Shown here: positions 1 to 64,000 of the stretch, in pieces
Numbering within the stretch: position 1 is the first letter of the stretch
How the letters are laid out: each line of letters begins with the position of its first letter
Assembly (NCBI RefSeq): GCF_900112315.1
Contig: NZ_FOLL01000006.1
Span: forward strand, 62,001 to 126,000
Reading direction: 5' to 3'
Source of the DNA: Parapedobacter composti
GTDB taxonomy: Bacteria; Bacteroidota; Bacteroidia; Sphingobacteriales; Sphingobacteriaceae
Length of the DNA stretch: 64,000 nt
Notes under the pieces: model-generated
Seen by the model: the letters and a program-made list of their open reading frames with translations, nothing else
Databases searched by the model: none
What the model was told of the DNA's origin: nothing
Translations under genes and position numbers: made by a program

Positions 1-1
1 A

Positions 2-1744
2 CGAAAAATCGTAGGCTATTCGAGCCGGTATAGCAGAGGAAATTTACCTAATTTCAAAAATTATTTTGTTATCGAGTTCGATAAGTCGTTCGCTTTTACC
101 AAGGGATGGTGCGACAGTGTGTACAGTAACACGGCGTTGCAACTGAAGGGTAATCATGCAGCTGCCATCGTGGGCTTCAAAACCAAACGTGGTGAGCAAG
201 TGAACATGCGGGTAGCATCTTCGTTTATCAGTTCAGAACAGGCGGAGTTGAACCTAAAACGGGAAGTGGCGGATAGGGGATTCGACGATATCCGGAGGGA
301 AGCCAAAGCTATATGGAATGAAACCCTTAGCCGAGTCGCCGTAGAGGGTGGTACACATGATCAGTTTAAAACGTTCTATTCGTGCTTGTATAGGACGGTA
401 TTGTTCCCCAACCGTCTTTATGAAATTGATAAAGATGGTCAGATCATACATTATAGTCCGTATAACGGTCAAGTGTTGCCGGGATACCTTTTCGGGGGAA
501 CCGGGTTTTGGGACACCTTTCGGGCACTGTACCCTTTCTTGAATTTAGTATATCCCGAGATCAACGTGGAGATGCAGGAGGGGTTGGCGAACGCCTATCG
601 CGAAGGGGGATTCCTGCCAGAATGGAGCAGTCCCGGATATGCCAATATTATGGTGGGCAACAACTCGGCTTCTGTAGTATCCGATGCTTACATTAAAGGG
701 TTGCGGGGATATGACATTGAGACGCTTTACGAAGCTGTACTACACGGTGCTAATAATGAAGGGCCGATGACGGCCGTAGGCAGGGCTGGTGCGCCTTACT
801 ACATCGAATTAGGTTACGTACCCTATGATGTGGGTATTAATGAGAGTGCTGCCCGTACGCTGGAATATGCGTACGATGACTTTGCCATTTACCAGTTGGC
901 CAAGGCGTTGGGGCGTCCTAAGGCAGAAATAGACCTGTATGAAAGGCGGAGCCGCAACTATCGGCATTTGTTTGACCGGGAAACAGGGTTGATGCGGGGA
1001 AAGAATAAGGATGGCACTTTTCAGTATCCTTTCAATCCGTTTAAGTGGGGCGATGCGTTCACCGAAGGCAACAGCTGGCATTATTCGTGGTCTGTGTTTC
1101 ACGATATCGAGGGGCTGGCTCGGTTAATGGGTGGTTATGAGGAATTTGTGAAAAAATTGGATTCAGTTTTTTCTCTGCCACCAGTTTTTGACGAAAGCTA
1201 CTACCGGGGTGTAATACACGAGATCAGGGAAATGCAGGTGGCCAATATGGGACAGTATGCGCATGGCAATCAGCCTATCCAACACATGATTTACCTTTAT
1301 AACTATGCGGGGCAGCCCTGGAAAGCGCAATATTGGGTAAGGGAGACCTTGAACCGCATGTATACCCCACACCCTGATGGGTATTGTGGAGACGAGGACA
1401 ATGGGCAGACATCGGCATGGTATGTTTTTTCGGCACTTGGATTTTATCCAGTGTGCCCAGCAACCGATGAGTATGTGCTGGGCGCGCCACTATTCCGGAA
1501 AGCTACGGTAAGCTTCAGCAACGGCACGCAGTTGGTCGTTAATGCGCCGGGCAATAGTGCGCAAAATCGGTATATTGGTTCATTACGGCTGAATGGAAAG
1601 GAATATAGCAAGAATTTTATCAAGCACAGTGAATTAACTAAGGGCTCGGTATTGGATGTCGAAATGGTTGCCCAGCCAAACGAATCAAGAGGCATAGACA
1701 AAGACGACTTTCCGTATTCGCTGACGAACGAAAGGGAAAATTGA
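2..1744 (+). CDS. GH92 exo-alpha-mannosidase, 5' end missing
   Basis: The open frame runs from the window edge, so the N-terminus lies outside; the visible part is 580 residues. It matches glycoside hydrolase family 92, calcium-dependent inverting exo-alpha-mannosidases that trim mannose from N-glycans or yeast mannan in the periplasm or at the cell surface. The C-terminal (alpha/alpha)6 domain carries the family's acidic motifs: the EGNSWHYSW segment near base 1065 (general acid region) and GDEDNGQTSAWY near base 1390 (general base region). The GTG at 119 lies inside the beta-sandwich domain and is not the true start. A second GH92 gene follows after 37 bases, so the two are probably co-transcribed. 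Function is assigned from family motifs; the glycosidic linkage cleaved cannot be told. Confidence 0.93.
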   Translation, partial: RKIVGYSSRYSRGNLPNFKNYFVIEFDKSFAFTKGWCDSVYSNTALQLKGNHAAAIVGFKTKRGEQVNMRVASSFISSEQAELNLKREVADRGFDDIRREAKAIWNETLSRVAVEGGTHDQFKTFYSCLYRTVLFPNRLYEIDKDGQIIHYSPYNGQVLPGYLFGGTGFWDTFRALYPFLNLVYPEINVEMQEGLANAYREGGFLPEWSSPGYANIMVGNNSASVVSDAYIKGLRGYDIETLYEAVLHGANNEGPMTAVGRAGAPYYIELGYVPYDVGINESAARTLEYAYDDFAIYQLAKALGRPKAEIDLYERRSRNYRHLFDRETGLMRGKNKDGTFQYPFNPFKWGDAFTEGNSWHYSWSVFHDIEGLARLMGGYEEFVKKLDSVFSLPPVFDESYYRGVIHEIREMQVANMGQYAHGNQPIQHMIYLYNYAGQPWKAQYWVRETLNRMYTPHPDGYCGDEDNGQTSAWYVFSALGFYPVCPATDEYVLGAPLFRKATVSFSNGTQLVVNAPGNSAQNRYIGSLRLNGKEYSKNFIKHSELTKGSVLDVEMVAQPNESRGIDKDDFPYSLTNEREN

Positions 1745-1781
1745 TTTGGATGGGGGACTCTATAATGGGATAATAAATAAG

Positions 1782-4085
1782 ATGAAAGCACAGAACTATC
1801 AGTTGTTTTTTATAGTCGTATGGTTGGTAATGGCACCTTCAACCGAACTGACGGCGAAAACGGATAGCCTAATACGCTACGTGCAGCCGTTGATCGGCAC
1901 AGCCAAGATGGGCCATACCTTTCCCGGCGCCACAGTGCCTTTCGGCGCGGTACAGCTTAGTCCGGATACCGACACCATCCCCTATGCCGTTGGCGGAAAA
2001 TATAACCCGGAGGTATACCGGTATTGCGCCGGATACCAATATGACGACCCCACCATTGTGGGATTCAGCCATACGCACTTCAGCGGCACAGGGCATTCCG
2101 ATTTGGGAGATTTCCTGGTAATGCCCACCACGGGACCCTTGCAACTGAATCCGGGAACAGCGGCGGCGCCACATTCGGGCTTCCGGTCGGCTTACCAGCA
2201 TGCAAACGAAGCAGCCGAGGCCAATTATTACCGGGTGAAACTGGATGATCATGGCATTCTCGCGGAGCTGACCACCAGCACCCGCACAGGAATGCACCGT
2301 TACACGTTTCCGGAACAAGCGGAAGCGCATATCATCCTTGATCTGATGCATGGTATCTACAACTATGATGGCAAGACCGTATGGACGGTGGTGCGTGTAT
2401 TAAATGACAGCACGGTTACAGGTTACCGTCAGACCAATGGCTGGGCGCGCACCCGGACGGTATACTTTGCCCTTTCTTTTTCAAAACCGTTTAAATCGTA
2501 TGGCAGTAAGGATTTCGAAGAGACCCAGGTATACCGCGGTTTCTGGCGCAAATTTGACCAGACGGATAATTTTCCCGACCTGGCGGGGCGCAAGCTGCGG
2601 ATGCACTTTGATTTTGACGTAGCGCCGGGCGAACAGGTGCTGATGAAGCTGGCACTGTCGCCCGTAAGCATGACCAATGCCTTGGCGAATATGGAAGCCG
2701 AAATCCCGCATTGGGATTTCGACCGTACCAAGCGCGAAGGGCAGGATTTGTGGGAGCGGGAGTTGGGCCGCATACAGGCCACCTTGCCGGCAGAAGAAGA
2801 TTACGTGAATTTCTATACCGCCATGTATCATGCGGCTTTAATGCCCACGGTATACATGGACGTAAACGGTCAGTACCGGGGGTTGGACTATGAAGTGCAT
2901 ACAGCGGCAGGTTTTACCAACTACACGTCGTTGTCGCTCTGGGATACGTTCCGCGCATTTCATCCCTACCTCAATATCGTAAACCCATCGCGTAACGCCG
3001 ACATTGTTGCCTCGATGATGGCGCATTATGAGCAAAGCGCTTTGGGCATGCTGCCTATCTGGTCGCACTACGCTAACGACAACTGGTGCATGAGCGGCTA
3101 TCACAGCGTCTCTGTTATCGCTGATGCCATCATTAAAGGCGTGTATCGGGGTGACGCCAACGCGGCCCTGGATGCTTGTGTGGCGACGGCCAGCCAGCGC
3201 CGGTATGAAGGCATCGGGGAGTATATCGATAGGGGATTCATCCCCGACGAAGCAAACGCCACCTCCGTTTCCAATACACTGGAATATGCCTATGACGATT
3301 GGTGTATCGCACAGTTGGCCAAGTACCTGGGACGACAAGAGGTCTACGACAGATTCATGAAGCGATCGGAAAACTGGCGCAATGTTTATGACCCGGCCAT
3401 TGGTTTCATGCGCCCGCGCCACGCTGATGGCACATTCCGCAAGAATTTTGATGTGCTGGAGACACATGGCCAGGGGTTCATTGAAGGCAACACCTGGAAC
3501 TATAGCCTCTACGTGCCGCACAACCCCGAAGGGCTGATGGCGATAATGGGAGGGCAAAAGCGGCTTGCTCGCTACCTGGATTCGCTTTTTACCATGCACC
3601 TGCCGGATAGATTTTTTGCCAATACCGAAGACATCACCCGTGAGGGCATTATTGGCAACTACGTACATGGCAATGAACCCGCCCACCATGTGGCATACCT
3701 TTATAATCTGGCTGGACAGCCCTGGAAAACGCAGGAAAGAGTGCGGATGATTCTGAAGAACCAATATCACAACGGGCCGGACGGATTGGGGGGCAATGAT
3801 GATTGCGGGCAGATGAGTGCCTGGTACCTCTTCAGCAGCCTGGGCTTTTACCCGGTATCGCCGGGCTCCGATGAATACTGGTTAGGCAGCCCGTTGGTGG
3901 AGCGTGCCACCATCCGCCTCGAAAACGGAAAGACGTTTTCGGTGGAAGCGGTGAACCAAGGCGATGATAACGTATATGTGCGGCAGGTACTGCTCAACGG
4001 CAAGCCATTGAAGGGGTATAAGCTGAAGCATGCCGATATCATGAATGGCGGGACGCTGCAGTTTACGATGGCGAGCAAGCGGTGA
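1782..4085 (+). CDS. GH92 exo-alpha-mannosidase
   Basis: This 767-residue protein has a signal peptide (MKAQNYQLFFIVVWLVM onward), then the GH92 N-terminal sandwich with the typical YVQPLIGT start and FPGATVPFGAVQLSPDT motif, then the helical catalytic domain. The general-acid segment IEGNTWNY (near 3480) and the general-base segment GGNDDCGQMSAWY (near 3795) are both present, so it should be active. The ATG at 1782 is preferred over an upstream TTG at 1746 because it begins directly at the signal peptide. It is the second of a tandem pair; the two are only moderately alike, suggesting different mannoside linkages rather than a recent duplication. Its last 23 bases overlap the convergent ABC gene. 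Confidence 0.95.
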   Translation: MKAQNYQLFFIVVWLVMAPSTELTAKTDSLIRYVQPLIGTAKMGHTFPGATVPFGAVQLSPDTDTIPYAVGGKYNPEVYRYCAGYQYDDPTIVGFSHTHFSGTGHSDLGDFLVMPTTGPLQLNPGTAAAPHSGFRSAYQHANEAAEANYYRVKLDDHGILAELTTSTRTGMHRYTFPEQAEAHIILDLMHGIYNYDGKTVWTVVRVLNDSTVTGYRQTNGWARTRTVYFALSFSKPFKSYGSKDFEETQVYRGFWRKFDQTDNFPDLAGRKLRMHFDFDVAPGEQVLMKLALSPVSMTNALANMEAEIPHWDFDRTKREGQDLWERELGRIQATLPAEEDYVNFYTAMYHAALMPTVYMDVNGQYRGLDYEVHTAAGFTNYTSLSLWDTFRAFHPYLNIVNPSRNADIVASMMAHYEQSALGMLPIWSHYANDNWCMSGYHSVSVIADAIIKGVYRGDANAALDACVATASQRRYEGIGEYIDRGFIPDEANATSVSNTLEYAYDDWCIAQLAKYLGRQEVYDRFMKRSENWRNVYDPAIGFMRPRHADGTFRKNFDVLETHGQGFIEGNTWNYSLYVPHNPEGLMAIMGGQKRLARYLDSLFTMHLPDRFFANTEDITREGIIGNYVHGNEPAHHVAYLYNLAGQPWKTQERVRMILKNQYHNGPDGLGGNDDCGQMSAWYLFSSLGFYPVSPGSDEYWLGSPLVERATIRLENGKTFSVEAVNQGDDNVYVRQVLLNGKPLKGYKLKHADIMNGGTLQFTMASKR

Positions 4086-5583
4086 CGCTGCCTTGCTCCA
4101 GTTGGATGGTGCGGTTTACGCAGGAAGGGATATCCTCATCATAGTGGCTCACATAGATGATGGTGGTGCCACTTGCTGCATGGATTTCATTGACAACGGC
4201 CTTGAAAAGATCCCGGTGCCGGGGGCTTAACCCTTGGCACGGTTCATCCAGGATGAGCAAGGAGGGGTTCTTGATAACCGCCCGCGCGAGAAGGCACAGG
4301 CGCTGCCTGTCGGGACTGAGCTGGGCAAGCCGCTCGCGCGCCACACCGTCCAGTCCGAAAAGCTGCAGCCAGCCTAAGGCCGCCTCTCGCTGGCTGGCCG
4401 TAACCTGCCGGAACAAGCCCACGGTATCGAAGTATCCCGACAACACCACCTGCAGGACGGTCTGGTGCTTGGGGAAATACTGGTGTAACTCCGGCGATAC
4501 ATAACCGATATGTTTCTTGATATCCCAGATGCTCTCGCCTGTGCCACGCCGGCGGCCAAACAGCGTTATGTTGTTTTTATAGGCTTGCGGGTTGTCGCCA
4601 TTGATGAGGCTCAGCAACGTAGACTTGCCTGCGCCGTTATGCCCGCGCAATGCCCATGCTTCGCCGGGTTGTACCAACCAATTGATGTTATCTAAAATGG
4701 TCTTTTCTCCGTAGATGACCGTAACGTCTTTCATGGACACGATGGGCGAAGACACGGGCGTATTATGGCCTGCCAACAGCCTGGTTAACAAGCCCTGGAA
4801 ATCAGCACCGAGTTTGGCCGCCGCCGATGGTGCAGCTAATTCGGGAAGGGTGACCGTTTCGCGCGGACCGCGGGCAACGACGGTATGGCCATCGACCACC
4901 ATGATATGCGTGATAATTTCAGGGATTTCATGGGGGGAACTCGTAAGAATCACATGTATGCCCGATTGAATAATGTGTTTTAAAATGTCATTGAAACGGG
5001 CGCGGGTAGTTACATCCAGCCCCGCCAAAGGGTGTTCCAGCAAGAGTATTCTGGGATTGCGCACGAGTGCCGTGGCGAGCATCAACCGCCGTGTTTCGCC
5101 ATTGGAGAGTGTGATAAGGCTCTTGTTGGCCAACAATGCTAACCCCAACAAGGCCATAGCCTTTTCGGCAGTCCACACAACGACGGGATTTTTGGGCGTT
5201 ATGCGCTGCAGGTATTCAGCCACGGTGTCTGCATCATCGGCGTCCATGCTGTTAAACCGCTGCTGGTAGTAAAAAGCCTGCACGTTACTGCGGTTGCGGA
5301 AATGATGGTGAAACGGCACGAAGCACACCAGGTCATGATGGCTGCGGTATATGCCGTCTGACGGTAGGCGGAGGTAGTCATCGGCATGGTGATGCCGGAT
5401 AACCCCCTGTGTTATGGCCACCCGGCCCGCCAGGATTTCCAGTATCAGCGTCTTAGCAGCCTCGGGGCGGCCGGTAACAGCCCAGTGCTGACCTTCTTCC
5501 AGCGCCCATTGCAGGTTGGCTATCGCCGTGCCATCGGCCTTGGCTGCCGCAGCACCAGTAATGGTAAGCAACGGAAGGCCCAC
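4063..5583 (-). CDS. Tandem ABC ATPase (ModF/PhrA-like), first domain degenerate
   Basis: A 506-residue soluble protein with two ABC nucleotide-binding domains (about residues 1-245 and 280-506) and no membrane segment, as in the ModF/PhrA group. Domain 2 has an intact Walker A (GHNGAGKST, residues 314-322) and Walker B (LLILDEP). Domain 1 is damaged: Walker A reads GRPEAAKT (residues 38-45), lacking the usual glycine, and Walker B reads LLLEHP where LLLDEP is expected, losing both the Asp and the catalytic Glu. It keeps an LSNGE signature. One competent and one degenerate site is known in asymmetric ABC proteins. The start is a GTG four bases after the nhaA stop, so translation is probably coupled. 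No permease lies nearby and no substrate can be named. Confidence 0.85.
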   Translation of the reverse strand: MGLPLLTITGAAAAKADGTAIANLQWALEEGQHWAVTGRPEAAKTLILEILAGRVAITQGVIRHHHADDYLRLPSDGIYRSHHDLVCFVPFHHHFRNRSNVQAFYYQQRFNSMDADDADTVAEYLQRITPKNPVVVWTAEKAMALLGLALLANKSLITLSNGETRRLMLATALVRNPRILLLEHPLAGLDVTTRARFNDILKHIIQSGIHVILTSSPHEIPEIITHIMVVDGHTVVARGPRETVTLPELAAPSAAAKLGADFQGLLTRLLAGHNTPVSSPIVSMKDVTVIYGEKTILDNINWLVQPGEAWALRGHNGAGKSTLLSLINGDNPQAYKNNITLFGRRRGTGESIWDIKKHIGYVSPELHQYFPKHQTVLQVVLSGYFDTVGLFRQVTASQREAALGWLQLFGLDGVARERLAQLSPDRQRLCLLARAVIKNPSLLILDEPCQGLSPRHRDLFKAVVNEIHAASGTTIIYVSHYDEDIPSCVNRTIQLEQGSVTACSPS

Positions 5584-5587
5584 AGCA

Positions 5588-6769
5588 CTATACCTTATCG
5601 TTATCGTTGACGAGGTAACGGCGGCCCAATCGCTTTAGGATCAGATACCCGAGGATACCGGACAGCGCAGAAGCCACCAGAATGGCAAACTTAGCCTCGG
5701 TCTGATGGTAAAGGTCGCTAAAGGACAGCAGCGCAATGAATATGGACATGGTAAAGCCGATGCCTCCCATAAGACCGATGGAGAAGACCTGTAACCACTT
5801 GGTGCCTACGGGCAATTCACTCAATCCCAATTTAACCGATACCCATGAAAAAATGGTGATGCCGAGGGGTTTTCCGATAAACAAGCCGACGATGATGCCG
5901 AAACCCAGCGGACTGGCAAGCCCGTCTATCATACCCGGCTCGAAACGTATGTTGGTATTGGCCAGCGCAAACAGAGGCATAATGATAAAATTGACCGGTG
6001 TGCTGATGGCGTGCTCGACGCTCTGGATGGGCGAAGGGCCGCCATTTTTCCCCAGAATGGGGATGGTAAATGCCGTGAGTACGCCCGCAATGGTGGCATG
6101 GATGCCGGAATGGTGGATGAAGTACCACATGAACAGGCCGGGGATAAGGTAAAACCATACCGACTTGATGCCCATGCGGTTGAAAAACATTAATACGGCG
6201 AATATACCAAGGGCATAGAGCAGGTATGTGGCTGCAAGCTCAGTGGTATAGAAAATAGCGATGACCAGGATAGCGCCCAAATCGTCTACAATAGCCAGGG
6301 CAGTAAGAAATACTTTTAACGCGACGGGGACGCGTTTGCCCAGAATAGACAGGATACCGATGGCAAAGGCAATGTCCGTGGCCATAGGAATCCCCCAGCC
6401 ATGAGCCGTTGGTGTACCGGCATTGAAAAGCACATAAATGGCCGCTGGCACCAGCATGCCGCCCAGCGCTGCAAAAAACGGCAGTGACGCTTTTTTGGCA
6501 GACGACAGCTGGCCATGGGCCAGTTCCTGTTTGATTTCGATGCCCACCATCAGGAAAAAGATGGCCATCAAGCCGTCATTAATCCAATGGAGGATACTGT
6601 ACCTCAAATGGATGGCGCCGGATTCATAACCGACTTTCTGGGCGAGCAGGGATTCAAAGCCGGGGCCTAACGGCGAATTGGCAATAAACAAAGAGATGAC
6701 CAAAAAGATAAGTAAAGTAATGCCACTGGCTGAATCAGCCTCGAAGAACTGCTTGATCTGTTTACGCAT
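5588..6769 (-). CDS. nhaA: Na+/H+ antiporter NhaA
   Basis: A 393-residue inner-membrane protein with about 12 hydrophobic segments. It shows the NhaA hallmarks: MATDIAFAIG (cytoplasmic funnel and unwound helix region) and ALAIVDDLGAI with the adjacent Asp pair that binds Na+ and H+. It exports Na+ or Li+ in exchange for protons, supporting salt and alkaline-pH tolerance. The ATG at 6769 begins MRKQIKQFFEADSASG, a normal NhaA N-terminus. The double ABC ATPase follows after four bases and is probably co-transcribed; whether the two cooperate is unknown. Confidence 0.97.
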   Translation of the reverse strand: MRKQIKQFFEADSASGITLLIFLVISLFIANSPLGPGFESLLAQKVGYESGAIHLRYSILHWINDGLMAIFFLMVGIEIKQELAHGQLSSAKKASLPFFAALGGMLVPAAIYVLFNAGTPTAHGWGIPMATDIAFAIGILSILGKRVPVALKVFLTALAIVDDLGAILVIAIFYTTELAATYLLYALGIFAVLMFFNRMGIKSVWFYLIPGLFMWYFIHHSGIHATIAGVLTAFTIPILGKNGGPSPIQSVEHAISTPVNFIIMPLFALANTNIRFEPGMIDGLASPLGFGIIVGLFIGKPLGITIFSWVSVKLGLSELPVGTKWLQVFSIGLMGGIGFTMSIFIALLSFSDLYHQTEAKFAILVASALSGILGYLILKRLGRRYLVNDNDKV

Positions 6770-6814
6770 CGGATATGTATAGTTGTTTACGGAGTATTGT
6801 TTTACGGGGCTAAT

Positions 6815-7435
6815 TTACAAAAACAGGTTTAAATCACCTTTGCCGTCACGGATTATTTCGAAATCGCCGGAGGTGGTGTCTACTACGGTAGAAGCCACAT
6901 TGCCGCCATAGCCGCCATCGATAACGATGTCTACCAGATTGCCGTACTTTTCGTGGATAAGTTCGGGATCGGTGGAATATTCGATGATCTCGTCATCGTC
7001 ATGGATGGATGCCGAAACGATGGGATTGCCGAGGACACGCACGATTTCGCGTGCGATGTTGTTATCGGGGACACGGATACCCACGGTCTTTTTCTTGGAG
7101 CTTAGCAGCTTGGGAACCTGGCCACTGGCATTGAAAATAAAGGTGAACGGGCCGGGAAGAGCCTTTTTCAGCACCCGAAAAGTAGCCGTATCAAAAGGCT
7201 TGGTGTACTGCGCAATATCCGTGAGGTCATAACACACGAACGAGAGATTGGCTTTTTCGGGCTTAAGCCCGCGAAGCTCGCATACGCGCTCGATGGCCTT
7301 GTGGTTATGGATGTCACACCCCAGGCCATAGACCGTATCCGTAGGGTAGATGATTAATCCCCCTCGGCGCAACGTATCCACGACTTGCTGGACGGCTTTG
7401 GGATTCGGGTTCGCTTCGTATATCCTGACTAACAT
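6815..7435 (-). CDS. Sua5/YciO/YrdC family protein (threonylcarbamoyl-AMP synthase family)
   Basis: 206 residues of a single YrdC domain. The family condenses threonine, bicarbonate and ATP into threonylcarbamoyl-AMP, the precursor for t6A37 on ANN-decoding tRNAs; the YciO subgroup looks similar but its role is less certain. The motifs GGLIIYPTDTVYGLGCD (nucleotide and threonine pocket), a Lys-rich KKKTVGIRVPD segment and the C-terminal S/T-V-V-D segment are visible. The ATG at 7435 (MLVRIYEANP) is preferred to the GTG five codons upstream because it matches the usual N-terminus. The length equals single-domain TsaC/YciO rather than Sua5 with its extra domain. I cannot separate TsaC from YciO by eye. 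Confidence 0.85.
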   Translation of the reverse strand: MLVRIYEANPNPKAVQQVVDTLRRGGLIIYPTDTVYGLGCDIHNHKAIERVCELRGLKPEKANLSFVCYDLTDIAQYTKPFDTATFRVLKKALPGPFTFIFNASGQVPKLLSSKKKTVGIRVPDNNIAREIVRVLGNPIVSASIHDDDEIIEYSTDPELIHEKYGNLVDIVIDGGYGGNVASTVVDTTSGDFEIIRDGKGDLNLFL

Positions 7436-7542
7436 GTTGCTAATTGTCACTTAACAATCGTCAATTGCCGTCTTTCCAGCGACACTGTGACGCTCATATC
7501 CGACCGTGCGCAATGGGTTGACCCACCACCATTGACCAACAA

Positions 7543-8988
7543 TCAAAACTCGGCGTTGTTTGGCGTACGGGGGAATGGGATAACGTCGCGGATGTTTGTC
7601 ATCCCCGTTACGAACAACACGAGCCGTTCGAAGCCTACGCCGAAACCTGAGTGCGGTGCCGTACCGAAGCGGCGCGTATCTAAGTACCATTCCAGCTCTT
7701 CGGTTGGAACACTCATTTCCTGCATGCGTTGCACCAACCTGTCGTACCGCTCCTCGCGCTGCGATCCGCCCACCAGCTCGCCGATGCCGGGGAAGAGAAT
7801 ATCCATGGCCCGCACGGTAAGGCGTCCCTGTTCATCCGGTTCATTCAGCCGCATATAAAATGCCTTGATATCTGCCGGATAGTCGGTGAGGATAACGGGT
7901 TTTTTGAAGTGCCGCTCAACGAGGTATCGTTCATGCTCCGACTGGAGGTCGGACCCCCATCCTTCAATCAGGTACTTGAACTGCTTTTTCTGGTTTGGCT
8001 TGCTGCGTTGCAAGATTTCAATAGCCTCGGTATACGTGAGCCGTTCGAAGCGGTTATCCAAGCAGAAATGCAGCTTGGTTATTAAATCCATTTCGGAACG
8101 CTCGGCCTGGGGTTTGTTTTTTTCTTCTTCTGACAGCCTGTTTTTCAGGAACTCGATCTCATCCGGACAATGATCCAAAGCAAAACGGATAACATACTTC
8201 AATAGCTCCTCAGCCAGGTCCATGTTGTCTTCCAGTTCATAGAAGGCCATTTCCGGTTCAACCATCCAGAATTCAGCCAGGTGGCGGGTAGTGTTGGAGT
8301 TTTCCGCACGGAACGTGGGCCCAAAGGTATAGATGTTGCCCAGGGCCATGGCCGCCAATTCTCCTTCGAGCTGGCCGGACACGGTGAGGTTGGTGGGTTT
8401 TCCGAAAAAATCTTCCTTATAGTCTATTTTCCCATCGGGTGTTCTTGGCGTATGGTCAAAGTCTAGCGTAGTGACTTTAAACATTTCGCCGGCACCCTCG
8501 GCATCCGATCCCGTGATGATGGGAGTGTGCATATACACGAATCCGCGGTCAAAGAAAAACTGGTGGATGGCGAAAGACAGCGCGTTGCGGACCCTGAACA
8601 CGGCATTGAACGTATTGGTACGGAACCGGAGGTGTGCAATCTCCCGCAAAAATTCCAGGCTGTGCTTTTTAGGCTGCAGGGGGAACTTCTCGGGATCGCT
8701 ATCGCCCAGAATTTCCAACGTTTCTACTTTGATTTCTACGCGTTGCCCTTTGCCGAGCGACTCAACGAGCGGCCCGGTGACGGCTATTGCCGCACCTGTG
8801 GTGATCCGCTTAAGCAACGCCTCATCAGTGCTGTTAAAGTCGACCACCGCCTGGATATTGCCCAGTGTAGAACCATCGTTAATGGCGATGAACTGGTTGT
8901 TGCGGAACGTCTTTACCCATCCCTTTACGGTAACCTGCTGCCCATATTCCGTGGCGTTCAGTAAATCCTTTATACGTGTATGTTTCAT
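7543..8988 (-). CDS. asnS: Asparaginyl-tRNA synthetase
   Basis: 481 residues: an N-terminal OB-fold anticodon-binding domain (about 1-115) and a class IIb catalytic core. Motif 2 ([21 protein letters not shown]) and motif 3 ([16 protein letters not shown]) are clear, and the [11 protein letters not shown] sequence fits AsnRS rather than AspRS. It charges tRNA-Asn with asparagine in the cytoplasm. It lies downstream of sucC on the same strand, separated by 106 bases that contain a terminator-like hairpin, so it probably has its own promoter, although I found no clear -7 box for it. Confidence 0.97.
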
Positions 8989-9025
8989 TTCTCTATTGCC
9001 TATTGGAAAATTGCGTTATATAACA

Positions 9026-9052
9026 AAGAACCTCCAGCACGTGGAGGTTCTT
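9026..9052 (-). terminator. Terminator-like hairpin between sucC and asnS
   Basis: A perfect 11-base inverted repeat (AAGAACCTCCA / TGGAGGTTCTT) with a five-base loop GCACG. On the minus strand it follows sucC and is followed by TTCTTTGTTAT-like sequence, a rather weak U-tract. It is most likely the sucC terminator; a 5' leader structure of asnS is the alternative. Confidence 0.65.
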
Positions 9053-9094
9053 CAATAACAATTGTCTATTTGCTTATCAATGTGCCGACAATGA

Positions 9095-10285
9095 CTAAGA
9101 CAGTACTTTGGTGACCAAATCTGCCGCTTCTTTGAGCAGAATCGCGGAATATACCTCCAGTCCGGATTCGTCAATCAGGCGTTTTGCCTCTTCTGCATTG
9201 GTGCCTTGGAGACGCACGATGATGGGCACAGGAATGTCGCCGATTTCTTTGTAAGCATCAATGACGCCCTGGGCAACGCGGTCGCAACGGACGATACCGC
9301 CAAAGATGTTAATGAGGATAGCCTTTACGTTCGGATCTTTAAGGATAATGTTAAATCCTGCCTTTACCGTCTGCGCATTGGCTGTGCCACCCACATCGAG
9401 GAAGTTGGCCGGTTCGCCACCCGCCAGTTTGATGATGTCCATGGTAGCCATGGCCAAGCCGGCGCCGTTGACCATACAGCCCACGTTGCCATCGAGTTTC
9501 ACATAATTGAGGTTAGATTCTCCGGCCTCCACTTCGGTCGGGTCCTCTTCAGCCACATCCCGCAAAGCCGCATAGTCCGGATGGCGGAACAGTCCGTTTT
9601 CATCCAGGTTTACTTTAGCGTCAACAGCCAGTATTTTGTCGTCTGACGTCTTCAACACCGGGTTGATTTCGAAGAGCGATGAATCCGTAGCTTCGTATGC
9701 CTTATATAATGCAGCCACGAACTTGGTCATGTCTTTGAATGCCGCCCCGCTCAATCCCAGGTTAAATGCAATTTTACGGGCCTGAAATGCCTGAAGCCCT
9801 ACTTTGGGGTCTATTTCTTCTTTGAAAATGAGGTGCGGTGTTTTTTCAGCCACTTCTTCGATATCCATGCCGCCCTCGGTGGAATACATGATGATGTTAC
9901 GGCCGCTCGAGCGGTCGAGCAGCACGCTCATGTAAAATTCTTTGGTTTCACTTTCGCCGGGATAATAAACATCCTGCGCAATCAATACTTTGTTTACCCG
10001 TTTGCCTTCAGGGCCGGTTTGCGGGGTAACCAACTGCATGCCGATAATATCGGTAGCACGCTGCTTTACTTCGTCGAGGTTTTTTGCAAGTTTGACACCT
10101 CCGCCTTTGCCACGGCCGCCGGCATGGATCTGGGCCTTTACAACTACCCAATCCGAATTGTAGTCTTCCTTCAATTTTTTGGCTGCTTCTACAGCCTGCT
10201 CCGGGGTTTCAGCTACGATGCCTTCCTGCACGCGCACGCCGAAACTTTTCAGTATTTGCTTGCCTTGATACTCGTGAATGTTCAT
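9095..10285 (-). CDS. sucC: Succinyl-CoA synthetase, beta subunit
   Basis: 396 residues with an N-terminal ATP-grasp domain starting [13 protein letters not shown], followed by the CoA-ligase domain with LDVGGTANA and the GGIVRCD segment that faces the CoA site. With SucD it interconverts succinyl-CoA and succinate with ATP or GTP synthesis in the TCA cycle. The length is normal. The alpha subunit gene sucD is not adjacent and not in this window, unlike the sucCD pair of many bacteria. A TACTTTTA box (10303-10310, minus strand), one base off the Bacteroidota -7 consensus, lies 17 bases before the ATG. Confidence 0.97.
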
Positions 10286-10422
10286 TTGCGAAAAATTTGG
10301 CGTAAAAGTAGGGTTTTAATCGGGAACGGTCAAGGGAAAGGCGAAACTTCGTGTATTTTCCGGAAGGAAGCTGGTGTATCGGCGTCTTTTCAGGTATTTA
10401 TGGAAAACAAGGACGAAATCCC

Positions 10423-10430
10423 TACCTTCG
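10423..10430 (+). promoter_or_regulatory. Possible -7 box (TACCTTCG) of lolD
   Basis: TACCTTCG differs by one base from TAnnTTTG and lies four bases before the lolD ATG. If used, the mRNA would be essentially leaderless. No -33 TTTG is visible at the right spacing. Confidence 0.35.
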
Positions 10431-10434
10431 CATC

Positions 10435-11097
10435 ATGCTACAAGCAACGGGTATCTATAAATCTTATGGGACGCTGCCCATTCTGAAAGGAGTGGATCTT
10501 CATGTCAACACAGGCGAAATTGTTAGCATTGTGGGAGCTTCGGGAGCGGGGAAAAGCACTTTGCTGCATATCGTTGGCACGTTAGACAGGCCCGACAAAG
10601 GCACGGTGACGATCAACGGCACGGATATCGGAACGCTCTCTTCCAAGCAATTAAGTGCATTCCGCAATGAACATATCGGTTTTGTATTCCAATTTCACCA
10701 CTTGCTGCCTGAGTTTACGGCCCTGGAAAACGTATGCATTCCGGCGTTTATCAAGAAGGTAGGCCGAAAGGAGGCTGAACAGCGCGCAGAGGCGCTGTTG
10801 GACCTGCTGGGGGTGGCGCACCGCATGGACCATAAGCCTGCAGAGCTATCGGGCGGCGAACAGCAGCGGGTGGCCGTGGCCCGCGCCTTGGTAAATAATC
10901 CGGACATTGTGCTGGCTGATGAACCGTCGGGCAACTTGGATTCGGAAAACGCCTCGGCGCTGCACCGCCTCTTTGTGGAACTGCGCGACAGGCTGAACCA
11001 GACATTCGTAGTGGTGACGCATAATGAGGAACTTGCGGCTACCGCCGATCGTATTGTGCATATCAAAGATGGGGTGATCGAGTTAAATGCGGAATAG
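10435..11097 (+). CDS. lolD: ABC transporter ATPase, LolD-like
   Basis: A 220-residue ABC ATPase with Walker [10 protein letters not shown], signature [15 protein letters not shown], Walker [16 protein letters not shown] and a H-loop (VVTHNEEL). The EPSGNLD form and length are typical of the LolD/MacB-type subfamily, which powers release of outer-membrane lipoproteins with LolC/E. The ATG at 10435 ([12 protein letters not shown]) is chosen because the upstream in-frame extension has no family similarity. No LolC/E permease gene lies here. The next gene starts two bases after the stop, implying one transcript. Assignment to LolD rather than another MacB-type ATPase rests on size and the genome neighbourhood of related bacteria. 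Confidence 0.85.
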
Positions 11098-11098
11098 C

Positions 11099-11584
11099 AT
11101 GGACGCGAAAGTCTTAGTTACACAAGGGATGTGCCCGTTGGCCCAACGGGTGGCCCGGCTTTTACCTGCGGCAACGGTGTTGTTCGGCTCTGCCGATGAC
11201 TTGCCGGAGGTGCTGCTGCGGACGGGGAACTACCTGAAGCTGCCGCAACCCGATAACCCTGCATTCGTGCATGAGGTGCTTAAGCGATGCTTGGACAGCG
11301 AAGTGCAGCTGCTGATTCCGCTGGGACTGGATGAGTTATATCCGCTGGCGGCCGTTCGTCCTTTGTTTTCCGAGTATGGGATAGCGATAGGAGTGCCCAC
11401 CCCGATGGAGTTAGATAACCTGGTGGTGGTGCAAAATCCGCCCAAAGCACATCCGCTGCTGATCTTACAAGACGGCCGGGAGCTGGCTGCTGGGGCGGGT
11501 GGCACATCACATGGAGCGCTGTCTGGTGTTTTCACTCCGTTGGATAGCGGCGAAGGTTTGGCGCTGTGCTGTGTAGGCGGTTAA
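11099..11584 (+). CDS. Unrecognised 161-residue protein with a pre-ATP-grasp-like segment
   Basis: The ATG at 11099, two bases after the lolD stop, begins MDAKVLVTQGMCPLAQRVAR; an ATG at 11087 overlapping lolD is an alternative. The first 110 residues look like the Rossmann-like pre-ATP-grasp fold: an initial beta strand and helix, then IPLGLDELYPLA and FSEYGIAIGVPTPMELDNL, which resemble the region before ATP-grasp domains of CarB or PylC-type ligases. The ATP-grasp domain itself (a further 200 residues) is absent. No signal peptide or membrane segment is seen. It sits between lolD and a HAD-fold gene. No function can be given; the fold remark is an impression, not a search result. Confidence 0.7.
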   Translation: MDAKVLVTQGMCPLAQRVARLLPAATVLFGSADDLPEVLLRTGNYLKLPQPDNPAFVHEVLKRCLDSEVQLLIPLGLDELYPLAAVRPLFSEYGIAIGVPTPMELDNLVVVQNPPKAHPLLILQDGRELAAGAGGTSHGALSGVFTPLDSGEGLALCCVGG

Positions 11585-11617
11585 ACCATTTCTGGATTTT
11601 GTATTCAAACTGAACGT

Positions 11618-12247
11618 ATGTTTACCCACGTGGATATCGAACCCCATAAGAAGGCGGTTGTTTTTGGTCTGGATGACGTGCTTTTCCCAAAAAAGGATTA
11701 TTTGCTGCAGGTTTATTACCTGTTTGCCAATCTCCTGGAGTATACCGAAACCGTGCCTCCGGCGGACGACTTGACGGCGTTCTTGAAGAAAGCCTACGAA
11801 CACCAAGGCGAAACCGACCTGTTTGAGCGTGCAGCAGAGGTGTTTGGGATAGATGCTAAGTACAAGGCATCGTTTGATCGCCTGCATGTGACGGCTAAGC
11901 TTCCATTGAAGTTGCTCCTGTATCGTCCTATGCTGGATCTGATGCAGGAACTGAACAGCAGGGGGACACTACTGCTGGTGCTGACGCCGGGTAACCCCGC
12001 CATGCAGTTGAATAAATTGGGGCAGGTTGCATGGAATGGGCTGGAGCGTGTGCTGAAGGTTTATTTTGACGAAGAACTGGCAAAGGGAGACGTAGACCCT
12101 TTCAGTTTCCTGCTGGCCGATAATGGCCTGCTGGCCGACCAGGCGCTATACATCCACGCAGGGAATACTGCGCCGGCGGGAATTGCCGGGGTGGAGGCGG
12201 TCCATGTGAGTCGTTTCTTGGGCGCTTCAGCAGACCTGGCATATTAG
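11618..12247 (+). CDS. HAD-fold protein lacking the nucleophilic Asp (probable pseudoenzyme)
   Basis: 209 residues with the layout of a HAD hydrolase with an alpha-helical cap: motif I region KKAVVFGLDDVLFP (residues 11-24), motif II VLTPGNP (about residue 125) and a late YIHAGNTAPAGIAGVEAV strand. In active HADs motif I is D-x-D-x-T/V; here the first Asp, the covalent nucleophile, is Gly17 (GGT, one transition from GAT), while Asp19 is kept. Motif IV, normally GD-x(3-4)-D, reads HAGNTAPAG and lacks both acids. The protein therefore probably cannot hydrolyse phosphate esters and may be a binding or regulatory protein. It follows the pre-ATP-grasp-like gene by 33 bases. The fold call is fairly sure, the role is unknown. 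Confidence 0.75.
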   Translation: MFTHVDIEPHKKAVVFGLDDVLFPKKDYLLQVYYLFANLLEYTETVPPADDLTAFLKKAYEHQGETDLFERAAEVFGIDAKYKASFDRLHVTAKLPLKLLLYRPMLDLMQELNSRGTLLLVLTPGNPAMQLNKLGQVAWNGLERVLKVYFDEELAKGDVDPFSFLLADNGLLADQALYIHAGNTAPAGIAGVEAVHVSRFLGASADLAY

Positions 12248-12258
12248 TAAGGAATAAC

Positions 12259-13719
12259 ATGAGTAAAATTAGCCTGATCGATTGGATGGTTGTGCTGCTG
12301 GCGGGAGTGATGACGGTCAGTTGCAGCCAAGATAACATCATGCCTGAGCCGGAACGGCCGGTGCGCCCCGAGCTGGAAGAGGATAGACTGAAGGATTCGG
12401 TATATGTGTATACCTACGGGTTTTACCTTTGGCAGGAAGAACTCCCCGATTGGAGGAGCAATATACGCGAGCGCACAGCGCATTTCCGTTCGGCCGAGGA
12501 GTTATTGACGGCTTTGAAAGGGTATGCGCGCGATGAATCAGGTGAACTGTATGATCGGTACAGTTTTCTGGATCGCTGGGGTACGGTAAATGCGGAGGTG
12601 CAGCAGGGTCTTGCCGGCTCTTTCGGCATTGATGTGCGTTACCTGAATGATGATGAGCTGTATATTAAACGGGTGGACATCGGCTCGCCGGCGTACAGTG
12701 CCGGTATACGGCGGGGGTGGCGGGTGATGCGCGTGAACGGAAGAACGGACCTGTCGCTCGCATCGATGGAGCGGGACAATTTTACATTCCTTTTTAATGC
12801 CTTGGATGCCGGGACGATAACTTTGGGGCTGGTCAGACCGGATGGGAGCGAGGTGTCCGTTGAGTTAGCCAGGAAAAGTTACCAGTTACAGCCGATTCTG
12901 GCGCGACAGGTATATGCAGTAGGTGGTAAGCGTATTGGATATTTTGCTTTCGATGTTTTTATTTCGACCCTTAACGAACGGAACAACCCAACATATGTGA
13001 AGGGCCAGCTGGACCGACTGATGGAAGAGTTTGAAGGTGAGGGGGTACAGGAGCTTATTGTGGATCTCCGGTATAACGGAGGAGGGGCGGTAATCACGGC
13101 CGAGTACCTGTCTAACCTATTGGCACCCGCAACCGCCAACGGCCAATTAATGTATACCAGCAAGGCGAATGAGGGGCTGGTGCGATTCCTCCATTCAAGG
13201 GGAAGCGACATCGATTTGTCGCCGGTTTACTTCAACAAGGTTAACGGCCTGAATATCAACCGAATTTATTTTCTGGTGACGGAAAGTACGGCATCAGCCA
13301 GTGAATTGCTGATTAACAACCTTGAGCCCTATATGGATGTGAAGTTAATCGGTGAGCATGCTACGTACGGAAAACCTGTGGGGTATTTTCCGTGGGACAT
13401 CCGCGGCGTTGATCTTTATGCTGTTTCATTTCAGATGTTCAACGCGAAAGGCTATGGGGATTATTTTTCTGGCATGGGGGTAGACAAGGAAGTGTATGAT
13501 GATTTAACGCGGGATTTCGGTGACCCGGCAGAGTCTATGATTGCCGAGGCACTGTATTATGCCGCCCACGGCCGCTTCAGTGCCGACGGCGTAAACCGGC
13601 GGGCCGGTATACGGGCCGCGGATGGCAATACCGTATCTTCTCACCTTAATCGGGCATTGGATAGACAGGAACGTAAAGGTATGTATGTTTTCGACGTACA
13701 TAATTTTTTCCGGAATTAA
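12259..13719 (+). CDS. S41 family (C-terminal processing) peptidase lipoprotein
   Basis: 486 residues. A short N-terminal hydrophobic stretch ends in VSCS, so Cys22 is a likely lipidation site and the protein is exported. A PDZ domain covers about residues 115-200 (GSPAYSAGIRRGWRVMRVNG), followed by the S41 core with LRYNGGGAV and the nucleophile segment TESTASASELLINNL (Ser in STASAS). S41 proteases use a Ser/Lys dyad and degrade or process periplasmic proteins. The gene begins 11 bases after the HAD gene and ends the lolD run. Substrate unknown. Confidence 0.88.
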   Translation: MSKISLIDWMVVLLAGVMTVSCSQDNIMPEPERPVRPELEEDRLKDSVYVYTYGFYLWQEELPDWRSNIRERTAHFRSAEELLTALKGYARDESGELYDRYSFLDRWGTVNAEVQQGLAGSFGIDVRYLNDDELYIKRVDIGSPAYSAGIRRGWRVMRVNGRTDLSLASMERDNFTFLFNALDAGTITLGLVRPDGSEVSVELARKSYQLQPILARQVYAVGGKRIGYFAFDVFISTLNERNNPTYVKGQLDRLMEEFEGEGVQELIVDLRYNGGGAVITAEYLSNLLAPATANGQLMYTSKANEGLVRFLHSRGSDIDLSPVYFNKVNGLNINRIYFLVTESTASASELLINNLEPYMDVKLIGEHATYGKPVGYFPWDIRGVDLYAVSFQMFNAKGYGDYFSGMGVDKEVYDDLTRDFGDPAESMIAEALYYAAHGRFSADGVNRRAGIRAADGNTVSSHLNRALDRQERKGMYVFDVHNFFRN

Positions 13720-13856
13720 ACGTTATCAACCTATACCGGCAGTTGTAAACTGAAGTGGCTGGCACGCAGGTGCCAAAGTAGGGGAGATTTGGTAAAGTGC
13801 CATAAAGACACCTGAATTTAAAAGCGACTAACCCTTTTAAACGAATATTTTTTTTA

Positions 13857-13864
13857 TACTTTTG
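13857..13864 (+). promoter_or_regulatory. Promoter of the E1 dehydrogenase gene
   Basis: TACTTTTG fits the Bacteroidota -7 consensus TAnnTTTG. A TTTT run (13835-13838) lies 18 bases upstream as a weak -33 element. The start codon is 19 bases downstream, giving a short leader. Confidence 0.6.
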
Positions 13865-13883
13865 GAGCAAACGCAATTTAATT

Positions 13884-16304
13884 ATGTCTGATACCCATAT
13901 TAAACAAAGCGAACACCCGACCCAAAGTAAACTCAGTTTCGATGATTTTAAAGCACTTGTTGTGCAGGATTACCGGATGGCTGTGGAAAGCAGGTTCGTG
14001 AGTTTGTTGGGCCGTAAGGAGGTGCTTACGGGAAAGGCGAAGTTTGGCGTCTTTGGCGACGGCAAGGAACTTGCGCAGATTGCTATGGCAAAGGTATTCC
14101 AGTTAGGCGACTGGCGCTCGGGGTATTACCGGGACCAAACGTTTATGTTTGCCGCAGGCATAGTGTCGGTGTACCAGTTTTTTTCGCAATTGTATGCCCA
14201 TCCTGATTTGGAAGCCGATCCGTCATCGGCCGGGAGGCAAATGAACAGCCACTTCGCAACGCGGATGCTTACGCCAGAAGGGCGGTGGGTTGACCAGACG
14301 TTGATGAAAAACTCGGCATCAGACATTTCCACTACAGGTGGGCAGATGCCCCGCTTACTGGGTTTTGGACTAGCTTCTAAATTATACCGGAATAATCCTG
14401 AACTGGCTGCGATGACGGCTTTTTCCAACAACGGCAACGAGGTGGCCTTCGGGACGGTTGGGAATGCGTCTACATCAGAAGGAGTCTTCTTTGAGGCCGT
14501 GAATGCCGCCGGTGTGCGGCAGATACCGGTGGTCATTTCAATATGGGACGATGGCTATGGCATATCAGTACCGAATGAAGTGCAGACGACCAAGGCTGAT
14601 ATTTCAGAAGTGCTGAAAGGTTTTCAGCGCGACGAGAAAGGAGAGGGGTTTGAGATTTTTAAGGTGAAGGGGTGGGATTATCCGGGACTTTGCGAAACGT
14701 ATGAGCGGGCGGCCCATATCAGCAGGGAGCACCATATCCCGGTATTAATTCATGTGACGGAAATGACACAGCCGCAAGGCCATTCGTCATCGGGCTCACA
14801 TGAGCGGTACAAGAGCAAGGAGCGGCTCGCCTGGGAGCAGGAACACGATTGCATCACGAAAATGCGTGATTGGATGATTGCTTCGGGCATTGCCAGTGAA
14901 GAAGAGTTGGCAGGCATTGAACGTTCGGCAAAGGAACGTGTGCGCGCGGAGCAGCGGCGGGCTTGGGCCGACTATAACCGGACGCTTAAGAAGGAAGTGG
15001 ACGAGGCCATTGCATTGCTGACCGTGATTCCGAACGAGACGGTGCAGCTACTGCTGGGCGAATTGAAGTCATTCACGGAGCCATCGCTGCGTGAGGTGTA
15101 CAGCACGGTACGAAGAGCGATCCGCCTGTTGCGCGGCAGCGAAAGCAACGAAAAGTCGGCCCTGCTCAAATGGTATGAAGAAAAGCAACGGATTAACCGT
15201 GACCGTTATAATTCGCACCTGTTTACGGATACCGTGGAAGCACCGCGCCACGCGGTCGTTGTATCGGCAGAATATGGGGCGGGCAGCAGGATGGTGGATG
15301 GCCGGGAGGTACTGAATGCCTGTTTCGACGCTAATTTTGCACGGGATCCCAAACTGGTTGCCTTTGGCGAAGATGTAGGTAAAATCGGAGATGTAAATCA
15401 GGGCTTCGCAGGCCTTCAGGCCAAATATGGCGAGCTCAGAATATTTGATACCGGCATCCGTGAATCGGCCATCATTGGCCAGGGGATGGGATTGGCCATG
15501 CGTGGCTTGAGGCCTATTGCAGAAATCCAGTACCTCGATTACCTGGTGTATGGCCTGACGGTGCTGACAGACGACCTGGCCAGTTTGAGCTACCGGACGA
15601 AGGCAGGACAGAAAGCCCCGCTGATTATCCGCACCCGCGGACATCGCCTGGAAGGGATTTGGCATTCCGGATCACCCATGAGCATGATTCTGGGATCTAT
15701 GCGGGGCATCCACGTATGTGTGCCCCGGAATATGACCCAGGCGGCTGGAATGTACAATACTTTGCTGCGGTCTGACGAGCCGGCGTTGGTTATTGAATGC
15801 CTGAACGGATACCGGCTCAAGGAACGCATGCCGGCCAATGTGGGGGAGTTTACCGTGCCGCTGGGCAAGGCCGAAATCGTGAAAGAAGGGCGTGATGTAA
15901 CGGTAATCTCCTACGGCTCAACCTTGCGGATAGTGCAGGAAGCCGCCGCTGAGCTGGAAAAGCTGGGTATTTCAATCGAAATTCTGGATCCCCAAACATT
16001 ACAGCCGTTTGACGAAGACCATTTGTGTGCACAGTCGCTCAGCAAGACCAATAAGCTATTGGTCGTAGATGAGGATGTGCCCGGGGGCGCTTCAGCATTT
16101 ATCCTGCAACAGGTACTGGAAGTGCAAAACGGCTATTACCACCTCGACGGACAACCCCGTACGCTGACTGCGAAGGCACACCGGCCGCCGTATGGTTCGG
16201 ACGGCGATTACTTTTCCAAACCCTCGGCAGACGATGTGGTAGAAGCGGTTTACGCCATCATGCATGAAGCCAACCCACGGGATTATCCGCCATTGTTTGG
16301 GTAA
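13884..16304 (+). CDS. Fused alpha/beta E1 component of a 2-oxoacid dehydrogenase
   Basis: An 806-residue fusion: residues 1-400 match the alpha subunit (thiamine pyrophosphate binding; segments GDGKELAQIAMAKVF and GNASTSEGVFFEAVNAAG) and residues 450-806 the beta subunit (FGEDVGKIGDVNQGFAGLQ and FDTGIRESAIIGQGMGLAMRG). It decarboxylates a 2-oxo acid and passes the acyl group to lipoyl-E2; Bacteroidota fusions of this type are usually annotated as branched-chain 2-oxoacid (2-oxoisovalerate) dehydrogenase E1, sometimes as pyruvate dehydrogenase. E2 and E3 genes are not adjacent. The gene is monocistronic with its own promoter and ends six bases from the convergent ROK gene. The exact substrate is uncertain. 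Confidence 0.9.
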   Translation: MSDTHIKQSEHPTQSKLSFDDFKALVVQDYRMAVESRFVSLLGRKEVLTGKAKFGVFGDGKELAQIAMAKVFQLGDWRSGYYRDQTFMFAAGIVSVYQFFSQLYAHPDLEADPSSAGRQMNSHFATRMLTPEGRWVDQTLMKNSASDISTTGGQMPRLLGFGLASKLYRNNPELAAMTAFSNNGNEVAFGTVGNASTSEGVFFEAVNAAGVRQIPVVISIWDDGYGISVPNEVQTTKADISEVLKGFQRDEKGEGFEIFKVKGWDYPGLCETYERAAHISREHHIPVLIHVTEMTQPQGHSSSGSHERYKSKERLAWEQEHDCITKMRDWMIASGIASEEELAGIERSAKERVRAEQRRAWADYNRTLKKEVDEAIALLTVIPNETVQLLLGELKSFTEPSLREVYSTVRRAIRLLRGSESNEKSALLKWYEEKQRINRDRYNSHLFTDTVEAPRHAVVVSAEYGAGSRMVDGREVLNACFDANFARDPKLVAFGEDVGKIGDVNQGFAGLQAKYGELRIFDTGIRESAIIGQGMGLAMRGLRPIAEIQYLDYLVYGLTVLTDDLASLSYRTKAGQKAPLIIRTRGHRLEGIWHSGSPMSMILGSMRGIHVCVPRNMTQAAGMYNTLLRSDEPALVIECLNGYRLKERMPANVGEFTVPLGKAEIVKEGRDVTVISYGSTLRIVQEAAAELEKLGISIEILDPQTLQPFDEDHLCAQSLSKTNKLLVVDEDVPGGASAFILQQVLEVQNGYYHLDGQPRTLTAKAHRPPYGSDGDYFSKPSADDVVEAVYAIMHEANPRDYPPLFG

Positions 16305-16310
16305 AGGGAT

Positions 16311-17168
16311 TTAGCTAAAGAGCGTGGCGGCACCGATTAACGCCGCATGTTCGCCCAGTTGGCTGATGTGGATATCGAAGCGGCCGAAGGCTTCCGCATT
16401 GAAGCTGCGGAACAGATCCCAGGCCCGGGAGATGTTGCCCCCGATAATGAATTTATCCGTCCCTTCCTTTTCGCTGAAAAAGGTGATGAACTGAAGCAGG
16501 TGGTGGCTGTATTCGGCCAGGATATCGTTGACAAACGCATGCTGTTCCTGCAACTGGAGCAGTTCGCGCAGTCCGGTAACCGATATGCCATGTGCCGCCG
16601 TGCGGCGCACAAACCAGCGGGTTACCAGGTGTTCCTCCATATTGCTGTCTAAGTAAGGGGTTTTCCACAAATCGGCATCCACGGCCTGTTCGCCTTTCTG
16701 CCAGGTGGCGCTTCCCAGGCCGGTGCCCAGCGTTATGCCAAGAACCTTTGCGTGCCCATTGTGTTTCCCGGCAAAGACTTCGCCTTGAAGAAAGGCTGCG
16801 GCGTCGTTAATGAACCGGATATTGGTTCCGGATATGCCGGTGCGTTCAGCCAGTTCCCTTCGGATATCCATCCCATAAAGATTGTCATATTTATCTTGAT
16901 CCCGCATGTGCGAGATGCCCCTTTCGTAATCAAACGGGCCCGGCATGGCGATGCCAATGGACGGCGAATCACCGGGATAATTACGGGCCACCGTCTGGAA
17001 TGGGGCAGCCCAGGAAAGTAAAATCGATTTAGCATCAGCGTGTGAATCAACATGATGCCGACAGATAGAAGACTCGACAACCTGCCACTGGTTGGTGTCT
17101 ACCAGGGCGGCGGTAATGTGGGTGCCACCGATATCGGAGGCAATGATATAACGGTTATTTTGTTGCAT
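16311..17168 (-). CDS. ROK family sugar kinase (glucokinase-like) without the zinc motif
   Basis: 285 residues from the ATG at 17168 ([17 protein letters not shown]), which overlaps the end of aroC by 14 bases; longer upstream starts run through aroC sequence and are rejected. DIGGTH is the phosphate-binding loop, [11 protein letters not shown] contains the catalytic Asp region and [10 protein letters not shown] the second phosphate loop. The CxCGxxGC zinc motif of most ROK proteins is absent, and there is no N-terminal HTH, so it is a kinase rather than a repressor. It would phosphorylate glucose or a related hexose. Its position as last gene of the aromatic operon is unexplained by pathway and may simply reflect co-transcription. 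Confidence 0.85.
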
Positions 17169-18255
17169 AAATTTGGTTTTTAAGCAGATGGTCAGTGATA
17201 ACAAGTGCGGCCATGGCTTCCACGATAATAACAGCCCGGGGTACCACGCAGGGGTCATGCCGTCCTTTACCGGTAATTTCGGTTTCTTCGCCCGATTCAT
17301 TGATGGTTTGCTGTGCACGCATAAGGGTTGCCACAGGTTTGAAAGCAACGCGGAAGGCTATTTCCATGCCGTTTGAGATGCCTCCTTGTATGCCGCCGGA
17401 GAAGTTGGTAAGTGTTTTAAGTTTGGCGGCATCCCGGTCGGGATTGACGAAGATGTCGTTATGTTCAGAACCCCGCATTTCTGACCCTGCAAAGCCCGAG
17501 CCGTATTCAAAGCCGTGTACCGCGTTAATGCCCATCATTGCTTTCGCCAGATCGGCATGTAGCTTATCAAATACCGGCTCACCCAGCCCCACGGGTACGT
17601 GCTGGATGATGGCACTGATGCGGCCGCCCACGGTATCGCCGGCCTTGCGGATGGAATCGATAAATGAGACCATTTCGTTGGCCGTGGCCGGATCGGCACA
17701 GCGCACAATATTGCTTTCGCGCATTTGCACCAGTTCGTCAATATCGTGTGAAGGCAGGTTAGGCGCTTCGATTTTGCCGACACCCGACACGTGGGCGAAA
17801 ATACGGATGCCGTATTGCGCCAAAAAGCTCTTCGCAACGGCACCTGCCGCTACCCGTGCAGCGGTTTCCCGTGCGGAAGAGCGCCCACCGCCGCGGTAAT
17901 CGCGGATGCCGTATTTCATCTGATACGTATAGTCGGCATGCGACGGACGGTACTTGTCTTTGATGTGTGTATAGTCTTTGGAACGCTGATCTTCATTAGG
18001 AATGAGCATTGCCAGGGGAGTTCCCGTGGTTTTGCCCTCAAATACGCCCGAAAGGATGCTGGCGGTATCGCTTTCTTTTCGCTGGGTGGTGATTTTTGAT
18101 TGCCCCGGCCGGCGCTTATCCAGCTCCGACTGGATGAACGATTCATCTACCGCGATATTTGGCGGACAACCGTCAATAATTACGCCGATAGCCTTGCCAT
18201 GAGACTCTCCGAACGTAGTGATGCGGAATACATCTCCAAACGAATTCCCTGCCAT
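17155..18255 (-). CDS. aroC: Chorismate synthase
   Basis: 366 residues with family signatures: [17 protein letters not shown] near the N-terminus, the [26 protein letters not shown]/substrate segment and a C-terminal DPCVVPRAV motif. It removes phosphate from EPSP with reduced FMN to give chorismate, the last common step of aromatic synthesis. It lies 73 bases after aroA on the same strand and overlaps the following ROK gene. Confidence 0.98.
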
Positions 18256-18328
18256 TCCTTTTTAGATTTTAGCTGTTAGACATTAGATAACGAAACGCCT
18301 GATTGTTGACTTATAAAGTTTACGCGGG

Positions 18329-19591
18329 CTAAGATATAACAAATCCCTGTTGTTTCAAATGTTTCCAGAAATCGGGATACGATTTGCCCACAACATCAGG
18401 CTCATTAATTTGCACTTGCGGGAATACCATTCCGAGCGGGGCGAATGCCATGGCCATCCGGTGATCCTCGTAGGTGTCAATGACGAGATGTTCCGCATGG
18501 TAAACGCCTTCCGTTTGCAGATGGTAAACGGCCCCATCTTCAATGAGCGTGGCACCGAATTTCCCTAATTCCTTTTGCAAGGCCGCAATACGGTCGGTTT
18601 CTTTGATACGGAGCGTATGTAAGCCTGTGAAGGACGCATTACGTCTGAGCGCTGCTGCGCATACCACAACGGTCTGCGCAAGATCCGGACATTCCTTAAA
18701 GTCCAGTAAGGGGACGCTTTCAGGCATGTTACCAGCAACTTTTTGGATGCGTAATCCGCCGCGCTCAAATGAGGAGGCGACTCCGAAATGGCTCATGATA
18801 TCCACGATGGCAGTATCGCCCTGTAAGCTGCTCCTTTTCAGATTCGGCAGGAACAGATTGGCTTCATCAGCCAATGCCACCATGGCATACCAATAGGATG
18901 CCGCACTCCAGTCGGGCTCTACCGTAATGGTGCAGGGTTGCGCTTTTTGGGGGGCAATGTGGATAACGTCGCCTTGCCATTCATGGTGGATACCGGCTTC
19001 GGAAAGCATATCAAGCGTCATGGTGAGGTAAGGACGTGACGTAAGTTCACCCTCGATTTGCAGAGACAGTCCCCGTGGCAGTGCGGGCGCAACAAGCAGT
19101 AAAGCCGACAGGTATTGGCTGCTTACATTGCCCTGCACGCGCACCGTGTCGGTCTGCTGGTCAAAACCGCCCCGGATAGCCAGCGGGGGATAGCCCGGAG
19201 CCCCAGCATATTGGACACCGGCGCCCAGTGTACGGAGTGCATCCACCAGGATGCCGATGGGGCGCTGTTTCATCCGTTCACTTCCCGTAAGCAGGAAATT
19301 TCCCGGGGTGATGGCAAGGTAAGCCGTAAGGAAACGCATGGCCGTGCCCGCCGGCCCCACATCAATGGTGGTTGGGGCTTCGGCCGACGCAGCGGTCACC
19401 GCCGCGGCTTCCAGGGCTCCGTGCAGCGTAATTGTGTCGTCTGCGGACGACAAATTAGCGATGTTCACGTGGTCGCCCCCCAGTGCCTGGATGATAAGGG
19501 CCCGGTTGCTTTCACTTTTTGAGCCAGTGAGCGCTACCGTGCCCGACAGCAATTTGGACGGATGCGTAAGCTTGATGGCGTCTGTACCCAT
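18329..19591 (-). CDS. aroA: EPSP synthase (3-phosphoshikimate 1-carboxyvinyltransferase)
   Basis: 420 residues. It joins shikimate-3-phosphate with phosphoenolpyruvate. Visible motifs are LTGSKSESNRALI at the N-terminus, VGPAGTAMRFLTAYLA (the usual LGNAGTAMR is altered to VGPAGTAMR), RIKETDRIAAL and the C-terminal DTYEDHRMAMAFAPLG. The start ATG directly abuts the stop of the DAHP synthase gene, so translation is probably coupled. Confidence 0.98.
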   Translation of the reverse strand: MGTDAIKLTHPSKLLSGTVALTGSKSESNRALIIQALGGDHVNIANLSSADDTITLHGALEAAAVTAASAEAPTTIDVGPAGTAMRFLTAYLAITPGNFLLTGSERMKQRPIGILVDALRTLGAGVQYAGAPGYPPLAIRGGFDQQTDTVRVQGNVSSQYLSALLLVAPALPRGLSLQIEGELTSRPYLTMTLDMLSEAGIHHEWQGDVIHIAPQKAQPCTITVEPDWSAASYWYAMVALADEANLFLPNLKRSSLQGDTAIVDIMSHFGVASSFERGGLRIQKVAGNMPESVPLLDFKECPDLAQTVVVCAAALRRNASFTGLHTLRIKETDRIAALQKELGKFGATLIEDGAVYHLQTEGVYHAEHLVIDTYEDHRMAMAFAPLGMVFPQVQINEPDVVGKSYPDFWKHLKQQGFVIS

Positions 19592-20698
19592 TTAGGCCTC
19601 CGCTACCGGTTTGGTGTTCATAATCTCGTTTTGCTTACGGATGGATTCGTTATGAATCAGTTCCAGCAGCTTCACGGTGAATTCTTTATCCAATTTGAGC
19701 GCTTGCGCTACGTTGCTGCGCTTCTGGATGATCTCATCCCAGCGGCTAACCTGCAGGATAGTCACGTTGTTATCGCGTTTGTATTCGCCGATTTTTTCAA
19801 CGATTTTCATGCGGTCGCTCAATATTTTGATAATCTGGTCGTCCAGCTTATCGATATCTTTGCGCAGTTGGGCCAGCTTGTCTTCGAAGACCGGATCATC
19901 CGACTTGGCATGGCGAAGGGCTAAGTTAGCGAGCAGGTCAGATAACGCCTGCGGGGTTACCTGCTGTTTGGCATCGGTCCACGCCACGGAAGGATCGATA
20001 TGCGATTCCACGATGAGGCCTTGCATGTCCATGTCAAACGCCTTTTGCGCAATGTAGGGAATGAGTTCACGGTTGCCGCAGATGTGGCTGGGATCATTGA
20101 TTACAGGCAGGTCTGGCACCATGGTTTTCAACTGGATGGCGATATCCCACATCGGCTCATTGCGGAAGGCTGTTTTTTCGTAAGAGGAGAAACCGCGGTG
20201 GATGGCGGCCAGTTTCTTGACGCCGGCACGGTTGATACGCTCCAGGGCACCCAGCCAGAGCGAAAGATCAGGGTTAACAGGGTTTTTAACCAGTACCGGA
20301 ACGTCCACGCCTTTCAGCGCATCGGCAATCTCCTGTACGGTGAAGGGGTTAGCCGTTGAACGTGCGCCGATCCAAAGGATATCAACCCCCGCAGCCAGCG
20401 CTTCTTCCACGTGCTTGGCGGTAGCTACTTCCGTGGTGATGGGCAGTCCGGTTTCTTCCTTAGCCCGGCGCAGCCATTGAAGGCCGATGCTGCCAATGCC
20501 CTCGAATTCACCCGGACGGGTACGGGGCTTCCAGATACCTGCGCGCAGCACGTTCACCCTGCCCGTATTGGCTAACAGGTGGGCGGTAGCTAATACCTGT
20601 TCTTCCGTCTCCGCACTGCATGGCCCGGCAATAATTAACGGCGCATCGCCTGTGTCGAACCACGATTTCAAAGGAACAATGTCTAATGTCTGTTTCAT
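19592..20698 (-). CDS. Bifunctional DAHP synthase / chorismate mutase
   Basis: 368 residues. Residues 1-260 form a type I-beta DAHP synthase TIM barrel (IIAGPCSAETEEQV, LRAGIWKPRTRPGEFEG, the metal-site Cys and the NDPSHICGNR segment). Residues 275-355 form an AroQ-type chorismate mutase (LRKDIDKLDDQIIKILSDRMKIVEKIGEYKR). It makes the first shikimate-pathway intermediate and also converts chorismate to prephenate; the mutase domain commonly acts as the feedback-sensing part in such fusions. It starts 128 bases after pheA. No promoter or terminator is evident in that gap, so it is probably in the pheA transcript. Confidence 0.96.
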   Translation of the reverse strand: MKQTLDIVPLKSWFDTGDAPLIIAGPCSAETEEQVLATAHLLANTGRVNVLRAGIWKPRTRPGEFEGIGSIGLQWLRRAKEETGLPITTEVATAKHVEEALAAGVDILWIGARSTANPFTVQEIADALKGVDVPVLVKNPVNPDLSLWLGALERINRAGVKKLAAIHRGFSSYEKTAFRNEPMWDIAIQLKTMVPDLPVINDPSHICGNRELIPYIAQKAFDMDMQGLIVESHIDPSVAWTDAKQQVTPQALSDLLANLALRHAKSDDPVFEDKLAQLRKDIDKLDDQIIKILSDRMKIVEKIGEYKRDNNVTILQVSRWDEIIQKRSNVAQALKLDKEFTVKLLELIHNESIRKQNEIMNTKPVAEA

Positions 20699-20826
20699 TG
20701 TCTTAATTGTTAATTTATTTGTCTTTTTGTTTTATACATTACGATTGATGCACCTACATCACCTGCCATCCGCTGCTTTTCATCCGGTAACTGTGGCCCT
20801 CGTTTGCACGTAGCCGGTGTGTCTTC

Positions 20827-21651
20827 TTATACCTTTTCATTCTTTATGTATTCGCCCATGATACTGAAGTTGCTGGTATGCTTCAGTACCCGTCGTATAG
20901 CCGCATCGTAATCGGCCTGGTTTTTCCATTCAACATCTACATAAAAATCGTATTCGTTGCGCTTACCCAGTACCGGCATGGATTGAATCTTCGTGAGGTT
21001 AATCTGCTGCTCAGCGAAGCATTGCAATACCGTGGATAGTGAGCCCACCCCATTGCCGGTCTGGAAAGACAACGAAGCCTTGTTTACCTTCGCCTTTTCT
21101 TCCGATTGGGTAGACAGGATGAGAAAGCGTGTGTAATTCTTTTTGTTGGTCTCGATGCGACGTTCCAGAATCTCCAGGCCATAGAGCTTGGCCGCGAGTT
21201 GCGGAGCGATGGCTGCAGTATCTTTGAGTTGCTGCTCGCTTACCTTTTTGGCACTGCCCGCGGTATCCTCACCCTCCGTCACCTGGAACTGCGGATTCTC
21301 TTCGAGGAAATCGTTGCATTGCTGCAGCGCAATAGGGTGCGACTCGACAAACCTGATATCTTGCAGGGTAACCCCCGGTAATGCCATCAGATGCAGTTTA
21401 ATATGGAGGTAAACTTCGCCAACGATGGGGAAACGGTAATCGCGGAGCAGGTTATAGTTGGGGAGGAGGCTGCCCGCGATGGAGTTTTCAATGGCCATGA
21501 CGATGTAGTTGACTTTACCCTGTTTTAACAGTTCACACGTCTTCTTGAACGATTCACACTCCACGGTTTCAATCTGTTCACCGAAATACTTGTAGGCCGC
21601 TTCTTCGTGGAACGAACCCTTGATACCCTGTATGGCTACTTTTAGCTGCAT
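20827..21651 (-). CDS. pheA: Prephenate dehydratase with ACT domain
   Basis: 274 residues: a prephenate dehydratase domain (1-180) with the catalytic NYTRFLIL (Thr-Arg-Phe) motif and a C-terminal ACT domain (about 195-274). It converts prephenate to phenylpyruvate. In Escherichia coli PheA, phenylalanine binds the ACT motifs GALV and ESRP; the corresponding stretches here read GSLS and IQSMP, so allosteric inhibition may differ. It is the first gene of the aromatic operon and has a putative phenylalanine attenuator in its 5' leader. The usual Bacteroidota neighbours, an aminotransferase and prephenate dehydrogenase (tyrA), are missing between it and the DAHP synthase gene. Confidence 0.97.
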   Translation of the reverse strand: MQLKVAIQGIKGSFHEEAAYKYFGEQIETVECESFKKTCELLKQGKVNYIVMAIENSIAGSLLPNYNLLRDYRFPIVGEVYLHIKLHLMALPGVTLQDIRFVESHPIALQQCNDFLEENPQFQVTEGEDTAGSAKKVSEQQLKDTAAIAPQLAAKLYGLEILERRIETNKKNYTRFLILSTQSEEKAKVNKASLSFQTGNGVGSLSTVLQCFAEQQINLTKIQSMPVLGKRNEYDFYVDVEWKNQADYDAAIRRVLKHTSNFSIMGEYIKNEKV

Positions 21652-21669
21652 ATATCGTTAAAAATGGAT

Positions 21670-21704
21670 AATAAAAAAGTCCCGGCTTTTCTTGCCGGGA
21701 CTTT
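21670..21704 (-). terminator. Attenuator terminator in the pheA leader
   Basis: On the minus strand AAAGTCCCGGC, loop AAGAAAA, GCCGGGACTTT forms a perfect 11-base stem, followed by more T residues (run of six including the arm, then ATT). It ends only about 20 bases before the pheA ATG, so it must regulate entry into pheA rather than end an upstream gene; the nearest upstream gene is divergent. Confidence 0.88.
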
Positions 21705-21750
21705 ACATTTATATCGTTTACGCTATCAATGCATATCAATCCCGGCTTTT
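21694..21750 (-). promoter_or_regulatory. Antiterminator pairing region of the pheA attenuator
   Basis: AAAAGCCGGGA at 21750-21740 is an exact copy of the sequence around the 3' arm of the terminator. Its GCCGGGATT part can pair with AAGTCCCGGC of the terminator 5' arm (about nine pairs including one G-U), which would prevent terminator formation. The segment overlaps the last codons of the leader peptide, so a ribosome reaching the stop codon would cover it, while one stalled at the phenylalanine codons would leave it free. Confidence 0.75.
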
Positions 21751-21804
21751 ACCGCTAAAGTAAAAGAATCCAAAAAATCGATATGCGTTGCGCTGTGCTA
21801 TCAT
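21736..21804 (-). CDS. Phenylalanine-rich leader peptide of the pheA operon
   Basis: A 22-codon open frame (ATG at 21804, TGA at 21738-21736) between the promoter and the terminator. Its second half reads RFFGFFYFSGKSRD: five Phe (codons 10, 11, 13, 14, 16) and two Tyr in nine residues counting Tyr8. This is the classic design of ribosome-mediated attenuation, in which scarcity of charged tRNA-Phe stalls the ribosome and lets transcription continue into pheA. The position relative to the pairing segments fits the model. It is inferred from sequence only; no ribosome data are available. Confidence 0.85.
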   Translation of the reverse strand: MIAQRNAYRFFGFFYFSGKSRD

Positions 21805-21822
21805 CTCTTTGATTTGATGTGC

Positions 21823-21852
21823 CAAATGTACGCAAGTTTTTTTTATTGTCAA
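21823..21852 (-). promoter_or_regulatory. Promoter of the pheA leader and operon
   Basis: On the minus strand TTG (21852-21850), a 19-base spacer and TACATTTG (21830-21823) fit the Bacteroidota -33/-7 promoter. Transcription would start near 21819, about 15 bases before the leader peptide ATG. Confidence 0.8.
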
Positions 21853-21950
21853 GAAAAAAATAATTTTTTCGTTGTATGGCTGAAATTTTTGAAATAAAGT
21901 AAGCCGACTGTTACGAAAAACTCAACGTGGTATAATTTTTTACCGATTTT

Positions 21951-21980
21951 CATCTTATCTTCATCTTATCTTCATCTTCG
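21951..21980 (+). repeat. 11-base direct repeats, candidate OmpR-type operator
   Basis: Two exact copies of CATCTTATCTT (21951-21961, 21962-21972) followed by a partial third (CATCTTCG, 21973-21980). The 11-base period equals one DNA helical turn, the usual spacing for tandem OmpR/PhoB-type winged-helix regulators. The repeats occupy the place of a -33 element just before the -7-like box of the next gene, and an OmpR-type regulator, now broken, is encoded 1.1 kb downstream. Confidence 0.6.
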
Positions 21981-21985
21981 TGCTT

Positions 21986-21993
21986 CAACTTTG
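21986..21993 (+). promoter_or_regulatory. -7-like box (CAACTTTG) downstream of the repeats
   Basis: CAACTTTG is one base from TAnnTTTG and begins six bases after the last repeat. A start codon follows at 22016. A weak -7 with an activator site in place of -33 is what an activator-dependent promoter would look like. Confidence 0.45.
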
Positions 21994-22015
21994 TCTTAAC
22001 TAAATTGATAAAGTT

Positions 22016-22513
22016 ATGAAAACGATGTTGATTTCAGCGATAGCAGGGATGGTGATGTCCACTGCTTTCGCACAGGAAAACGGAACCGGAGTGACCGGCA
22101 AAGCAAACACCGCAACCCAGGCCGGAGTTGGTAAGGGAACAACGGCGGTAACTCATGGTATGCAGGGAGAAGCAAAAGCCGGCATAGCGTTGGCCGCACC
22201 GAAGGTGGCAGCGGAAGCCAACGGCAATTCGGTAATTCAGGTAGGCGGAGACATCCAAGAGCTGGCTGTAATGAGCGGAGATGTGATTGGCGATGTGGCC
22301 ATCGCTAACGAGCTGGAGGTATTGCAGCATGCAGAAACGATAAGACTGCAGGCAACGGCGGTTCCGCGTGCGGATGTGGGAAGTGCGGTGGCGGTTCCTG
22401 ACGTGGCAGCCAAGGTGAAGGCGACTGTTAACGCTGTTACGGGCATCAACGTGAAGCCGGTTCCGGTATCGGCAAAAGTTAATATCAGGAACGGCCTGCG
22501 TGTAAAACTTTAA
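22016..22513 (+). CDS. Small exported protein of unknown function
   Basis: 165 residues with a clear signal peptide (MKTMLISAIAGMVMSTAFAQ, cleavage after AFA likely). The mature part is rich in Gly, Ala and Val, with no Cys and no motif I recognise. The C-terminus is basic and beta-prone, ending KVNIRNGLRVKL. The next gene encodes another small exported protein with a similar tail (ALPVKIKL). The gene lies directly behind the 11-base repeats and upstream of the two-component genes, so it is a plausible target of that system. No function is proposed. Confidence 0.75.
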   Translation: MKTMLISAIAGMVMSTAFAQENGTGVTGKANTATQAGVGKGTTAVTHGMQGEAKAGIALAAPKVAAEANGNSVIQVGGDIQELAVMSGDVIGDVAIANELEVLQHAETIRLQATAVPRADVGSAVAVPDVAAKVKATVNAVTGINVKPVPVSAKVNIRNGLRVKL

Positions 22514-22525
22514 TCCGGAAATAAC

Positions 22526-22533
22526 TATATTTG
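22526..22533 (+). promoter_or_regulatory. -7 box (TATATTTG) of the second small exported gene
   Basis: A full match to TAnnTTTG, 13 bases after the upstream stop codon. The predicted leader (from about 22537) holds a 9-base stem-loop (22542-22565 region, arms AATGCCGGC/GCCGGCGTT) and a 14-codon open frame whose TGA overlaps the ATG at 22583. Confidence 0.55.
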
Positions 22534-22582
22534 TTTGCGGAATGCCGGCAGTTGGGCCGGCGTTCCTTCTATCCGGACGGCG

Positions 22583-22948
22583 ATGAGTAACGATGCAATC
22601 CGCATATTGAAATGTCTGGCAATAATAGGGTGCCTGTTTATAGGGAAGCAAGTGTCAGCAAAAGACGACCTACGGTATGCTTATTATGCGGTGGACACCA
22701 CGGCCGTAGCACAGCAGGAGCGACCGTCTCGAGTCAAAGAAGGGAGCCCTGATAAGGCAAACGGAAAAGTGCAGGAAGTGGTAAAGCCCGACGATATCGT
22801 TACTGATGTGCAGCAGGTGGTTAAGAAAGTACCGAAGGCCCGTCGGCAGGCTAAGCCTGTTTCTGTGCCGTCTGTAAAAGTAAAGCCGCCCGTAAAGGTA
22901 AATCCCCCTAAAATTAAAACAGCCCTGCCAGTCAAGATCAAACTTTGA
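22583..22948 (+). CDS. Small exported basic protein of unknown function
   Basis: 121 residues from the ATG at 22583. A hydrophobic N-terminus (ILKCLAIIGCLFIGKQVSA) looks like a signal peptide. The mature part is Lys/Val/Pro rich, with KPVSVPSVKVKPPVKVNPPKI-type low-complexity sequence and the tail ALPVKIKL, similar to the end of the preceding gene's product. The start is chosen at the signal peptide; a TTG at 22535 in frame is possible but would put 16 residues before it. Unknown function; perhaps a periplasmic or surface-bound cationic protein. Confidence 0.65.
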   Translation: MSNDAIRILKCLAIIGCLFIGKQVSAKDDLRYAYYAVDTTAVAQQERPSRVKEGSPDKANGKVQEVVKPDDIVTDVQQVVKKVPKARRQAKPVSVPSVKVKPPVKVNPPKIKTALPVKIKL

Positions 22949-22980
22949 CCGGCCGGATATCCAGATTTTTATTACTTCGA

Positions 22981-23124
22981 ATGAAACTGAACATACTGTT
23001 AGCCTATGCGCTAATTGTGGTGCCTGTTGTCTCAGGGCTGGGCCAAACCGATACCGCGCAGCGCAGAACCTCGTTGACCCTGGCGACTATCTATAGCACC
23101 AATGCCAGCTACTACTGGATTTAG
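22981..23124 (+). pseudogene. Truncated start of an outer-membrane protein gene
   Basis: An ATG followed by a signal peptide (MKLNILLAYALIVVPVVSG) and SLTLATIYSTNASYY, which resembles the beginning of an exported beta-barrel protein. After Tyr-Tyr the frame ends within three codons because the DNA continues as response-regulator sequence. Only 47 codons remain. The rest of the gene has evidently been deleted. Confidence 0.65.
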
Positions 23125-23647
23125 GGTTGCCCGACCGCGACGGCCTTACGGTGTTGCGGGATTGCAAGCAGCACAATCCGGATGCGGCTATCATTATCCT
23201 TACTGCACGCGGCGACCTCGAAGACCGTATTAAAGGGCTTGAAATGGGGCCGATGATTACCTGCCGAAGCCGTTTTCACTGCTGGAACCGCAAGTGCGCA
23301 TGCAAGCCATTGCCCGGCGTAAGTTCGGCCTCCGGGAAGACACGGTGAGCATAGGCGGCTTTGTGGTACACCTGGGTAAACGGCTGGTGACGTGCGGCGA
23401 GCAGGAAATCCCACTCTCGCGGAAAGAGTTTGATATGCTCAGCTACCTGCTCATGCATCGCAACCGGCCGTTAAGCCGGATACAGCTCTATGAGCATGTC
23501 TGGGGCGACTTCGCCAGTGAGGAAAGCGACTCCAACCACATTGACGTGCACATCAAAAACATCCGGAAGAAACTCGGTGAATTTGCGGATGTAAGTTGGT
23601 TGGAAACTGTTAGGGGCATCGGCTATAAGATCAGGGCAGCGACATGA
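23112..23647 (+). pseudogene. Broken OmpR-family response regulator
   Basis: From 23112 one frame reads LLDLGLPDRDGLTVLRDC and ILTARGDLEDRIKGLEMG, the second half of a receiver domain including the phospho-acceptor Asp. The first ~50 residues with the acidic pocket are missing. At 23246-23249 a run of four G shifts the frame; with five G the reading would continue as ADDYLPKPF, which is present in the next frame with the conserved Lys. That frame runs on through an intact winged-helix domain (SRKEFDMLSYLLMHR, HIDVHIKNIRKKL, VRGIGYKI) to the stop at 23647. A GTG at 23294 could still give a 117-residue DNA-binding domain. The stop overlaps the kinase ATG by four bases. Confidence 0.85.
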
Positions 23648-24960
23648 AACTGAATACTAAGCTGACGTTGTATTTCACGCTTTCCAAGCTGGCCATCATC
23701 GGCGTATTCCTGCTCATGCTGCCCTATATTTTTGATTGGATAGCATTGGCTTCCATTGATAATTATTTAAGGCAGCAGGAAAAGAAAGTGTTCGGTACCA
23801 TTCAGGAGAATGGGTTGGAGTATTACCTGCCGGACGATGAAAGCTTTGGTAGCTATACCATGCTTAAAGAAGAATATATTTCCATGGAGCCTGCCAGTCC
23901 GGAAATGGCAGACATTAATCAAGTGGCTGACGGGCAGCGATTGATTGAATCGGACACGTTGAACTATCGTATCTTAAGCCGGACGTTTATTTACGGAAAC
24001 CAACGGTACCTTCTGGAAATCGACCGGACAACCGCCACGATAGCGCAGTATAATCTGGCTATCCGTAAGATAGCGCTCTATGTATTAATCGGACTGGTGG
24101 TGATAACCATCATCCTGGACTTCTTTTTTTCACGGATTATCCTTCGTCCGCTCGGAAAAATCATCAAGACACGCCTTTCAGGTGATGGATTCCCGTTTCA
24201 ACAAGCCCTGCAGCCGATCAAGACTTCTACCCGCGACTTTAAGTTGCTTGACGAATCGTTCATCCAGCTGATGCAGCGCATTCGGCATGCTTTTGACCGG
24301 GAAAAAGCCTTTACGGCCAACGCCTCGCATGAGCTGCTTACGCCGGTGAGCGTGCTGAAAAGTAAGATTGAAAACTTGATGATGACTGAAGGGCTGGACG
24401 AAGGGGTGGGCGAGAAGCTGACAGAGATGATGCGTACCTTGAACCGGTTAAACAAGATTGTGCAATCTATGCTGCTGATAGCGCGTATAGATAATGCACA
24501 GTTCGGGAAAAGGGAAATGGTGGATATCCATGAGGTGGTGGAAGAAATCGCTGAAGAGCTGCAGCACGAAATGGATGCCAAAGCCATTGGTTTCCGAAAC
24601 GAAATGACGCGCAGGGAGCCGTTGCCGAACCTTAACCGGGAGCTGATGTTTCACTTGTTTTCCAATCTTATCCGTAATGCCATCCGTTATAACCGCGAAG
24701 GGGGCAGCGTGGCGGTTACTGACGAGGTGGCCCATGGCCGCTACTGGGTGCACGTCCGGGATACCGGCATCGGTTTCCCCGACGGGTACGGGGATGAAAT
24801 TTTCGAACGTTTCAAAACAGCACACCGGGACCGCAGCCAGGGGTTTGGGTTGGGCCTTTCCATCGTGCGCAGCATCGCCGAATATTTTTCAATCGCCATA
24901 CAGGTAGACTCCGCCGAGGAGGATGGCACTGTCTTTTTTATTGGTTTTCCGTTAGAATGA
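23644..24960 (+). CDS. Sensor histidine kinase
   Basis: 438 residues with two membrane segments (about 10-35 and 145-165) flanking a ~110-residue periplasmic domain. The dimerisation/H-box reads FTANASHELLTPVSVLKSKIENL, the N-box NLIRNAIRYN, G1 DTGIGFPDG and G2 GFGLGLSIV; all catalytic elements are intact. It should autophosphorylate on His and signal to a partner. Its natural partner, encoded immediately upstream with an ATGA overlap, is a pseudogene, so the kinase is probably orphaned unless another regulator serves it. No signal is identifiable. Confidence 0.92.
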   Translation: MKLNTKLTLYFTLSKLAIIGVFLLMLPYIFDWIALASIDNYLRQQEKKVFGTIQENGLEYYLPDDESFGSYTMLKEEYISMEPASPEMADINQVADGQRLIESDTLNYRILSRTFIYGNQRYLLEIDRTTATIAQYNLAIRKIALYVLIGLVVITIILDFFFSRIILRPLGKIIKTRLSGDGFPFQQALQPIKTSTRDFKLLDESFIQLMQRIRHAFDREKAFTANASHELLTPVSVLKSKIENLMMTEGLDEGVGEKLTEMMRTLNRLNKIVQSMLLIARIDNAQFGKREMVDIHEVVEEIAEELQHEMDAKAIGFRNEMTRREPLPNLNRELMFHLFSNLIRNAIRYNREGGSVAVTDEVAHGRYWVHVRDTGIGFPDGYGDEIFERFKTAHRDRSQGFGLGLSIVRSIAEYFSIAIQVDSAEEDGTVFFIGFPLE

Positions 24961-24981
24961 AATGTATAGGCGGAGGAGAGG

Positions 24982-25356
24982 TTAACCCGTTGCGACTGCA
25001 ACCAGCAGGGCGACCCACCCAGCGGCCAGCAACAAGCCGCCAATAGGCGTGACCGGACCGAGGAAACGCCACTTAGCGCCGGAAACTGCGGTGAGGCAAA
25101 GCCCATAGATGCTGAACGAAAACAGGATGGTGCCCGCTATAAATAGGATAGTATAAGGGCCGGGCGAGATGAGTCCGGCGGTTTGTGCAAAACCGGTTAT
25201 CAGTAACGCCAGGGCGTGGTAGAACTGATAGCGTACGCCGGTTTCGAAGCTCTCCCGCTGGTCTGCAGTGAACTTTTTTTTGAGCGCATGAGCCCCGAAG
25301 GCCCCGAAAACTACGGCCGTTAAACCAAAGGCCGCACCGAATAGCAGAGCTAACAT
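24982..25356 (-). CDS. DUF423 membrane protein (YgdD-like)
   Basis: 124 residues with four hydrophobic helices and the family's AVVFGAFGAHALKKKF motif and TPIGGLLLAAGW end. DUF423 proteins are small inner-membrane proteins of unknown role. The start ATG is preceded at four bases by TAACTTTG, and the promoter lies inside the end of the patatin gene. It is nine bases downstream of that gene, so it may be read from both promoters. Confidence 0.9.
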   Translation of the reverse strand: MLALLFGAAFGLTAVVFGAFGAHALKKKFTADQRESFETGVRYQFYHALALLITGFAQTAGLISPGPYTILFIAGTILFSFSIYGLCLTAVSGAKWRFLGPVTPIGGLLLAAGWVALLVAVATG

Positions 25357-25360
25357 ATTG

Positions 25361-25368
25361 CAAAGTTA
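25361..25368 (-). promoter_or_regulatory. -7 box (TAACTTTG) immediately before the DUF423 gene
   Basis: On the minus strand TAACTTTG, then CAAT, then the ATG. With a start site about four bases after the box, the mRNA would begin at or next to the start codon. Confidence 0.55.
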
Positions 25369-26151
25369 GGCTTTTTGTGCGAGGTATTCCGATGTATAGG
25401 CATATACGTGGTTATAAATTTTCAGCAGTTCTTTTTTTCCAAATATGCTGAACTGCAGCATGGCTGGCGGCTCGATGAAGAGGTTGCATCGGGCTGCATT
25501 TCGGGCAACGGTTTGGCTAATGGCGAGGTGAATAATCCGGTCGAGCGTTTTGATGGGCGTAAGCTGCTCCGGTGCTACTGTATCCGGCGCATTGACGTGT
25601 ACACCGATGAGGTAATCGCAACGATCGATTAAGGGCTGTACCGGAAGATTGTCGAGCACGCCGCCATCATAGTAGATGGCCGAGCTGCGCGGCACCGGAC
25701 GAAACATCAACGGCACACTGGACGACGCCAGCAACGCCTCGTCCAGAGGCCCGCTGTCGATGTATTCGGTTTTACCGGACAACAGGTTGGTGGCCGCCAC
25801 ATAGAGCGGTATTTGCAGCGACTCAAAGGAGTTGCCGGGGATGTGGGCATGGAACAGCTGTGTAAGAAACCGGGTGTCGACAAAACCGGAAGCACGCAGG
25901 CGAAAACTCGTTGCGGGGAACAGGTTATGTTCCTGTGCGATATGCAGCATTTCATCGATTGTGTAACCCGCCGCATAGAACGCCCCGATGATTGCCCCTG
26001 CACTGGCGCCGGAGATCATGGCGGGCCGGAAACCACGTTCTTCCAATGCCTTGATAGCGCCTAAATGGCCGATGCCCCGCAATCCGCCGCCGGAAAGGAC
26101 AAGCCCTATCTTCTGGGGAGGTTGCCGTCGTTTTTTCCGAAAGAAATCCAT
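25366..26151 (-). CDS. Patatin-like phospholipase
   Basis: 261 residues. GLVLSGGGLRGIGHLG is the oxyanion-hole segment, ISGASAGAIIGAFYAAG holds the nucleophile Ser in GASAG, and YYDGGVLDNLP holds the Asp of the Ser/Asp dyad. Such proteins hydrolyse acyl esters of phospholipids. No signal peptide is evident, the N-terminus (MDFFRKKRRQPPQK) being basic, so it acts in the cytoplasm or at the inner membrane face. Length fits the RssA/YlbK-type single-domain bacterial patatins. Confidence 0.92.
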   Translation of the reverse strand: MDFFRKKRRQPPQKIGLVLSGGGLRGIGHLGAIKALEERGFRPAMISGASAGAIIGAFYAAGYTIDEMLHIAQEHNLFPATSFRLRASGFVDTRFLTQLFHAHIPGNSFESLQIPLYVAATNLLSGKTEYIDSGPLDEALLASSSVPLMFRPVPRSSAIYYDGGVLDNLPVQPLIDRCDYLIGVHVNAPDTVAPEQLTPIKTLDRIIHLAISQTVARNAARCNLFIEPPAMLQFSIFGKKELLKIYNHVYAYTSEYLAQKA

Positions 26152-26268
26152 GCGGTAAGATTACCGATTTTTGGTTGAATTATAAAGAAGCATACCGGGT
26201 TGGCTGTCGGCATAAGGAAAGAATGATGCGTTTGGTTGGCAACGGCCGGTAAAAACTTAAAAAAAATG

Positions 26269-26276
26269 TAGATTTG
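26269..26276 (+). promoter_or_regulatory. -7 box (TAGATTTG) immediately before the substrate-binding protein gene
   Basis: A full TAnnTTTG match, five bases before the ATG at 26282. The predicted mRNA is leaderless or has about one leading base. No -33 TTTG is seen at 19-21 bases. Confidence 0.55.
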
Positions 26277-26281
26277 CCGGT

Positions 26282-27268
26282 ATGAAGAATCAGCATTGGG
26301 TTTGGTTGGCGTTAGTGACAGCGCTGCTCACCTATTCGTGCCGGTCTAAGCAACGGCAGGAGGGCGTACCTGTTGTAGGTTTCGTGGAAGCCTTTGAAGA
26401 CGCTACCATCGCCGCAGCGCGTCAGGGATTTACGGATGCACTGCGTGACGGCGGATATAGCGAAGATGGCGGAACGCTTAAAATCATTTATCGGAATGCC
26501 CAAGGCGATGCGGCCGCGCTCAACCAGATAATAAGCTACTTCAACAGCCAACAGGTAGACGTTATCGGCACCAGCACCACATTAGCTACGTTGGCAGCGG
26601 TACAACGGAATAAACATATTCCCATTTTCCAGACGGTAACGGCCATGCCGGACCTTTTGGGCGTACTGGATACGGACGGAACCCCGCCGGTGAACCTCTT
26701 TGGTACCGGTGAGAGCCTGAACTACATTGATACATCATTTGCTATCATTACTAAAACGGTGAAGCCGAAAGGGGAACGGCTGACGGTGGGAATGATTTAT
26801 AACCAATCTGAACCGCAATCCGTGGATGCTTATAAGCGCATTGCCGAGCTTGCCGAAGATATGGATGCACGGGTTGTGGCGCTGCCGCTCAACTCATCGG
26901 CCGAAGCACAGTTGGTGGTTCGTTCGTTGCTTACCAATCGTATAGATGCCTTCTTTGCAAATCCCGACAATACGGTGTTTGCGGCATTTGAAACCATTCT
27001 GAAAAATTGCAACGACCAGAACGTTCCGGTATTCACCAGTGAATCAGGCCTTGTGGCGCGGGGTGCCGTCGCGGCGTTTGGTGCCGATATTTACCAGTGG
27101 GGATACCAAAGCGGAAGGCAAGCTGCCAGCTACCTCGCGAGCGGTACAGGCGATGGTTTGCACGTGGAAATGGTCAAGGTAAGGAAACGCGTGTATCACC
27201 CCGGTGCGGCCAAGCGGTTCGGGTTTACCTTCCCAGCGGGCTTTGAACCCATAAGCGCCGGGCGCTGA
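26282..27268 (+). CDS. ABC transporter substrate-binding lipoprotein (TrpX-type), orphan
   Basis: 328 residues with a lipobox ending at Cys20 (LLTYSC). The mature protein has two Rossmann-like lobes as in the ABC_sub_bind family (PF04392, TrpX/YtrX-like), with NQIISYFNSQQVDVIGTSTT and KPKGERLTVGMIYNQSEPQSV marking the two domains. Members bind tryptophan, tyrosine or other small ligands for an ABC importer. Usually permease and ATPase genes follow; here the next gene is convergent and unrelated, so it is an orphan. The ligand is unknown. Confidence 0.82.
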   Translation: MKNQHWVWLALVTALLTYSCRSKQRQEGVPVVGFVEAFEDATIAAARQGFTDALRDGGYSEDGGTLKIIYRNAQGDAAALNQIISYFNSQQVDVIGTSTTLATLAAVQRNKHIPIFQTVTAMPDLLGVLDTDGTPPVNLFGTGESLNYIDTSFAIITKTVKPKGERLTVGMIYNQSEPQSVDAYKRIAELAEDMDARVVALPLNSSAEAQLVVRSLLTNRIDAFFANPDNTVFAAFETILKNCNDQNVPVFTSESGLVARGAVAAFGADIYQWGYQSGRQAASYLASGTGDGLHVEMVKVRKRVYHPGAAKRFGFTFPAGFEPISAGR

Positions 27269-27282
27269 CAGGTGGTCGAGCA

Positions 27283-28320
27283 TCAGCGGTTGCGCAATGC
27301 CGTCCGTATCGCGGGTGCGATTCTGGTGCCATAGATTTCAATTGATTTCATGATAATGGCATGGGAGGGCGCTCCGACGTCCATGTGCGCAGCAAACCGG
27401 GTAAGCCCAAACAATTCTTGATAGTACAGGATTTTGTCAACCATAGCTTCCGGTTCGCCGATGAATAGCGCACCATGCTTTGACATCCCGAAATCGAATT
27501 GCGTGCGCTGGTAAGCCGGCCAACCCCGAGACCTGCCCACCCGATCCATCTGTGCCGCATATACAGGGAAATAGGCGTTGCTTAATGATGAGGCGTCATC
27601 GCCGAATAACGCATGCGAGTGGATACCGACCTGGTATTTCGCCGGATCATGGCCGTTTTCCAGATACGTCTTCTTGTAAAGCTCAAAAAGGGGCTGGAAC
27701 TGCGCAGGTGAGCCGCCGATAATAGCGATCATTAACGGCAAGCCCAGTTTGCCCGCCCGTACAACCGATTGGGGAGTGCCACCAACAGCTATCCAAATGG
27801 ACAGATGGTTACCCACCGCACGCGGCAAAACAGCCTGATCGTCCAACGGTGCTCGGAATTTGCCCTTCCAGGTAACGCGTTCATTTTTGTTGATGGTGAG
27901 CAGCAAATCCAGTTTTTCCGCAAACAGCGCATCGTAATCTTCAAGGCGGTATCCGAATAAGGGGAACGACTCAATGAAACTGCCTCGTCCGGCCATCAGC
28001 TCCGCACGACCTCCCGAAAGGAGATCAATCATTGCAAAATTTTGATAAAGCTTTACCGGATCGGATGAACTGATAACAGATACGGCGCTGCCCAATTTGA
28101 TCCGCTGGGTGACGGCGGCCGCTGCCGCCAATACGATTTCGGGGCTTGGCACCGCATAATCCGGACGATGATGTTCTCCTATGCCAAAATAGTCCAGTCC
28201 CACCTCGTCCATCAATTTGATAGCCTCGATGAGTTCGGTAAGCCGCTGCTGCGCAGGCTGGAGCCTGCCGGTCGCTGAATCGACCCGTAAATCACCGAAC
28301 ATGCTGATGCCTAACTCCAT
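27283..28320 (-). CDS. LLM class flavin-dependent oxidoreductase
   Basis: 345 residues of a luciferase-like (alpha/beta)8 barrel: MELGISMFGD, GLDYFGIGEHHRPDYAVPSPEIVLAAAAA and VISSSDPVKLYQNFAMIDLLSGGRAELMAGRGSF are typical. It uses reduced FMN to oxygenate or oxidise an unidentified organic substrate. The gene ends 14 bases from the convergent lipoprotein gene and is divergent from the sugar-oxidation island. Confidence 0.92.
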   Translation of the reverse strand: MELGISMFGDLRVDSATGRLQPAQQRLTELIEAIKLMDEVGLDYFGIGEHHRPDYAVPSPEIVLAAAAAVTQRIKLGSAVSVISSSDPVKLYQNFAMIDLLSGGRAELMAGRGSFIESFPLFGYRLEDYDALFAEKLDLLLTINKNERVTWKGKFRAPLDDQAVLPRAVGNHLSIWIAVGGTPQSVVRAGKLGLPLMIAIIGGSPAQFQPLFELYKKTYLENGHDPAKYQVGIHSHALFGDDASSLSNAYFPVYAAQMDRVGRSRGWPAYQRTQFDFGMSKHGALFIGEPEAMVDKILYYQELFGLTRFAAHMDVGAPSHAIIMKSIEIYGTRIAPAIRTALRNR

Positions 28321-28347
28321 AGTAATCTCGTTTTAAACCGCTGCTTG

Positions 28348-28355
28348 CAAAAGTA
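28348..28355 (-). promoter_or_regulatory. -7 box (TACTTTTG) of the LLM oxidoreductase gene
   Basis: On the minus strand TACTTTTG matches TAnnTTTG and lies 27 bases before the ATG at 28320. It is back to back with the promoter at 28407. Confidence 0.55.
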
Positions 28356-28406
28356 ATGATGTTGTGCAACATTTGTGCTAAAGTGTACAACGTTCGGAAA
28401 AAATGT

Positions 28407-28414
28407 TAGTTTTG
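28407..28414 (+). promoter_or_regulatory. -7 box (TAGTTTTG) of the sugar-oxidation island
   Basis: TAGTTTTG matches TAnnTTTG, 49 bases before the ATG at 28464. It probably drives the run from 28464 through the aldolase at 34204, since no terminator is evident between those genes. Confidence 0.55.
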
Positions 28415-28463
28415 CAGGATGCATCCGATAAGCATTCACATCAATTATAAATAGTCTTAACGT

Positions 28464-29765
28464 ATGGAAAAAGATATTAATGAAGGCCACTCGCGTAGGA
28501 GCTTTCTGAAAACGGGTGCCGTTGCAGCGGCGGGATTTATGGTGCTGCCACGGCATGTGTTGGGCGGATCGGGGTTTATTGCGCCAAGCGATCGGATTAA
28601 TCTCGGATATATAGGTGTGGGGAAACAGTCATATTCGTTGCTGAGGAATATCGGTAAGGTAGGCGAAACCATGGTAGTGGCTGCAGCCGATGTAGACCGT
28701 AAAAAATTGGCGCGTTTTGCGGGCGAAGCTACGCAACTCAACGCGACGAAGGCCAGCCATACTGTGGCAACATACGGTGATTACCGCGAGTTGCTGGCCC
28801 GTAAAGACGTGGATGCGGTAGTGATTGCCACGCCTGACCATTGGCATGCGCTGAATGTGGTTGATGCTGCAAAGAATGGAAAGGACATTTATTGTGAAAA
28901 GCCACTGGCACTGACTATAGACGAAGGGAGGGCAATGGTAAATGCGGTGAAAAAATACAAACGTGTGCTGCAAACGGGCAGCATGCAGCGTTCTCAGTAT
29001 AATTTCCGGCAGGCTGCAGAATTGGTGCGGAATGGATATATCGGAGCGATCCGCGAGATAAATGTGTCAGTGGGCGAGCCGGTAAAACAATGCGACCTGC
29101 CTTCCTTGCCGATACCGGACTACCTCGACTGGGATAAATGGATAGGGCCGTCGCTTTATCGGGGTTATCACCCCGATCTTTCACCACCTATTGAAAATGA
29201 CAAATGGGCTTGGTGGCGTGGTTACCGGGGGTTTGGCGGCGGATATATTACCGACTGGGGTGCCCATATGTTTGACATCGTGCAGTGGGCTTTGGATATG
29301 GATGGTTCCGGCCCGGTCTCATTCGTGCCTCCCGAACAACCCGGCGCCACGGAAGGCCTTTATTTTGTGTATGCCAACGGCGTGCGGGTAAACCATCGGG
29401 CGTGGGGGAAGCCTAATGCTATCCAGTTTATTGGTACGGAAGGAAAAATCGAAGTGTCCCGTAGCTTTTTGGAAACCGACCCTGAGGGACTGGCCTCTCA
29501 GCAACTAAGGCCGTCGGACAAACCGTTATATCGATCGGACAATCACTATCAGGACTGGATCGATGCCATCAAAAAACGGAGCAAGCCTGTGGCTGATGTA
29601 GAAATAGGGCATCGTACGGCCACCGTCTGCAATGCCGTTAATATTGCCTACGAACTTCAGCAACCCCTAAAATGGAATCCGCGGAGAGAGACGTTTGATA
29701 ATGCATATGCCAACATGATGAAAACCAAGCCCTACCGCAAAGGCTGGGATTATATGGATTTTTAA
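28464..29765 (+). CDS. Exported Gfo/Idh/MocA-family oxidoreductase (Tat signal)
   Basis: 433 residues. The N-terminus has a twin-arginine signal (SRRSFLKTGAVAAAGFMVLP), so the folded protein with bound cofactor is exported to the periplasm. A Rossmann domain (INLGYIGVGKQSYSLL) is followed by the EKPLALT motif with the catalytic-region Lys and a C-terminal beta-sheet domain with WGAHMFDIVQW. The family oxidises or reduces sugar hydroxyls with NAD(P). Tat-exported members of Bacteroidota act on glycosides, typically oxidising C3. First gene of the island. Confidence 0.92.
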   Translation: MEKDINEGHSRRSFLKTGAVAAAGFMVLPRHVLGGSGFIAPSDRINLGYIGVGKQSYSLLRNIGKVGETMVVAAADVDRKKLARFAGEATQLNATKASHTVATYGDYRELLARKDVDAVVIATPDHWHALNVVDAAKNGKDIYCEKPLALTIDEGRAMVNAVKKYKRVLQTGSMQRSQYNFRQAAELVRNGYIGAIREINVSVGEPVKQCDLPSLPIPDYLDWDKWIGPSLYRGYHPDLSPPIENDKWAWWRGYRGFGGGYITDWGAHMFDIVQWALDMDGSGPVSFVPPEQPGATEGLYFVYANGVRVNHRAWGKPNAIQFIGTEGKIEVSRSFLETDPEGLASQQLRPSDKPLYRSDNHYQDWIDAIKKRSKPVADVEIGHRTATVCNAVNIAYELQQPLKWNPRRETFDNAYANMMKTKPYRKGWDYMDF

Positions 29766-29822
29766 CATGGTGCTGCACGACCAGAAGCAGGAGTAGGCAA
29801 AAAATAGCAAAGGATTAGTTCA

Positions 29823-31268
29823 ATGGTTACGTTTTTTATATGCATTGTGGTACTGGTGTTGGGGTACTATTCGTATGGTTTGATTTGTGAACGCGTTTTT
29901 GGAATTGACCGGAACCGGGTTACACCTGCGACAGCGCTGGCTGATGGGGTGGATTACGTGGTGCTTCCCCGGTGGAAGTCATTTCTGATTCAATTTTTGA
30001 ATATAGCGGGGCTTGGGCCCATTTTTGGGGCAGTTGCCGGCGCGATGTGGGGGCCTGTGGCGTTTCTGTGGATCGTGCTGGGCACGCTGATAGCGGGCGG
30101 CGTGCATGATTATTTTTCAGGAATGCTCTCGCTGCGCCATTCGGGAAAGAGTTTTACAGAAATCACGGGCCATTACCTGGGGGCCTCCCTGAAGCAGGGC
30201 ATGCGCATATTGACCTTCGTGCTGCTGATTATGGTGGGTACGGTGTTTTTTGTGGGGCCTGCCCAGATTCTGGCCGATTTGACGGTAGAGTGGCTGTCGG
30301 TGGTGGTTTGGTCGGCGATCATACTGGCTTACTATATTTTGTCGACAGTGTTGCCCATTGACCAGCTTATCGGCAGGCTGTATCCCGTATTCGGAGCGGT
30401 ATTTCTGGCCATGACGGTGGCCCTTGGCGTGGCTATGGTTTATGGCGGATTGCCGGTGCCGGAATGGTCGATGGACATGTTGTCAAACAACCAGCATATC
30501 CATCCGGAAAAGTTTCCGGTTTTTCCCATGCTTTTCATCACAGTGGCATGTGGAGCAGTCTCGGGGTTCCATGCCACACAGTCGCCTTTGATTGCCCGTT
30601 GCCTCCGGCACGAGGGACAGGGAAGGAGCGTGTTTTATGGCACTATGGTAACGGAAGGAGTGGTCGCGATGGTATGGGCGGCGATCAGCATGAGCTACTT
30701 CGGTGGCATCCGCGAGCTGAACGTTTTCATGGATGAGCGTTCCGGCAACGCGGCCATGGCGGTAAACGAGATTTGTACGGGGCTGTTGGGGCGCCTGGGA
30801 GGGATACTGGCCATCATCGGTGTCGTGGTCGCGCCCATTACATCGGGCGATACAGCGTTTAGGAGTGCCCGGTTGCTGCTTGCTGATATTTTTAATTTCA
30901 ATCAAAAAGCGATAAAGAACCGGCTGCTATTAGCCCTACCTATGTTTGCCGTAGCATTTGCTATTAGCAGAATGGACTTCGGGGTCATCTGGCGCTATTT
31001 TGCCTGGACGAACCAGACCTTGGCAACCGTAGTACTGTGGACAGTGGCCGCATACCTTATCCGATCGAGTAAAAACTACTGGATCGCGTTAATACCTGCT
31101 GTGTTTATGACCAATGTGGTTGTCGCTTATATTCTGATAGCGCCGGAGGGCTTTTCTTTGCCCCATGGGATTTCTTATGGATGCGGTTTGCTGGTTGGTA
31201 CCGGCTTGCTGCTGTATACTTTTTTCTATATCTACCGGAGAAAAAAAAGAGAAGTGCCTGTAGTGTAG
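29823..31268 (+). CDS. cstA: CstA-type carbon starvation transporter
   Basis: 481 residues with about a dozen membrane segments. Family motifs seen are the N-terminal VFGIDRNRVTPA, the IAGLGPIFGAVAGAMWGPVAFLWI segment and FHATQSPLIARCL. CstA proteins are peptide or pyruvate transporters in enterobacteria; shorter Bacteroidota forms like this one have no established substrate. It starts 57 bases after the oxidoreductase and is probably in the same transcript, so it may import the product of the island's exported enzymes; this is inference. Confidence 0.88.
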   Translation: MVTFFICIVVLVLGYYSYGLICERVFGIDRNRVTPATALADGVDYVVLPRWKSFLIQFLNIAGLGPIFGAVAGAMWGPVAFLWIVLGTLIAGGVHDYFSGMLSLRHSGKSFTEITGHYLGASLKQGMRILTFVLLIMVGTVFFVGPAQILADLTVEWLSVVVWSAIILAYYILSTVLPIDQLIGRLYPVFGAVFLAMTVALGVAMVYGGLPVPEWSMDMLSNNQHIHPEKFPVFPMLFITVACGAVSGFHATQSPLIARCLRHEGQGRSVFYGTMVTEGVVAMVWAAISMSYFGGIRELNVFMDERSGNAAMAVNEICTGLLGRLGGILAIIGVVVAPITSGDTAFRSARLLLADIFNFNQKAIKNRLLLALPMFAVAFAISRMDFGVIWRYFAWTNQTLATVVLWTVAAYLIRSSKNYWIALIPAVFMTNVVVAYILIAPEGFSLPHGISYGCGLLVGTGLLLYTFFYIYRRKKREVPVV

Positions 31269-31304
31269 TATCGTACGTATCTGCTTATTTTACCAATTTG
31301 GTGC

Positions 31305-33566
31305 GTGAAAACTAAACAAAAACAAATATCTTATTATTTCGCCTTAGCTCTTGTGGTTGCTGTTTGCGTAATGTGTGTTCAATGTCGTAACCGTTCGGAC
31401 AACGATGTGCTGTCGCCCAAGGCTTCTATCAACGCCATGGAAGTGGCCGAGGGGTTCACGGTTGAGGTCGTGGCTTCGGAACCCTTGGTTGTAGCTCCTG
31501 TTGCCATGACATTTGACGGGGATGGTAGAATCTGGGTCGTGGAAATGGATGGCTATATGCCTGATACATTGGGTACAGGAGAAGATGCCCCGGTGGGACG
31601 TGTCGCCATTCTTGAAGACGTGAACGGCGATGGGCGGATGGATAAGCGGCAAGTTTTTCTGGATTCACTGGTTATGCCCCGTGCGCTCTGCTTGGTGGAT
31701 GGCGGTCTTATGCTGGCTGAACCACCCCGATTGTGGTTTTATGCGATCAGAGACGGCAAACCGGCCGGTAAAACATTGGTGGATAGCGCCTATGCTGAAG
31801 GCGGTAATGTGGAGCATCAACCCAATGGGCTGTTGCGCGGATTAGACAACTGGATTTATAGTGCAAAGTATGATTACCGGTATCGCAGGCTTTCTGATGG
31901 AACGTGGCAAAAGGAAAGAACGCATTTCCGGGGGCAATGGGGGATTAGTCAGGACGATTGGGGCAGGCTTTTTTATAACGACAACTCAAGCAACCTATCC
32001 GGCGATTATTTTCCGCCCGGACTTGGTGGGGATAATCCAAATCAGCGTAAGGTTGCGGGATACGGCCAAACGGTGGTTGCTGACACGAGGGTTTATCCCA
32101 TCCACCCGACGCCAGGCGTAAACCGTGGGTATATGGAAGGCGTGTTGGATAGTGCCGGACGCTTGGTTAACTTCACCGCCGCCTGTGGTCCGCTTGTTTA
32201 CCGCGGTGGATTAATGCAGGGGATGAACGCCTTTGTAGCTGAACCTGCGGCAAACCTCGTGAAGTGGAATGTGTTGCATGACGAAGGCCACCGGGTAGTG
32301 GGCAGGCAGGCCTTTGAAGGTCGTGAGTTCTTGGCGAGCAGAGACGAGCGTTTCCGGCCGGTAAACCTTTATGATGGTCCGGACGGCGGGATTTATATCG
32401 TAGACATGTACCGGGGGATTATTCAGCATAACACGTATCTGACACCGTATCTCAAGAAAGAAATCGCTGAACGAAAGCTGAGTTTACCATTAGGTATGGG
32501 CCGTATCTACCGGATATTGCCTAAAGGCGCAAAGCCCCAATCCGTATATATGCCAGCGCACACCGACTCGTTAGTAGCCTTATTGGGCCATCCTAATGGG
32601 TGGGTGCGCGACCAAGCTCAGCGCACATTGGTAGACCGGCGGCCGGACGGCGCGGAGACGTCGCTGCGACGTGCGTTGCACGACAGCAACCCAATAAAGG
32701 TAGTGCATGCGATGTGGACAATGGAGGGGATTGGAAAGCTGACAGACGACGATATTGAAGGGTTGTTACGGCACTCCAACTGGCGTGTTCGCGCTCAGGC
32801 TATAGCTGTGATTCCGGCATTGGCGGAGAGCGGAAATCCTGAACAGGCAACGGATTTGCTTAAAGCCGCCGCTGCTATGAACGACACACTGTTGACGCCC
32901 CTTATGGCATTGGCTATGGCCTCCCCGGCGCTGTCAAACCTTCCCGGAGTGGCTGATATGGCCGAACAGTGGGCCATGGACCATGGGAATGACGCCTATG
33001 TCGTTGACGCGTCGATCAGCGGATGGGGCGGACGGGAAGAACAACTGCTCCGTCTACTGCCGGATACTTCGGTATTATTGTACAGGCGGCTGCGACGGCT
33101 GGTAGCCGATAAGGAAGGCAAAGAAAGCAAGGCAAAACGTGAAGCGTTGGCAAAACGGTATAAAGAAGGCATTGCCTTATTCAGAACGGCATGCCAGCCT
33201 TGTCATGGCGAGGACGGCAAGGGGGTTACGCCGATTGCACCACCCTTGGCGGGGTCAGAGTGGGTAACAGGCAATAAAGAGCGGCTGATTGCCTTGGTAC
33301 TTTATGGTCTGACCGGTCCGGTAAGTGTAGCCGGCCACACTTATGATACGCCTGAGGTGAGCGGAGAAATGCCCGGAATTGCGCATAACCGGGCTATCGA
33401 GGAGGCAGAGCTGGCCCAACTGCTCAGCTATATCCGGAATGCTTGGGGCAATAATGCCGGTGATGAGGTCTTGCCGGAAGATTTAGGGACAGTGCGTGCA
33501 AGGTTCGGTAACCGGACCGAGCCTTTCACGCAAGCAGAGTTACATGAGATGTTTGGTAAAGATTAG
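31305..33566 (+). CDS. Exported beta-propeller / HEAT / cytochrome c protein (PVC-type heme-binding)
   Basis: 753 residues from a GTG start. The N-terminus is a hydrophobic export signal with a possible lipidation Cys27 (MCVQC). Residues 40-400 form a sugar-dehydrogenase-like beta-propeller (VAPVAMTFDGDGRIWVVE, GLLRGLDNWIYSAKYDY), 420-560 contain HEAT-like helical repeats (HPNGWVRDQAQRTL, HSNWRVRAQAIAV), and about residue 630 the heme site CQPCHGEDG starts a cytochrome c domain. Such proteins are thought to pass electrons from sugar oxidation to the respiratory chain. Within this island it could be the electron acceptor. No catalytic site is identifiable by eye. Confidence 0.88.
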   Translation: MKTKQKQISYYFALALVVAVCVMCVQCRNRSDNDVLSPKASINAMEVAEGFTVEVVASEPLVVAPVAMTFDGDGRIWVVEMDGYMPDTLGTGEDAPVGRVAILEDVNGDGRMDKRQVFLDSLVMPRALCLVDGGLMLAEPPRLWFYAIRDGKPAGKTLVDSAYAEGGNVEHQPNGLLRGLDNWIYSAKYDYRYRRLSDGTWQKERTHFRGQWGISQDDWGRLFYNDNSSNLSGDYFPPGLGGDNPNQRKVAGYGQTVVADTRVYPIHPTPGVNRGYMEGVLDSAGRLVNFTAACGPLVYRGGLMQGMNAFVAEPAANLVKWNVLHDEGHRVVGRQAFEGREFLASRDERFRPVNLYDGPDGGIYIVDMYRGIIQHNTYLTPYLKKEIAERKLSLPLGMGRIYRILPKGAKPQSVYMPAHTDSLVALLGHPNGWVRDQAQRTLVDRRPDGAETSLRRALHDSNPIKVVHAMWTMEGIGKLTDDDIEGLLRHSNWRVRAQAIAVIPALAESGNPEQATDLLKAAAAMNDTLLTPLMALAMASPALSNLPGVADMAEQWAMDHGNDAYVVDASISGWGGREEQLLRLLPDTSVLLYRRLRRLVADKEGKESKAKREALAKRYKEGIALFRTACQPCHGEDGKGVTPIAPPLAGSEWVTGNKERLIALVLYGLTGPVSVAGHTYDTPEVSGEMPGIAHNRAIEEAELAQLLSYIRNAWGNNAGDEVLPEDLGTVRARFGNRTEPFTQAELHEMFGKD

Positions 33567-33577
33567 TTTTTTGGATT

Positions 33578-34204
33578 ATGGCTGCATTCGCTCAACTCAC
33601 TAAACACGGAATTATCGTTATTATACGGGGGTTGCATCCGGATGATGCACCTGACGTTGCAGAGGCGCTGTATGCAGGAGGCATCCGGCTGCTGGAGATT
33701 ACGATGAACTCAGAAGCGCCACTGACGGCCATTCGGGCGGTCGCCGATGTGATGGCGGGGCGGATGGTTATCGGTGCGGGCACAGTATTAAATGCGCGAA
33801 TGGTGGAGGAGGCTGTTACCGCGGGGGCAGAGTTCGTGCTTTCTCCGATAGTATGCGAAGAAGTGATCCAAACGGCCAGGCAACTGGGGGTGGTGGCGGT
33901 TCCGGGAGCTTATACGCCTACCGAGGTTTATCGGGCACATCAGGCCGGCGCGGATATCGTAAAGATATTTCCGGCAACCTCGCCCGGATATATCAGGGAT
34001 ATTGCAGGGCCGCTGCCACAAGTTCCCTTGTTGCCAACAGGTGGTATTAATCTTCAAAATATATGCGACTATAAGGCGGCCGGTGCCGTAGGATTCGGGA
34101 TTGGCAGCGCGTTAGTGGATACGAAAAAAGCCATAACGCCACAATACTTGGCTGAAATAACGGCCAAGGCCCGCCAATTCGTTGAAGCCATCGCTGTTCC
34201 ATAG
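33578..34204 (+). CDS. eda: KDPG/KHG aldolase
   Basis: 208 residues, a class I aldolase TIM barrel. The Schiff-base Lys is in ADIVKIFPATS; RLLEITMNSEAP and FVLSPIV fit the family. It cleaves 2-keto-3-deoxy-6-phosphogluconate to pyruvate and glyceraldehyde-3-phosphate (or 4-hydroxy-2-oxoglutarate to pyruvate and glyoxylate). It lies 11 bases after the cytochrome gene. Dehydratase and kinase genes of the Entner-Doudoroff or uronate routes are not nearby, so its substrate here is open. Confidence 0.92.
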   Translation: MAAFAQLTKHGIIVIIRGLHPDDAPDVAEALYAGGIRLLEITMNSEAPLTAIRAVADVMAGRMVIGAGTVLNARMVEEAVTAGAEFVLSPIVCEEVIQTARQLGVVAVPGAYTPTEVYRAHQAGADIVKIFPATSPGYIRDIAGPLPQVPLLPTGGINLQNICDYKAAGAVGFGIGSALVDTKKAITPQYLAEITAKARQFVEAIAVP

Positions 34205-34365
34205 GTTTCCAGCGTTATGGCCTGACTAGCCGAAGGCCCATCGTACCGGGTACGAAAAAATCCAGTACATCGTTTGAATAATAGTATAAGCGGATTTTTG
34301 TTGAAGCGGATATAATCTTGATGTGTAAAGTTTTGGATGGGAACGGCTTTTAAAATACGCATTCT

Positions 34366-35391
34366 TTACCTTTGCTTATGTGTGTTGAAAACCTGTAATT
34401 CACAAGGTAGTTTAACCAGTTGGGGTTGATATCCTGTTCGGGGATGGTTAACCAGGTCCAACAATAATGAACCTGCTTTTTGCCCGATTTCATAGGGTTG
34501 TTCTTTGAGTGAAGCGAGTGGGGGATGCTCTAAGTACTGGATAATGGGGTTCGCACCGTAGCCTATCAGTTCGACGGTCGTTGCTTTGGAGGGAAATTCC
34601 CGGCGCAGGCAACACATGGCGTCAAGTAGCACCTGGTCTTTGAACGCCAATACGGCCGTAGGAGGCGATTCGAGCTGCATCAGTCGGCGCATGGCCTGCA
34701 GATTGCTCTCCTGTGTGAAGTCGCTCTCTTGGACGAGTGATTTATCAAAAGGGATGTGGTGTTGAACTAAACCATCGCGGTAACCCAGAAAACGATCGCG
34801 GCTTGTAGTCCAAAAGGATGATGCGTTGATAAATCCGATACGCTTATGGCCCCTCGAAACAAAATAAGCGACGGCATCGATGGCACCGGTATACACGTCA
34901 CTGCAAACGCAATGGAAATCTTCATTGATGGGCTTGCGCATAAAGTATACGATAGGTATACCCGCCTGGACACATTCATTGATGTGGGAAGTGTCTACGG
35001 TTTCACGTGATATGGCGATGATTAAGCCGTCAACACGGTTGCTTTGCATCGTCAGCAGCAGCTCTTTCTCGCGCAGAAGGCTTTCATGGCTCTGACCGAT
35101 AAGAACGTTGTAGCCGCTGTCATAGGCAAATTTTTCGAAGCCCTCCACCGCAGCTACGTAGAAATGGTCTAACATGCTCGGGATGAGTATGCCAAGGGTA
35201 AACGACTTTTGCTGCTTAAAGCGGATCGCACTTTGATTGGGAACGAAATGGAGCTGCTTAGCCAGTTTTTTGACCCGTTCTTTGGTGACCACCCCGATGT
35301 TAGGGTGATCCCGCAGTGCTTTTGAAACGGTAGACGGCGAAAGTTTCAATTCGGACGCGATGTCTTTAATAGTGGCTCTTTTGTGATCCAT
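34366..35391 (-). CDS. LacI-family transcriptional regulator
   Basis: 341 residues: an N-terminal HTH with hinge (ATIKDIASELKLSPSTVSKALRDHPNIG) and a periplasmic-binding-protein-like sensor domain (SFTLGILIPSMLDHFYVAAVEGFEKFA). It is placed between the two halves of the sugar-oxidation island and transcribed against the aldolase gene, so it is the likely local regulator responding to a sugar. I found no clear repeated palindromic operator upstream of the island genes. Confidence 0.95.
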   Translation of the reverse strand: MDHKRATIKDIASELKLSPSTVSKALRDHPNIGVVTKERVKKLAKQLHFVPNQSAIRFKQQKSFTLGILIPSMLDHFYVAAVEGFEKFAYDSGYNVLIGQSHESLLREKELLLTMQSNRVDGLIIAISRETVDTSHINECVQAGIPIVYFMRKPINEDFHCVCSDVYTGAIDAVAYFVSRGHKRIGFINASSFWTTSRDRFLGYRDGLVQHHIPFDKSLVQESDFTQESNLQAMRRLMQLESPPTAVLAFKDQVLLDAMCCLRREFPSKATTVELIGYGANPIIQYLEHPPLASLKEQPYEIGQKAGSLLLDLVNHPRTGYQPQLVKLPCELQVFNTHKQR

Positions 35392-35507
35392 TGGGCTAAG
35401 ATAGAGAAAAGTAGGGAAAGTTCAGAAACTCCGATGGTGAAGCAGGGATGGTTAGCACCATAACAAGGGAAATAACCGATATAAATTCAATATTTACTAA
35501 GCAATTG

Positions 35508-36353
35508 ATGGAAACAAGAAGAACGTTCATTCAGAAAGGCCTACTGGGCATGACAGTGGCTGCTATGGCCGGTACCGCGCAGGGAATGACCCAGGTGGGA
35601 TTGCGTAAGCAGAAAGAAGACAAGTTTCAGTTAGGTATAGCGGGATACAGCTTTGTGAAATTCGGATTGGATGAGTCCCTTGCTATGATGAAGCGCATGG
35701 GAGTGCGTTACCTTTGCATCAAGGACTTTCACCTTCCTTTTAAGAGCACTCCTGCAGAAATAACGGCGTTTCATGAGAAGCTGGCTGCGTCCGGCGTAAC
35801 AGGTTATGCGGTTGGGCCTATCTATATGACAAAGTCCCGGGCCGACATCGATAATGCTTTCGAATATGCCAAACGGGTAGGTGTCAAGCTCATTGTCGGT
35901 ATTCCCAACAAGGATGACTTAGCGTATATTTCCGATAAGACCAAGGCATATGACATCCGGTATGCCATTCATAACCACGGACCCGAGGATAAATTATATC
36001 CTAACGCCACGAGTATTTATGAGCTTGTTAAAGGGTTAGATCCGAGAATGGGTTTATGTTTCGATATGGGACATAACATGCGGGACGGCCAGGATCCGAT
36101 TAAGGATTTGGAACGTTACCATAAACGGATATTTGATATTCACCTAAAAAACGTCACTGCTGCAGCCAGAGAGGGGAAGACTTGTGAACTGGGCCGTGGC
36201 GTGATTGATATTCCGAAGTTCGTGAAAATGCTGAGGAAAGTAGGGTACGATGGAAAGTGCAGTCTGGAATTTGAGAAAGACATGAGCGACCCGTTGGCGG
36301 GATTAGCCGAATCTGCCGGTTACTTTAAGGGAGTACAGGATGCATCCGCATAA
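35508..36353 (+). CDS. Exported sugar phosphate isomerase/epimerase-like TIM-barrel protein
   Basis: 281 residues from the ATG at 35508. The start METRRTFIQKGLLGMTVAAMAG is a twin-arginine signal; an ORF beginning upstream at 35448 would bury it and is rejected. The barrel (AP endonuclease 2 / xylose isomerase-like) shows AIHNHGPEDK, MGLCFDMGHNM, FDIHLKNV and SLEFEKD, which supply the His, Asp and Glu metal ligands. Related exported proteins isomerise or cleave keto-sugars made by neighbouring Gfo/Idh enzymes. It is 52 bases from such a gene. Confidence 0.9.
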   Translation: METRRTFIQKGLLGMTVAAMAGTAQGMTQVGLRKQKEDKFQLGIAGYSFVKFGLDESLAMMKRMGVRYLCIKDFHLPFKSTPAEITAFHEKLAASGVTGYAVGPIYMTKSRADIDNAFEYAKRVGVKLIVGIPNKDDLAYISDKTKAYDIRYAIHNHGPEDKLYPNATSIYELVKGLDPRMGLCFDMGHNMRDGQDPIKDLERYHKRIFDIHLKNVTAAAREGKTCELGRGVIDIPKFVKMLRKVGYDGKCSLEFEKDMSDPLAGLAESAGYFKGVQDASA

Positions 36354-36404
36354 GTGTGCGCGTTTACGAACAATGCGTTTGAATTTTAAAATCAATTATA
36401 GATA

Positions 36405-37829
36405 ATGAAGAAGAGTGAATATTCAAGAAGGATTTTTCTTAAGCATGCAATGCTCGCATCTGCCGCAGCAGCGGTGGCACCGGGGCTGTTGATGGCTAAG
36501 CCGAAATTGGCTGCAGCAAATGAACGGGTAAACCTGGCCTGTATCGGTATCGGAAATCGTGGAGGTGAAATCATCCGCGAACTGTATGATACAGGGTTGG
36601 CCAATATCGTAGCCTTGTGCGATGTAGATATGGAAGCTCCGCACACGCACCGGATTTTAAAGCAGTTTCCCGATGTGCCCAGGTTCCAGGATTTCCGGGA
36701 GATGTTTGATAAGATGGGCAATCAAATCGATGCGGTGTCTATCGGCGTACCTGATCATTCCCATTTTCCGATCACCATGCATGCCATGGGATTGGGTAAG
36801 CACGTATATGTGGAAAAGCCGCTTGCCCGTACCTTCCAGGAATGCGAACTGCTCATGAAAGCTGCCCGGAAATACCGAAACGTAGTTACTCAAATGGGTA
36901 ATCAAGGGCATTCTGCGGCTAATTATTTTCAGTTTAAGAGTTGGGTTGATGCCGGAATAATCAAGGATGTGACCGCGATAACAGCGCATATGAATTCTCC
37001 GCGCCGTTGGCATGGATGGGATCCGAACATCAAATCGTTCCCGCCTGCCGAGCCCATCCCCGATACGCTGGACTGGGAACTTTGGCACGCGGCCATTGCG
37101 CAACAGCACGATTTTAACAAAGATTATATTAACGGGCAATGGCGCTGCTGGTATGATTTCGGAATGGGCGCTTTAGGTGACTGGGGCGCGCATATCATTG
37201 ACACGGCTCATGAGTTCCTTGATTTGGGACTGCCGTATGAAGTGGAATGTACCAAAGCCACAGGCCACAATCCCTTTTTCTTTCCGATGTCTTCGACCAT
37301 CGTCTTCAGATTCCCTAAGCGTAAGCGTATGCCTGCGCTTGACATTACCTGGTATGATGGATTGGATAATCTGCCACCTATACCGGAAGGGTATGGTGTC
37401 TCGGGCTTAGATCCCAATATCCCGCCCCCGAGTACGGGCGAACTTGAGCCGGTGAAACTGAATCCGGGAAAAATCATTTACAGCAAGGAGCTGACGTTCA
37501 AGGGAGGATCCCACGGCAGTACGCTTTCTATTATCCCAGAGGAAAAGGCGAAGGATATGGCCTCCCGTTTGCCTGAAGTGCCCAAGAGTCCGTCCAATCA
37601 TTTTGCTAACTTCCTGAAGGCTTGTAAGGGTGAGGAGAAAACCCGGTCGCCGTTCGAGGTTGCAGGGCCACTAAGCCAAGTATTTTCATTGGGAGTATTG
37701 GCTCAAAGATTGAATACAAAACTGGAATTCGATCGGAAGAAAAAAGTAATTACCAACAATCAGGCGGCCAATGACCTGTTGGTAGGCCCTCCGCCGCGAA
37801 AGGGCTGGGAACAGTATTACCGGGTATAA
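36405..37829 (+). CDS. Exported Gfo/Idh/MocA-family oxidoreductase (second, Tat signal)
   Basis: 474 residues with a twin-arginine signal (YSRRIFLKHAMLASAAAAVAP), NAD-binding fold (NLACIGIGNRGGEII) and the VYVEKPLART motif. It is longer than the first oxidoreductase of the island and clearly divergent from it, suggesting a different position or substrate specificity. It is downstream of the isomerase and ends at a strong terminator, closing the island. Confidence 0.93.
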   Translation: MKKSEYSRRIFLKHAMLASAAAAVAPGLLMAKPKLAAANERVNLACIGIGNRGGEIIRELYDTGLANIVALCDVDMEAPHTHRILKQFPDVPRFQDFREMFDKMGNQIDAVSIGVPDHSHFPITMHAMGLGKHVYVEKPLARTFQECELLMKAARKYRNVVTQMGNQGHSAANYFQFKSWVDAGIIKDVTAITAHMNSPRRWHGWDPNIKSFPPAEPIPDTLDWELWHAAIAQQHDFNKDYINGQWRCWYDFGMGALGDWGAHIIDTAHEFLDLGLPYEVECTKATGHNPFFFPMSSTIVFRFPKRKRMPALDITWYDGLDNLPPIPEGYGVSGLDPNIPPPSTGELEPVKLNPGKIIYSKELTFKGGSHGSTLSIIPEEKAKDMASRLPEVPKSPSNHFANFLKACKGEEKTRSPFEVAGPLSQVFSLGVLAQRLNTKLEFDRKKKVITNNQAANDLLVGPPPRKGWEQYYRV

Positions 37830-37854
37830 GTTAGCCGGCTAAAGTGGAATAACA

Positions 37855-37897
37855 CGGATGTTACGGACATTTGTTCGTTTACATCCGTTTTTTTTTT
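37855..37897 (+). terminator. Intrinsic terminator ending the sugar-oxidation island
   Basis: ACGGATGT (37855-37862) pairs with ACATCCGT (37882-37889) and is followed by an uninterrupted T-run. It lies 26 bases after the oxidoreductase stop and just before the next gene. Confidence 0.8.
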
Positions 37898-37911
37898 ATA
37901 TCTTCACCTGC

Positions 37912-38712
37912 ATGATTAGCAGGTGGCCCATACTCCTTCTGATCTCCTTTGGATGCAACGCCCAGACCTACCTCGGACCAAGATACCAGGCCATGGGTCA
38001 TACGGGAGCGGCCCTTCAGGGAATATATAGCTTGACGGCGAATCCGGCAGGCTTAGCCGGAATGGATCGCCCTATGGCTACCATTACGCATCAATATCAT
38101 TTTCTTACAACAGATATTGCCACGCAACAGGCTATGTTGGGCCTGCCTACACGTCTGGGTACGTTTGGCGTTGCCGCCAGCCGGTATGGCATACAGCAGG
38201 GGTATCAGGAACTCAGGGGTGGCTTTACATTGGCCAAACGATTTGGCCCGCAGTTTTCTGTAGGGCTTTCTACCGTTTTTCATCAGCTTTTTATTCCATA
38301 TTATTTAACCAATAGGTCATTCTCAGTCGATTTAGGTGTGCAGTATGCATTGGAGCAAGGTACAGCGGTGGGATTCCAATATACCAACATCGGTAGCGCA
38401 CGTTACGGGCAGGATATATATGGCACTATTCCGGCTTACGCCATATTCGGAATAAGCCATCCCATGGGTGAGGTGAGGCTTTCGGCCGATGCGGCATACC
38501 GAAGTGAGGAAGAAGTGCTTAGCGGGCATTTGGGATTGGAATACCAAATAGGAACGGTATTGTGCCTGCGCGGCGGGCTTTCTGTGAACCCGGTTTTGCA
38601 GCATGCCGGCTTCGGCATCGTCTGGCGGCATTTCGTCTTCGATGCTGCGGCAACTTTTCATCCCCGTTTAGGTACATCTCCGCAAATAGGTGTGTGCTAT
38701 GCGTTTAGATAA
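37912..38712 (+). CDS. PorV/PorQ-like outer-membrane beta-barrel protein
   Basis: 266 residues from the ATG at 37912, which starts at the signal peptide (MISRWPILLLISFGCNAQ). YQAMGHTGAALQGIYSLTANPAGLA at the start of the mature part is typical of PorV/PorQ-type barrels (UPF0164-like) of Bacteroidota, some of which belong to the type IX secretion system. The remaining sequence alternates aromatic and polar residues and ends in Phe-Arg, as outer-membrane barrels often do. The stop overlaps the start of the next gene by 14 bases, so the two probably work together. Confidence 0.72.
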   Translation: MISRWPILLLISFGCNAQTYLGPRYQAMGHTGAALQGIYSLTANPAGLAGMDRPMATITHQYHFLTTDIATQQAMLGLPTRLGTFGVAASRYGIQQGYQELRGGFTLAKRFGPQFSVGLSTVFHQLFIPYYLTNRSFSVDLGVQYALEQGTAVGFQYTNIGSARYGQDIYGTIPAYAIFGISHPMGEVRLSADAAYRSEEEVLSGHLGLEYQIGTVLCLRGGLSVNPVLQHAGFGIVWRHFVFDAAATFHPRLGTSPQIGVCYAFR

Positions 38713-40747
38713 ATTGATCATAACCCTTATCGCTGTTTTGCTGGTGAGTGTGCTGAAGGCACAGACCGAACCGGATATATGGGTGGAACAGTTGATGGAA
38801 TTGACTGCAGAGGAACTGCCAGAGGACGTGGATTTATCAGAATTGGTAGAACGCTTGCACTACTATCAAAATCATCCTATTGATCTAAACCGTACTGATG
38901 GGACAGAGTTGCTGGAATTGCAGTTTCTGCCGCAATCGTTTGTCGAGAACCTGTTGGCTTACCGCGAGTATACCGGGCGTTTTTTGTCAGTATATGAGTT
39001 GCAGGTTATTGATGGGGTGGAGGAACGGTTGTTGCGGTGGCTTATGCCTTATGTTAGCGTGGATACACGTTCGTCACTCCGGGAAATAGGGTTGGATAGC
39101 CTATTACGTGCCGGGAGGCATGAACTCATGGTCCGGTATGGCCGTACATTGCAACAGCGGCGCGGGTATACCATCACAGATGAAGCCCGATCACGTTACC
39201 TGGGTAGTCCTGATCAATTGTTGGTGCGTTACCGGCTTCACCTAAGCCGGGATATCCAGTTTGCCGTTAATATGAAAAAGGACGCAGGGGAAGCCTTTTT
39301 CAGCGGCGCGCAACGATATGGTTTCGATTTTTATTCCGGCAGCCTGTATGTGCGCAACCAGGGTATGCTCCAACACGCTGTAATAGGCGACTATGCCCTG
39401 CAGCTGGGGCAGGGAGCGGCCATGTGGAATGGGCTTGGTTTCGGCAAGAGTGCCATAATGCACGGCATGGCCCGCCAGGCTACGGGCATACGGCCCTATA
39501 CATCTACCAACGAAATCCGGTTCCTGCGAGGGGCAGCCGCTACTATTGGCTCAGGGCGTTTCGCGATCACGCCTTTCTTTTCGTGGCGCCGTATGGATGG
39601 TTCGGTTTCCCACACCGCTGATGGACGCGCTATCGTCACGTCTTTCGGTGAGACGGGTTTACACCGAACACCTTCGGAGGTTGCCGGCCGCGGCGCAGTG
39701 AAACAATGGGTGTATGGCGCTGATGTGCAGTACCGGCATCGGCAACTGCGGATAGGCAGTGCCGTATTCCACACCCGTTTAGATGCTGAGGTGACGGCGC
39801 CTTCACAGTTGCGTAACCGTTTCGTATTCAATGGTGATCGCCTTTGGAACACCAGTTTATACTATAATTATTCACTGCATGGGGTATACCTGTTTGGCGA
39901 AGCGGCCCATAGCTTGGGAAGTGGCTATGCTTTCGTGAATGGGCTCATGGCGTCCCTGCATCCGCACCTTTCTTTGGGACTTCATTACCGCAATTACCGG
40001 CCGGACTATCATTCGTTTTTCAATCAGGGCATTGCAGAAAGCAACACCGCGTTCAATGAGCGCGGATTTTACTCGGGGCTGGTATACCATCCCAGCAGAA
40101 CCGTGGAATGGGTGTTATACGCCGATGTTTTCCGTTTCCCGTGGTTACGCTATCGCGTAGACGCGCCATCACGGGGAATAGATCTGTTCAGCCAGTTTAC
40201 TTATACCTGGTATAAAAAAGCCAATGTTTCTGTTCGTTACCGTTTCCGCCAGCGCGAAGAGAACACGTCTGCGGAACTTCAACACCATACCGTGGTGCCC
40301 GTTGTTCGGCAGCAGATGCGCATCAGCGGGCAGTATAAGGTAAACGATGTATGGCAGATGCGCAGCCGTATAGAATCATCCTATTACCGAAAGGAAGCTG
40401 CGCCTTTGGAGATTGGTTGGTTGGTTTACCACGATGTCATTTGCAAACCGATGAACGGGCGATGGAGCGGCAATGCCCGTATTGCGGTGTTCAATACGCC
40501 GAGCTACAATTCTCGTATTTATGCTTATGAAAACGATGTGCTGTATGCCGGTTCCTTCCCATTATACCATCAAAATGGGATCCGTACCTACATCAACCTG
40601 CGCCGGCGGTTCGGCCGTATGACGGACGTATGGCTCCGATATGCCTTGTCTGTCTACCGGGGCACCGCAGAGATTGGCAGCGGACTAGACACCATCGAAG
40701 GGAGCAGACGTTCGGATGTACGGTTACAAGTTCGATGGAGGTTTTAG
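38699..40747 (+). CDS. Exported helix-hairpin-helix protein with C-terminal beta-barrel
   Basis: 682 residues from the ATG at 38699 (MRLDKLIITLIAVLLVSVLKAQ, signal peptide). Residues 45-120 hold a helix-hairpin-helix region (HPIDLNRTDGTELLELQFLP, VYELQVIDGVEE) of the ComEA type that normally binds DNA backbone. From about residue 145 to the end the sequence is barrel-like, with alternating Tyr/Arg-rich strands ending in WRF, typical of outer-membrane insertion. So a DNA-binding-type module would face the periplasm under a barrel. It shares an operon-like overlap with the PorV-like gene, and comEC lies 1.2 kb downstream. Function unproven. Confidence 0.78.
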   Translation: MRLDKLIITLIAVLLVSVLKAQTEPDIWVEQLMELTAEELPEDVDLSELVERLHYYQNHPIDLNRTDGTELLELQFLPQSFVENLLAYREYTGRFLSVYELQVIDGVEERLLRWLMPYVSVDTRSSLREIGLDSLLRAGRHELMVRYGRTLQQRRGYTITDEARSRYLGSPDQLLVRYRLHLSRDIQFAVNMKKDAGEAFFSGAQRYGFDFYSGSLYVRNQGMLQHAVIGDYALQLGQGAAMWNGLGFGKSAIMHGMARQATGIRPYTSTNEIRFLRGAAATIGSGRFAITPFFSWRRMDGSVSHTADGRAIVTSFGETGLHRTPSEVAGRGAVKQWVYGADVQYRHRQLRIGSAVFHTRLDAEVTAPSQLRNRFVFNGDRLWNTSLYYNYSLHGVYLFGEAAHSLGSGYAFVNGLMASLHPHLSLGLHYRNYRPDYHSFFNQGIAESNTAFNERGFYSGLVYHPSRTVEWVLYADVFRFPWLRYRVDAPSRGIDLFSQFTYTWYKKANVSVRYRFRQREENTSAELQHHTVVPVVRQQMRISGQYKVNDVWQMRSRIESSYYRKEAAPLEIGWLVYHDVICKPMNGRWSGNARIAVFNTPSYNSRIYAYENDVLYAGSFPLYHQNGIRTYINLRRRFGRMTDVWLRYALSVYRGTAEIGSGLDTIEGSRRSDVRLQVRWRF

Positions 40748-40796
40748 CATGGATTGAAATGTAAGTATTTTCGGTATGTTTACAAACCCTGATTAG

Positions 40797-41942
40797 ATGA
40801 TTATGCACGTCCTTATAGCTCCGAATGCATTCAAAAACGCGTTAAATGCCCGCGAAGTTGCCGAGGCCATCCAAACGGGCCTGCTGGCAAGCAAACTGTA
40901 TTGTTCATGTACATGTTTTCCGATAGGCGATGGGGGCGACGGTACTGGCGAACTGCTTGTTAATCGGTTGGGCGGCGAACAGGTAGAGGCTGTTGTTACT
41001 GATCCTTCGGGAAGATCGGTAAGCGCCGGATTTGGATGGATAGCCGACAGGCGCATGGCGGTCATCGAAATGGCGGCGGCATCCGGACTGCACCTTCTGG
41101 CGTCTGACGAACGGAACCCGCTTCGAGCTTCGTCTGTCGGCGCGGGGCAACTTATAAAGGCCGCATTGGACCTTAATCCCAGGGATTTGGTCATTGCGAT
41201 GGGAGGTACCGCGACCATAGACGGTGGAAGCGGCATGCTTGCCGCTTTGGGCGTACGCTTTATCAATGACGAAGGCAACGAAATAACTGATTTTCCTGCT
41301 GGTTTGAGAAAGCTGAGGACGATTGACCGGTCGGCTCTGGACAGGCGGTTGCTGGATTGTAACGTTACGGTACTGTGTGATGTGGACAATCCCTTGCTCG
41401 GTAAAAATGGTGCCGCTCGTGTTTTCGGAGCCCAGAAGGGCGCAGACTTGGCTATGGTAGCACAATTGGAGGCGCTGCTTCATCGGTTTTCCGTGGTCAT
41501 ACAGGCAGAAACCGGTATTGCAGTAGCCGACCTAGCGTCGGGGGGCGTAGCTGGGGGCGCAAGCGCAGGCTGGTACGGAATAGTAGGGGCAACCTTGGTA
41601 AAAGGTATCGACTATTTTCTTGACATAACCCGTTTCGACGATGTTCTGAGGAATGCAGATTTGGTAATTACCGGCGAGGGCAGTATTGATGAGCAAACGT
41701 TGCACGGTAAGGGCCCTTACGGAGTAGCCCGCCGGGCAAAGCGTAACGGGGTGCCTGTTATCGGCCTGGCTGGCCGGATTCCCGTCACCGTCAGTGCGGA
41801 ACTGAATCGGTATTTTGATGCGTTACTGGCCATAAACAATGGGCCAGATACCTTGGAGGAGGCGCTGGCTGCGACCTCCGTAAACCTTGAGCGGATAGCT
41901 ATGCAACTTGGAAATTTGTATGCTGCCAAATCCGATACATAG
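40797..41942 (+). CDS. glxK: Glycerate kinase
   Basis: 381 residues of the type I glycerate kinase family: HVLIAPNAFKNALNAREVAEAI at the start, GDGGDGTGELL, GGTATIDGGSGMLAALG and TGEGSIDEQTLHGKGP. It phosphorylates D-glycerate to 2- or 3-phosphoglycerate. Two in-frame ATGs (40797 and 40803) are possible. Its last 23 bases overlap comEC, implying one transcript although the functions are unrelated. Confidence 0.95.
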   Translation: MIMHVLIAPNAFKNALNAREVAEAIQTGLLASKLYCSCTCFPIGDGGDGTGELLVNRLGGEQVEAVVTDPSGRSVSAGFGWIADRRMAVIEMAAASGLHLLASDERNPLRASSVGAGQLIKAALDLNPRDLVIAMGGTATIDGGSGMLAALGVRFINDEGNEITDFPAGLRKLRTIDRSALDRRLLDCNVTVLCDVDNPLLGKNGAARVFGAQKGADLAMVAQLEALLHRFSVVIQAETGIAVADLASGGVAGGASAGWYGIVGATLVKGIDYFLDITRFDDVLRNADLVITGEGSIDEQTLHGKGPYGVARRAKRNGVPVIGLAGRIPVTVSAELNRYFDALLAINNGPDTLEEALAATSVNLERIAMQLGNLYAAKSDT

Positions 41943-44040
41943 AGGGCATGTACCATTTGCCCGTTTGCTTTTTGCGCTGTTGGTTGGGATAAGTCTCGGC
42001 TATGCAGCGGAACCAAACCGCACGGTTTATTTAACGGTATGCGGACTGTTGGCGGCAGTAGTGCTGATTTTCATGGGGATGCTATGGTACACGCGTTTAC
42101 GGAAATATCAACATTACGGGGTATTGGGTCTTCTGGTTCTGGTTTCCTTGGCAGCCGCAGGTTTAATTAGGACCTGGCAGCCGCACCCCGGCATCGATCG
42201 AAAGCATTTTAGTCATTATCCCGCCGCGGCATTGGTCGGTTATGTTGGTGATGAACCGACCGTACGGGGAGAAACCATACGTTTTCCGCTGATGGTAACT
42301 CACGTGTATGGCGACAGTGGCATGGCGGCGGTACGGGGCACGCTTATGCTCACCATCCATCGTGCGGACACCCTACCCATCGCTTTTACCTACGGCGATG
42401 AACTCATTGTTCCTGCAACATATCGGCAGGTGCCGCCTCCTTACAATCCCGGGGAAATTGATTACCGGAGTTTTCTGGCTAACCGGAATTGCTGGCATCA
42501 GGCCTATATCCCGCTGCATGAAGTGCAAAAGATTGGCAAAGACAAAGGTCTTGCTCTTCGGGCATACGCTCTTTCGGTACGTCAGCAAATGGTTGCGAAA
42601 TTTTCACGGTATATCCGAGACAGGGACGCCTTGTCCATCGCTTCCACATTAATATTGGGTTACCGTGCTGAACTGCGGGAGGAATTGCTCCAGGCGTTTT
42701 CCAATACCGGAACCATACATGTGCTGAGTGTATCCGGTATGCATGTCATTATTGTATATTGGCTTTTTTCAAGGCTGTTCTGGTGGATGGACAGGGGTAC
42801 CGCCCTCCGTGTGGCTAAATTGATGGTTCTGCTTCTCGCCGTCTGGGGGTATGCGTTACTAACCGGATTTTCTCCATCCGTTTTACGGGCGGCTACGATG
42901 GCCAGTTTCGTTATAGCGGGAGCCACATTCAGACGGCAGTCTCGGATTTATAACAGCATAGCTGCTTCCGCTTTCTTTTTATTGTTATATCACCCGAAGT
43001 TCATTGCATATATCGGGTTTCAATTGTCCTATTTAGCCGTACTGGGAATCGTATTTCTTTACGCTTTCTTCCGTCAGGCAGTACCGTCAGGTAACCGGTT
43101 CACCAAGCCTGTGTTAGCATATGCGTCGGTGTCAACGGCCGCTCAGGCCGGTGCGGGGCCGCTGGCGGCTTACCATTTTCATCATTTTCCGCTTTACTTT
43201 CTGCCTGCTAACTTACTGGTCGTTTTACCCGTAAGTGCAATTATGTACCTGGGTTTTGTATTGTTGGCCATTCCGTATGTTCCCTTTGCTTCGGTAATCG
43301 CGGTAGTTTTGGAGCAATTGATTCTGGCGGTGAATAGGGCGCTGCATGTTATTGAAGGATGGCCGGGGTCGGTTGTCAATGGCATTTGGGTGCCTTGGTG
43401 GGAGCTTCCGTTGATGTATGGATTGCTGGTGGCTTTTGTTTTGGCGATGAACTTGCGCAGCAAGCGATGGGCGGTATGCGCAGGGGTATGTATGGTGTTA
43501 TGGACATTGTCTTCGTTTATGTCGTGGTTTTCCCAACACGACAGGGATGAGATGGTTGTCTTTAATGTGCAGGGTGATATCGCTATTGGACTGATTGGGC
43601 AACGAAATGCGTGGCTGTATTCCAATTTAGCTTATCCTGACGACCGTAAAGTAAATTATTCGGTTAGGCCTAAGTTAACAGCCCATGTTCCTGAAAAGGC
43701 CGTCCGTTTCATACCGTATGGGAGCAGTTATGGCGATGGACGTGTTTATGTGAGCGGCCCCGTTATCCAGTTCGGTGGCCGGTGCATGATGATATATGAC
43801 GGCCGGGAGTCTTTTACAGGACATCTGGCTGTTGACATTTTGCTGTTCCGGAATAATCCTTCAATAGCATTGGAGTCCCTCACGAAGATGGTCAGCTGCC
43901 GCCGATTGGTGCTGGATGGTTCAAATAATGACGTCACCATCGCCCGGCTGAAAGCCGAAGCCGAGGCTATGGATATTCCGGTATATGTGTTGAAGAACAA
44001 TTTTGCTTATGTTTGGGACGAGGAAGCCCATTTGCCATGA
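41920..44040 (+). CDS. comEC: ComEC/Rec2 family DNA uptake channel
   Basis: 706 residues from the ATG at 41920 inside the end of the glycerate kinase gene; a TTG four codons upstream is less likely. It has an N-terminal DUF4131-like part, then the Competence domain with about eight membrane segments (LSVSGMHVIIVYWLFSRLFWW, TGFSPSVLRAATMASFV). The C-terminal region after about 520 has a beta-lactamase-like outline but no HxHxDH metal motif, so any nuclease activity is doubtful; shortened forms of this kind are common in Bacteroidota. The protein should carry single-stranded DNA across the inner membrane. It overlaps recQ by four bases (ATGA). Confidence 0.92.
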   Translation: MLPNPIHRGHVPFARLLFALLVGISLGYAAEPNRTVYLTVCGLLAAVVLIFMGMLWYTRLRKYQHYGVLGLLVLVSLAAAGLIRTWQPHPGIDRKHFSHYPAAALVGYVGDEPTVRGETIRFPLMVTHVYGDSGMAAVRGTLMLTIHRADTLPIAFTYGDELIVPATYRQVPPPYNPGEIDYRSFLANRNCWHQAYIPLHEVQKIGKDKGLALRAYALSVRQQMVAKFSRYIRDRDALSIASTLILGYRAELREELLQAFSNTGTIHVLSVSGMHVIIVYWLFSRLFWWMDRGTALRVAKLMVLLLAVWGYALLTGFSPSVLRAATMASFVIAGATFRRQSRIYNSIAASAFFLLLYHPKFIAYIGFQLSYLAVLGIVFLYAFFRQAVPSGNRFTKPVLAYASVSTAAQAGAGPLAAYHFHHFPLYFLPANLLVVLPVSAIMYLGFVLLAIPYVPFASVIAVVLEQLILAVNRALHVIEGWPGSVVNGIWVPWWELPLMYGLLVAFVLAMNLRSKRWAVCAGVCMVLWTLSSFMSWFSQHDRDEMVVFNVQGDIAIGLIGQRNAWLYSNLAYPDDRKVNYSVRPKLTAHVPEKAVRFIPYGSSYGDGRVYVSGPVIQFGGRCMMIYDGRESFTGHLAVDILLFRNNPSIALESLTKMVSCRRLVLDGSNNDVTIARLKAEAEAMDIPVYVLKNNFAYVWDEEAHLP

Positions 44041-45926
44041 ACAGTATAGAAGTGCTGCGTAAGTATTGGAAGTATGAGTCGTTCCGGCCGTTACAGGAAG
44101 AGATTATCCGGTCGGTACTGGACGGGCGCGATACGCTTGCACTAATGCCCACCGGCGGAGGCAAATCTATTTGTTTCCAGGTGCCGGGTATGGTCCTCGA
44201 CGGGATCTGTATAGTGGTGACACCTTTGATTGCATTAATGAAAGATCAGGCGGAAAACCTTCGGGCCAAAAGCATTGAAGCGGTAGCTATTTTTTCGGGT
44301 ATGACCAAGCGTGAGGTAGACATTGCCTTGGATAATTGTATTTATGGGCCCATTAAGTTCCTATACCTGTCTCCCGAGCGGTTAGCGAGTGAATTAGTGC
44401 AAGAACGAATCCGGCACATGAAGGTTAACCTCTTCGCCATAGACGAAGCACACTGCATATCACAGTGGGGGTACGATTTCCGGCCGTCTTACCTTAATCT
44501 TGTGATATTACGGGAGCTCCATCCAAAGGTGCCTTTTCTAGCGCTAACCGCCACCGCCACCAGTCGGGTGATAGACGATATCCAAGCCAAACTGGCCTTT
44601 TCGGGGCCGAATGTGATGCGCAAGAGTTTTTTTCGGGAGAATGTGGCTTACATGGCGTTCAATGAGGAAGATAAGATAGGCAGGACGCTTCGGGTTATCC
44701 GGAAACTTGGCGGTAGCGGCATCGTGTATGTACGCAATCGGCGTGAAACGCAGGAAGTGGCACGGATTTTAGCCCATGAAGGTGTATCTGCGGCGTACTA
44801 CCATGCCGGGCTGGACACGCTGGAACGCGCTCGCCGGCAGGAGGCCTGGAAATCCAACGATGTCCGGGTAATGGTCGCTACGAATGCCTTTGGCATGGGG
44901 ATAGATAAACCAGACGTTCGCTTTGTTATTCACCTGGATGTGCCGGATTCGCTTGAGGCCTACTACCAGGAAGCCGGTCGGGCTGGCAGGGATGGCAAAA
45001 AGGCATATGCTGTGCTGCTGCATCACCAAAGTGACAGGTTACGCCTGCAAAAGAACCTTGAACTGGGATTTCCTTCTATCGATTTTATCAAACGGATTTA
45101 CCAACATCTGGGCAATCACTACCAACTGGCGTATGGAGCGGGCGAAGGCCTTAGTTTGAACTTTGATGTGGGCGATTTCTGTTCGCGGTATAAACTGGAT
45201 GTAATGACAGCCCTTAGCGCGCTCAAGTTTCTTGAGCGGGATGGGTGGATCGCTGTTACCGAGACGGTGTACCTGCCATCTCGTATTAAGTTTGAGGCGG
45301 GGCCGCAGGACCTGTATAAATTCCAAGTAGAACATGCAGCGTATGACAGTCTAATCAAGGTGATACTGCGAAGCCACGGCGGCGCGTTTGACCACTTTAT
45401 TCCCATCCGGGAACATGAACTTGCGCGCAGGGTCGGCAGGGATTTGAATACAGTGGTTAATATGTTGAACCATCTTCAGAAACTGGAAGTTCTGACATAT
45501 ATCGCGCGGACAGACAGTCCGCAGATCCAGTTCCTGCGCCCCCGTACTGATGACAAACGGCTACATATCGACAGCGGCTTTATCCGCCAGCGCAAGCGTA
45601 TTTTATCAGCGCAGCTCGATGCTGTGTTCGGTTATCTCGACGGTCAGGTTTGCCGAAGCACAATGCTTTTGGCTTATTTCGGTGAAAAGCACTCGGCGCC
45701 TTGTGGTGTATGCGATTGCTGTTTGGCAGCTCGAAAAACAGTTGATTTAGAGGATAAATTGATGGCTGAACTAACGGAGGTACTCGCAGATGGGCCGCTC
45801 ACCCTCGAACAATTGGTGCTGCAGCTTAAATCGGGCGACGAAAAGGCGCGGCTGGCTTTTATCCAAAGGCGACTGGATGACGGCAAACTGAGAATAAATG
45901 GGAGTAAATACGATTTGGCAAGATAA
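44037..45926 (+). CDS. recQ: ATP-dependent DNA helicase RecQ
   Basis: 629 residues from the ATG overlapping the comEC stop. Walker A is PTGGGKS, the DEAH box lies in AIDEAHCISQWGYDFRPSY, and VATNAFGMGIDKPDVRFVIH and QEAGRAGRDG are motifs V and VI. The zinc-binding part has four Cys (CRSTMLLAYFGEKHSAPCGVCDCC). No HRDC domain is visible at the C-terminus, making it a shorter RecQ. It unwinds DNA 3' to 5' in recombination and repair. Its coupling to comEC suggests a link with processing of imported DNA. Confidence 0.95.
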   Translation: MNSIEVLRKYWKYESFRPLQEEIIRSVLDGRDTLALMPTGGGKSICFQVPGMVLDGICIVVTPLIALMKDQAENLRAKSIEAVAIFSGMTKREVDIALDNCIYGPIKFLYLSPERLASELVQERIRHMKVNLFAIDEAHCISQWGYDFRPSYLNLVILRELHPKVPFLALTATATSRVIDDIQAKLAFSGPNVMRKSFFRENVAYMAFNEEDKIGRTLRVIRKLGGSGIVYVRNRRETQEVARILAHEGVSAAYYHAGLDTLERARRQEAWKSNDVRVMVATNAFGMGIDKPDVRFVIHLDVPDSLEAYYQEAGRAGRDGKKAYAVLLHHQSDRLRLQKNLELGFPSIDFIKRIYQHLGNHYQLAYGAGEGLSLNFDVGDFCSRYKLDVMTALSALKFLERDGWIAVTETVYLPSRIKFEAGPQDLYKFQVEHAAYDSLIKVILRSHGGAFDHFIPIREHELARRVGRDLNTVVNMLNHLQKLEVLTYIARTDSPQIQFLRPRTDDKRLHIDSGFIRQRKRILSAQLDAVFGYLDGQVCRSTMLLAYFGEKHSAPCGVCDCCLAARKTVDLEDKLMAELTEVLADGPLTLEQLVLQLKSGDEKARLAFIQRRLDDGKLRINGSKYDLAR

Positions 45927-45960
45927 ATGCACTGGCCGGCACGAGATAGCAAATTGCTGT

Positions 45961-45992
45961 TTGGATATGCACGTCAATTTGTATAAGTTTGT
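45961..45992 (+). promoter_or_regulatory. Promoter of icd
   Basis: TTTG (45961-45964), a 20-base spacer and TAAGTTTG (45985-45992) match the Bacteroidota promoter exactly. The ~50-base leader that follows contains a stem-loop GCTCG-ATGGTAG-CGAGC (45998-46014). Confidence 0.82.
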
Positions 45993-45994
45993 GA

Positions 45995-48262
<2,268 letters not shown>

Positions 48263-48339
48263 GGGAAGTGCCATGCGACCCGGACGCCCCGCTTATGCTT
48301 AAGCTATGGGATTGTGCCGGAATTTGCAAGCCTATCCTG

Positions 48340-48402
48340 CCCTGCCATTGGAACGCGCTAAGCCAGTAAAGGTTATACGCGTTTCAGCGGCAGGGTTTTT
48401 TT
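48340..48402 (+). terminator. Intrinsic terminator of icd
   Basis: CCCTGCC (48340-48346) pairs with GGCAGGG (48389-48395), with an inner GAACGCG/CGCGTTTC pairing, followed by seven T (48396-48402). It lies about 80 bases after the stop. Confidence 0.8.
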
Positions 48403-48446
48403 ATTCAATTTTGACCAGCACAAAACAGCACAAAAATCTATGAAAC

Positions 48447-48484
48447 AAAAAAAACCCTCCTGCCAAATGTGATAGGCAGGAGGG
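48447..48484 (-). terminator. Intrinsic terminator of rpsA
   Basis: On the minus strand CCCTCCTGCC, a ten-base loop and GGCAGGAGGG form a perfect ten-base stem followed by eight T. It starts about 25 bases after the rpsA stop. Confidence 0.9.
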
Positions 48485-48508
48485 ATAAGTGATGAAAGTT
48501 TATGCGAA

Positions 48509-50452
48509 TTATTTTTTCGCTTTCTTTCCGCTTTCTTCGTCTTCCAGCTGTTCTTTCAGTTGGGCGAGTACGTCAAGGTCACCCAAGGTAGACTTCTCAA
48601 CAGACTCTTTTACTTTCTTCACAGCGGTGGAAGCGGCTTTTGCTTCCTTCTTGCGGTTATTGAATTCTTCCATCCGTGCTTCAGCGCGTTGATCTTCCCA
48701 GATACGGGAGTGCGAAATAACCACACGTTTGTTTTCTTTGTTGAATTCAATGATTTTGAAGTCGGAAGTTTCGTCCAGTTTCAATACGCTGCCATCTTCT
48801 TTTACGCTGTGCTTGGCCGGGCAGAACCCTTCCACGCCATACGGAAGTGCAACAATATTGCCTTTTTCGCCGACTTTAATAACCGTTCCCTGATGGATGG
48901 AATCCAGCGTGAATATGGTTTCGAATGTATCCCATGGATTTTCTTCCAATTGCTTGTGACCCAAGCTCAGTTTGCGGTTTTCCTCGTCAAGTTCCAGCAC
49001 TACCACTTCCAGCTCTTCGCCTACTTTGGTGAATTCGTTGGGGTGATTGATTTTCTTAGACCAGGAAAGGTCCGAAATATGAATCAAACCGTCGATACCC
49101 TCTTCTAGTTCAACAAATACGCCGAAGTTAGTCATATTCTTTACGACCGCTTTTTGCTTAGAACCAATAGGATAACGATCCGCAATATTCTTCCAGGGAT
49201 CCGGAGTCAGTTGTTTAATGCCGAGGCTCATCTTGCGCTCGTCGCGATCAAGCGTCAGAATAACCGCTTCAACCTCATCGCCCACTTTCAGGAATTCCTG
49301 TGGACTGCGCAGATTTTGCGACCAAGACATTTCCGATACGTGTATCAGGCCTTCTACGCCCGGGGTGATTTCGAGGAATGCACCATAGTCTGCTACGGTT
49401 ACGATTTTGCCTTTTACCTTTGAACCAACTTCCAACGACGTATCCAGGGATTCCCAAGGATGTTCGGTCAGTTGTTTTAAGCCCAGCGCTATACGTTTTT
49501 TCTCATCATCAAAATCCAAGACCACTACGTTGACGGTTTGGTCAAGCTGCAATACTTCCCGTGGGTGCTCAATGCGGCCCCAAGAAATATCGGTGATGTG
49601 CAACAGGCCGTCTACACCTCCCAAATCAATGAACACACCGAAATCGGTGATATTCTTGACAGTACCTTCCAATACTTGTCCTTTCTCGAGTTTGGAAACG
49701 ATTTCTGATTTTTGGTTTTCTAAATCGTCCTCGATAAGTACTTTATGTGATACAACTACATTCTTGAATTCATGGTTGATTTTCACCACCTTGAATTCCA
49801 TAGTTTTGCCCACGTAGATGTCGTAATCGCGGATAGGTTTAATGTCGATCTGTGAACCCGGTAAGAATGCCTCTACACCCTTGATGTCAACGATGAGTCC
49901 TCCTTTGGTCCGGCTTTTCACAAAACCTGTTATAATGGTGTCGTTTTCAAGTGCTTCATTGATCTCTTCCCATGATTTCTGGGTCTTGGCACGCTTACGT
50001 GAAAGCACCAACTGACCATTGGCGTCTTCCTGTGATTCAACGAAAACGTCTACCACATCGCCCACTTTCAGATCAGGGGTGTCACGGAATTCAGAAAGGG
50101 ATACCAAACCGTCCGACTTGAAACCGATGTTCAGCACCACATCTTTGTTGTTGATGGAAACCACTGTGCCTTGCACGATCTCCCCTTTGTTGACGGAATT
50201 GAACGTGCCGGCGTAGAGGTTTTCCAGTTTAGCGCGCTCTTCGTCGCTGTAATTGCCGAAACCTTTTTCATCCTTGTCCCAGTCAAAATCATCCTCAGGG
50301 GTGTTCCAAGCATTCGATTTGATTTCATCGATAAACGTCGAATCGGCTTCCGACTCGATGTTTTCCTTCTCCTTCACCAAGGTGTCCTCGGCGTCATGGA
50401 GTTCAGCTTTTTTTGCTGCCAGTTCCTTTTCTGCTTCTTGTTTTTTTGCCAT
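48509..50452 (-). CDS. rpsA: 30S ribosomal protein S1
   Basis: 647 residues. An acidic, coiled N-terminal extension (about 1-75) precedes six S1 RNA-binding repeats, seen through motifs such as GTVKNITDFGVFIDLGGVDGLLHITDISW and its repeats, and a Lys-rich tail ending GKKAKK. It holds mRNA on the 30S subunit, which matters in Bacteroidota where Shine-Dalgarno sites are weak. Length exceeds Escherichia coli S1 (557) mainly through the terminal extensions. Confidence 0.97.
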   Translation of the reverse strand: MAKKQEAEKELAAKKAELHDAEDTLVKEKENIESEADSTFIDEIKSNAWNTPEDDFDWDKDEKGFGNYSDEERAKLENLYAGTFNSVNKGEIVQGTVVSINNKDVVLNIGFKSDGLVSLSEFRDTPDLKVGDVVDVFVESQEDANGQLVLSRKRAKTQKSWEEINEALENDTIITGFVKSRTKGGLIVDIKGVEAFLPGSQIDIKPIRDYDIYVGKTMEFKVVKINHEFKNVVVSHKVLIEDDLENQKSEIVSKLEKGQVLEGTVKNITDFGVFIDLGGVDGLLHITDISWGRIEHPREVLQLDQTVNVVVLDFDDEKKRIALGLKQLTEHPWESLDTSLEVGSKVKGKIVTVADYGAFLEITPGVEGLIHVSEMSWSQNLRSPQEFLKVGDEVEAVILTLDRDERKMSLGIKQLTPDPWKNIADRYPIGSKQKAVVKNMTNFGVFVELEEGIDGLIHISDLSWSKKINHPNEFTKVGEELEVVVLELDEENRKLSLGHKQLEENPWDTFETIFTLDSIHQGTVIKVGEKGNIVALPYGVEGFCPAKHSVKEDGSVLKLDETSDFKIIEFNKENKRVVISHSRIWEDQRAEARMEEFNNRKKEAKAASTAVKKVKESVEKSTLGDLDVLAQLKEQLEDEESGKKAKK

Positions 50453-50493
50453 TAATTCATTTGTCTCCTTTTTCCCGATTTTTATCAGGACTG

Positions 50494-50501
50494 CAAAGGT
50501 A
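50494..50501 (-). promoter_or_regulatory. -7 box (TACCTTTG) of rpsA
   Basis: On the minus strand TACCTTTG matches TAnnTTTG, 41 bases before the ATG at 50452. No -33 TTTG is visible at the standard distance. Confidence 0.6.
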
Positions 50502-50605
50502 TGAAAAACTTTTATTTATAGGGAGTTATTATTTCAAATTTAATGATGAGCATGGTGGCGATGCGGGTGACATTCGGTGCGCGCTGTGTTTTGCTGTGTG
50601 AAAGT

Positions 50606-50633
50606 TTGGCATCAAGTTGGCATATCATATAAT
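50606..50633 (+). promoter_or_regulatory. Sigma70-like promoter upstream of the OmpA-family gene
   Basis: TTGGCA (50606-50611), 16 bases, TATAAT (50628-50633) resembles the Escherichia coli consensus rather than the Bacteroidota one. A strong Shine-Dalgarno AAAGGAGGA (50651-50659) follows, five bases before the ATG. Both are unusual for this window and may be chance in AT-rich DNA. Confidence 0.4.
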
Positions 50634-50664
50634 TAATTAGGTTGATGAACAAAGGAGGATTGTT

Positions 50665-51585
50665 ATGAAACGAATATGGATATATGGGGTCGCCATTATG
50701 CTTGCGCTCCCTTTCACGCAAGGATGCGTAAGCAACAAAAAATATCAATCATTGCAAACGGAATACAACGAAATGCAGACGAGAGAACAGGAGCTGAATA
50801 AACGCTATCAGGAGGCTCAACAAAAACTTTCGTCAACGACCACCAGAGTAAGTGGCCTGGAGGATCAGATTGCATCGGAAAGGGCCAATGTCAAAGCGTT
50901 ACAGGATGCCCTGGATAAGTGTTTAGCTTCGTCGAATCAAGGCAATGTGAATATTTCCAAGCTTGTGGATGAGATAAATGCGTCGAATCGGTATATCCAG
51001 CACTTGGTTAACGCCAAGAACCGGAGCGACTCACTTAATATGGTGCTGACCAACCGTTTAACCCGTTCGCTCAGCCGAGAGGAGATGCGAGACGTAGATG
51101 TGCAAGTGTTGAAAGGTGTTGTATATATTTCGCTTTCCGATAATATGCTATATAAATCAGGTAGCTACGAGATCTCAGAAAGAGCAGGGGAGACCCTTAG
51201 CAAGATTGCCAAAATCATCATGGATTACAAGGATTATGATGTGCTGGTGGAAGGTAATACCGATAATGTGCCCATCTCCAAGCCAAATATCCGAAATAAC
51301 TGGGATTTAAGTGTTTTGCGAGGGTCCTCGGTAGTGCAGGCATTGCAAAACGAATACGGAGTAGACCCCAGGCGGCTCACTGCCGCTGGCCGGGGTGAAT
51401 ATAATACGATTGCTGACAATGCTACCGAAAGCGGGAGAGCTCGCAACCGCCGCACGCAGATTATCATTACCCCCAAGCTGGATCAGTTTATGGAACTCAT
51501 AGATAAAGCGCCGGAAGGCGGGGGCAATGATCAGGATTCAGCAGCAGCATCTACCGTACCAGCAGACACGTTACGCATGCAATAG
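50665..51585 (+). CDS. OmpA-family lipoprotein with coiled coil
   Basis: 306 residues. The signal ends in TQGC (Cys21), a likely lipobox, followed by a coiled coil of about 100 residues (YNEMQTREQELNKRYQEAQQKLSSTTTRVSGLEDQI region) and a C-terminal OmpA domain (NTDNVPISKPNIRNNWDLSVLRGSSVVQAL; RNRRTQIIITPKLDQF) that binds peptidoglycan. It should tether the outer membrane to the cell wall. It has a notably strong ribosome-binding site. Monocistronic, convergent with the YihY gene. Confidence 0.92.
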   Translation: MKRIWIYGVAIMLALPFTQGCVSNKKYQSLQTEYNEMQTREQELNKRYQEAQQKLSSTTTRVSGLEDQIASERANVKALQDALDKCLASSNQGNVNISKLVDEINASNRYIQHLVNAKNRSDSLNMVLTNRLTRSLSREEMRDVDVQVLKGVVYISLSDNMLYKSGSYEISERAGETLSKIAKIIMDYKDYDVLVEGNTDNVPISKPNIRNNWDLSVLRGSSVVQALQNEYGVDPRRLTAAGRGEYNTIADNATESGRARNRRTQIIITPKLDQFMELIDKAPEGGGNDQDSAAASTVPADTLRMQ

Positions 51586-51661
51586 CGTCCTACGATTATA
51601 TTTCGATTGCCCGACGGGTAGCGGCCCAAGGCTGTTTACTCCCCGGGCAACCGAATAAAAC

Positions 51662-52645
51662 TCATCCGGCATCGGCCTTCGGGTTTTTAAAGGTGTTGAA
51701 TGCCCGCGGACGTACAATTTTTATGCTCTGTTTGGATAATGCGATCGCGGCATTCAACTCGAAACCCACCAGTAGAATCAAGGAATTGAGGTAAAGCCAG
51801 ATCATGATAACGATTAATGTTCCGATAGAACCGTAAAGTTTGTTGTAAGCATTGAAGTTATTGATGTAAAAGGCAAAACCTGAAAACGTAAGAATAGCCA
51901 GGATAGTGGCCAGCATGGCGCCCGGACTAAAGAGCCGCCATCTGCGCGACGAGGCGGGACCGAATTTATATAATATACTTACCGTGAAAAAATAGATGCC
52001 GAACAGGATGAACCAGCGCGCTGCGGCAATTATGAATCGCCAAAATGAAGCGTTGATTGTTATATTCTCTCTAAGGTACCCTACAATGTAACCCGCAAGG
52101 GTGAAGATGGTCATACCTATGGTAAGCGCGATGATGATCATCAACGTCAGACCGACAGCAACAAGCCGCTGATGCCCCCAGGAACGGCTTTCGGCAATCA
52201 AAGAGGCCTTGTTAAAGGCCAACATCAACGAACTTACCCCATTGGTGGCAAAAAACGTAGCCAAGATGAAACCAATGGAGAGTAAGCCGCTGTTCTGGTT
52301 CTTGACAATATCTTCTAAGGTCGATTCAACAGTCAGGAATGCATTTTCAGGCATCACCACTTCCATGAAATCAAGCAACTGTTCCTGAAAATTAGCTATG
52401 GGGATGTAAGGAATAAGTGTAAAGAGGAAAATAATGCCGGGAAAAATGGCCAGCATAAAATTATAGGCCAATGAGGATGCTTTGTTAAGAATTGATTCCC
52501 GGGCAATTTCCTGAAAGAAAAACGTAGCTACTGTATAGAGCGGCAATGAACCAAACCCTGGCAGCACCACGGCCTTGCTCCATTCGATAAACAGCCAATA
52601 GGGCTTGAATTTCAATAACGTACGGTGAGCCCAACCCATTGTCAA
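51662..52645 (-). CDS. YihY/BrkB-family inner-membrane protein
   Basis: 327 residues with six hydrophobic segments. SILNKASSLAYNFMLAIFPGIIFLFTLIPYIP and NKLYGSIGTLIVIMIWLYLNSLILLVGFELNAAI are the family's hallmarks. Function is unclear; once misannotated as RNase BN. The ATG overlaps the stop of the thioesterase gene by four bases (ATGA), so the two are coupled with mltG in one minus-strand operon. Confidence 0.93.
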   Translation of the reverse strand: MTMGWAHRTLLKFKPYWLFIEWSKAVVLPGFGSLPLYTVATFFFQEIARESILNKASSLAYNFMLAIFPGIIFLFTLIPYIPIANFQEQLLDFMEVVMPENAFLTVESTLEDIVKNQNSGLLSIGFILATFFATNGVSSLMLAFNKASLIAESRSWGHQRLVAVGLTLMIIIALTIGMTIFTLAGYIVGYLRENITINASFWRFIIAAARWFILFGIYFFTVSILYKFGPASSRRWRLFSPGAMLATILAILTFSGFAFYINNFNAYNKLYGSIGTLIVIMIWLYLNSLILLVGFELNAAIALSKQSIKIVRPRAFNTFKNPKADAG

Positions 52646-53049
52646 TTAAAATACGTATGCAACCGTTCCAGAAAACCCGCGGGTGCCATGCAGGGCTTGT
52701 TGCGCTTCATGTCGACAAAAACCAGCTGTGTATAACCGGTATTGATTAACTCGCCTCCCGGATTAAACAACTCGTATTCAAACTTGATTTTAACGGCGGG
52801 TTTTTCCCGAAGATGTACCCTTACGGTGATTTCTTCATCATACCGTGCAGGTTTCAAATACTTGCAGCGGAGCTCCATTACGGGTAGCATGATGCCGCTG
52901 TCTTCGAGTGCTTTGTATGAAAATCCGAGACTCCGGAACAATTCTACACGGCCTACTTCATAATAAGTGGCATAATTGCCGTAATAGACATATCCCATTT
53001 GATCGGTTTCAGCATAGCGGACTCTCACTTTTGTTTCAAAGGTATACAT
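52642..53049 (-). CDS. Acyl-CoA thioesterase (4HBT hot-dog fold)
   Basis: 135 residues of a single hot-dog domain. VRYAETDQMGYVYYGNYATYYEVGRVELFRSLG is the YbgC/4HBT motif with the catalytic Asp. It hydrolyses acyl-CoA esters; the natural acyl group is unknown. Its ATG shares one base with the mltG stop (TAATG). Confidence 0.93.
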   Translation of the reverse strand: MYTFETKVRVRYAETDQMGYVYYGNYATYYEVGRVELFRSLGFSYKALEDSGIMLPVMELRCKYLKPARYDEEITVRVHLREKPAVKIKFEYELFNPGGELINTGYTQLVFVDMKRNKPCMAPAGFLERLHTYFN

Positions 53050-54095
53050 TAGCGCATGATGTTTCGTTCGTTCAGTGCCTGCTGGAATTTACGTGCATTC
53101 CTGTTGTGTTCAGCCTGCGTAACGGCGAAGTTATGATAACCCGAGAAGTCGTCTTTGGCTACCATATAGATATAATCGTGACGCTCGTGATTCAACACAG
53201 CATCGATGGAAGCGATGCTGGGCATCATGATAGGACCGGGCGGCAGGCCGCGGTATAAGTATGTGTTATACGGTGAATCTGTACGGAGATGCCGGTAAAG
53301 CACACGCCTGATCGTGAAATCTCCGGTCGCGAAAATGACAGTGGGATCGGCTTGCAACAGCATTCCCTTTCGTAGCCGGTTGAGGTACAGGCCGGCTATG
53401 GTGGGCATTTCATCGGTGTGCAGTGCTTCGCCCTTTACGATAGCGGCTAATATGCTCACTTGCTGTGGTGTCAGGTTCAGTTCAGCGGCTTTTTCCCGGC
53501 GTTGCGTATTCCAGAACCGTTGGTATTCTTCGTGCATCCTTTCCACAAAGCGTTCAGGGGAGGTGTTCCAGTAAAACTCATAGGTGTTGGGGATGAACAT
53601 GCTGAAGAAATTTTCAGTGTCAAACCCGTATCCCGCAGCGATACTGTCGTTATTCAATACATCAATGAAAGCGATGGAATCCGGCTCAAGCTGGCTGGCC
53701 AGTATCGCAGCGAAATGCTCCTTTAGCCTTACATTTTCGAAACGGAGTTTGACGGGTTCCTGCATTCCCCCTCCCAATTTGTTGAGCAACGTACGGTTGT
53801 TCATGCCCGGTTCCAGTTTATATTTTCCGGGTTTCACACGGTTCGGATATTCCATCTTGTTCGCCGCCCAGCGAAAAGAAGCAGTGTCGTCTACGATATG
53901 GAGTTCGCCGATACTGGTCATTACATCTTCAAAATCCCAATGTGTGTAAACATACAGGTATTCTTCTTCGGCAGTGACATTCGGCGCAAAAAGCCCTTTG
54001 TAATAGCGATAAGCGATAATGCCACCTATGGCAATCGCGATGGCAGCGATGATGAACAGTATCCTGAATAGCGCCTTTTTTCTTCTTTTTTCCAT
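53049..54095 (-). CDS. mltG: Endolytic peptidoglycan transglycosylase MltG
   Basis: 348 residues with one N-terminal membrane anchor (ALFRILFIIAAIAIAIGGIIAY) and the YceG domain. The active-site segment AAIVKGEALHTDEMPTIAGLYLNRL includes the catalytic Glu, and LLQADPTVIFATGD follows. MltG cuts nascent glycan strands at the inner membrane and sets their length. It is first in an operon with the thioesterase and YihY genes and 52 bases after the PASTA gene. Confidence 0.95.
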   Translation of the reverse strand: MEKRRKKALFRILFIIAAIAIAIGGIIAYRYYKGLFAPNVTAEEEYLYVYTHWDFEDVMTSIGELHIVDDTASFRWAANKMEYPNRVKPGKYKLEPGMNNRTLLNKLGGGMQEPVKLRFENVRLKEHFAAILASQLEPDSIAFIDVLNNDSIAAGYGFDTENFFSMFIPNTYEFYWNTSPERFVERMHEEYQRFWNTQRREKAAELNLTPQQVSILAAIVKGEALHTDEMPTIAGLYLNRLRKGMLLQADPTVIFATGDFTIRRVLYRHLRTDSPYNTYLYRGLPPGPIMMPSIASIDAVLNHERHDYIYMVAKDDFSGYHNFAVTQAEHNRNARKFQQALNERNIMR

Positions 54096-54147
54096 TTATT
54101 GATTCTTTTCCTCACTAACCGTTAACATGAGGTGACTGATGTTTCCG

Positions 54148-54906
54148 TTATTGGTTGGCCAATGCAACATTCACGGGGGAGCCGATGCTTACGTTGGGAT
54201 CATCAGGCGTAGGCGTCTGTGAGACCACCACGGCACTGGTACTGTCGGCAACCAACCCCATATAGTTAACGGTTCCCAAAGTCAGCGAAGCGCCCTTCAA
54301 TGCGAAACGCACTTCAGAAAGAGTAAGTCCGGTCAGGTCGGGTACCGGAACTTCGTTAGCTCCCCTGCCGTCGCCCAGCACGAGATCTATTGTCGATCCT
54401 TTCGGTATAGGACGCCCTGCATTCAGCTTTTCCCCTCCGAATTTGACATCGAGTACCACATCTTTAGCAATATCGGGGATATAGGTGGTGTCGCCCAGTT
54501 TAAGGCCATAGCTATTCAGGACGGCCTTAGCCTCTACGAAAGTTTTTTCTATAAGTTCAGGAAACGCGACTTCGGGAGCTGTGCGCGTAATAATGGTTAA
54601 ATAAAGTGTGCGGTTTTTCTTCACTTTGGTGTCTGGATCGGGGTCCTGCTCGATAACCAGGCCCGGCCTGGCATCCATCTGGTATACCGAATCTACTTCA
54701 TATTGAAAGCCTTGGGCTTCTAATTTTTTTATGGCATCATCAATTACCAGCCCTTTAAGCTGCGGCACGGGAACCGACTCGTTATGCCGGGTATAATGGC
54801 GCAGGCCGAATATGATGATAAGGAAGAAAACGGTTAAGCCGATCAGCGCGGCGATAAGGTTTTTTCTAAAGGCATCTGTCCTTAGGTACTGGAAAAATTT
54901 AACCAT
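54148..54906 (-). CDS. Membrane-anchored PASTA-domain protein
   Basis: 252 residues: a short cytoplasmic start, one membrane helix (LIAALIGLTVFFLIIIFGL) and three PASTA repeats (about 42-110, 112-183, 185-252; VPQLKGLVIDDAIKKLEAQGF, FPELIEKTFVEAKAVLNSYGL, VPDLTGLTLSEVRFALKGASL). PASTA repeats bind peptidoglycan stem peptides or beta-lactams. There is no kinase or transpeptidase domain, so it is a stand-alone binding protein. Next to ddl and mltG it likely serves cell-wall assembly. Confidence 0.92.
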   Translation of the reverse strand: MVKFFQYLRTDAFRKNLIAALIGLTVFFLIIIFGLRHYTRHNESVPVPQLKGLVIDDAIKKLEAQGFQYEVDSVYQMDARPGLVIEQDPDPDTKVKKNRTLYLTIITRTAPEVAFPELIEKTFVEAKAVLNSYGLKLGDTTYIPDIAKDVVLDVKFGGEKLNAGRPIPKGSTIDLVLGDGRGANEVPVPDLTGLTLSEVRFALKGASLTLGTVNYMGLVADSTSAVVVSQTPTPDDPNVSIGSPVNVALANQ

Positions 54907-55041
54907 GTCGAATTGTATAATGTCAGCGCTAAAGCTAAATACGGTTTGTCTGTGTTCAGCAATATTAGCGCCACAATTTTTACTCCGTAATTAAAACGGA
55001 AGATAGGGACAAAATTATTCGTTTTTCCGTGCATCGCAAAT

Positions 55042-55049
55042 TATATTTG
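55042..55049 (+). promoter_or_regulatory. -7 box (TATATTTG) immediately before ddl
   Basis: A full TAnnTTTG match, seven bases before the ATG at 55057. The predicted leader would be only about three bases long. Confidence 0.6.
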
Positions 55050-55056
55050 CCGAATC

Positions 55057-56055
55057 ATGAAGAGAACGATAGCTTTAGTCACCGGAGGATACACAGGTGA
55101 GTCCGAGGTCTCGCTGAAAAGCGCTGAATTTGTCTATCAGCAGCTTGATAAGTCAGCATACGATATTTATACGATTGTCATCACCGTTGACAGTTGGTTC
55201 CATGTAGCCGATAATGGTGTCAAATACGTGGTTAACCGGGACGACTTCAGCTTACCGATAGACGGGCGCGTGGTCCGGTTTGATGCGGCTTTCATCATGC
55301 TGCACGGGTCGCCCGGCGAAGATGGCCGGCTTCAAGGCTATTTTGATATGGTCGGGCTTCCGTATACTTCATGTGATGCGCTTACTTCGGCGTTGACCAT
55401 GAACAAAGCCTATACAAAAGCCGTGTTGGCGGGCATTCCGGATCTGTACCTGGCCAACTCGGTGCAGCTGTTTGATTCGCAGCGGGCTGAGGCTGCCGAA
55501 CTTGTACGGCAGGCATTGTCTCTTCCATATTTCGTGAAACCCAATGCTGGAGGGAGTAGTATCGGCATGACTAAAGTGAAGACGGCGGATGAATTGCCCG
55601 CAGCCATCGAAAAAGCATTCTCTGCCGAGAATACGGGCAAGCAAGTCATCGTGGAGGAATTTGTGGAAGGCAGAGAATTTTCTGTAGGCGTATACCGCCG
55701 TGCTGCCGGCCTGTTTGTATTACCAGCCACAGAGGTAATTACTACGCGTGAATTTTTTGATTTTGAAGCCAAGTATATGCCTGGCCAAACGGAAGAGATA
55801 ACCCCTGCAGCGCTGACGACGGAGCAGCGGAACCGGGTGGAGCTGCTGGTCAAAGCGATTTACACGCGCCTTAATTGCAAAGGCATGGTGCGTGTCGATT
55901 TTTTCCTTGAACGGCATACGGATAATTTTTATTTCATTGAAATCAATACGGTGCCAGGGCAGACGGCACAAAGCTTTATCCCGCAACAGGTACGGGCTGC
56001 GGGAATGACGGAAACTGCATTTTACGGCGAGCTTATCGAGTCGGCATTGACTTGA
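55057..56055 (+). CDS. ddl: D-alanine--D-alanine ligase
   Basis: 332 residues with ATP-grasp architecture: N-terminal VTGGYTGESEVSLKSAE, HGSPGEDGRLQGYFDMVGLPYTSCD, the YFVKPNAGGSSIGMTKV ATP site and EINTVPGQT near the end with metal ligands. It makes the D-Ala-D-Ala dipeptide for peptidoglycan. It is divergent from the PASTA gene and convergent with the metallo-hydrolase gene. Confidence 0.97.
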   Translation: MKRTIALVTGGYTGESEVSLKSAEFVYQQLDKSAYDIYTIVITVDSWFHVADNGVKYVVNRDDFSLPIDGRVVRFDAAFIMLHGSPGEDGRLQGYFDMVGLPYTSCDALTSALTMNKAYTKAVLAGIPDLYLANSVQLFDSQRAEAAELVRQALSLPYFVKPNAGGSSIGMTKVKTADELPAAIEKAFSAENTGKQVIVEEFVEGREFSVGVYRRAAGLFVLPATEVITTREFFDFEAKYMPGQTEEITPAALTTEQRNRVELLVKAIYTRLNCKGMVRVDFFLERHTDNFYFIEINTVPGQTAQSFIPQQVRAAGMTETAFYGELIESALT

Positions 56056-56072
56056 CACTCGGTACGGTAGAA

Positions 56073-57194
56073 CTACTCTTTAGCTTCCCACCACCGCTCG
56101 AATACCTGGGTACTATCATTGAGATATACCGGTTGCCCGATCTTGGGAGTCAAGAGGGGTAGGCCTATGTGTTTGTTGGCTTGGGTAATGCGGGTCAGCG
56201 GTTCATTCCATGCATGCATGGCCAGGGCAAACTTGGAGTGGTGTACAGGCAGCACCCGTTTGGTGCCCAAATCGCGGGCTGCGTCAAGTACCTGCTCCGG
56301 AAGCGTATGAATATATATCCAGTAAGGATGGTACTGCCCGTTTTCAAGGATAGTCAAATCGAAAGGGCCATACTTTTTCCCGATGTCAGCAAAATGCCTT
56401 CCGTAACCACTGTCGCCGCCAATAAAAATACGGCCCGATGGGCTTTCCAGCACAAAAGAAGCCCATAGTGTGCCGTTGCGTTTAAAACCCCTGCCCGAGA
56501 AATGCCGTGCGGGCGTGGCGCGCAGGGTGAAGCCGTCGGTCAGCGCGGTGGCTTCATGCCAGTCCAGCTCAGTGATTTTTCCGGGCGGATATCCCCAATG
56601 TTCAAGATGTGCTCCCACTCCCAACGGACAGATAACGCGGCCTACGTTGTGCTGTAGCTTTTTTACGGTCGGATAATCAAGGTGATCCCAATGATCGTGT
56701 GTGATAATCAGCACGTCGATGGCAGGCATGTCTTCAGCGTTGTAGCCGGTAGTTCCCCGGAAGCTTTTCGTGGTAAATGCCACGGGAGAAGCATGCCCAT
56801 TGAAAACGGGATCCACCAAAAACCGAACGCCGCCCATTTGAAGGAAATAAGAAGAATGCCCAAACCACACTAACACGTCGGTATGCATATCCAGCGCTTG
56901 GAGGTCGGTTTTGATATTTGGAACCGGGTTTGTTGGAACCTGGTCCAGTGTCTTATTAAATATAAAATTCCATAGTACGGTGGTCATATTAACCCCTTCC
57001 GCTAAGTCGGGCGTAGCTTCCAGGTTATGGAACTTCCCGTTCTTGTAATTGGGTGAGGCTTGTATCCGTTCCAGCCGCTTGCCTGTGGGGGCTTTGCCAA
57101 ACTGCGGTTGCCTCATGAATATTATTACGGTGATGACCAGCGCTGCGCAGATGATAACGAACGATATCAGCATTAGTTTAATGAATTTTTTCAT
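56073..57194 (-). CDS. Metallo-beta-lactamase-fold hydrolase (NAPE-PLD/UlaG-like)
   Basis: 373 residues with one N-terminal membrane helix (LMLISFVIICAALVITVIIF). The metal motif reads VLIITHDHWDHLDYPTV (HxHxDH), with further ligands in FIGGDSGYGRHF and LPVHHSKFALAMH. GHSSYFLQMGGVRFLVDPVF is typical of the L-ascorbate-6-phosphate lactonase / NAPE-PLD-like group. It is probably periplasm-facing and hydrolyses a phosphodiester or lactone; the substrate cannot be named. Confidence 0.9.
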   Translation of the reverse strand: MKKFIKLMLISFVIICAALVITVIIFMRQPQFGKAPTGKRLERIQASPNYKNGKFHNLEATPDLAEGVNMTTVLWNFIFNKTLDQVPTNPVPNIKTDLQALDMHTDVLVWFGHSSYFLQMGGVRFLVDPVFNGHASPVAFTTKSFRGTTGYNAEDMPAIDVLIITHDHWDHLDYPTVKKLQHNVGRVICPLGVGAHLEHWGYPPGKITELDWHEATALTDGFTLRATPARHFSGRGFKRNGTLWASFVLESPSGRIFIGGDSGYGRHFADIGKKYGPFDLTILENGQYHPYWIYIHTLPEQVLDAARDLGTKRVLPVHHSKFALAMHAWNEPLTRITQANKHIGLPLLTPKIGQPVYLNDSTQVFERWWEAKE

Positions 57195-57296
57195 GCCGCT
57201 GTGAGGACGTGAAGGAAAGTGCCAAAGCTAACCATCCTGCACCAGCCATCCAGCATAAGCTGCTGATTTTACACTATTTTGACCAAGAATGACGAT

Positions 57297-58124
57297 TTAG
57301 ATCTGAGCTAACAGTGCGTTCATCTCGTTATTGAACAGGTCGGGAGCTTCCAGATTAGGAAGGTGTCCGCATTCGGGGATTTCAACGTAGGTGGCGCCGG
57401 GTATGTTTGATACTAAGATATCCGCCTGTTCTTTGGTCGTTATCCGATCTTCGGTGCCCCGGATGACCAGTGTAGGAACGGTAATGTCTTTCAGGCTTTC
57501 CGTGGTATCGGTCCGCGAAGCCAATGCAAGCAGTGTGGCACAGATGCTGCTTTCTGTATTTCGCCGGATACTGCTCTTTATCAGATCTACGGCTGCCGTA
57601 TTTTCGGTTAAGCTACGTTGCGAAAAGACATTATTGACAAAGCCGATGGAAAAGGCCCGTTTGCCATGTTTCAAGACGGATTGGATGCTGTCAAAACGTT
57701 TGATTTTGGCATCGTTATCGTCAGCCAAGGAATTCGTGTCGCTCAGTATAAGCGCTGAAAATACCTCCGGCTGCAGTTGATACGTGCGCAAGGCGATATA
57801 TCCACCCATAGACACACCGCATAAAACCGATTGGTGTATCTCCAGTTTCCGCAGAAATACCAAGAGGTCCTTTGCAAATACATCCACACTGAAAAAGCCG
57901 TGTCCTGCTGTACTGTTGCCATGGCCCCTCACATCCACGGCGATGCCCGTGACATCGGCCGGCAACGCCTCCAGTTGGGGTAGCCACATGTTCTTATTGA
58001 AAGGGAACCCGTGTATAAACACCACGGTTTTGCTGGAAGAAACACCTTCGTGTATAAGGTAACTGATACTGATGTCGCCGATACGGATACGTTTCCGTTT
58101 AAGTAGGTTTTTATTGTATTTCAT
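57297..58124 (-). CDS. Alpha/beta hydrolase
   Basis: 275 residues with FIHGFPFNKNMW (oxyanion loop), CGVSMGGYIAL (nucleophile elbow GVSMGG) and GTEDRITTKEQ / PECGHLPNLEAP giving the catalytic Asp and His. It hydrolyses an ester or lactone; close family names (3-oxoadipate enol-lactonase-like) are not reliable substrate guides. A hairpin lies in its 5' leader (58144-58170). Confidence 0.9.
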   Translation of the reverse strand: MKYNKNLLKRKRIRIGDISISYLIHEGVSSSKTVVFIHGFPFNKNMWLPQLEALPADVTGIAVDVRGHGNSTAGHGFFSVDVFAKDLLVFLRKLEIHQSVLCGVSMGGYIALRTYQLQPEVFSALILSDTNSLADDNDAKIKRFDSIQSVLKHGKRAFSIGFVNNVFSQRSLTENTAAVDLIKSSIRRNTESSICATLLALASRTDTTESLKDITVPTLVIRGTEDRITTKEQADILVSNIPGATYVEIPECGHLPNLEAPDLFNNEMNALLAQI

Positions 58125-58259
58125 ATATGAGTTTGTAACAACAAAAGAAGCGGATAAGTTTTGCTTCTTTAAAAGTAATAAAATGAGGGGACTACAGCAA
58201 TTTCTTTTCCGAAAGCTGTTTTTTTCTAAAAATATTTTCGGTTATATCGATCAAGTTTC

Positions 58260-58267
58260 TATCTTTG
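58260..58267 (+). promoter_or_regulatory. -7 box (TATCTTTG) of the tRNA-Arg gene
   Basis: A full TAnnTTTG match, 17 bases before the mature tRNA 5' end; a TTTTCG (58235-58240) is a weak -33 at about 19 bases. Confidence 0.65.
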
Positions 58268-58284
58268 CAGACCGATTCAGGAAT

Positions 58285-58358
58285 GCGCTTGTAGCTTAAT
58301 TGGATAGAGCATCTGACTACGGATCAGAAGGTTAGGGGTTCGACTCCCTTCAAGCGCA
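58285..58358 (+). tRNA. tRNA-Arg (anticodon ACG)
   Basis: A full cloverleaf can be drawn: acceptor GCGCTTG/CAAGCGC, D-arm GCTT..GAGC, anticodon stem TCTGA/TCAGA around loop CTACGGA (anticodon ACG, read as ICG), variable AGGTT, T-arm AGGGG-TTCGACT-CCCTT, discriminator A. It decodes CGU, CGC and CGA if A34 is deaminated by TadA. CCA is not encoded (the next bases are CAT) and must be added by the nucleotidyltransferase. Confidence 0.97.
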
Positions 58359-58372
58359 CATGTTTTACCCAT

Positions 58373-58410
58373 ATAGCCTAATCAAATTGCCGGTTAGGCT
58401 ATTGTTTTTT
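58373..58410 (+). terminator. Intrinsic terminator between tRNA-Arg and adk
   Basis: ATAGCCTAA (58373-58381) pairs with TTAGGCTAT (58394-58402) and is followed by TGTTTTTT. It ends only 11 bases before the adk ATG. Confidence 0.85.
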
Positions 58411-58421
58411 ACACATATATT

Positions 58422-59012
58422 ATGCTGAACCTCGTTTTGTTTGGCCCTCCGGGAGCAGGGAAGGGCACCCAATCACAGAAACTTATTGATGAATACCAGT
58501 TGGTGCATATTTCGACAGGTGATTTGTTCCGGGCACACATCAGTAATCAGACAGAGCTCGGCCAGCGGGTAAGTAAACTGATTGCAGAGGGCGAGTTGGT
58601 GCCAGACTCCATTACCATCGCTATGCTGGAAGAAGAGATCGATAAAAATCCGGATGCCAGGGGCTTCATATTTGACGGTTTTCCGCGTACCGTGGCGCAA
58701 GCCGAAGCGTTGGATAGCTTCTTGGAATCGAAAGGTACGGACATTACCGGCGTTATTGCGCTTGATGTAAACGAGGAAGAGTTAACCGACCGAATTGCCA
58801 AGCGAAAAGCCGTCAGCAACCGGGTGGATGATGATAGCGAGAAATTGAAAAAGCGGATAGCAGAATATTTCGATAAAACGATTCATGTACTCCCTTACTA
58901 CGAGAAGCAGGGTAAATTGAAGAAAGTGGATGGCATCGGAGAAATTGGAGTCATTTTTGAGGAAATCAAAGGGATTATTGACGGCTTAAAGGTAAGTCAG
59001 TCCAAAGGTTAA
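58422..59012 (+). CDS. adk: Adenylate kinase
   Basis: 196 residues of the short form without the long zinc-type LID. LFGPPGAGKGTQSQKL is the P-loop, FIFDGFPRTVAQAEAL the AMP-binding segment and the Arg residues of the LID are in RIAKRKAVSNRVDDD. It converts ATP and AMP to 2 ADP. It follows the tRNA terminator by 11 bases and has no clear promoter of its own; obgE follows after 18 bases. Confidence 0.97.
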   Translation: MLNLVLFGPPGAGKGTQSQKLIDEYQLVHISTGDLFRAHISNQTELGQRVSKLIAEGELVPDSITIAMLEEEIDKNPDARGFIFDGFPRTVAQAEALDSFLESKGTDITGVIALDVNEEELTDRIAKRKAVSNRVDDDSEKLKKRIAEYFDKTIHVLPYYEKQGKLKKVDGIGEIGVIFEEIKGIIDGLKVSQSKG

Positions 59013-59030
59013 TCCGTGATCCGTTAAGAA

Positions 59031-60029
59031 ATGCCTCAGGGGTCGAATTTCGTCGATTATGTAAAGGTTTGTTGTCGTTCGGGCCGAGGGGGTGCCGGAG
59101 CGGTACACCTACACCGCGATAGGTTTACATCAAAGGGCGGACCCGATGGCGGCGACGGCGGCAGGGGAGGGCACATCATCTTAAAAGGGAATGCGCAGTT
59201 GTGGACCTTGCTGCACTTAAAATACCGCAAACATATTATCGCTGAAGATGGGCAGCCCGGCGGAAGCGCCCTTAAACATGGTGCTAATGGGAAAGACGAA
59301 GTGTTGGAGGTTCCGCTTGGCACCGTGGCACGAAACGCAGCCACCAATGAAATCCTATTCGAGATTACGGAAGATAATGAAACGCGGGTAATAACGCCCG
59401 GAGGCCGCGGTGGACTGGGAAACTGGCATTTCAAAAGTCCCACACAGCAGACGCCACGGTTTGCTCAGCCAGGGGAACCGGGACGGGAAGAGTGGATTAT
59501 CCTTGAATTGAAGGTCCTTGCCGACGTGGGGCTTGTGGGATTTCCCAATGCAGGTAAATCTACCTTACTTTCTGTAGTCACTGCCGCAAAACCTGAAATC
59601 GCTGATTATCCGTTTACAACGCTGGTGCCCAATCTGGGTATCGTTTCTTACCGAGACAATAAGTCGTTCGTCATGGCCGATATTCCGGGGATTATTGAAG
59701 GTGCCTCGGAGGGAAAAGGACTGGGACACCGTTTTTTACGCCATATTGAGCGTAATTCAGTGCTGCTCTTTATGGTGCCCGCCGATACCAACCGGACCAT
59801 CGCTGCTGAATATGAGATATTGTTGAATGAACTTGCCGCTTTTAACCCCGAACTGAAAGATAAACCCCGGATTCTTGCCGTTACCAAATCCGATTTATTG
59901 GATGACGAGCTTCAGCAAGAAATGGCAGCGGAAATCCCCCGCGGTATCCCGCATGTGTTTATTTCGTCTGTTTCAGGTAAAAATATCCAGCAGCTGAAAG
60001 ACCTTATCTGGCAGGTCATCAATGGATAA
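59031..60029 (+). CDS. obgE: GTPase Obg/CgtA
   Basis: 332 residues. The glycine-rich Obg fold ([41 protein letters not shown]) is followed by the G domain: G1 [10 protein letters not shown]3 [10 protein letters not shown]4 TKSD, G5 SSVSGKN. The C-terminal OCT domain is missing, which is usual in many phyla. Obg acts in 50S ribosome assembly and stress control. Its last 11 bases overlap the convergent mscS gene. Confidence 0.97.
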
Positions 60030-61086
60030 CCGTGGGTGCCGTTCTGGGGGTGGGTGACTGCATAATAATCTGCTGCGTTGGATATGCGAACTGTATATCC
60101 TCCCGTTCAAATGCATCATAGATATACAGGTTTATTTGCTGGTTGATATCCATATACTTGTTGTAGTTGTCGCTCAGTACAAAATATACCACTTCAAATA
60201 TCAGGCTATATTCCCCATACGACATAAAATGTGCCCGGTCGAAGCGGGTTTCGGGTTGGCTGGTAATTGCTTCCTGAATAATCAATGGGATTTTAGTCAG
60301 CTTTTCTTTGGAAGTATCATATGTAACGCCGAGGGTAAACACAATACGTCGTTGTTGTAGCCGCTTGAAATTGTGGAGGCGCGAGTTCGTCAAATCGGTA
60401 TTGGAAAATACCAGCTGCTCTCCGGTAAGTGCCCTGATTCTGGTGGTCTTGATGCCGATGGCTTCGACGGATCCACTCTTATCTTCCACCACAACAAAGT
60501 CGCCTACCTCAAATGGCCGGTCAAAGAAGAGTACGAAATAGTTAAATAAGTCGGCTATGATATTTTGGGTGGCCAGCGCAATGGCAATGCCACCGATGCC
60601 AAGGCCGGTGAGGAGGGTTGCTACGTTATAACCTAGGTTGCTTATGAAAAACAAGATGGCCATAATCCATATTAACGCTGAAAGAATCAACGTCACACCT
60701 TTCATTTGTTGCATACTGCTTTCGCCCCGACCTTTACGCTTCAGGTAATTCCCCAGCAAATAGCGGATGGAAAAGATAATCAGCCGGGTAACAAGAAACG
60801 TCCAAAGCAGCATTGCTGCCACATCCAGCGCGCGGTTAAGAAACGGCGGAAGGATAAGGCTTTTCAAAGTGAAGTAGAAAACGGCAAAATAAAGCAAGGG
60901 TAATATGGCTGTGCTGAGTCCATGAACGAGGAAGTCATCGAAAGTTGTATCGGATTTTTTGACCATCCGGCTAAGCCATTCCAGGATGGAGCGCTTAAAA
61001 AGCCGGATTACCAGTATGCCCAATACGATAATGCCGGCAGCAATAAGATAAGATTGCAGTGTGTTTTCGAAGATCACCTTTTCCAT
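60019..61086 (-). CDS. MscS-family mechanosensitive channel
   Basis: 355 residues from the ATG at 61086 ([15 protein letters not shown]); an upstream TTG- or GTG-type start adds only MCVTSG. Four or five membrane helices end in the pore helix [24 protein letters not shown], followed by the beta domain ([31 protein letters not shown]). It opens under membrane tension to release solutes after osmotic downshock. Confidence 0.94.
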
Positions 61087-61128
61087 ACCGGAGGTAACAC
61101 ACATTCCCCCGGAATTGTTGGCAGGAGA

Positions 61129-62613
61129 TTAATACTTCGCTGGGGTTCCCTTTGCGGGGATACTGGATCGGATAAAATTCCGGATATCCTCGTTGCCTTT
61201 CTCCAGGTCTTCTTTACGGAGATACATCATGTGGCCGCTGCGGTACGCCATAAAGTGCATGCGTTTTTGCAGTTTGCCCGAGGGGTCCAGCTGCCACAAG
61301 TTATACTTCGCGCTGAAATAATCGCATGCCCCGTCGTAGTAGCCGGATTGTACCATCACATGGAGATAGGGGTTCTGAGCCATTGCCTGGCGTAGGTTTT
61401 CACCGGTGCGGTCGTTACTTCTATCCCACGGATGCACAGGTCCGAACATGTTGTATTTAACATCAGTTTGGAATTTCAAGTCGTTTCGCATATAGTGGTT
61501 GATTGCCGGAGTGAACGCATGCAACCACGCTGTAAGCTCCGCATTGAAATCCGGGCGTTCGCCCCCGTCCCTGCGGTCTATGCCCAGGTACCGGGAATCC
61601 AGTCGGCCAATGGTGTAACCGCTGTCGCGGAGCAGCTCCTTCCAGAACAGGGATGTAGCGATGTCAAGGTTATTCTGGAGAATCACCTTTTCGGAAAGAC
61701 CTGAATAGCGGGCCATCTTGGTAGCCATGGCCTGTTTTTCAACTGGGCTGAGCGCCCCGCCTTTTACAAGTGCGGGTAGAAATTCGCTTACCGTAAACTG
61801 CTCTACCTCCGGCAATATTTCGGTAAGATCCTTCCGCTGCAGGTCGGCCGGTAGTTTCCCGTGATACCAAGCCGTTGCAGCAAAATAAGGAAGCCGCAAC
61901 GCCATATCCACCGGGCCGTCACGCCGGATGCCCAGATCTGTCGGTGAAACAAGGATGACGCCATTGAGATACATCCATTGGCTGTTTTGAAGTTCCAATG
62001 CAAGCCCCGCCACACGAGTTGTGCCATAGCTTTCGCCGATAAGGTATTTAGGCGATAGCCAGCGGTTCCGGCGGTTAACAAACGTGCTGAGCCATTCGGC
62101 CAGGTATTTAATATCGGCGTTAACGCCAAAGAAAACCGATTTGTCAACCGATTCATCCAGTATCCGGGAGTATCCGGTGTTAACGGGATTGACAAATACG
62201 ATGTCTGCAATATCCAATATTGAATACGGGTTCTTTTTGATGCCGTAAGGTTGGACGGGGTATCCTTCATCGTCAATTTCCAGCAATGTTGGCCCCGTGT
62301 AAGCAATCTGCATCCATACCGATGCAGAACCAGGCCCTCCGTTGAATGAAATCACCAGCGGACGGGAAGAGCGGTCGTCAATTCCGTCGCGCTCGTAATA
62401 CGTATAGTCAACCGTAGCAATTGCTTTGCCTGTGTCGTTCCAAACGGGCTGGGTGCCTTTATAAGCTGTGTAACTGAAACGCTGACCCTTGACCGAGATT
62501 TCGTGCTTTGTTACCACAGCCGTGTCTGCGGGAATTTCCGGTTGGGCAAATAAACAAAAGATGTTCACGAGCGCAGCGGTGGAAGAAAGAAGATATCTCA
62601 TAAGGTACCCCAT
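61129..62613 (-). CDS. S10 family serine carboxypeptidase-like protein
   Basis: About 494 residues with signal peptide (MRYLLSSTAALVNIFCLFAQ). The catalytic triad can be seen: Ser in LIGESYGTTR, Asp in SGYYDGACDY, His in YRSGHMMYL. SFNGGPGSASVWMQ is the oxyanion-hole segment. Bacterial S10 members are exported carboxypeptidases. The start is uncertain: ATGs at 62613 and 62601 both lead into the signal peptide, while the longest frame (62655) would overlap panB by 20 bases and begin with unrelated residues. Confidence 0.9.
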   Translation of the reverse strand: MGYLMRYLLSSTAALVNIFCLFAQPEIPADTAVVTKHEISVKGQRFSYTAYKGTQPVWNDTGKAIATVDYTYYERDGIDDRSSRPLVISFNGGPGSASVWMQIAYTGPTLLEIDDEGYPVQPYGIKKNPYSILDIADIVFVNPVNTGYSRILDESVDKSVFFGVNADIKYLAEWLSTFVNRRNRWLSPKYLIGESYGTTRVAGLALELQNSQWMYLNGVILVSPTDLGIRRDGPVDMALRLPYFAATAWYHGKLPADLQRKDLTEILPEVEQFTVSEFLPALVKGGALSPVEKQAMATKMARYSGLSEKVILQNNLDIATSLFWKELLRDSGYTIGRLDSRYLGIDRRDGGERPDFNAELTAWLHAFTPAINHYMRNDLKFQTDVKYNMFGPVHPWDRSNDRTGENLRQAMAQNPYLHVMVQSGYYDGACDYFSAKYNLWQLDPSGKLQKRMHFMAYRSGHMMYLRKEDLEKGNEDIRNFIRSSIPAKGTPAKY

Positions 62614-62635
62614 AGCTAATTGATCATAACCGTTG

Positions 62636-63451
62636 TTAGTATTGTTCTTGATCATTAGGGAAGTCGGCCGCTTTCACATCCTGGATATACCGGCCCACGG
62701 CGTTACTGATGTCTTCGTATAGGTTAAGGTACTGCCGTAAGAATTTGGGTTTGAAACCTTTATTGATGCCAAGCATATCGTGTACCACCAGCACCTGTCC
62801 GTCGCAGCCGGCACCTGCACCTATGCCGATAGTGGGGATGTTAAGGTTTGCCGAGACCTCAGCAGCCAATACCGCCGGGATTTTTTCCAACACGATACCG
62901 AAACACCCGGCTTCTTCAAGCAATTGCGCATCCGCTCTCAGTTTATTGGCTTCGGCTTCATCCTTAGCCCTGACCGTGTAGGTTCCGAATTTGTATATTG
63001 ACTGTGGTGTGAGGCCAAGATGGCCCATGACGGGGATTCCCGCATTTACGATACGCTGCACGGCCTCCTTGATTTCGGCTCCTCCTTCCACCTTTAATGC
63101 ATGGGCGCCGGTTTCTTTCATCACCCGTACGGCAGCCTTCAGCGCATCGCTGCTGTCCCCCTGGTATGTGCCGAAGGGTAGATCTACCACTATTAGGGCC
63201 CGTTTGGCTGCGCGGACCACGGCCGAGGCATAGCATATCATTTCATCCAGCGTAATCGGTACCGTTGTCTCATATCCGGCCATGACGTTGGCGGCTGAGT
63301 CGCCAACAAGGATGATGTCAATGCCCGCGTCATCCAGAATACGGGCCATGGAATAATCATAACCGGTAAGTACCGCTATTTTTTCTCCGCGGGCTTTCAT
63401 CTCGCGGATGGTATGGGTGGTTATGCGTTTGATTTCTTTATTTACAGACAT
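62636..63451 (-). CDS. panB: 3-methyl-2-oxobutanoate hydroxymethyltransferase
   Basis: 271 residues. [40 protein letters not shown] is the typical N-terminal half with the Mg site, VKVEGG-type ([16 protein letters not shown]) and GHLGLTPQS segments follow, and [21 protein letters not shown] is the signature. It transfers a hydroxymethyl group to 2-oxoisovalerate, the first step to pantothenate and CoA. It is followed by the S10 peptidase gene. Promoter TACGTTTG lies four bases before the ATG. Confidence 0.97.
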
Positions 63452-63455
63452 AAGG

Positions 63456-63463
63456 CAAACGTA
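63456..63463 (-). promoter_or_regulatory. -7 box (TACGTTTG) immediately before panB
   Basis: On the minus strand TACGTTTG, then CCTT, then ATG. The predicted transcript starts at or next to the start codon. Confidence 0.55.
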
Positions 63464-63591
63464 AGAAAAAAATCGCCAGCGGAGAGACCGCTAAAGTAGC
63501 TTTTTTATTTAACGCGGTTATAATTGCATAGCAATACAACTTTATCTAAGTTTGTTAACACAAAATTTGCCGTTTACTTGTAATTAAAGTC

Positions 63592-64000
63592 ATGAAGACC
63601 ATATTAGTACCCACAGATTTTTCGAAAAATGCGTTTGTGGCTGCCGAATATGCATGTGCATTGGCTAGCATAACAAACCAGAAAGTGCAATTGCTGCATG
63701 TCTATATCGCATTATATTCCGGTTATGGAGAGGGAGGCAACAGCGTTAAACAAATCAAATGGGCTGAGAGCGAATCCGTCAAGGCCATGAAAGAGCTCGT
63801 AGATTCCCTGAATAAGCAGTTTCCGGAGGTCGATATTGAGGGAGAGTGTGTGAAAGGGTTTATGATTGAAGTGGTTGCTGATAAGCTGAAAAAAGGTGGC
63901 GCTTCTTTGGTTGTGATGGGAACCAAAGGAGTCACAAACTTAACCGAGAGCCTTCTGGGAAGTACAACCTATGAGGTCATCAAGAAATCGCCGGTGCCGG
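63592..64000 (+). CDS. Universal stress protein, 3' end outside the window
   Basis: 136 residues are visible from the ATG at 63592 (MKTILVPTDFSKNAFVAAEYA). The UspA fold is clear, and the ATP-binding type motif GTKGVTNLTESLLGSTTYEVIKKSPVP (G-x2-G-x9-G-S/T) is present. Bacteroidota Usp proteins often have two such domains (about 280 residues); whether a second follows cannot be seen. Role: stress survival, exact function unknown. Confidence 0.9.
   Translation, partial: MKTILVPTDFSKNAFVAAEYACALASITNQKVQLLHVYIALYSGYGEGGNSVKQIKWAESESVKAMKELVDSLNKQFPEVDIEGECVKGFMIEVVADKLKKGGASLVVMGTKGVTNLTESLLGSTTYEVIKKSPVP

Follow-up and report, generated by a model that had tools for sequence, protein, structure and literature searches.

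In the window (the whole stretch of 64,000 nucleotides of Parapedobacter composti DNA that was analyzed), the pheA-aroG/CM-aroA-aroC operon is preceded by a leader region that, judged from sequence, is highly likely to be a ribosome-mediated transcription attenuator of the classical type. Its anatomy, the conservation of its coding frame, the covariation of three helices, and the conserved spacing and promoter were all observed in the window and its relatives (Table 1). Ribosome stalling during phenylalanine shortage would very probably switch the operon on by a mechanism that is classical and barely documented in Bacteroidia. An equivalent device lies before pheA in most of the Bacteroidia genomes examined, well beyond the single genome described in the earlier note.

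Table 1. Features of the pheA leader and operon (window coordinates)
Feature	Coordinates	Strand	Details	Basis
Bacteroidota-type promoter	21823..21852	-	TTG-N19-TACATTTG: TTG 21852-21850, 19-nt spacer, TACATTTG 21830-21823	Sequence; coordinates checked
Leader peptide ORF	21736..21804	-	22 codons, MIAQRNAYRFFGFFYFSGKSRD then stop; ATG 21804, TGA 21736	
Segments 1 and 2, protector/pause-type hairpin	21731..21786	-	21786-21759 with 21753-21731	MFE structure
Segment 2, antiterminator strand	21738..21750	-	AAAAGCCGGGATT; copy of terminator 3' arm in last leader codons	
Segment 3, terminator 5' arm	21694..21704	-	AAAGTCCCGGC; partner of segment 2 or segment 4	
Segment 4, terminator 3' arm and T-run	21670..21686	-	GCCGGGACTTT (21686-21676), then TTTATT	
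pheA, prephenate dehydratase with ACT domain	20827..21651	-	ATG 21651	Pfam PF00800, E 6e-59
aroG-CM, DAHP synthase-chorismate mutase fusion	19592..20698	-		Pfam PF00793 and PF01817; conserved gene order
aroA, EPSP synthase	18329..19591	-		Pfam PF00275
aroC, chorismate synthase	17155..18255	-		Pfam PF01264

The promoter that had been proposed upstream of the leader was recovered. Its -7 element (TAnnTTTG) was conserved, recurring in 64 of the 65 leaders from Sphingobacteriaceae and in most cases lying 16 to 18 nt 5' of the leader start codon. The ORF that follows contains Phe at codons 10, 11, 13, 14, and 16 and Tyr at codons 8 and 15. The earlier note had thus counted five Phe and two Tyr codons among 22 correctly, but had placed both Tyr codons in the second half of the peptide, which Tyr 8 precedes. 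No strong Shine-Dalgarno sequence was seen 5' of the leader ATG; weak or absent Shine-Dalgarno sequences are usual in Bacteroidota. In a sample of Sphingobacteriaceae with a pheA match in 381 of 400 genomes, a leader and a terminator were present 5' of pheA in all 61 distinct upstream regions, which came from many genera and encoded peptides with typical parts such as NNAYWFFGFFYFSSKSRD, TAAYWFFGYFYFSSKGRD, TTYWFGYFYYFSKSRD, and TTYFYFGFFYFNNKSRD. Alignment of 49 relatives showed that the codons corresponding to 13 to 16 nearly always specify Phe or Tyr (conserved core, FFYF/YFYF), while third bases vary and Phe and Tyr replace each other. Conservation of the Phe-rich frame, suggested earlier as a check, was therefore borne out by both the upstream regions and the alignment. 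In general, the aromatic leaders were rich in Tyr besides Phe and often also contained Trp. The short ORF thus appears to carry an in-frame run of regulatory codons for the products of the pathway.

Two structural elements described previously were both confirmed from the sequence: the copied segment, which lies inside the final codons of the leader, and the perfect 11-base terminator with its T-run. The copy, AAAAGCCGGGA, lies at 21750-21740 (minus strand), and the terminator consists of 11 perfect base pairs (7 of them G-C) closing a 7-nt loop, 24 nt 5' of pheA. Overlooked at that stage was a further hairpin (1:2), with the Tyr and Phe codons on one side and, on the other, the copied segment plus the nucleotides that follow it. 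The leader RNA folded with -47.0 kcal/mol, compared to -28.5 kcal/mol for shuffled sequences (z = -5.0; 0 of 200), and the 2:3 duplex in the window was estimated at -16.8 kcal/mol.

Covariation was measured in the 49 aligned leaders and compared with 500 shuffles, which leave relatedness in, and with slid controls, which remove it. The terminator (3:4) was paired in 95.7% of cells, with two-sided changes in 9 of 11 pairs; corresponding values were 91.3% and 5 of 9 pairs for the antiterminator (2:3) and 84.7% and 11 of 25 pairs for hairpin 1:2. For each helix, both the percentage paired and the covariation score exceeded those of all 500 shuffles, and the slid controls were paired in only 16 to 65% of cells. 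Hairpin 1:2 is the least well supported of the three, since its pair and pair-type counts were barely above those of the shuffles (matched by 44 and 49 of 500, respectively). It nevertheless includes a Tyr codon whose wobble base (TAC/TAT) covaries with its partner (columns 51-61; C-G in 28 leaders, U-A in 20), as well as a pair that is A-U in 19 and G-C in 18 leaders (columns 19-82). The covarying stems and alternative pairings that the earlier note had wished to see in relatives were hence found for all three helices. An intrinsic terminator lies between leader and pheA, together with an antiterminator that excludes it and shows compensatory changes; segment 3 keeps two competing partners and therefore bears the mark of an attenuator.

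From this arrangement, we infer that the leader is translated, that ribosomes stall on it, that transcription responds, and that the genes further along the operon are controlled in this way. The transcript would begin directly 3' of TACATTTG, and the leader ORF would be translated during its synthesis. If Phe-tRNA (or Tyr-tRNA) were scarce, the ribosome would stall at codons 10 to 16 and open the 1:2 hairpin, freeing segment 2 for segment 3; 2:3 pairing would then block the terminator, and RNA polymerase would continue into pheA. With ample charged tRNA, the ribosome would instead reach the UGA and mask segment 2, such that the 3:4 terminator would form. The last aromatic codon is followed by the start of segment 2 at a distance of 12 nt in the window; in relatives, this distance is mostly 9 to 17 nt. 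Because of this spacing, a stalled ribosome is expected to free segment 2 in the window and a finishing ribosome to cover it; a minority of relatives deviate. The position of the stop codon relative to segment 2 varies by lineage, from tens of bases after it to several before it.

Using a crude ribosome mask on transcripts ending at segment 3, a mean of 7.6 predicted 2:3 pairs was obtained in 132 leaders with a stalled ribosome versus 2.2 with the ribosome at the stop codon (9.5 versus 2.4 in the window leader). A minority, including L090, L097, L106, L115, and L152, kept 2:3 even with the mask at the stop codon. At equilibrium, the truncated transcript was predicted to favor 2:3 even when free of ribosomes (9.2 pairs in the window; mean, 6.1), and hairpin 1:2 would therefore protect kinetically, by forming first, or only cause a pause.

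The gene order pheA-aroG/CM-aroA-aroC was kept in named Sphingobacteriaceae loci of sufficient length. The nearest named relatives of pheA all belonged to Parapedobacter (82 to 91% identical), and the match of pheA to the ACT domain was weak, falling under Pfam's cutoff. No Bacteroidota-type promoter motif was found in the operon's two gaps, so a single operon transcript is likely. The sequence data thereby support control by the leader of pheA together with the DAHP synthase-chorismate mutase, aroA, and aroC genes.

Outside Sphingobacteriaceae, an aromatic leader with a terminator was also present 5' of pheA in Cyclobacteriaceae, Bacteroidales, and other sampled families of Bacteroidia. A finder for aromatic leaders recovered one in 116 of 168 distinct upstream regions (69%) versus 0.7% of dinucleotide shuffles, which excludes chance; 116 is a minimum, as leaders such as L153 and L161 just miss the threshold. 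Moreover, a covariance model built from the 49 leaders detected pheA leaders in genomes outside the training set. By contrast, the aromatic leader was absent before all 20 outgroup pheA genes, which came from other classes of the phylum, and a protein tree separated these leaderless outgroup genes from Bacteroidia-type pheA, most with a leader, by a fully supported split. Three genomes assigned to other classes (L116, L118, and L120) differed from the rest of their families in having a leader and a pheA of the Bacteroidia type, reflecting either transfer of gene and attenuator or contaminating contigs. Bacteroidota-like pheA genes were further seen on metagenome-assembled contigs labeled Legionellaceae and Oligoflexia (L011 and L061; that of L011 is nearly identical to Daejeonella's), labels that are probably binning errors.

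The attenuator might instead sense something other than the ribosome, as a riboswitch, a T-box, or the target of an RNA-binding protein, the ORF being a by-product of a U-rich strand. The leader strand is indeed U-rich, and conserved helices on their own would fit any attenuator; however, a by-product would not be expected to show the coding constraint seen here, with Phe and Tyr codons retained through third-base variation and mutual swaps, nor to be as rare in shuffles of equal dinucleotide content as the finder indicated. Between families the leader sequence diverges, with only the aromatic codons surviving, and no Rfam riboswitch or T-box matched at the gathering score or up to an E value of 10. 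We consider such a sensor very unlikely. Even less can be said for a constitutive terminator that ends an upstream transcript and is accompanied by an unrelated short ORF, with the pheA promoter below it. A promoter scan did return a weak sigma-70-like match at 21729-21700, but that sequence is no Bacteroidota-type motif and shares bases with the terminator arm, whereas the sole TTG-N19-TAnnTTTG in this region is conserved and lies 5' of the leader. The upstream neighbor (ORF 22016-22513, plus strand) is divergent, and three mutually exclusive helices covary, all of which makes a constitutive terminator extremely improbable.

Enterobacterial pheA and pheST leaders consist of a Phe-rich peptide, alternative 1:2, 2:3, and 3:4 helices, and a terminator before the gene. 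The peptide, the three helices, and the terminator are common to these leaders (RF01859) and the Bacteroidia leader; in contrast to them, the latter is also rich in Tyr and often contains Trp, has a Bacteroidota promoter, and precedes a pheA-aroG/CM-aroA-aroC or pheA-tyrA-aroG/CM operon. True homology by horizontal transfer might be read from a full-length match of the window to the Rfam Phe_leader model, yet this match was weak (21.9 bits, E 0.17), far under the gathering cutoff of 55 bits, and the unrelated AgrB and rnk_pseudo models outscored Phe_leader on the same stretch. The leader thus falls outside that family, and the earlier view that it is built from unrelated sequence holds within the Rfam comparison. 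The leader-bearing pheA genes instead group in a single clade that contains the class Bacteroidia; this pattern suggests that they have long been inherited vertically and leaves horizontal acquisition with hardly any plausibility.

Bacteroidia without a leader at pheA were mostly Prolixibacteraceae, in which pheA stands apart from the other operon genes. In all eight of the Prolixibacteraceae genomes examined for it, a leader and a terminator were found 5' of the gene preceding aroG/CM; the start of its product (MKVTIIGLGLIG-like) and its position suggest that this gene is tyrA. Since the leader here precedes the putative tyrA-aroG/CM while pheA is separate, the attenuator appears to follow the operon. 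The Prolixibacteraceae observations comprise L222 to L229 and L060; the separate pheA mostly had no leader. Genome JC049 (L060 and L229) had leaders at both sites, nearly Phe-only at pheA and with Phe and Tyr at the other. The proportion of Tyr in leaders did not track whether the operon includes tyrA, a relationship rejected by shares of 0.55 in Sphingobacteriaceae outside Parapedobacter (whose observed operons lack tyrA), 0.47 with tyrA in the operon, and 0.53 where tyrA leads it.

Taken as a whole, the ribosome-mediated attenuator is likely ancient: it would stem from the ancestor of Bacteroidia, have been inherited vertically with the pheA/tyrA/aroG-CM operon, and have been kept by the operon when pheA separated. 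As part of the same reading, it would belong to a set of Phe, Trp, Thr, and probably His leaders that makes leader-peptide attenuation standard in the phylum, independent of proteobacterial leaders. Attenuators of trp, his, thr, and ilv operons in Proteobacteria and Actinobacteria follow the same logic in different phyla. A survey from 2010 stated that leader peptides were unknown outside these two phyla before its own his leaders in Bacilli (PMC2965389). For Flavobacterium psychrophilum, strong clues to leader-peptide attenuation upstream of amino acid operons were reported in 2021 in the main text of PMC9723704, together with a structured element 5' of pheA, conserved in Flavobacteriaceae and without an Rfam match. 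This element concerns the same phylum and gene as the Parapedobacter leader; the main text, however, gives no pheA peptide, pairings, covariation, or mechanism, and its range ends at Flavobacteriaceae. In the literature searched, we found no other account of Phe leaders from Bacteroidota and none of a class-wide range in Bacteroidia, although a wider survey cited in PMC4833913 may include predictions for Bacteroidetes (Lopatovskaya et al. 2010, Mol Biol 44:128).

The class-wide attenuator, with its defined helices and codons, offers a testable rule for aromatic amino acid synthesis in Bacteroidota. This phylum dominates the human gut and many soils, and to our knowledge the control of its amino acid genes has been little studied. 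The pheA leader also represents a family missing from Rfam and exemplifies an attenuator tied to an operon rather than to a gene. Together with the Thr and Trp leaders of the same genome, the Phe leader makes a strong case that a distant phylum has attenuators built on the same logic.

Several further candidate leaders were observed. The idea that the genome holds another strong Phe leader was rejected, as the covariance model gave one strong match per genome; its weaker matches mostly look like background. No leader was found in the upstream regions of ilvD, which is not the first gene. Before hisG of the same genome lies a His-rich ORF, MIAFIHHIHFHHRPCGDY (L215; G000:C17, reverse), with no clear intrinsic terminator on the gene's strand between the two. 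A Trp-rich leader, MLIMKFRIDSWWWLGKCNVGSVGAITYS (with SWWWLG), precedes a chorismate-binding, trpE-like gene and is followed by a terminator, CCCGAC..GTCGGGCTTTTTT (L217; G000:C38, reverse). Also in the same genome, a Thr-rich ORF with a GTG start, VNRTTTITTSTTTGSNARRK, and a hairpin lie before thrA (L274; G000:C33:62000-63800, reverse). Its composition resembles that of E. coli thrL, and GGAGGAAG, located in the final codons of the ORF, can base-pair with the 5' arm of the hairpin in an antiterminator-like manner. In a relative, a Thr/Ile leader, MIFNTSIITTIIITTGINQRG, with a terminator was detected by the Phe covariance model before an aspartokinase-type thrA (L265; G013:C2:603200-605200, reverse).

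Follow-up and report, generated by a model that had tools for sequence, protein, structure and literature searches.

The window, i.e. the whole 64-kb stretch of DNA that was analysed (G000:C44:62001-126000 of a 4.62-Mb genome), contains a damaged operon for small exported proteins and a two-component system, preceded by an array of 11-base direct repeats (Table 1). In intact relatives the gene order A-B-C-regulator-kinase is complete and the regulator carries Response_reg and Trans_reg_C domains. Two lesions break the regulator of the window, and its DNA-binding domain and the kinase can still be read. One appears to be a deletion that joined gene C with the regulator; the other would shift the regulator's reading frame. 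Between the repeats and the kinase there are 1.7 kb in the window, and 2.5-2.9 kb in many of the relatives that have the five genes complete, as expected if some 1.1 kb covering gene C and the start of the regulator had been lost. No functional two-component system of this operon is encoded in the window's genome, the receiver domain being neither intact nor in frame with the DNA-binding domain. A broken OmpR/PhoB-type regulator had been claimed for this gene run by the sequence-only reading, and the receiver and Trans_reg_C pieces found in different frames bear this out.

Table 1. Features of the repeat array and of the damaged operon, in window coordinates.
Feature	Position	Strand	Basis or comparison
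Half-site copy 1 (TTCATCTT), extra copy	21949..21956	+	no counterpart in register in 65 relative sites
Half-site copy 2, first of the canonical pair, where a -33 element would be	21960..21967	+	pair conserved; position relative to the start inferred from PMC9723704 (excerpt)
Half-site copy 3, second of the canonical pair, 11 bases before TTTG	21971..21978	+	pair conserved
-7 box CAACTTTG	21986..21993	+	window letters; octamer composition in relatives
Gene A, exported 165-aa protein, first of the operon	22016..22513	+	first place conserved in relatives
Gene B, small exported protein with segment KKVPKARRQAKP	22583..22948	+	segment shared with the second gene of relatives
Gene C remnant: first 47 codons, then a stop	22981..23124	+	intact in relatives: 270-310 aa, exported, probably a beta-barrel
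Regulator remnant 1: receiver-domain piece with about 47 N-terminal residues missing	23109..23249	+	
Regulator remnant 2, other frame: end of receiver and complete Trans_reg_C; ORF from GTG 23294	23252..23647	+	
Sensor histidine kinase, 438 codons open	23644..24960	+	

Gene A of the window had no match in Pfam or NCBIfam, and in the relative L036 the gene A of the operon was confirmed by Pfam as DUF4382. A short conserved segment resembling KEVPKSRRQxKP, which belongs to no Pfam family, was recovered for gene B in 30 of 55 loci with a crude regular expression; that for gene C matched in 20/55, and both expressions are too crude to show absence.

The array consists of three full copies of TTCATCTT with a period of 11 bases, the last of which ends 11 bases ahead of the TTTG of the -7 box. 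Copies 1 and 2 do not differ at any of the 11 bases. Read in a register shifted by two bases, the same array is the tandem of CATCTTATCTT, exact at 21951-21961 and 21962-21972 and followed by CATCTT at 21973-21978. The two exact tandem copies of the sequence-only reading thus stand, and the third unit, which it took as partial, is a full copy in the register used by the relatives. It had also called the -7 box weak, which did not hold: CAACTTTG is ordinary for this group, base 2 of the octamer being A in 58 of 65 relative sites and base 1 being C in 25 and T in 20. The available excerpt of PMC9723704 places the TAnnTTTG octamer of Flavobacterium at -12 to -5. Transferred to the window, this predicts a transcription start at about 21998, and half-site copy 2 would then overlie the -33 region. 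The first ATG after the -7 box is that of gene A.

Within the 64-kb window, the 11-mer has four matches at no more than one mismatch (1.07 expected), only the two of the array are both exact and adjacent, and no further exact tandem copies occur. Across the 61 contigs of the genome (4.62 Mb), TTCATCTTNNCTTCATCTT is found at three places with up to two mismatches, two of which are the array, and the spaced pattern including the TTTG of the -7 box has a single match, in the window. Even the relaxed form TTCAT-N6-TTCAT-N14-TTTG gave no second site anywhere in this genome.

Using the kinase as a query on 201 family genomes drawn evenly, we obtained matches at 78 places outside the window, with 38-52% identity and E values up to 2.1e-87, and examined 54 of these loci together with six from a more distant kinase clade. 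The relatives present two copies, TTCATNTT-N3-TTCATNTT-N11-TTTG, at the same distance to the -7 box as in the window. The 18-position score was built from the window, as two TTCATNTT and TTTG at fixed spacing, with the wildcard at the sixth half-site base chosen after the relatives had been viewed. The 54 ortholog loci, which share common ancestry and are hence not 54 independent draws, scored 18 in 29 cases, 17 in 11, 16 in three and 12-15 in 11, i.e. at least 16 in 43/54. Among dinucleotide shuffles, 1 of 1080 reached 16 and none reached 17; three of 104 real control stretches reached at least 16, and these match sites located shortly after the kinase in L068, L071 and L076. The best score in the six contrast loci was 14. 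In 52/54 ortholog loci we recognised a -7 box preceded by a pair of TTCAT half-sites at a distance of 11 bases from each other, and the pair is also present in three named Chitinophaga loci; in L037 the site could not be recognised. The sequence-only reading had staked its case on the repeats recurring in relatives that keep the regulator, and they do recur there, the regulator being full length at all 54 loci. Over a wider set of relative loci, tblastn and translation showed a full-length, single-frame, stop-free regulator in 63/63, and the idea that it is broken in other species as well was rejected.

The sites of the relatives lie mostly in intergenic DNA, 20-80 bases 5' of a gene that usually has a signal-peptide-like start, and sites facing both directions are found where two transcription units diverge. 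In a set of 65 relative sites the half-sites are kept, as are the spacing of 11 bases between them and the distance of 11 bases to TTTG, and the flanks drift. A third in-register unit is missing from all 65, the closest candidate still differing at 4 of 8 bases. The relatives' sites are preceded, at about 11-19 bases, by an A/T-rich tract; in the window this tract is about one 11-base unit farther from the -7 box, so that the best reading of copy 1 is an insertion of one unit, presumably gained in the window's lineage. In L090 and L093, about 1.3 kb past the start of second-clade kinases, we observed TTCAT-N6-TTCAT with TTTG and different inner bases, perhaps the site of a paralogous system.

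We scanned 60 hand-picked genomes for the exact pattern: that of the window, 46 with the orthologous kinase, eight congeners and five others without the kinase. There were 48 matches in 34/60 genomes, namely the window's and 33 of the 46 with the kinase, the other 13 of these missing it. None was found in the eight congeners or the five other genomes (0/13 without the system), and the reversed pattern gave zero matches in the same 60 genomes. The kinase locus holds 39 of the 48 matches. Four of the nine elsewhere directly precede exported genes: a DUF4382-like protein, named by a similar MTDAPG segment (L097), YYYLPD-type proteins with YYYLPDxExYYYVP (L098 and the minus strand of L100) and a lipoprotein-like protein (L099). 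The other five (L094, L095, L096, L101 and the plus strand of L100) do not. The motif ahead of exported genes outside the operon suggests a small regulon of envelope proteins.

The kinase is present in one of nine genomes of the genus, the eight other members giving no match at E 1e-60 or better, and the interval from pheA to the patatin-like gene is without the operon in the five congeners examined. This interval (21651-25366 in the window; L152-L156) is a variable spot: it is nearly empty in two of the congeners, and in the other three the genes it holds are unrelated.

These observations point to the repeats being, very probably, the binding site of the operon's own OmpR/PhoB-type regulator, an autoregulatory class II site that is orphaned here. 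Two molecules of regulator would sit head to tail on the half-sites beside the -7 box and take over the role of a -33 element by recruiting RNA polymerase, and such binding at the operon's own promoter would put A, B, C, regulator and kinase under positive autoregulation by their two-component system. The geometry of a class II activator site, proposed by the sequence-only reading, finds support in the comparison: there are two head-to-tail repeats with a period of about 11 bases, a fixed distance to the core promoter element (11 bases to TTTG in the window and in the relatives) with overlap of the upstream element, and a cognate OmpR/PhoB-family regulator linked to the site. Binding, activation and autoregulation are inferred from the conserved repeats, their spacing and the link with the system, and the regulator may instead act by repression, which is compatible with the sequence. 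As the regulator appears broken by the deletion and the frame lesion, its site would be orphaned, and the operon is likeliest now mostly silent.

The DNA-binding ORF of the window is uninterrupted, and the recognition-helix region DSNxIDVHIKNIRKK is preserved in it. In 61 columns of this piece that are conserved in the other orthologs, the window alone departs at two, and five more departures are shared with L073, whose regulator is intact. So few lone departures imply that the damage is recent or that this part is still used; a recent loss of the regulator is our best reading. Departures at conserved positions of the kinase (18/108) and binding domain (5/57), against which PheA had 5/101 under a stricter counting rule, first suggested a relaxed decay of both. 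This was dropped, since the window groups with L073 in the kinase tree and many of its departures are shared with that lineage (11 of the window's 19 in the kinase and 5 of its 7 in the binding-domain piece). The placement of L073 as sister of the window's kinase is provisional, with high support but long branches on both sides, and the kinase of the window shares 52% identity with L034 compared with 45% with L073. In the site of L073 (G177) the second half-site is degenerate (TTCATAAT).

The conservation of the binding domain would also be expected if the regulator were not functionally lost, its DNA-binding remnant being made alone and binding the tripled site constitutively, with the operon freed from the kinase. 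In the excerpts available to us, the PhoB effector domain without its receiver binds DNA constitutively (PMC4415409, citing Ellison and McCleary) and binding by the isolated PhoB domain exceeds that by unphosphorylated PhoB about 7-fold (PMC3264566); the restriction of the third repeat to the window's genome, against the 65 relative sites, would fit as well. Nevertheless, translation of the fragment is purely hypothetical, a recent loss accounts equally for the conservation, and the isolated KdpE domain bound half-sites yet failed to activate in vivo (PMC3264566, excerpt). We consider this reading unlikely, and quite improbable its extension, that the breakage created a self-sustaining system in which the remnant domain, helped by a compensatory third half-site, keeps the operon on without the kinase. 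It is rather unlikely, too, that the organism has an unbroken regulator and that the two lesions stem from errors of assembly or sequencing. The frame changes within a short run of G, and kinase, binding domain and site look undecayed, but errors would have to account for a gene that is hit twice, at separate points, once by a clean loss of some 1.1 kb with a fusion, in a 211-kb contig of a genome that is 99.64% complete.

The genome does encode a full-length OmpR-family relative (G000:C53, 41% identity to the regulator of a relative) that might have taken over the site. Its DNA-binding domain averages only 38% identity to the operon regulators, the recognition-helix region is different and the genome has no other site of the relaxed pattern, which makes a takeover very improbable. 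As for a tandem repeat made by chance or slippage and without function, the identity of copies 1 and 2 is what a fresh slippage product would look like, and the extra copy alone may be neutral. Nonetheless, the position, spacing and sequence of the two other copies are conserved in relatives whose flanks are not, and the probability that the array as a whole has this origin is very low; a chance repeat was rejected on the shuffles, the control stretches and the whole-genome counts. We therefore retain the orphaned binding site of the operon's regulator as the preferred reading. For a two-component system that occurs in many genera of Chitinophagaceae, it provides a precise candidate binding site and a small candidate regulon, made up of exported proteins whose function is unknown, DUF4382 among them. 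The window's genome is a natural case of a promoter outliving its activator, with relatives that keep the activator for comparison.

By the curated cut-offs tested, the system is not Pho, Pmr or Por. The intact regulator of L036 reached 155.9 of the 296.2 bits of PhoB, 134.5 of the 270 bits of the Bacteroidetes PhoB model and 184.9 of the 330 bits of PmrA. PorY (NF052314) is the best NCBIfam model of the kinase, with 242 bits for the window and 231 in L036 against a cut-off of 350. The kinase partner here is an OmpR-type DNA-binding regulator and not PorX, the architecture of which is different. Among the matches listed, the partial texts of the literature on regulators and regulons of Chitinophaga and Chitinophagaceae, on DUF4382, on repeats of the OmpR family in Bacteroidetes and on TTCATCTT gave no description of the motif.

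The nearest parallel is the E. coli PHO box, bound by the class II, sigma-contacting activator PhoB and likewise made of two 11-nt head-to-tail direct repeats, with the core CTGTCAT, the GTCAT of which the TTCAT of the window and its relatives resembles (PMC4415409, excerpt). PhoB is also the best NCBIfam model of the window's Trans_reg_C piece, but with a score far below its cut-off. In contrast to the PHO box, the promoter element is the Bacteroidota -7 box TAnnTTTG rather than a -10 box, the half-site is TTCATNTT, the targets are exported proteins of unknown role, and the site of the window has three copies and no intact regulator. Direct repeats with an 11-base period are shared with the sites of KdpE (6-bp repeats separated by 5 bp; PMC3264566, excerpt), PmrA and other OmpR-family members. 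PmrA is the best NCBIfam model of a relative's regulator, below the cut-off, and the half-site sequence differs from those of KdpE and PmrA. On comparative grounds, which support it well, the site very probably belongs to the known OmpR/PhoB-type class, and what sets it apart is its extra repeat and its apparently orphaned state.
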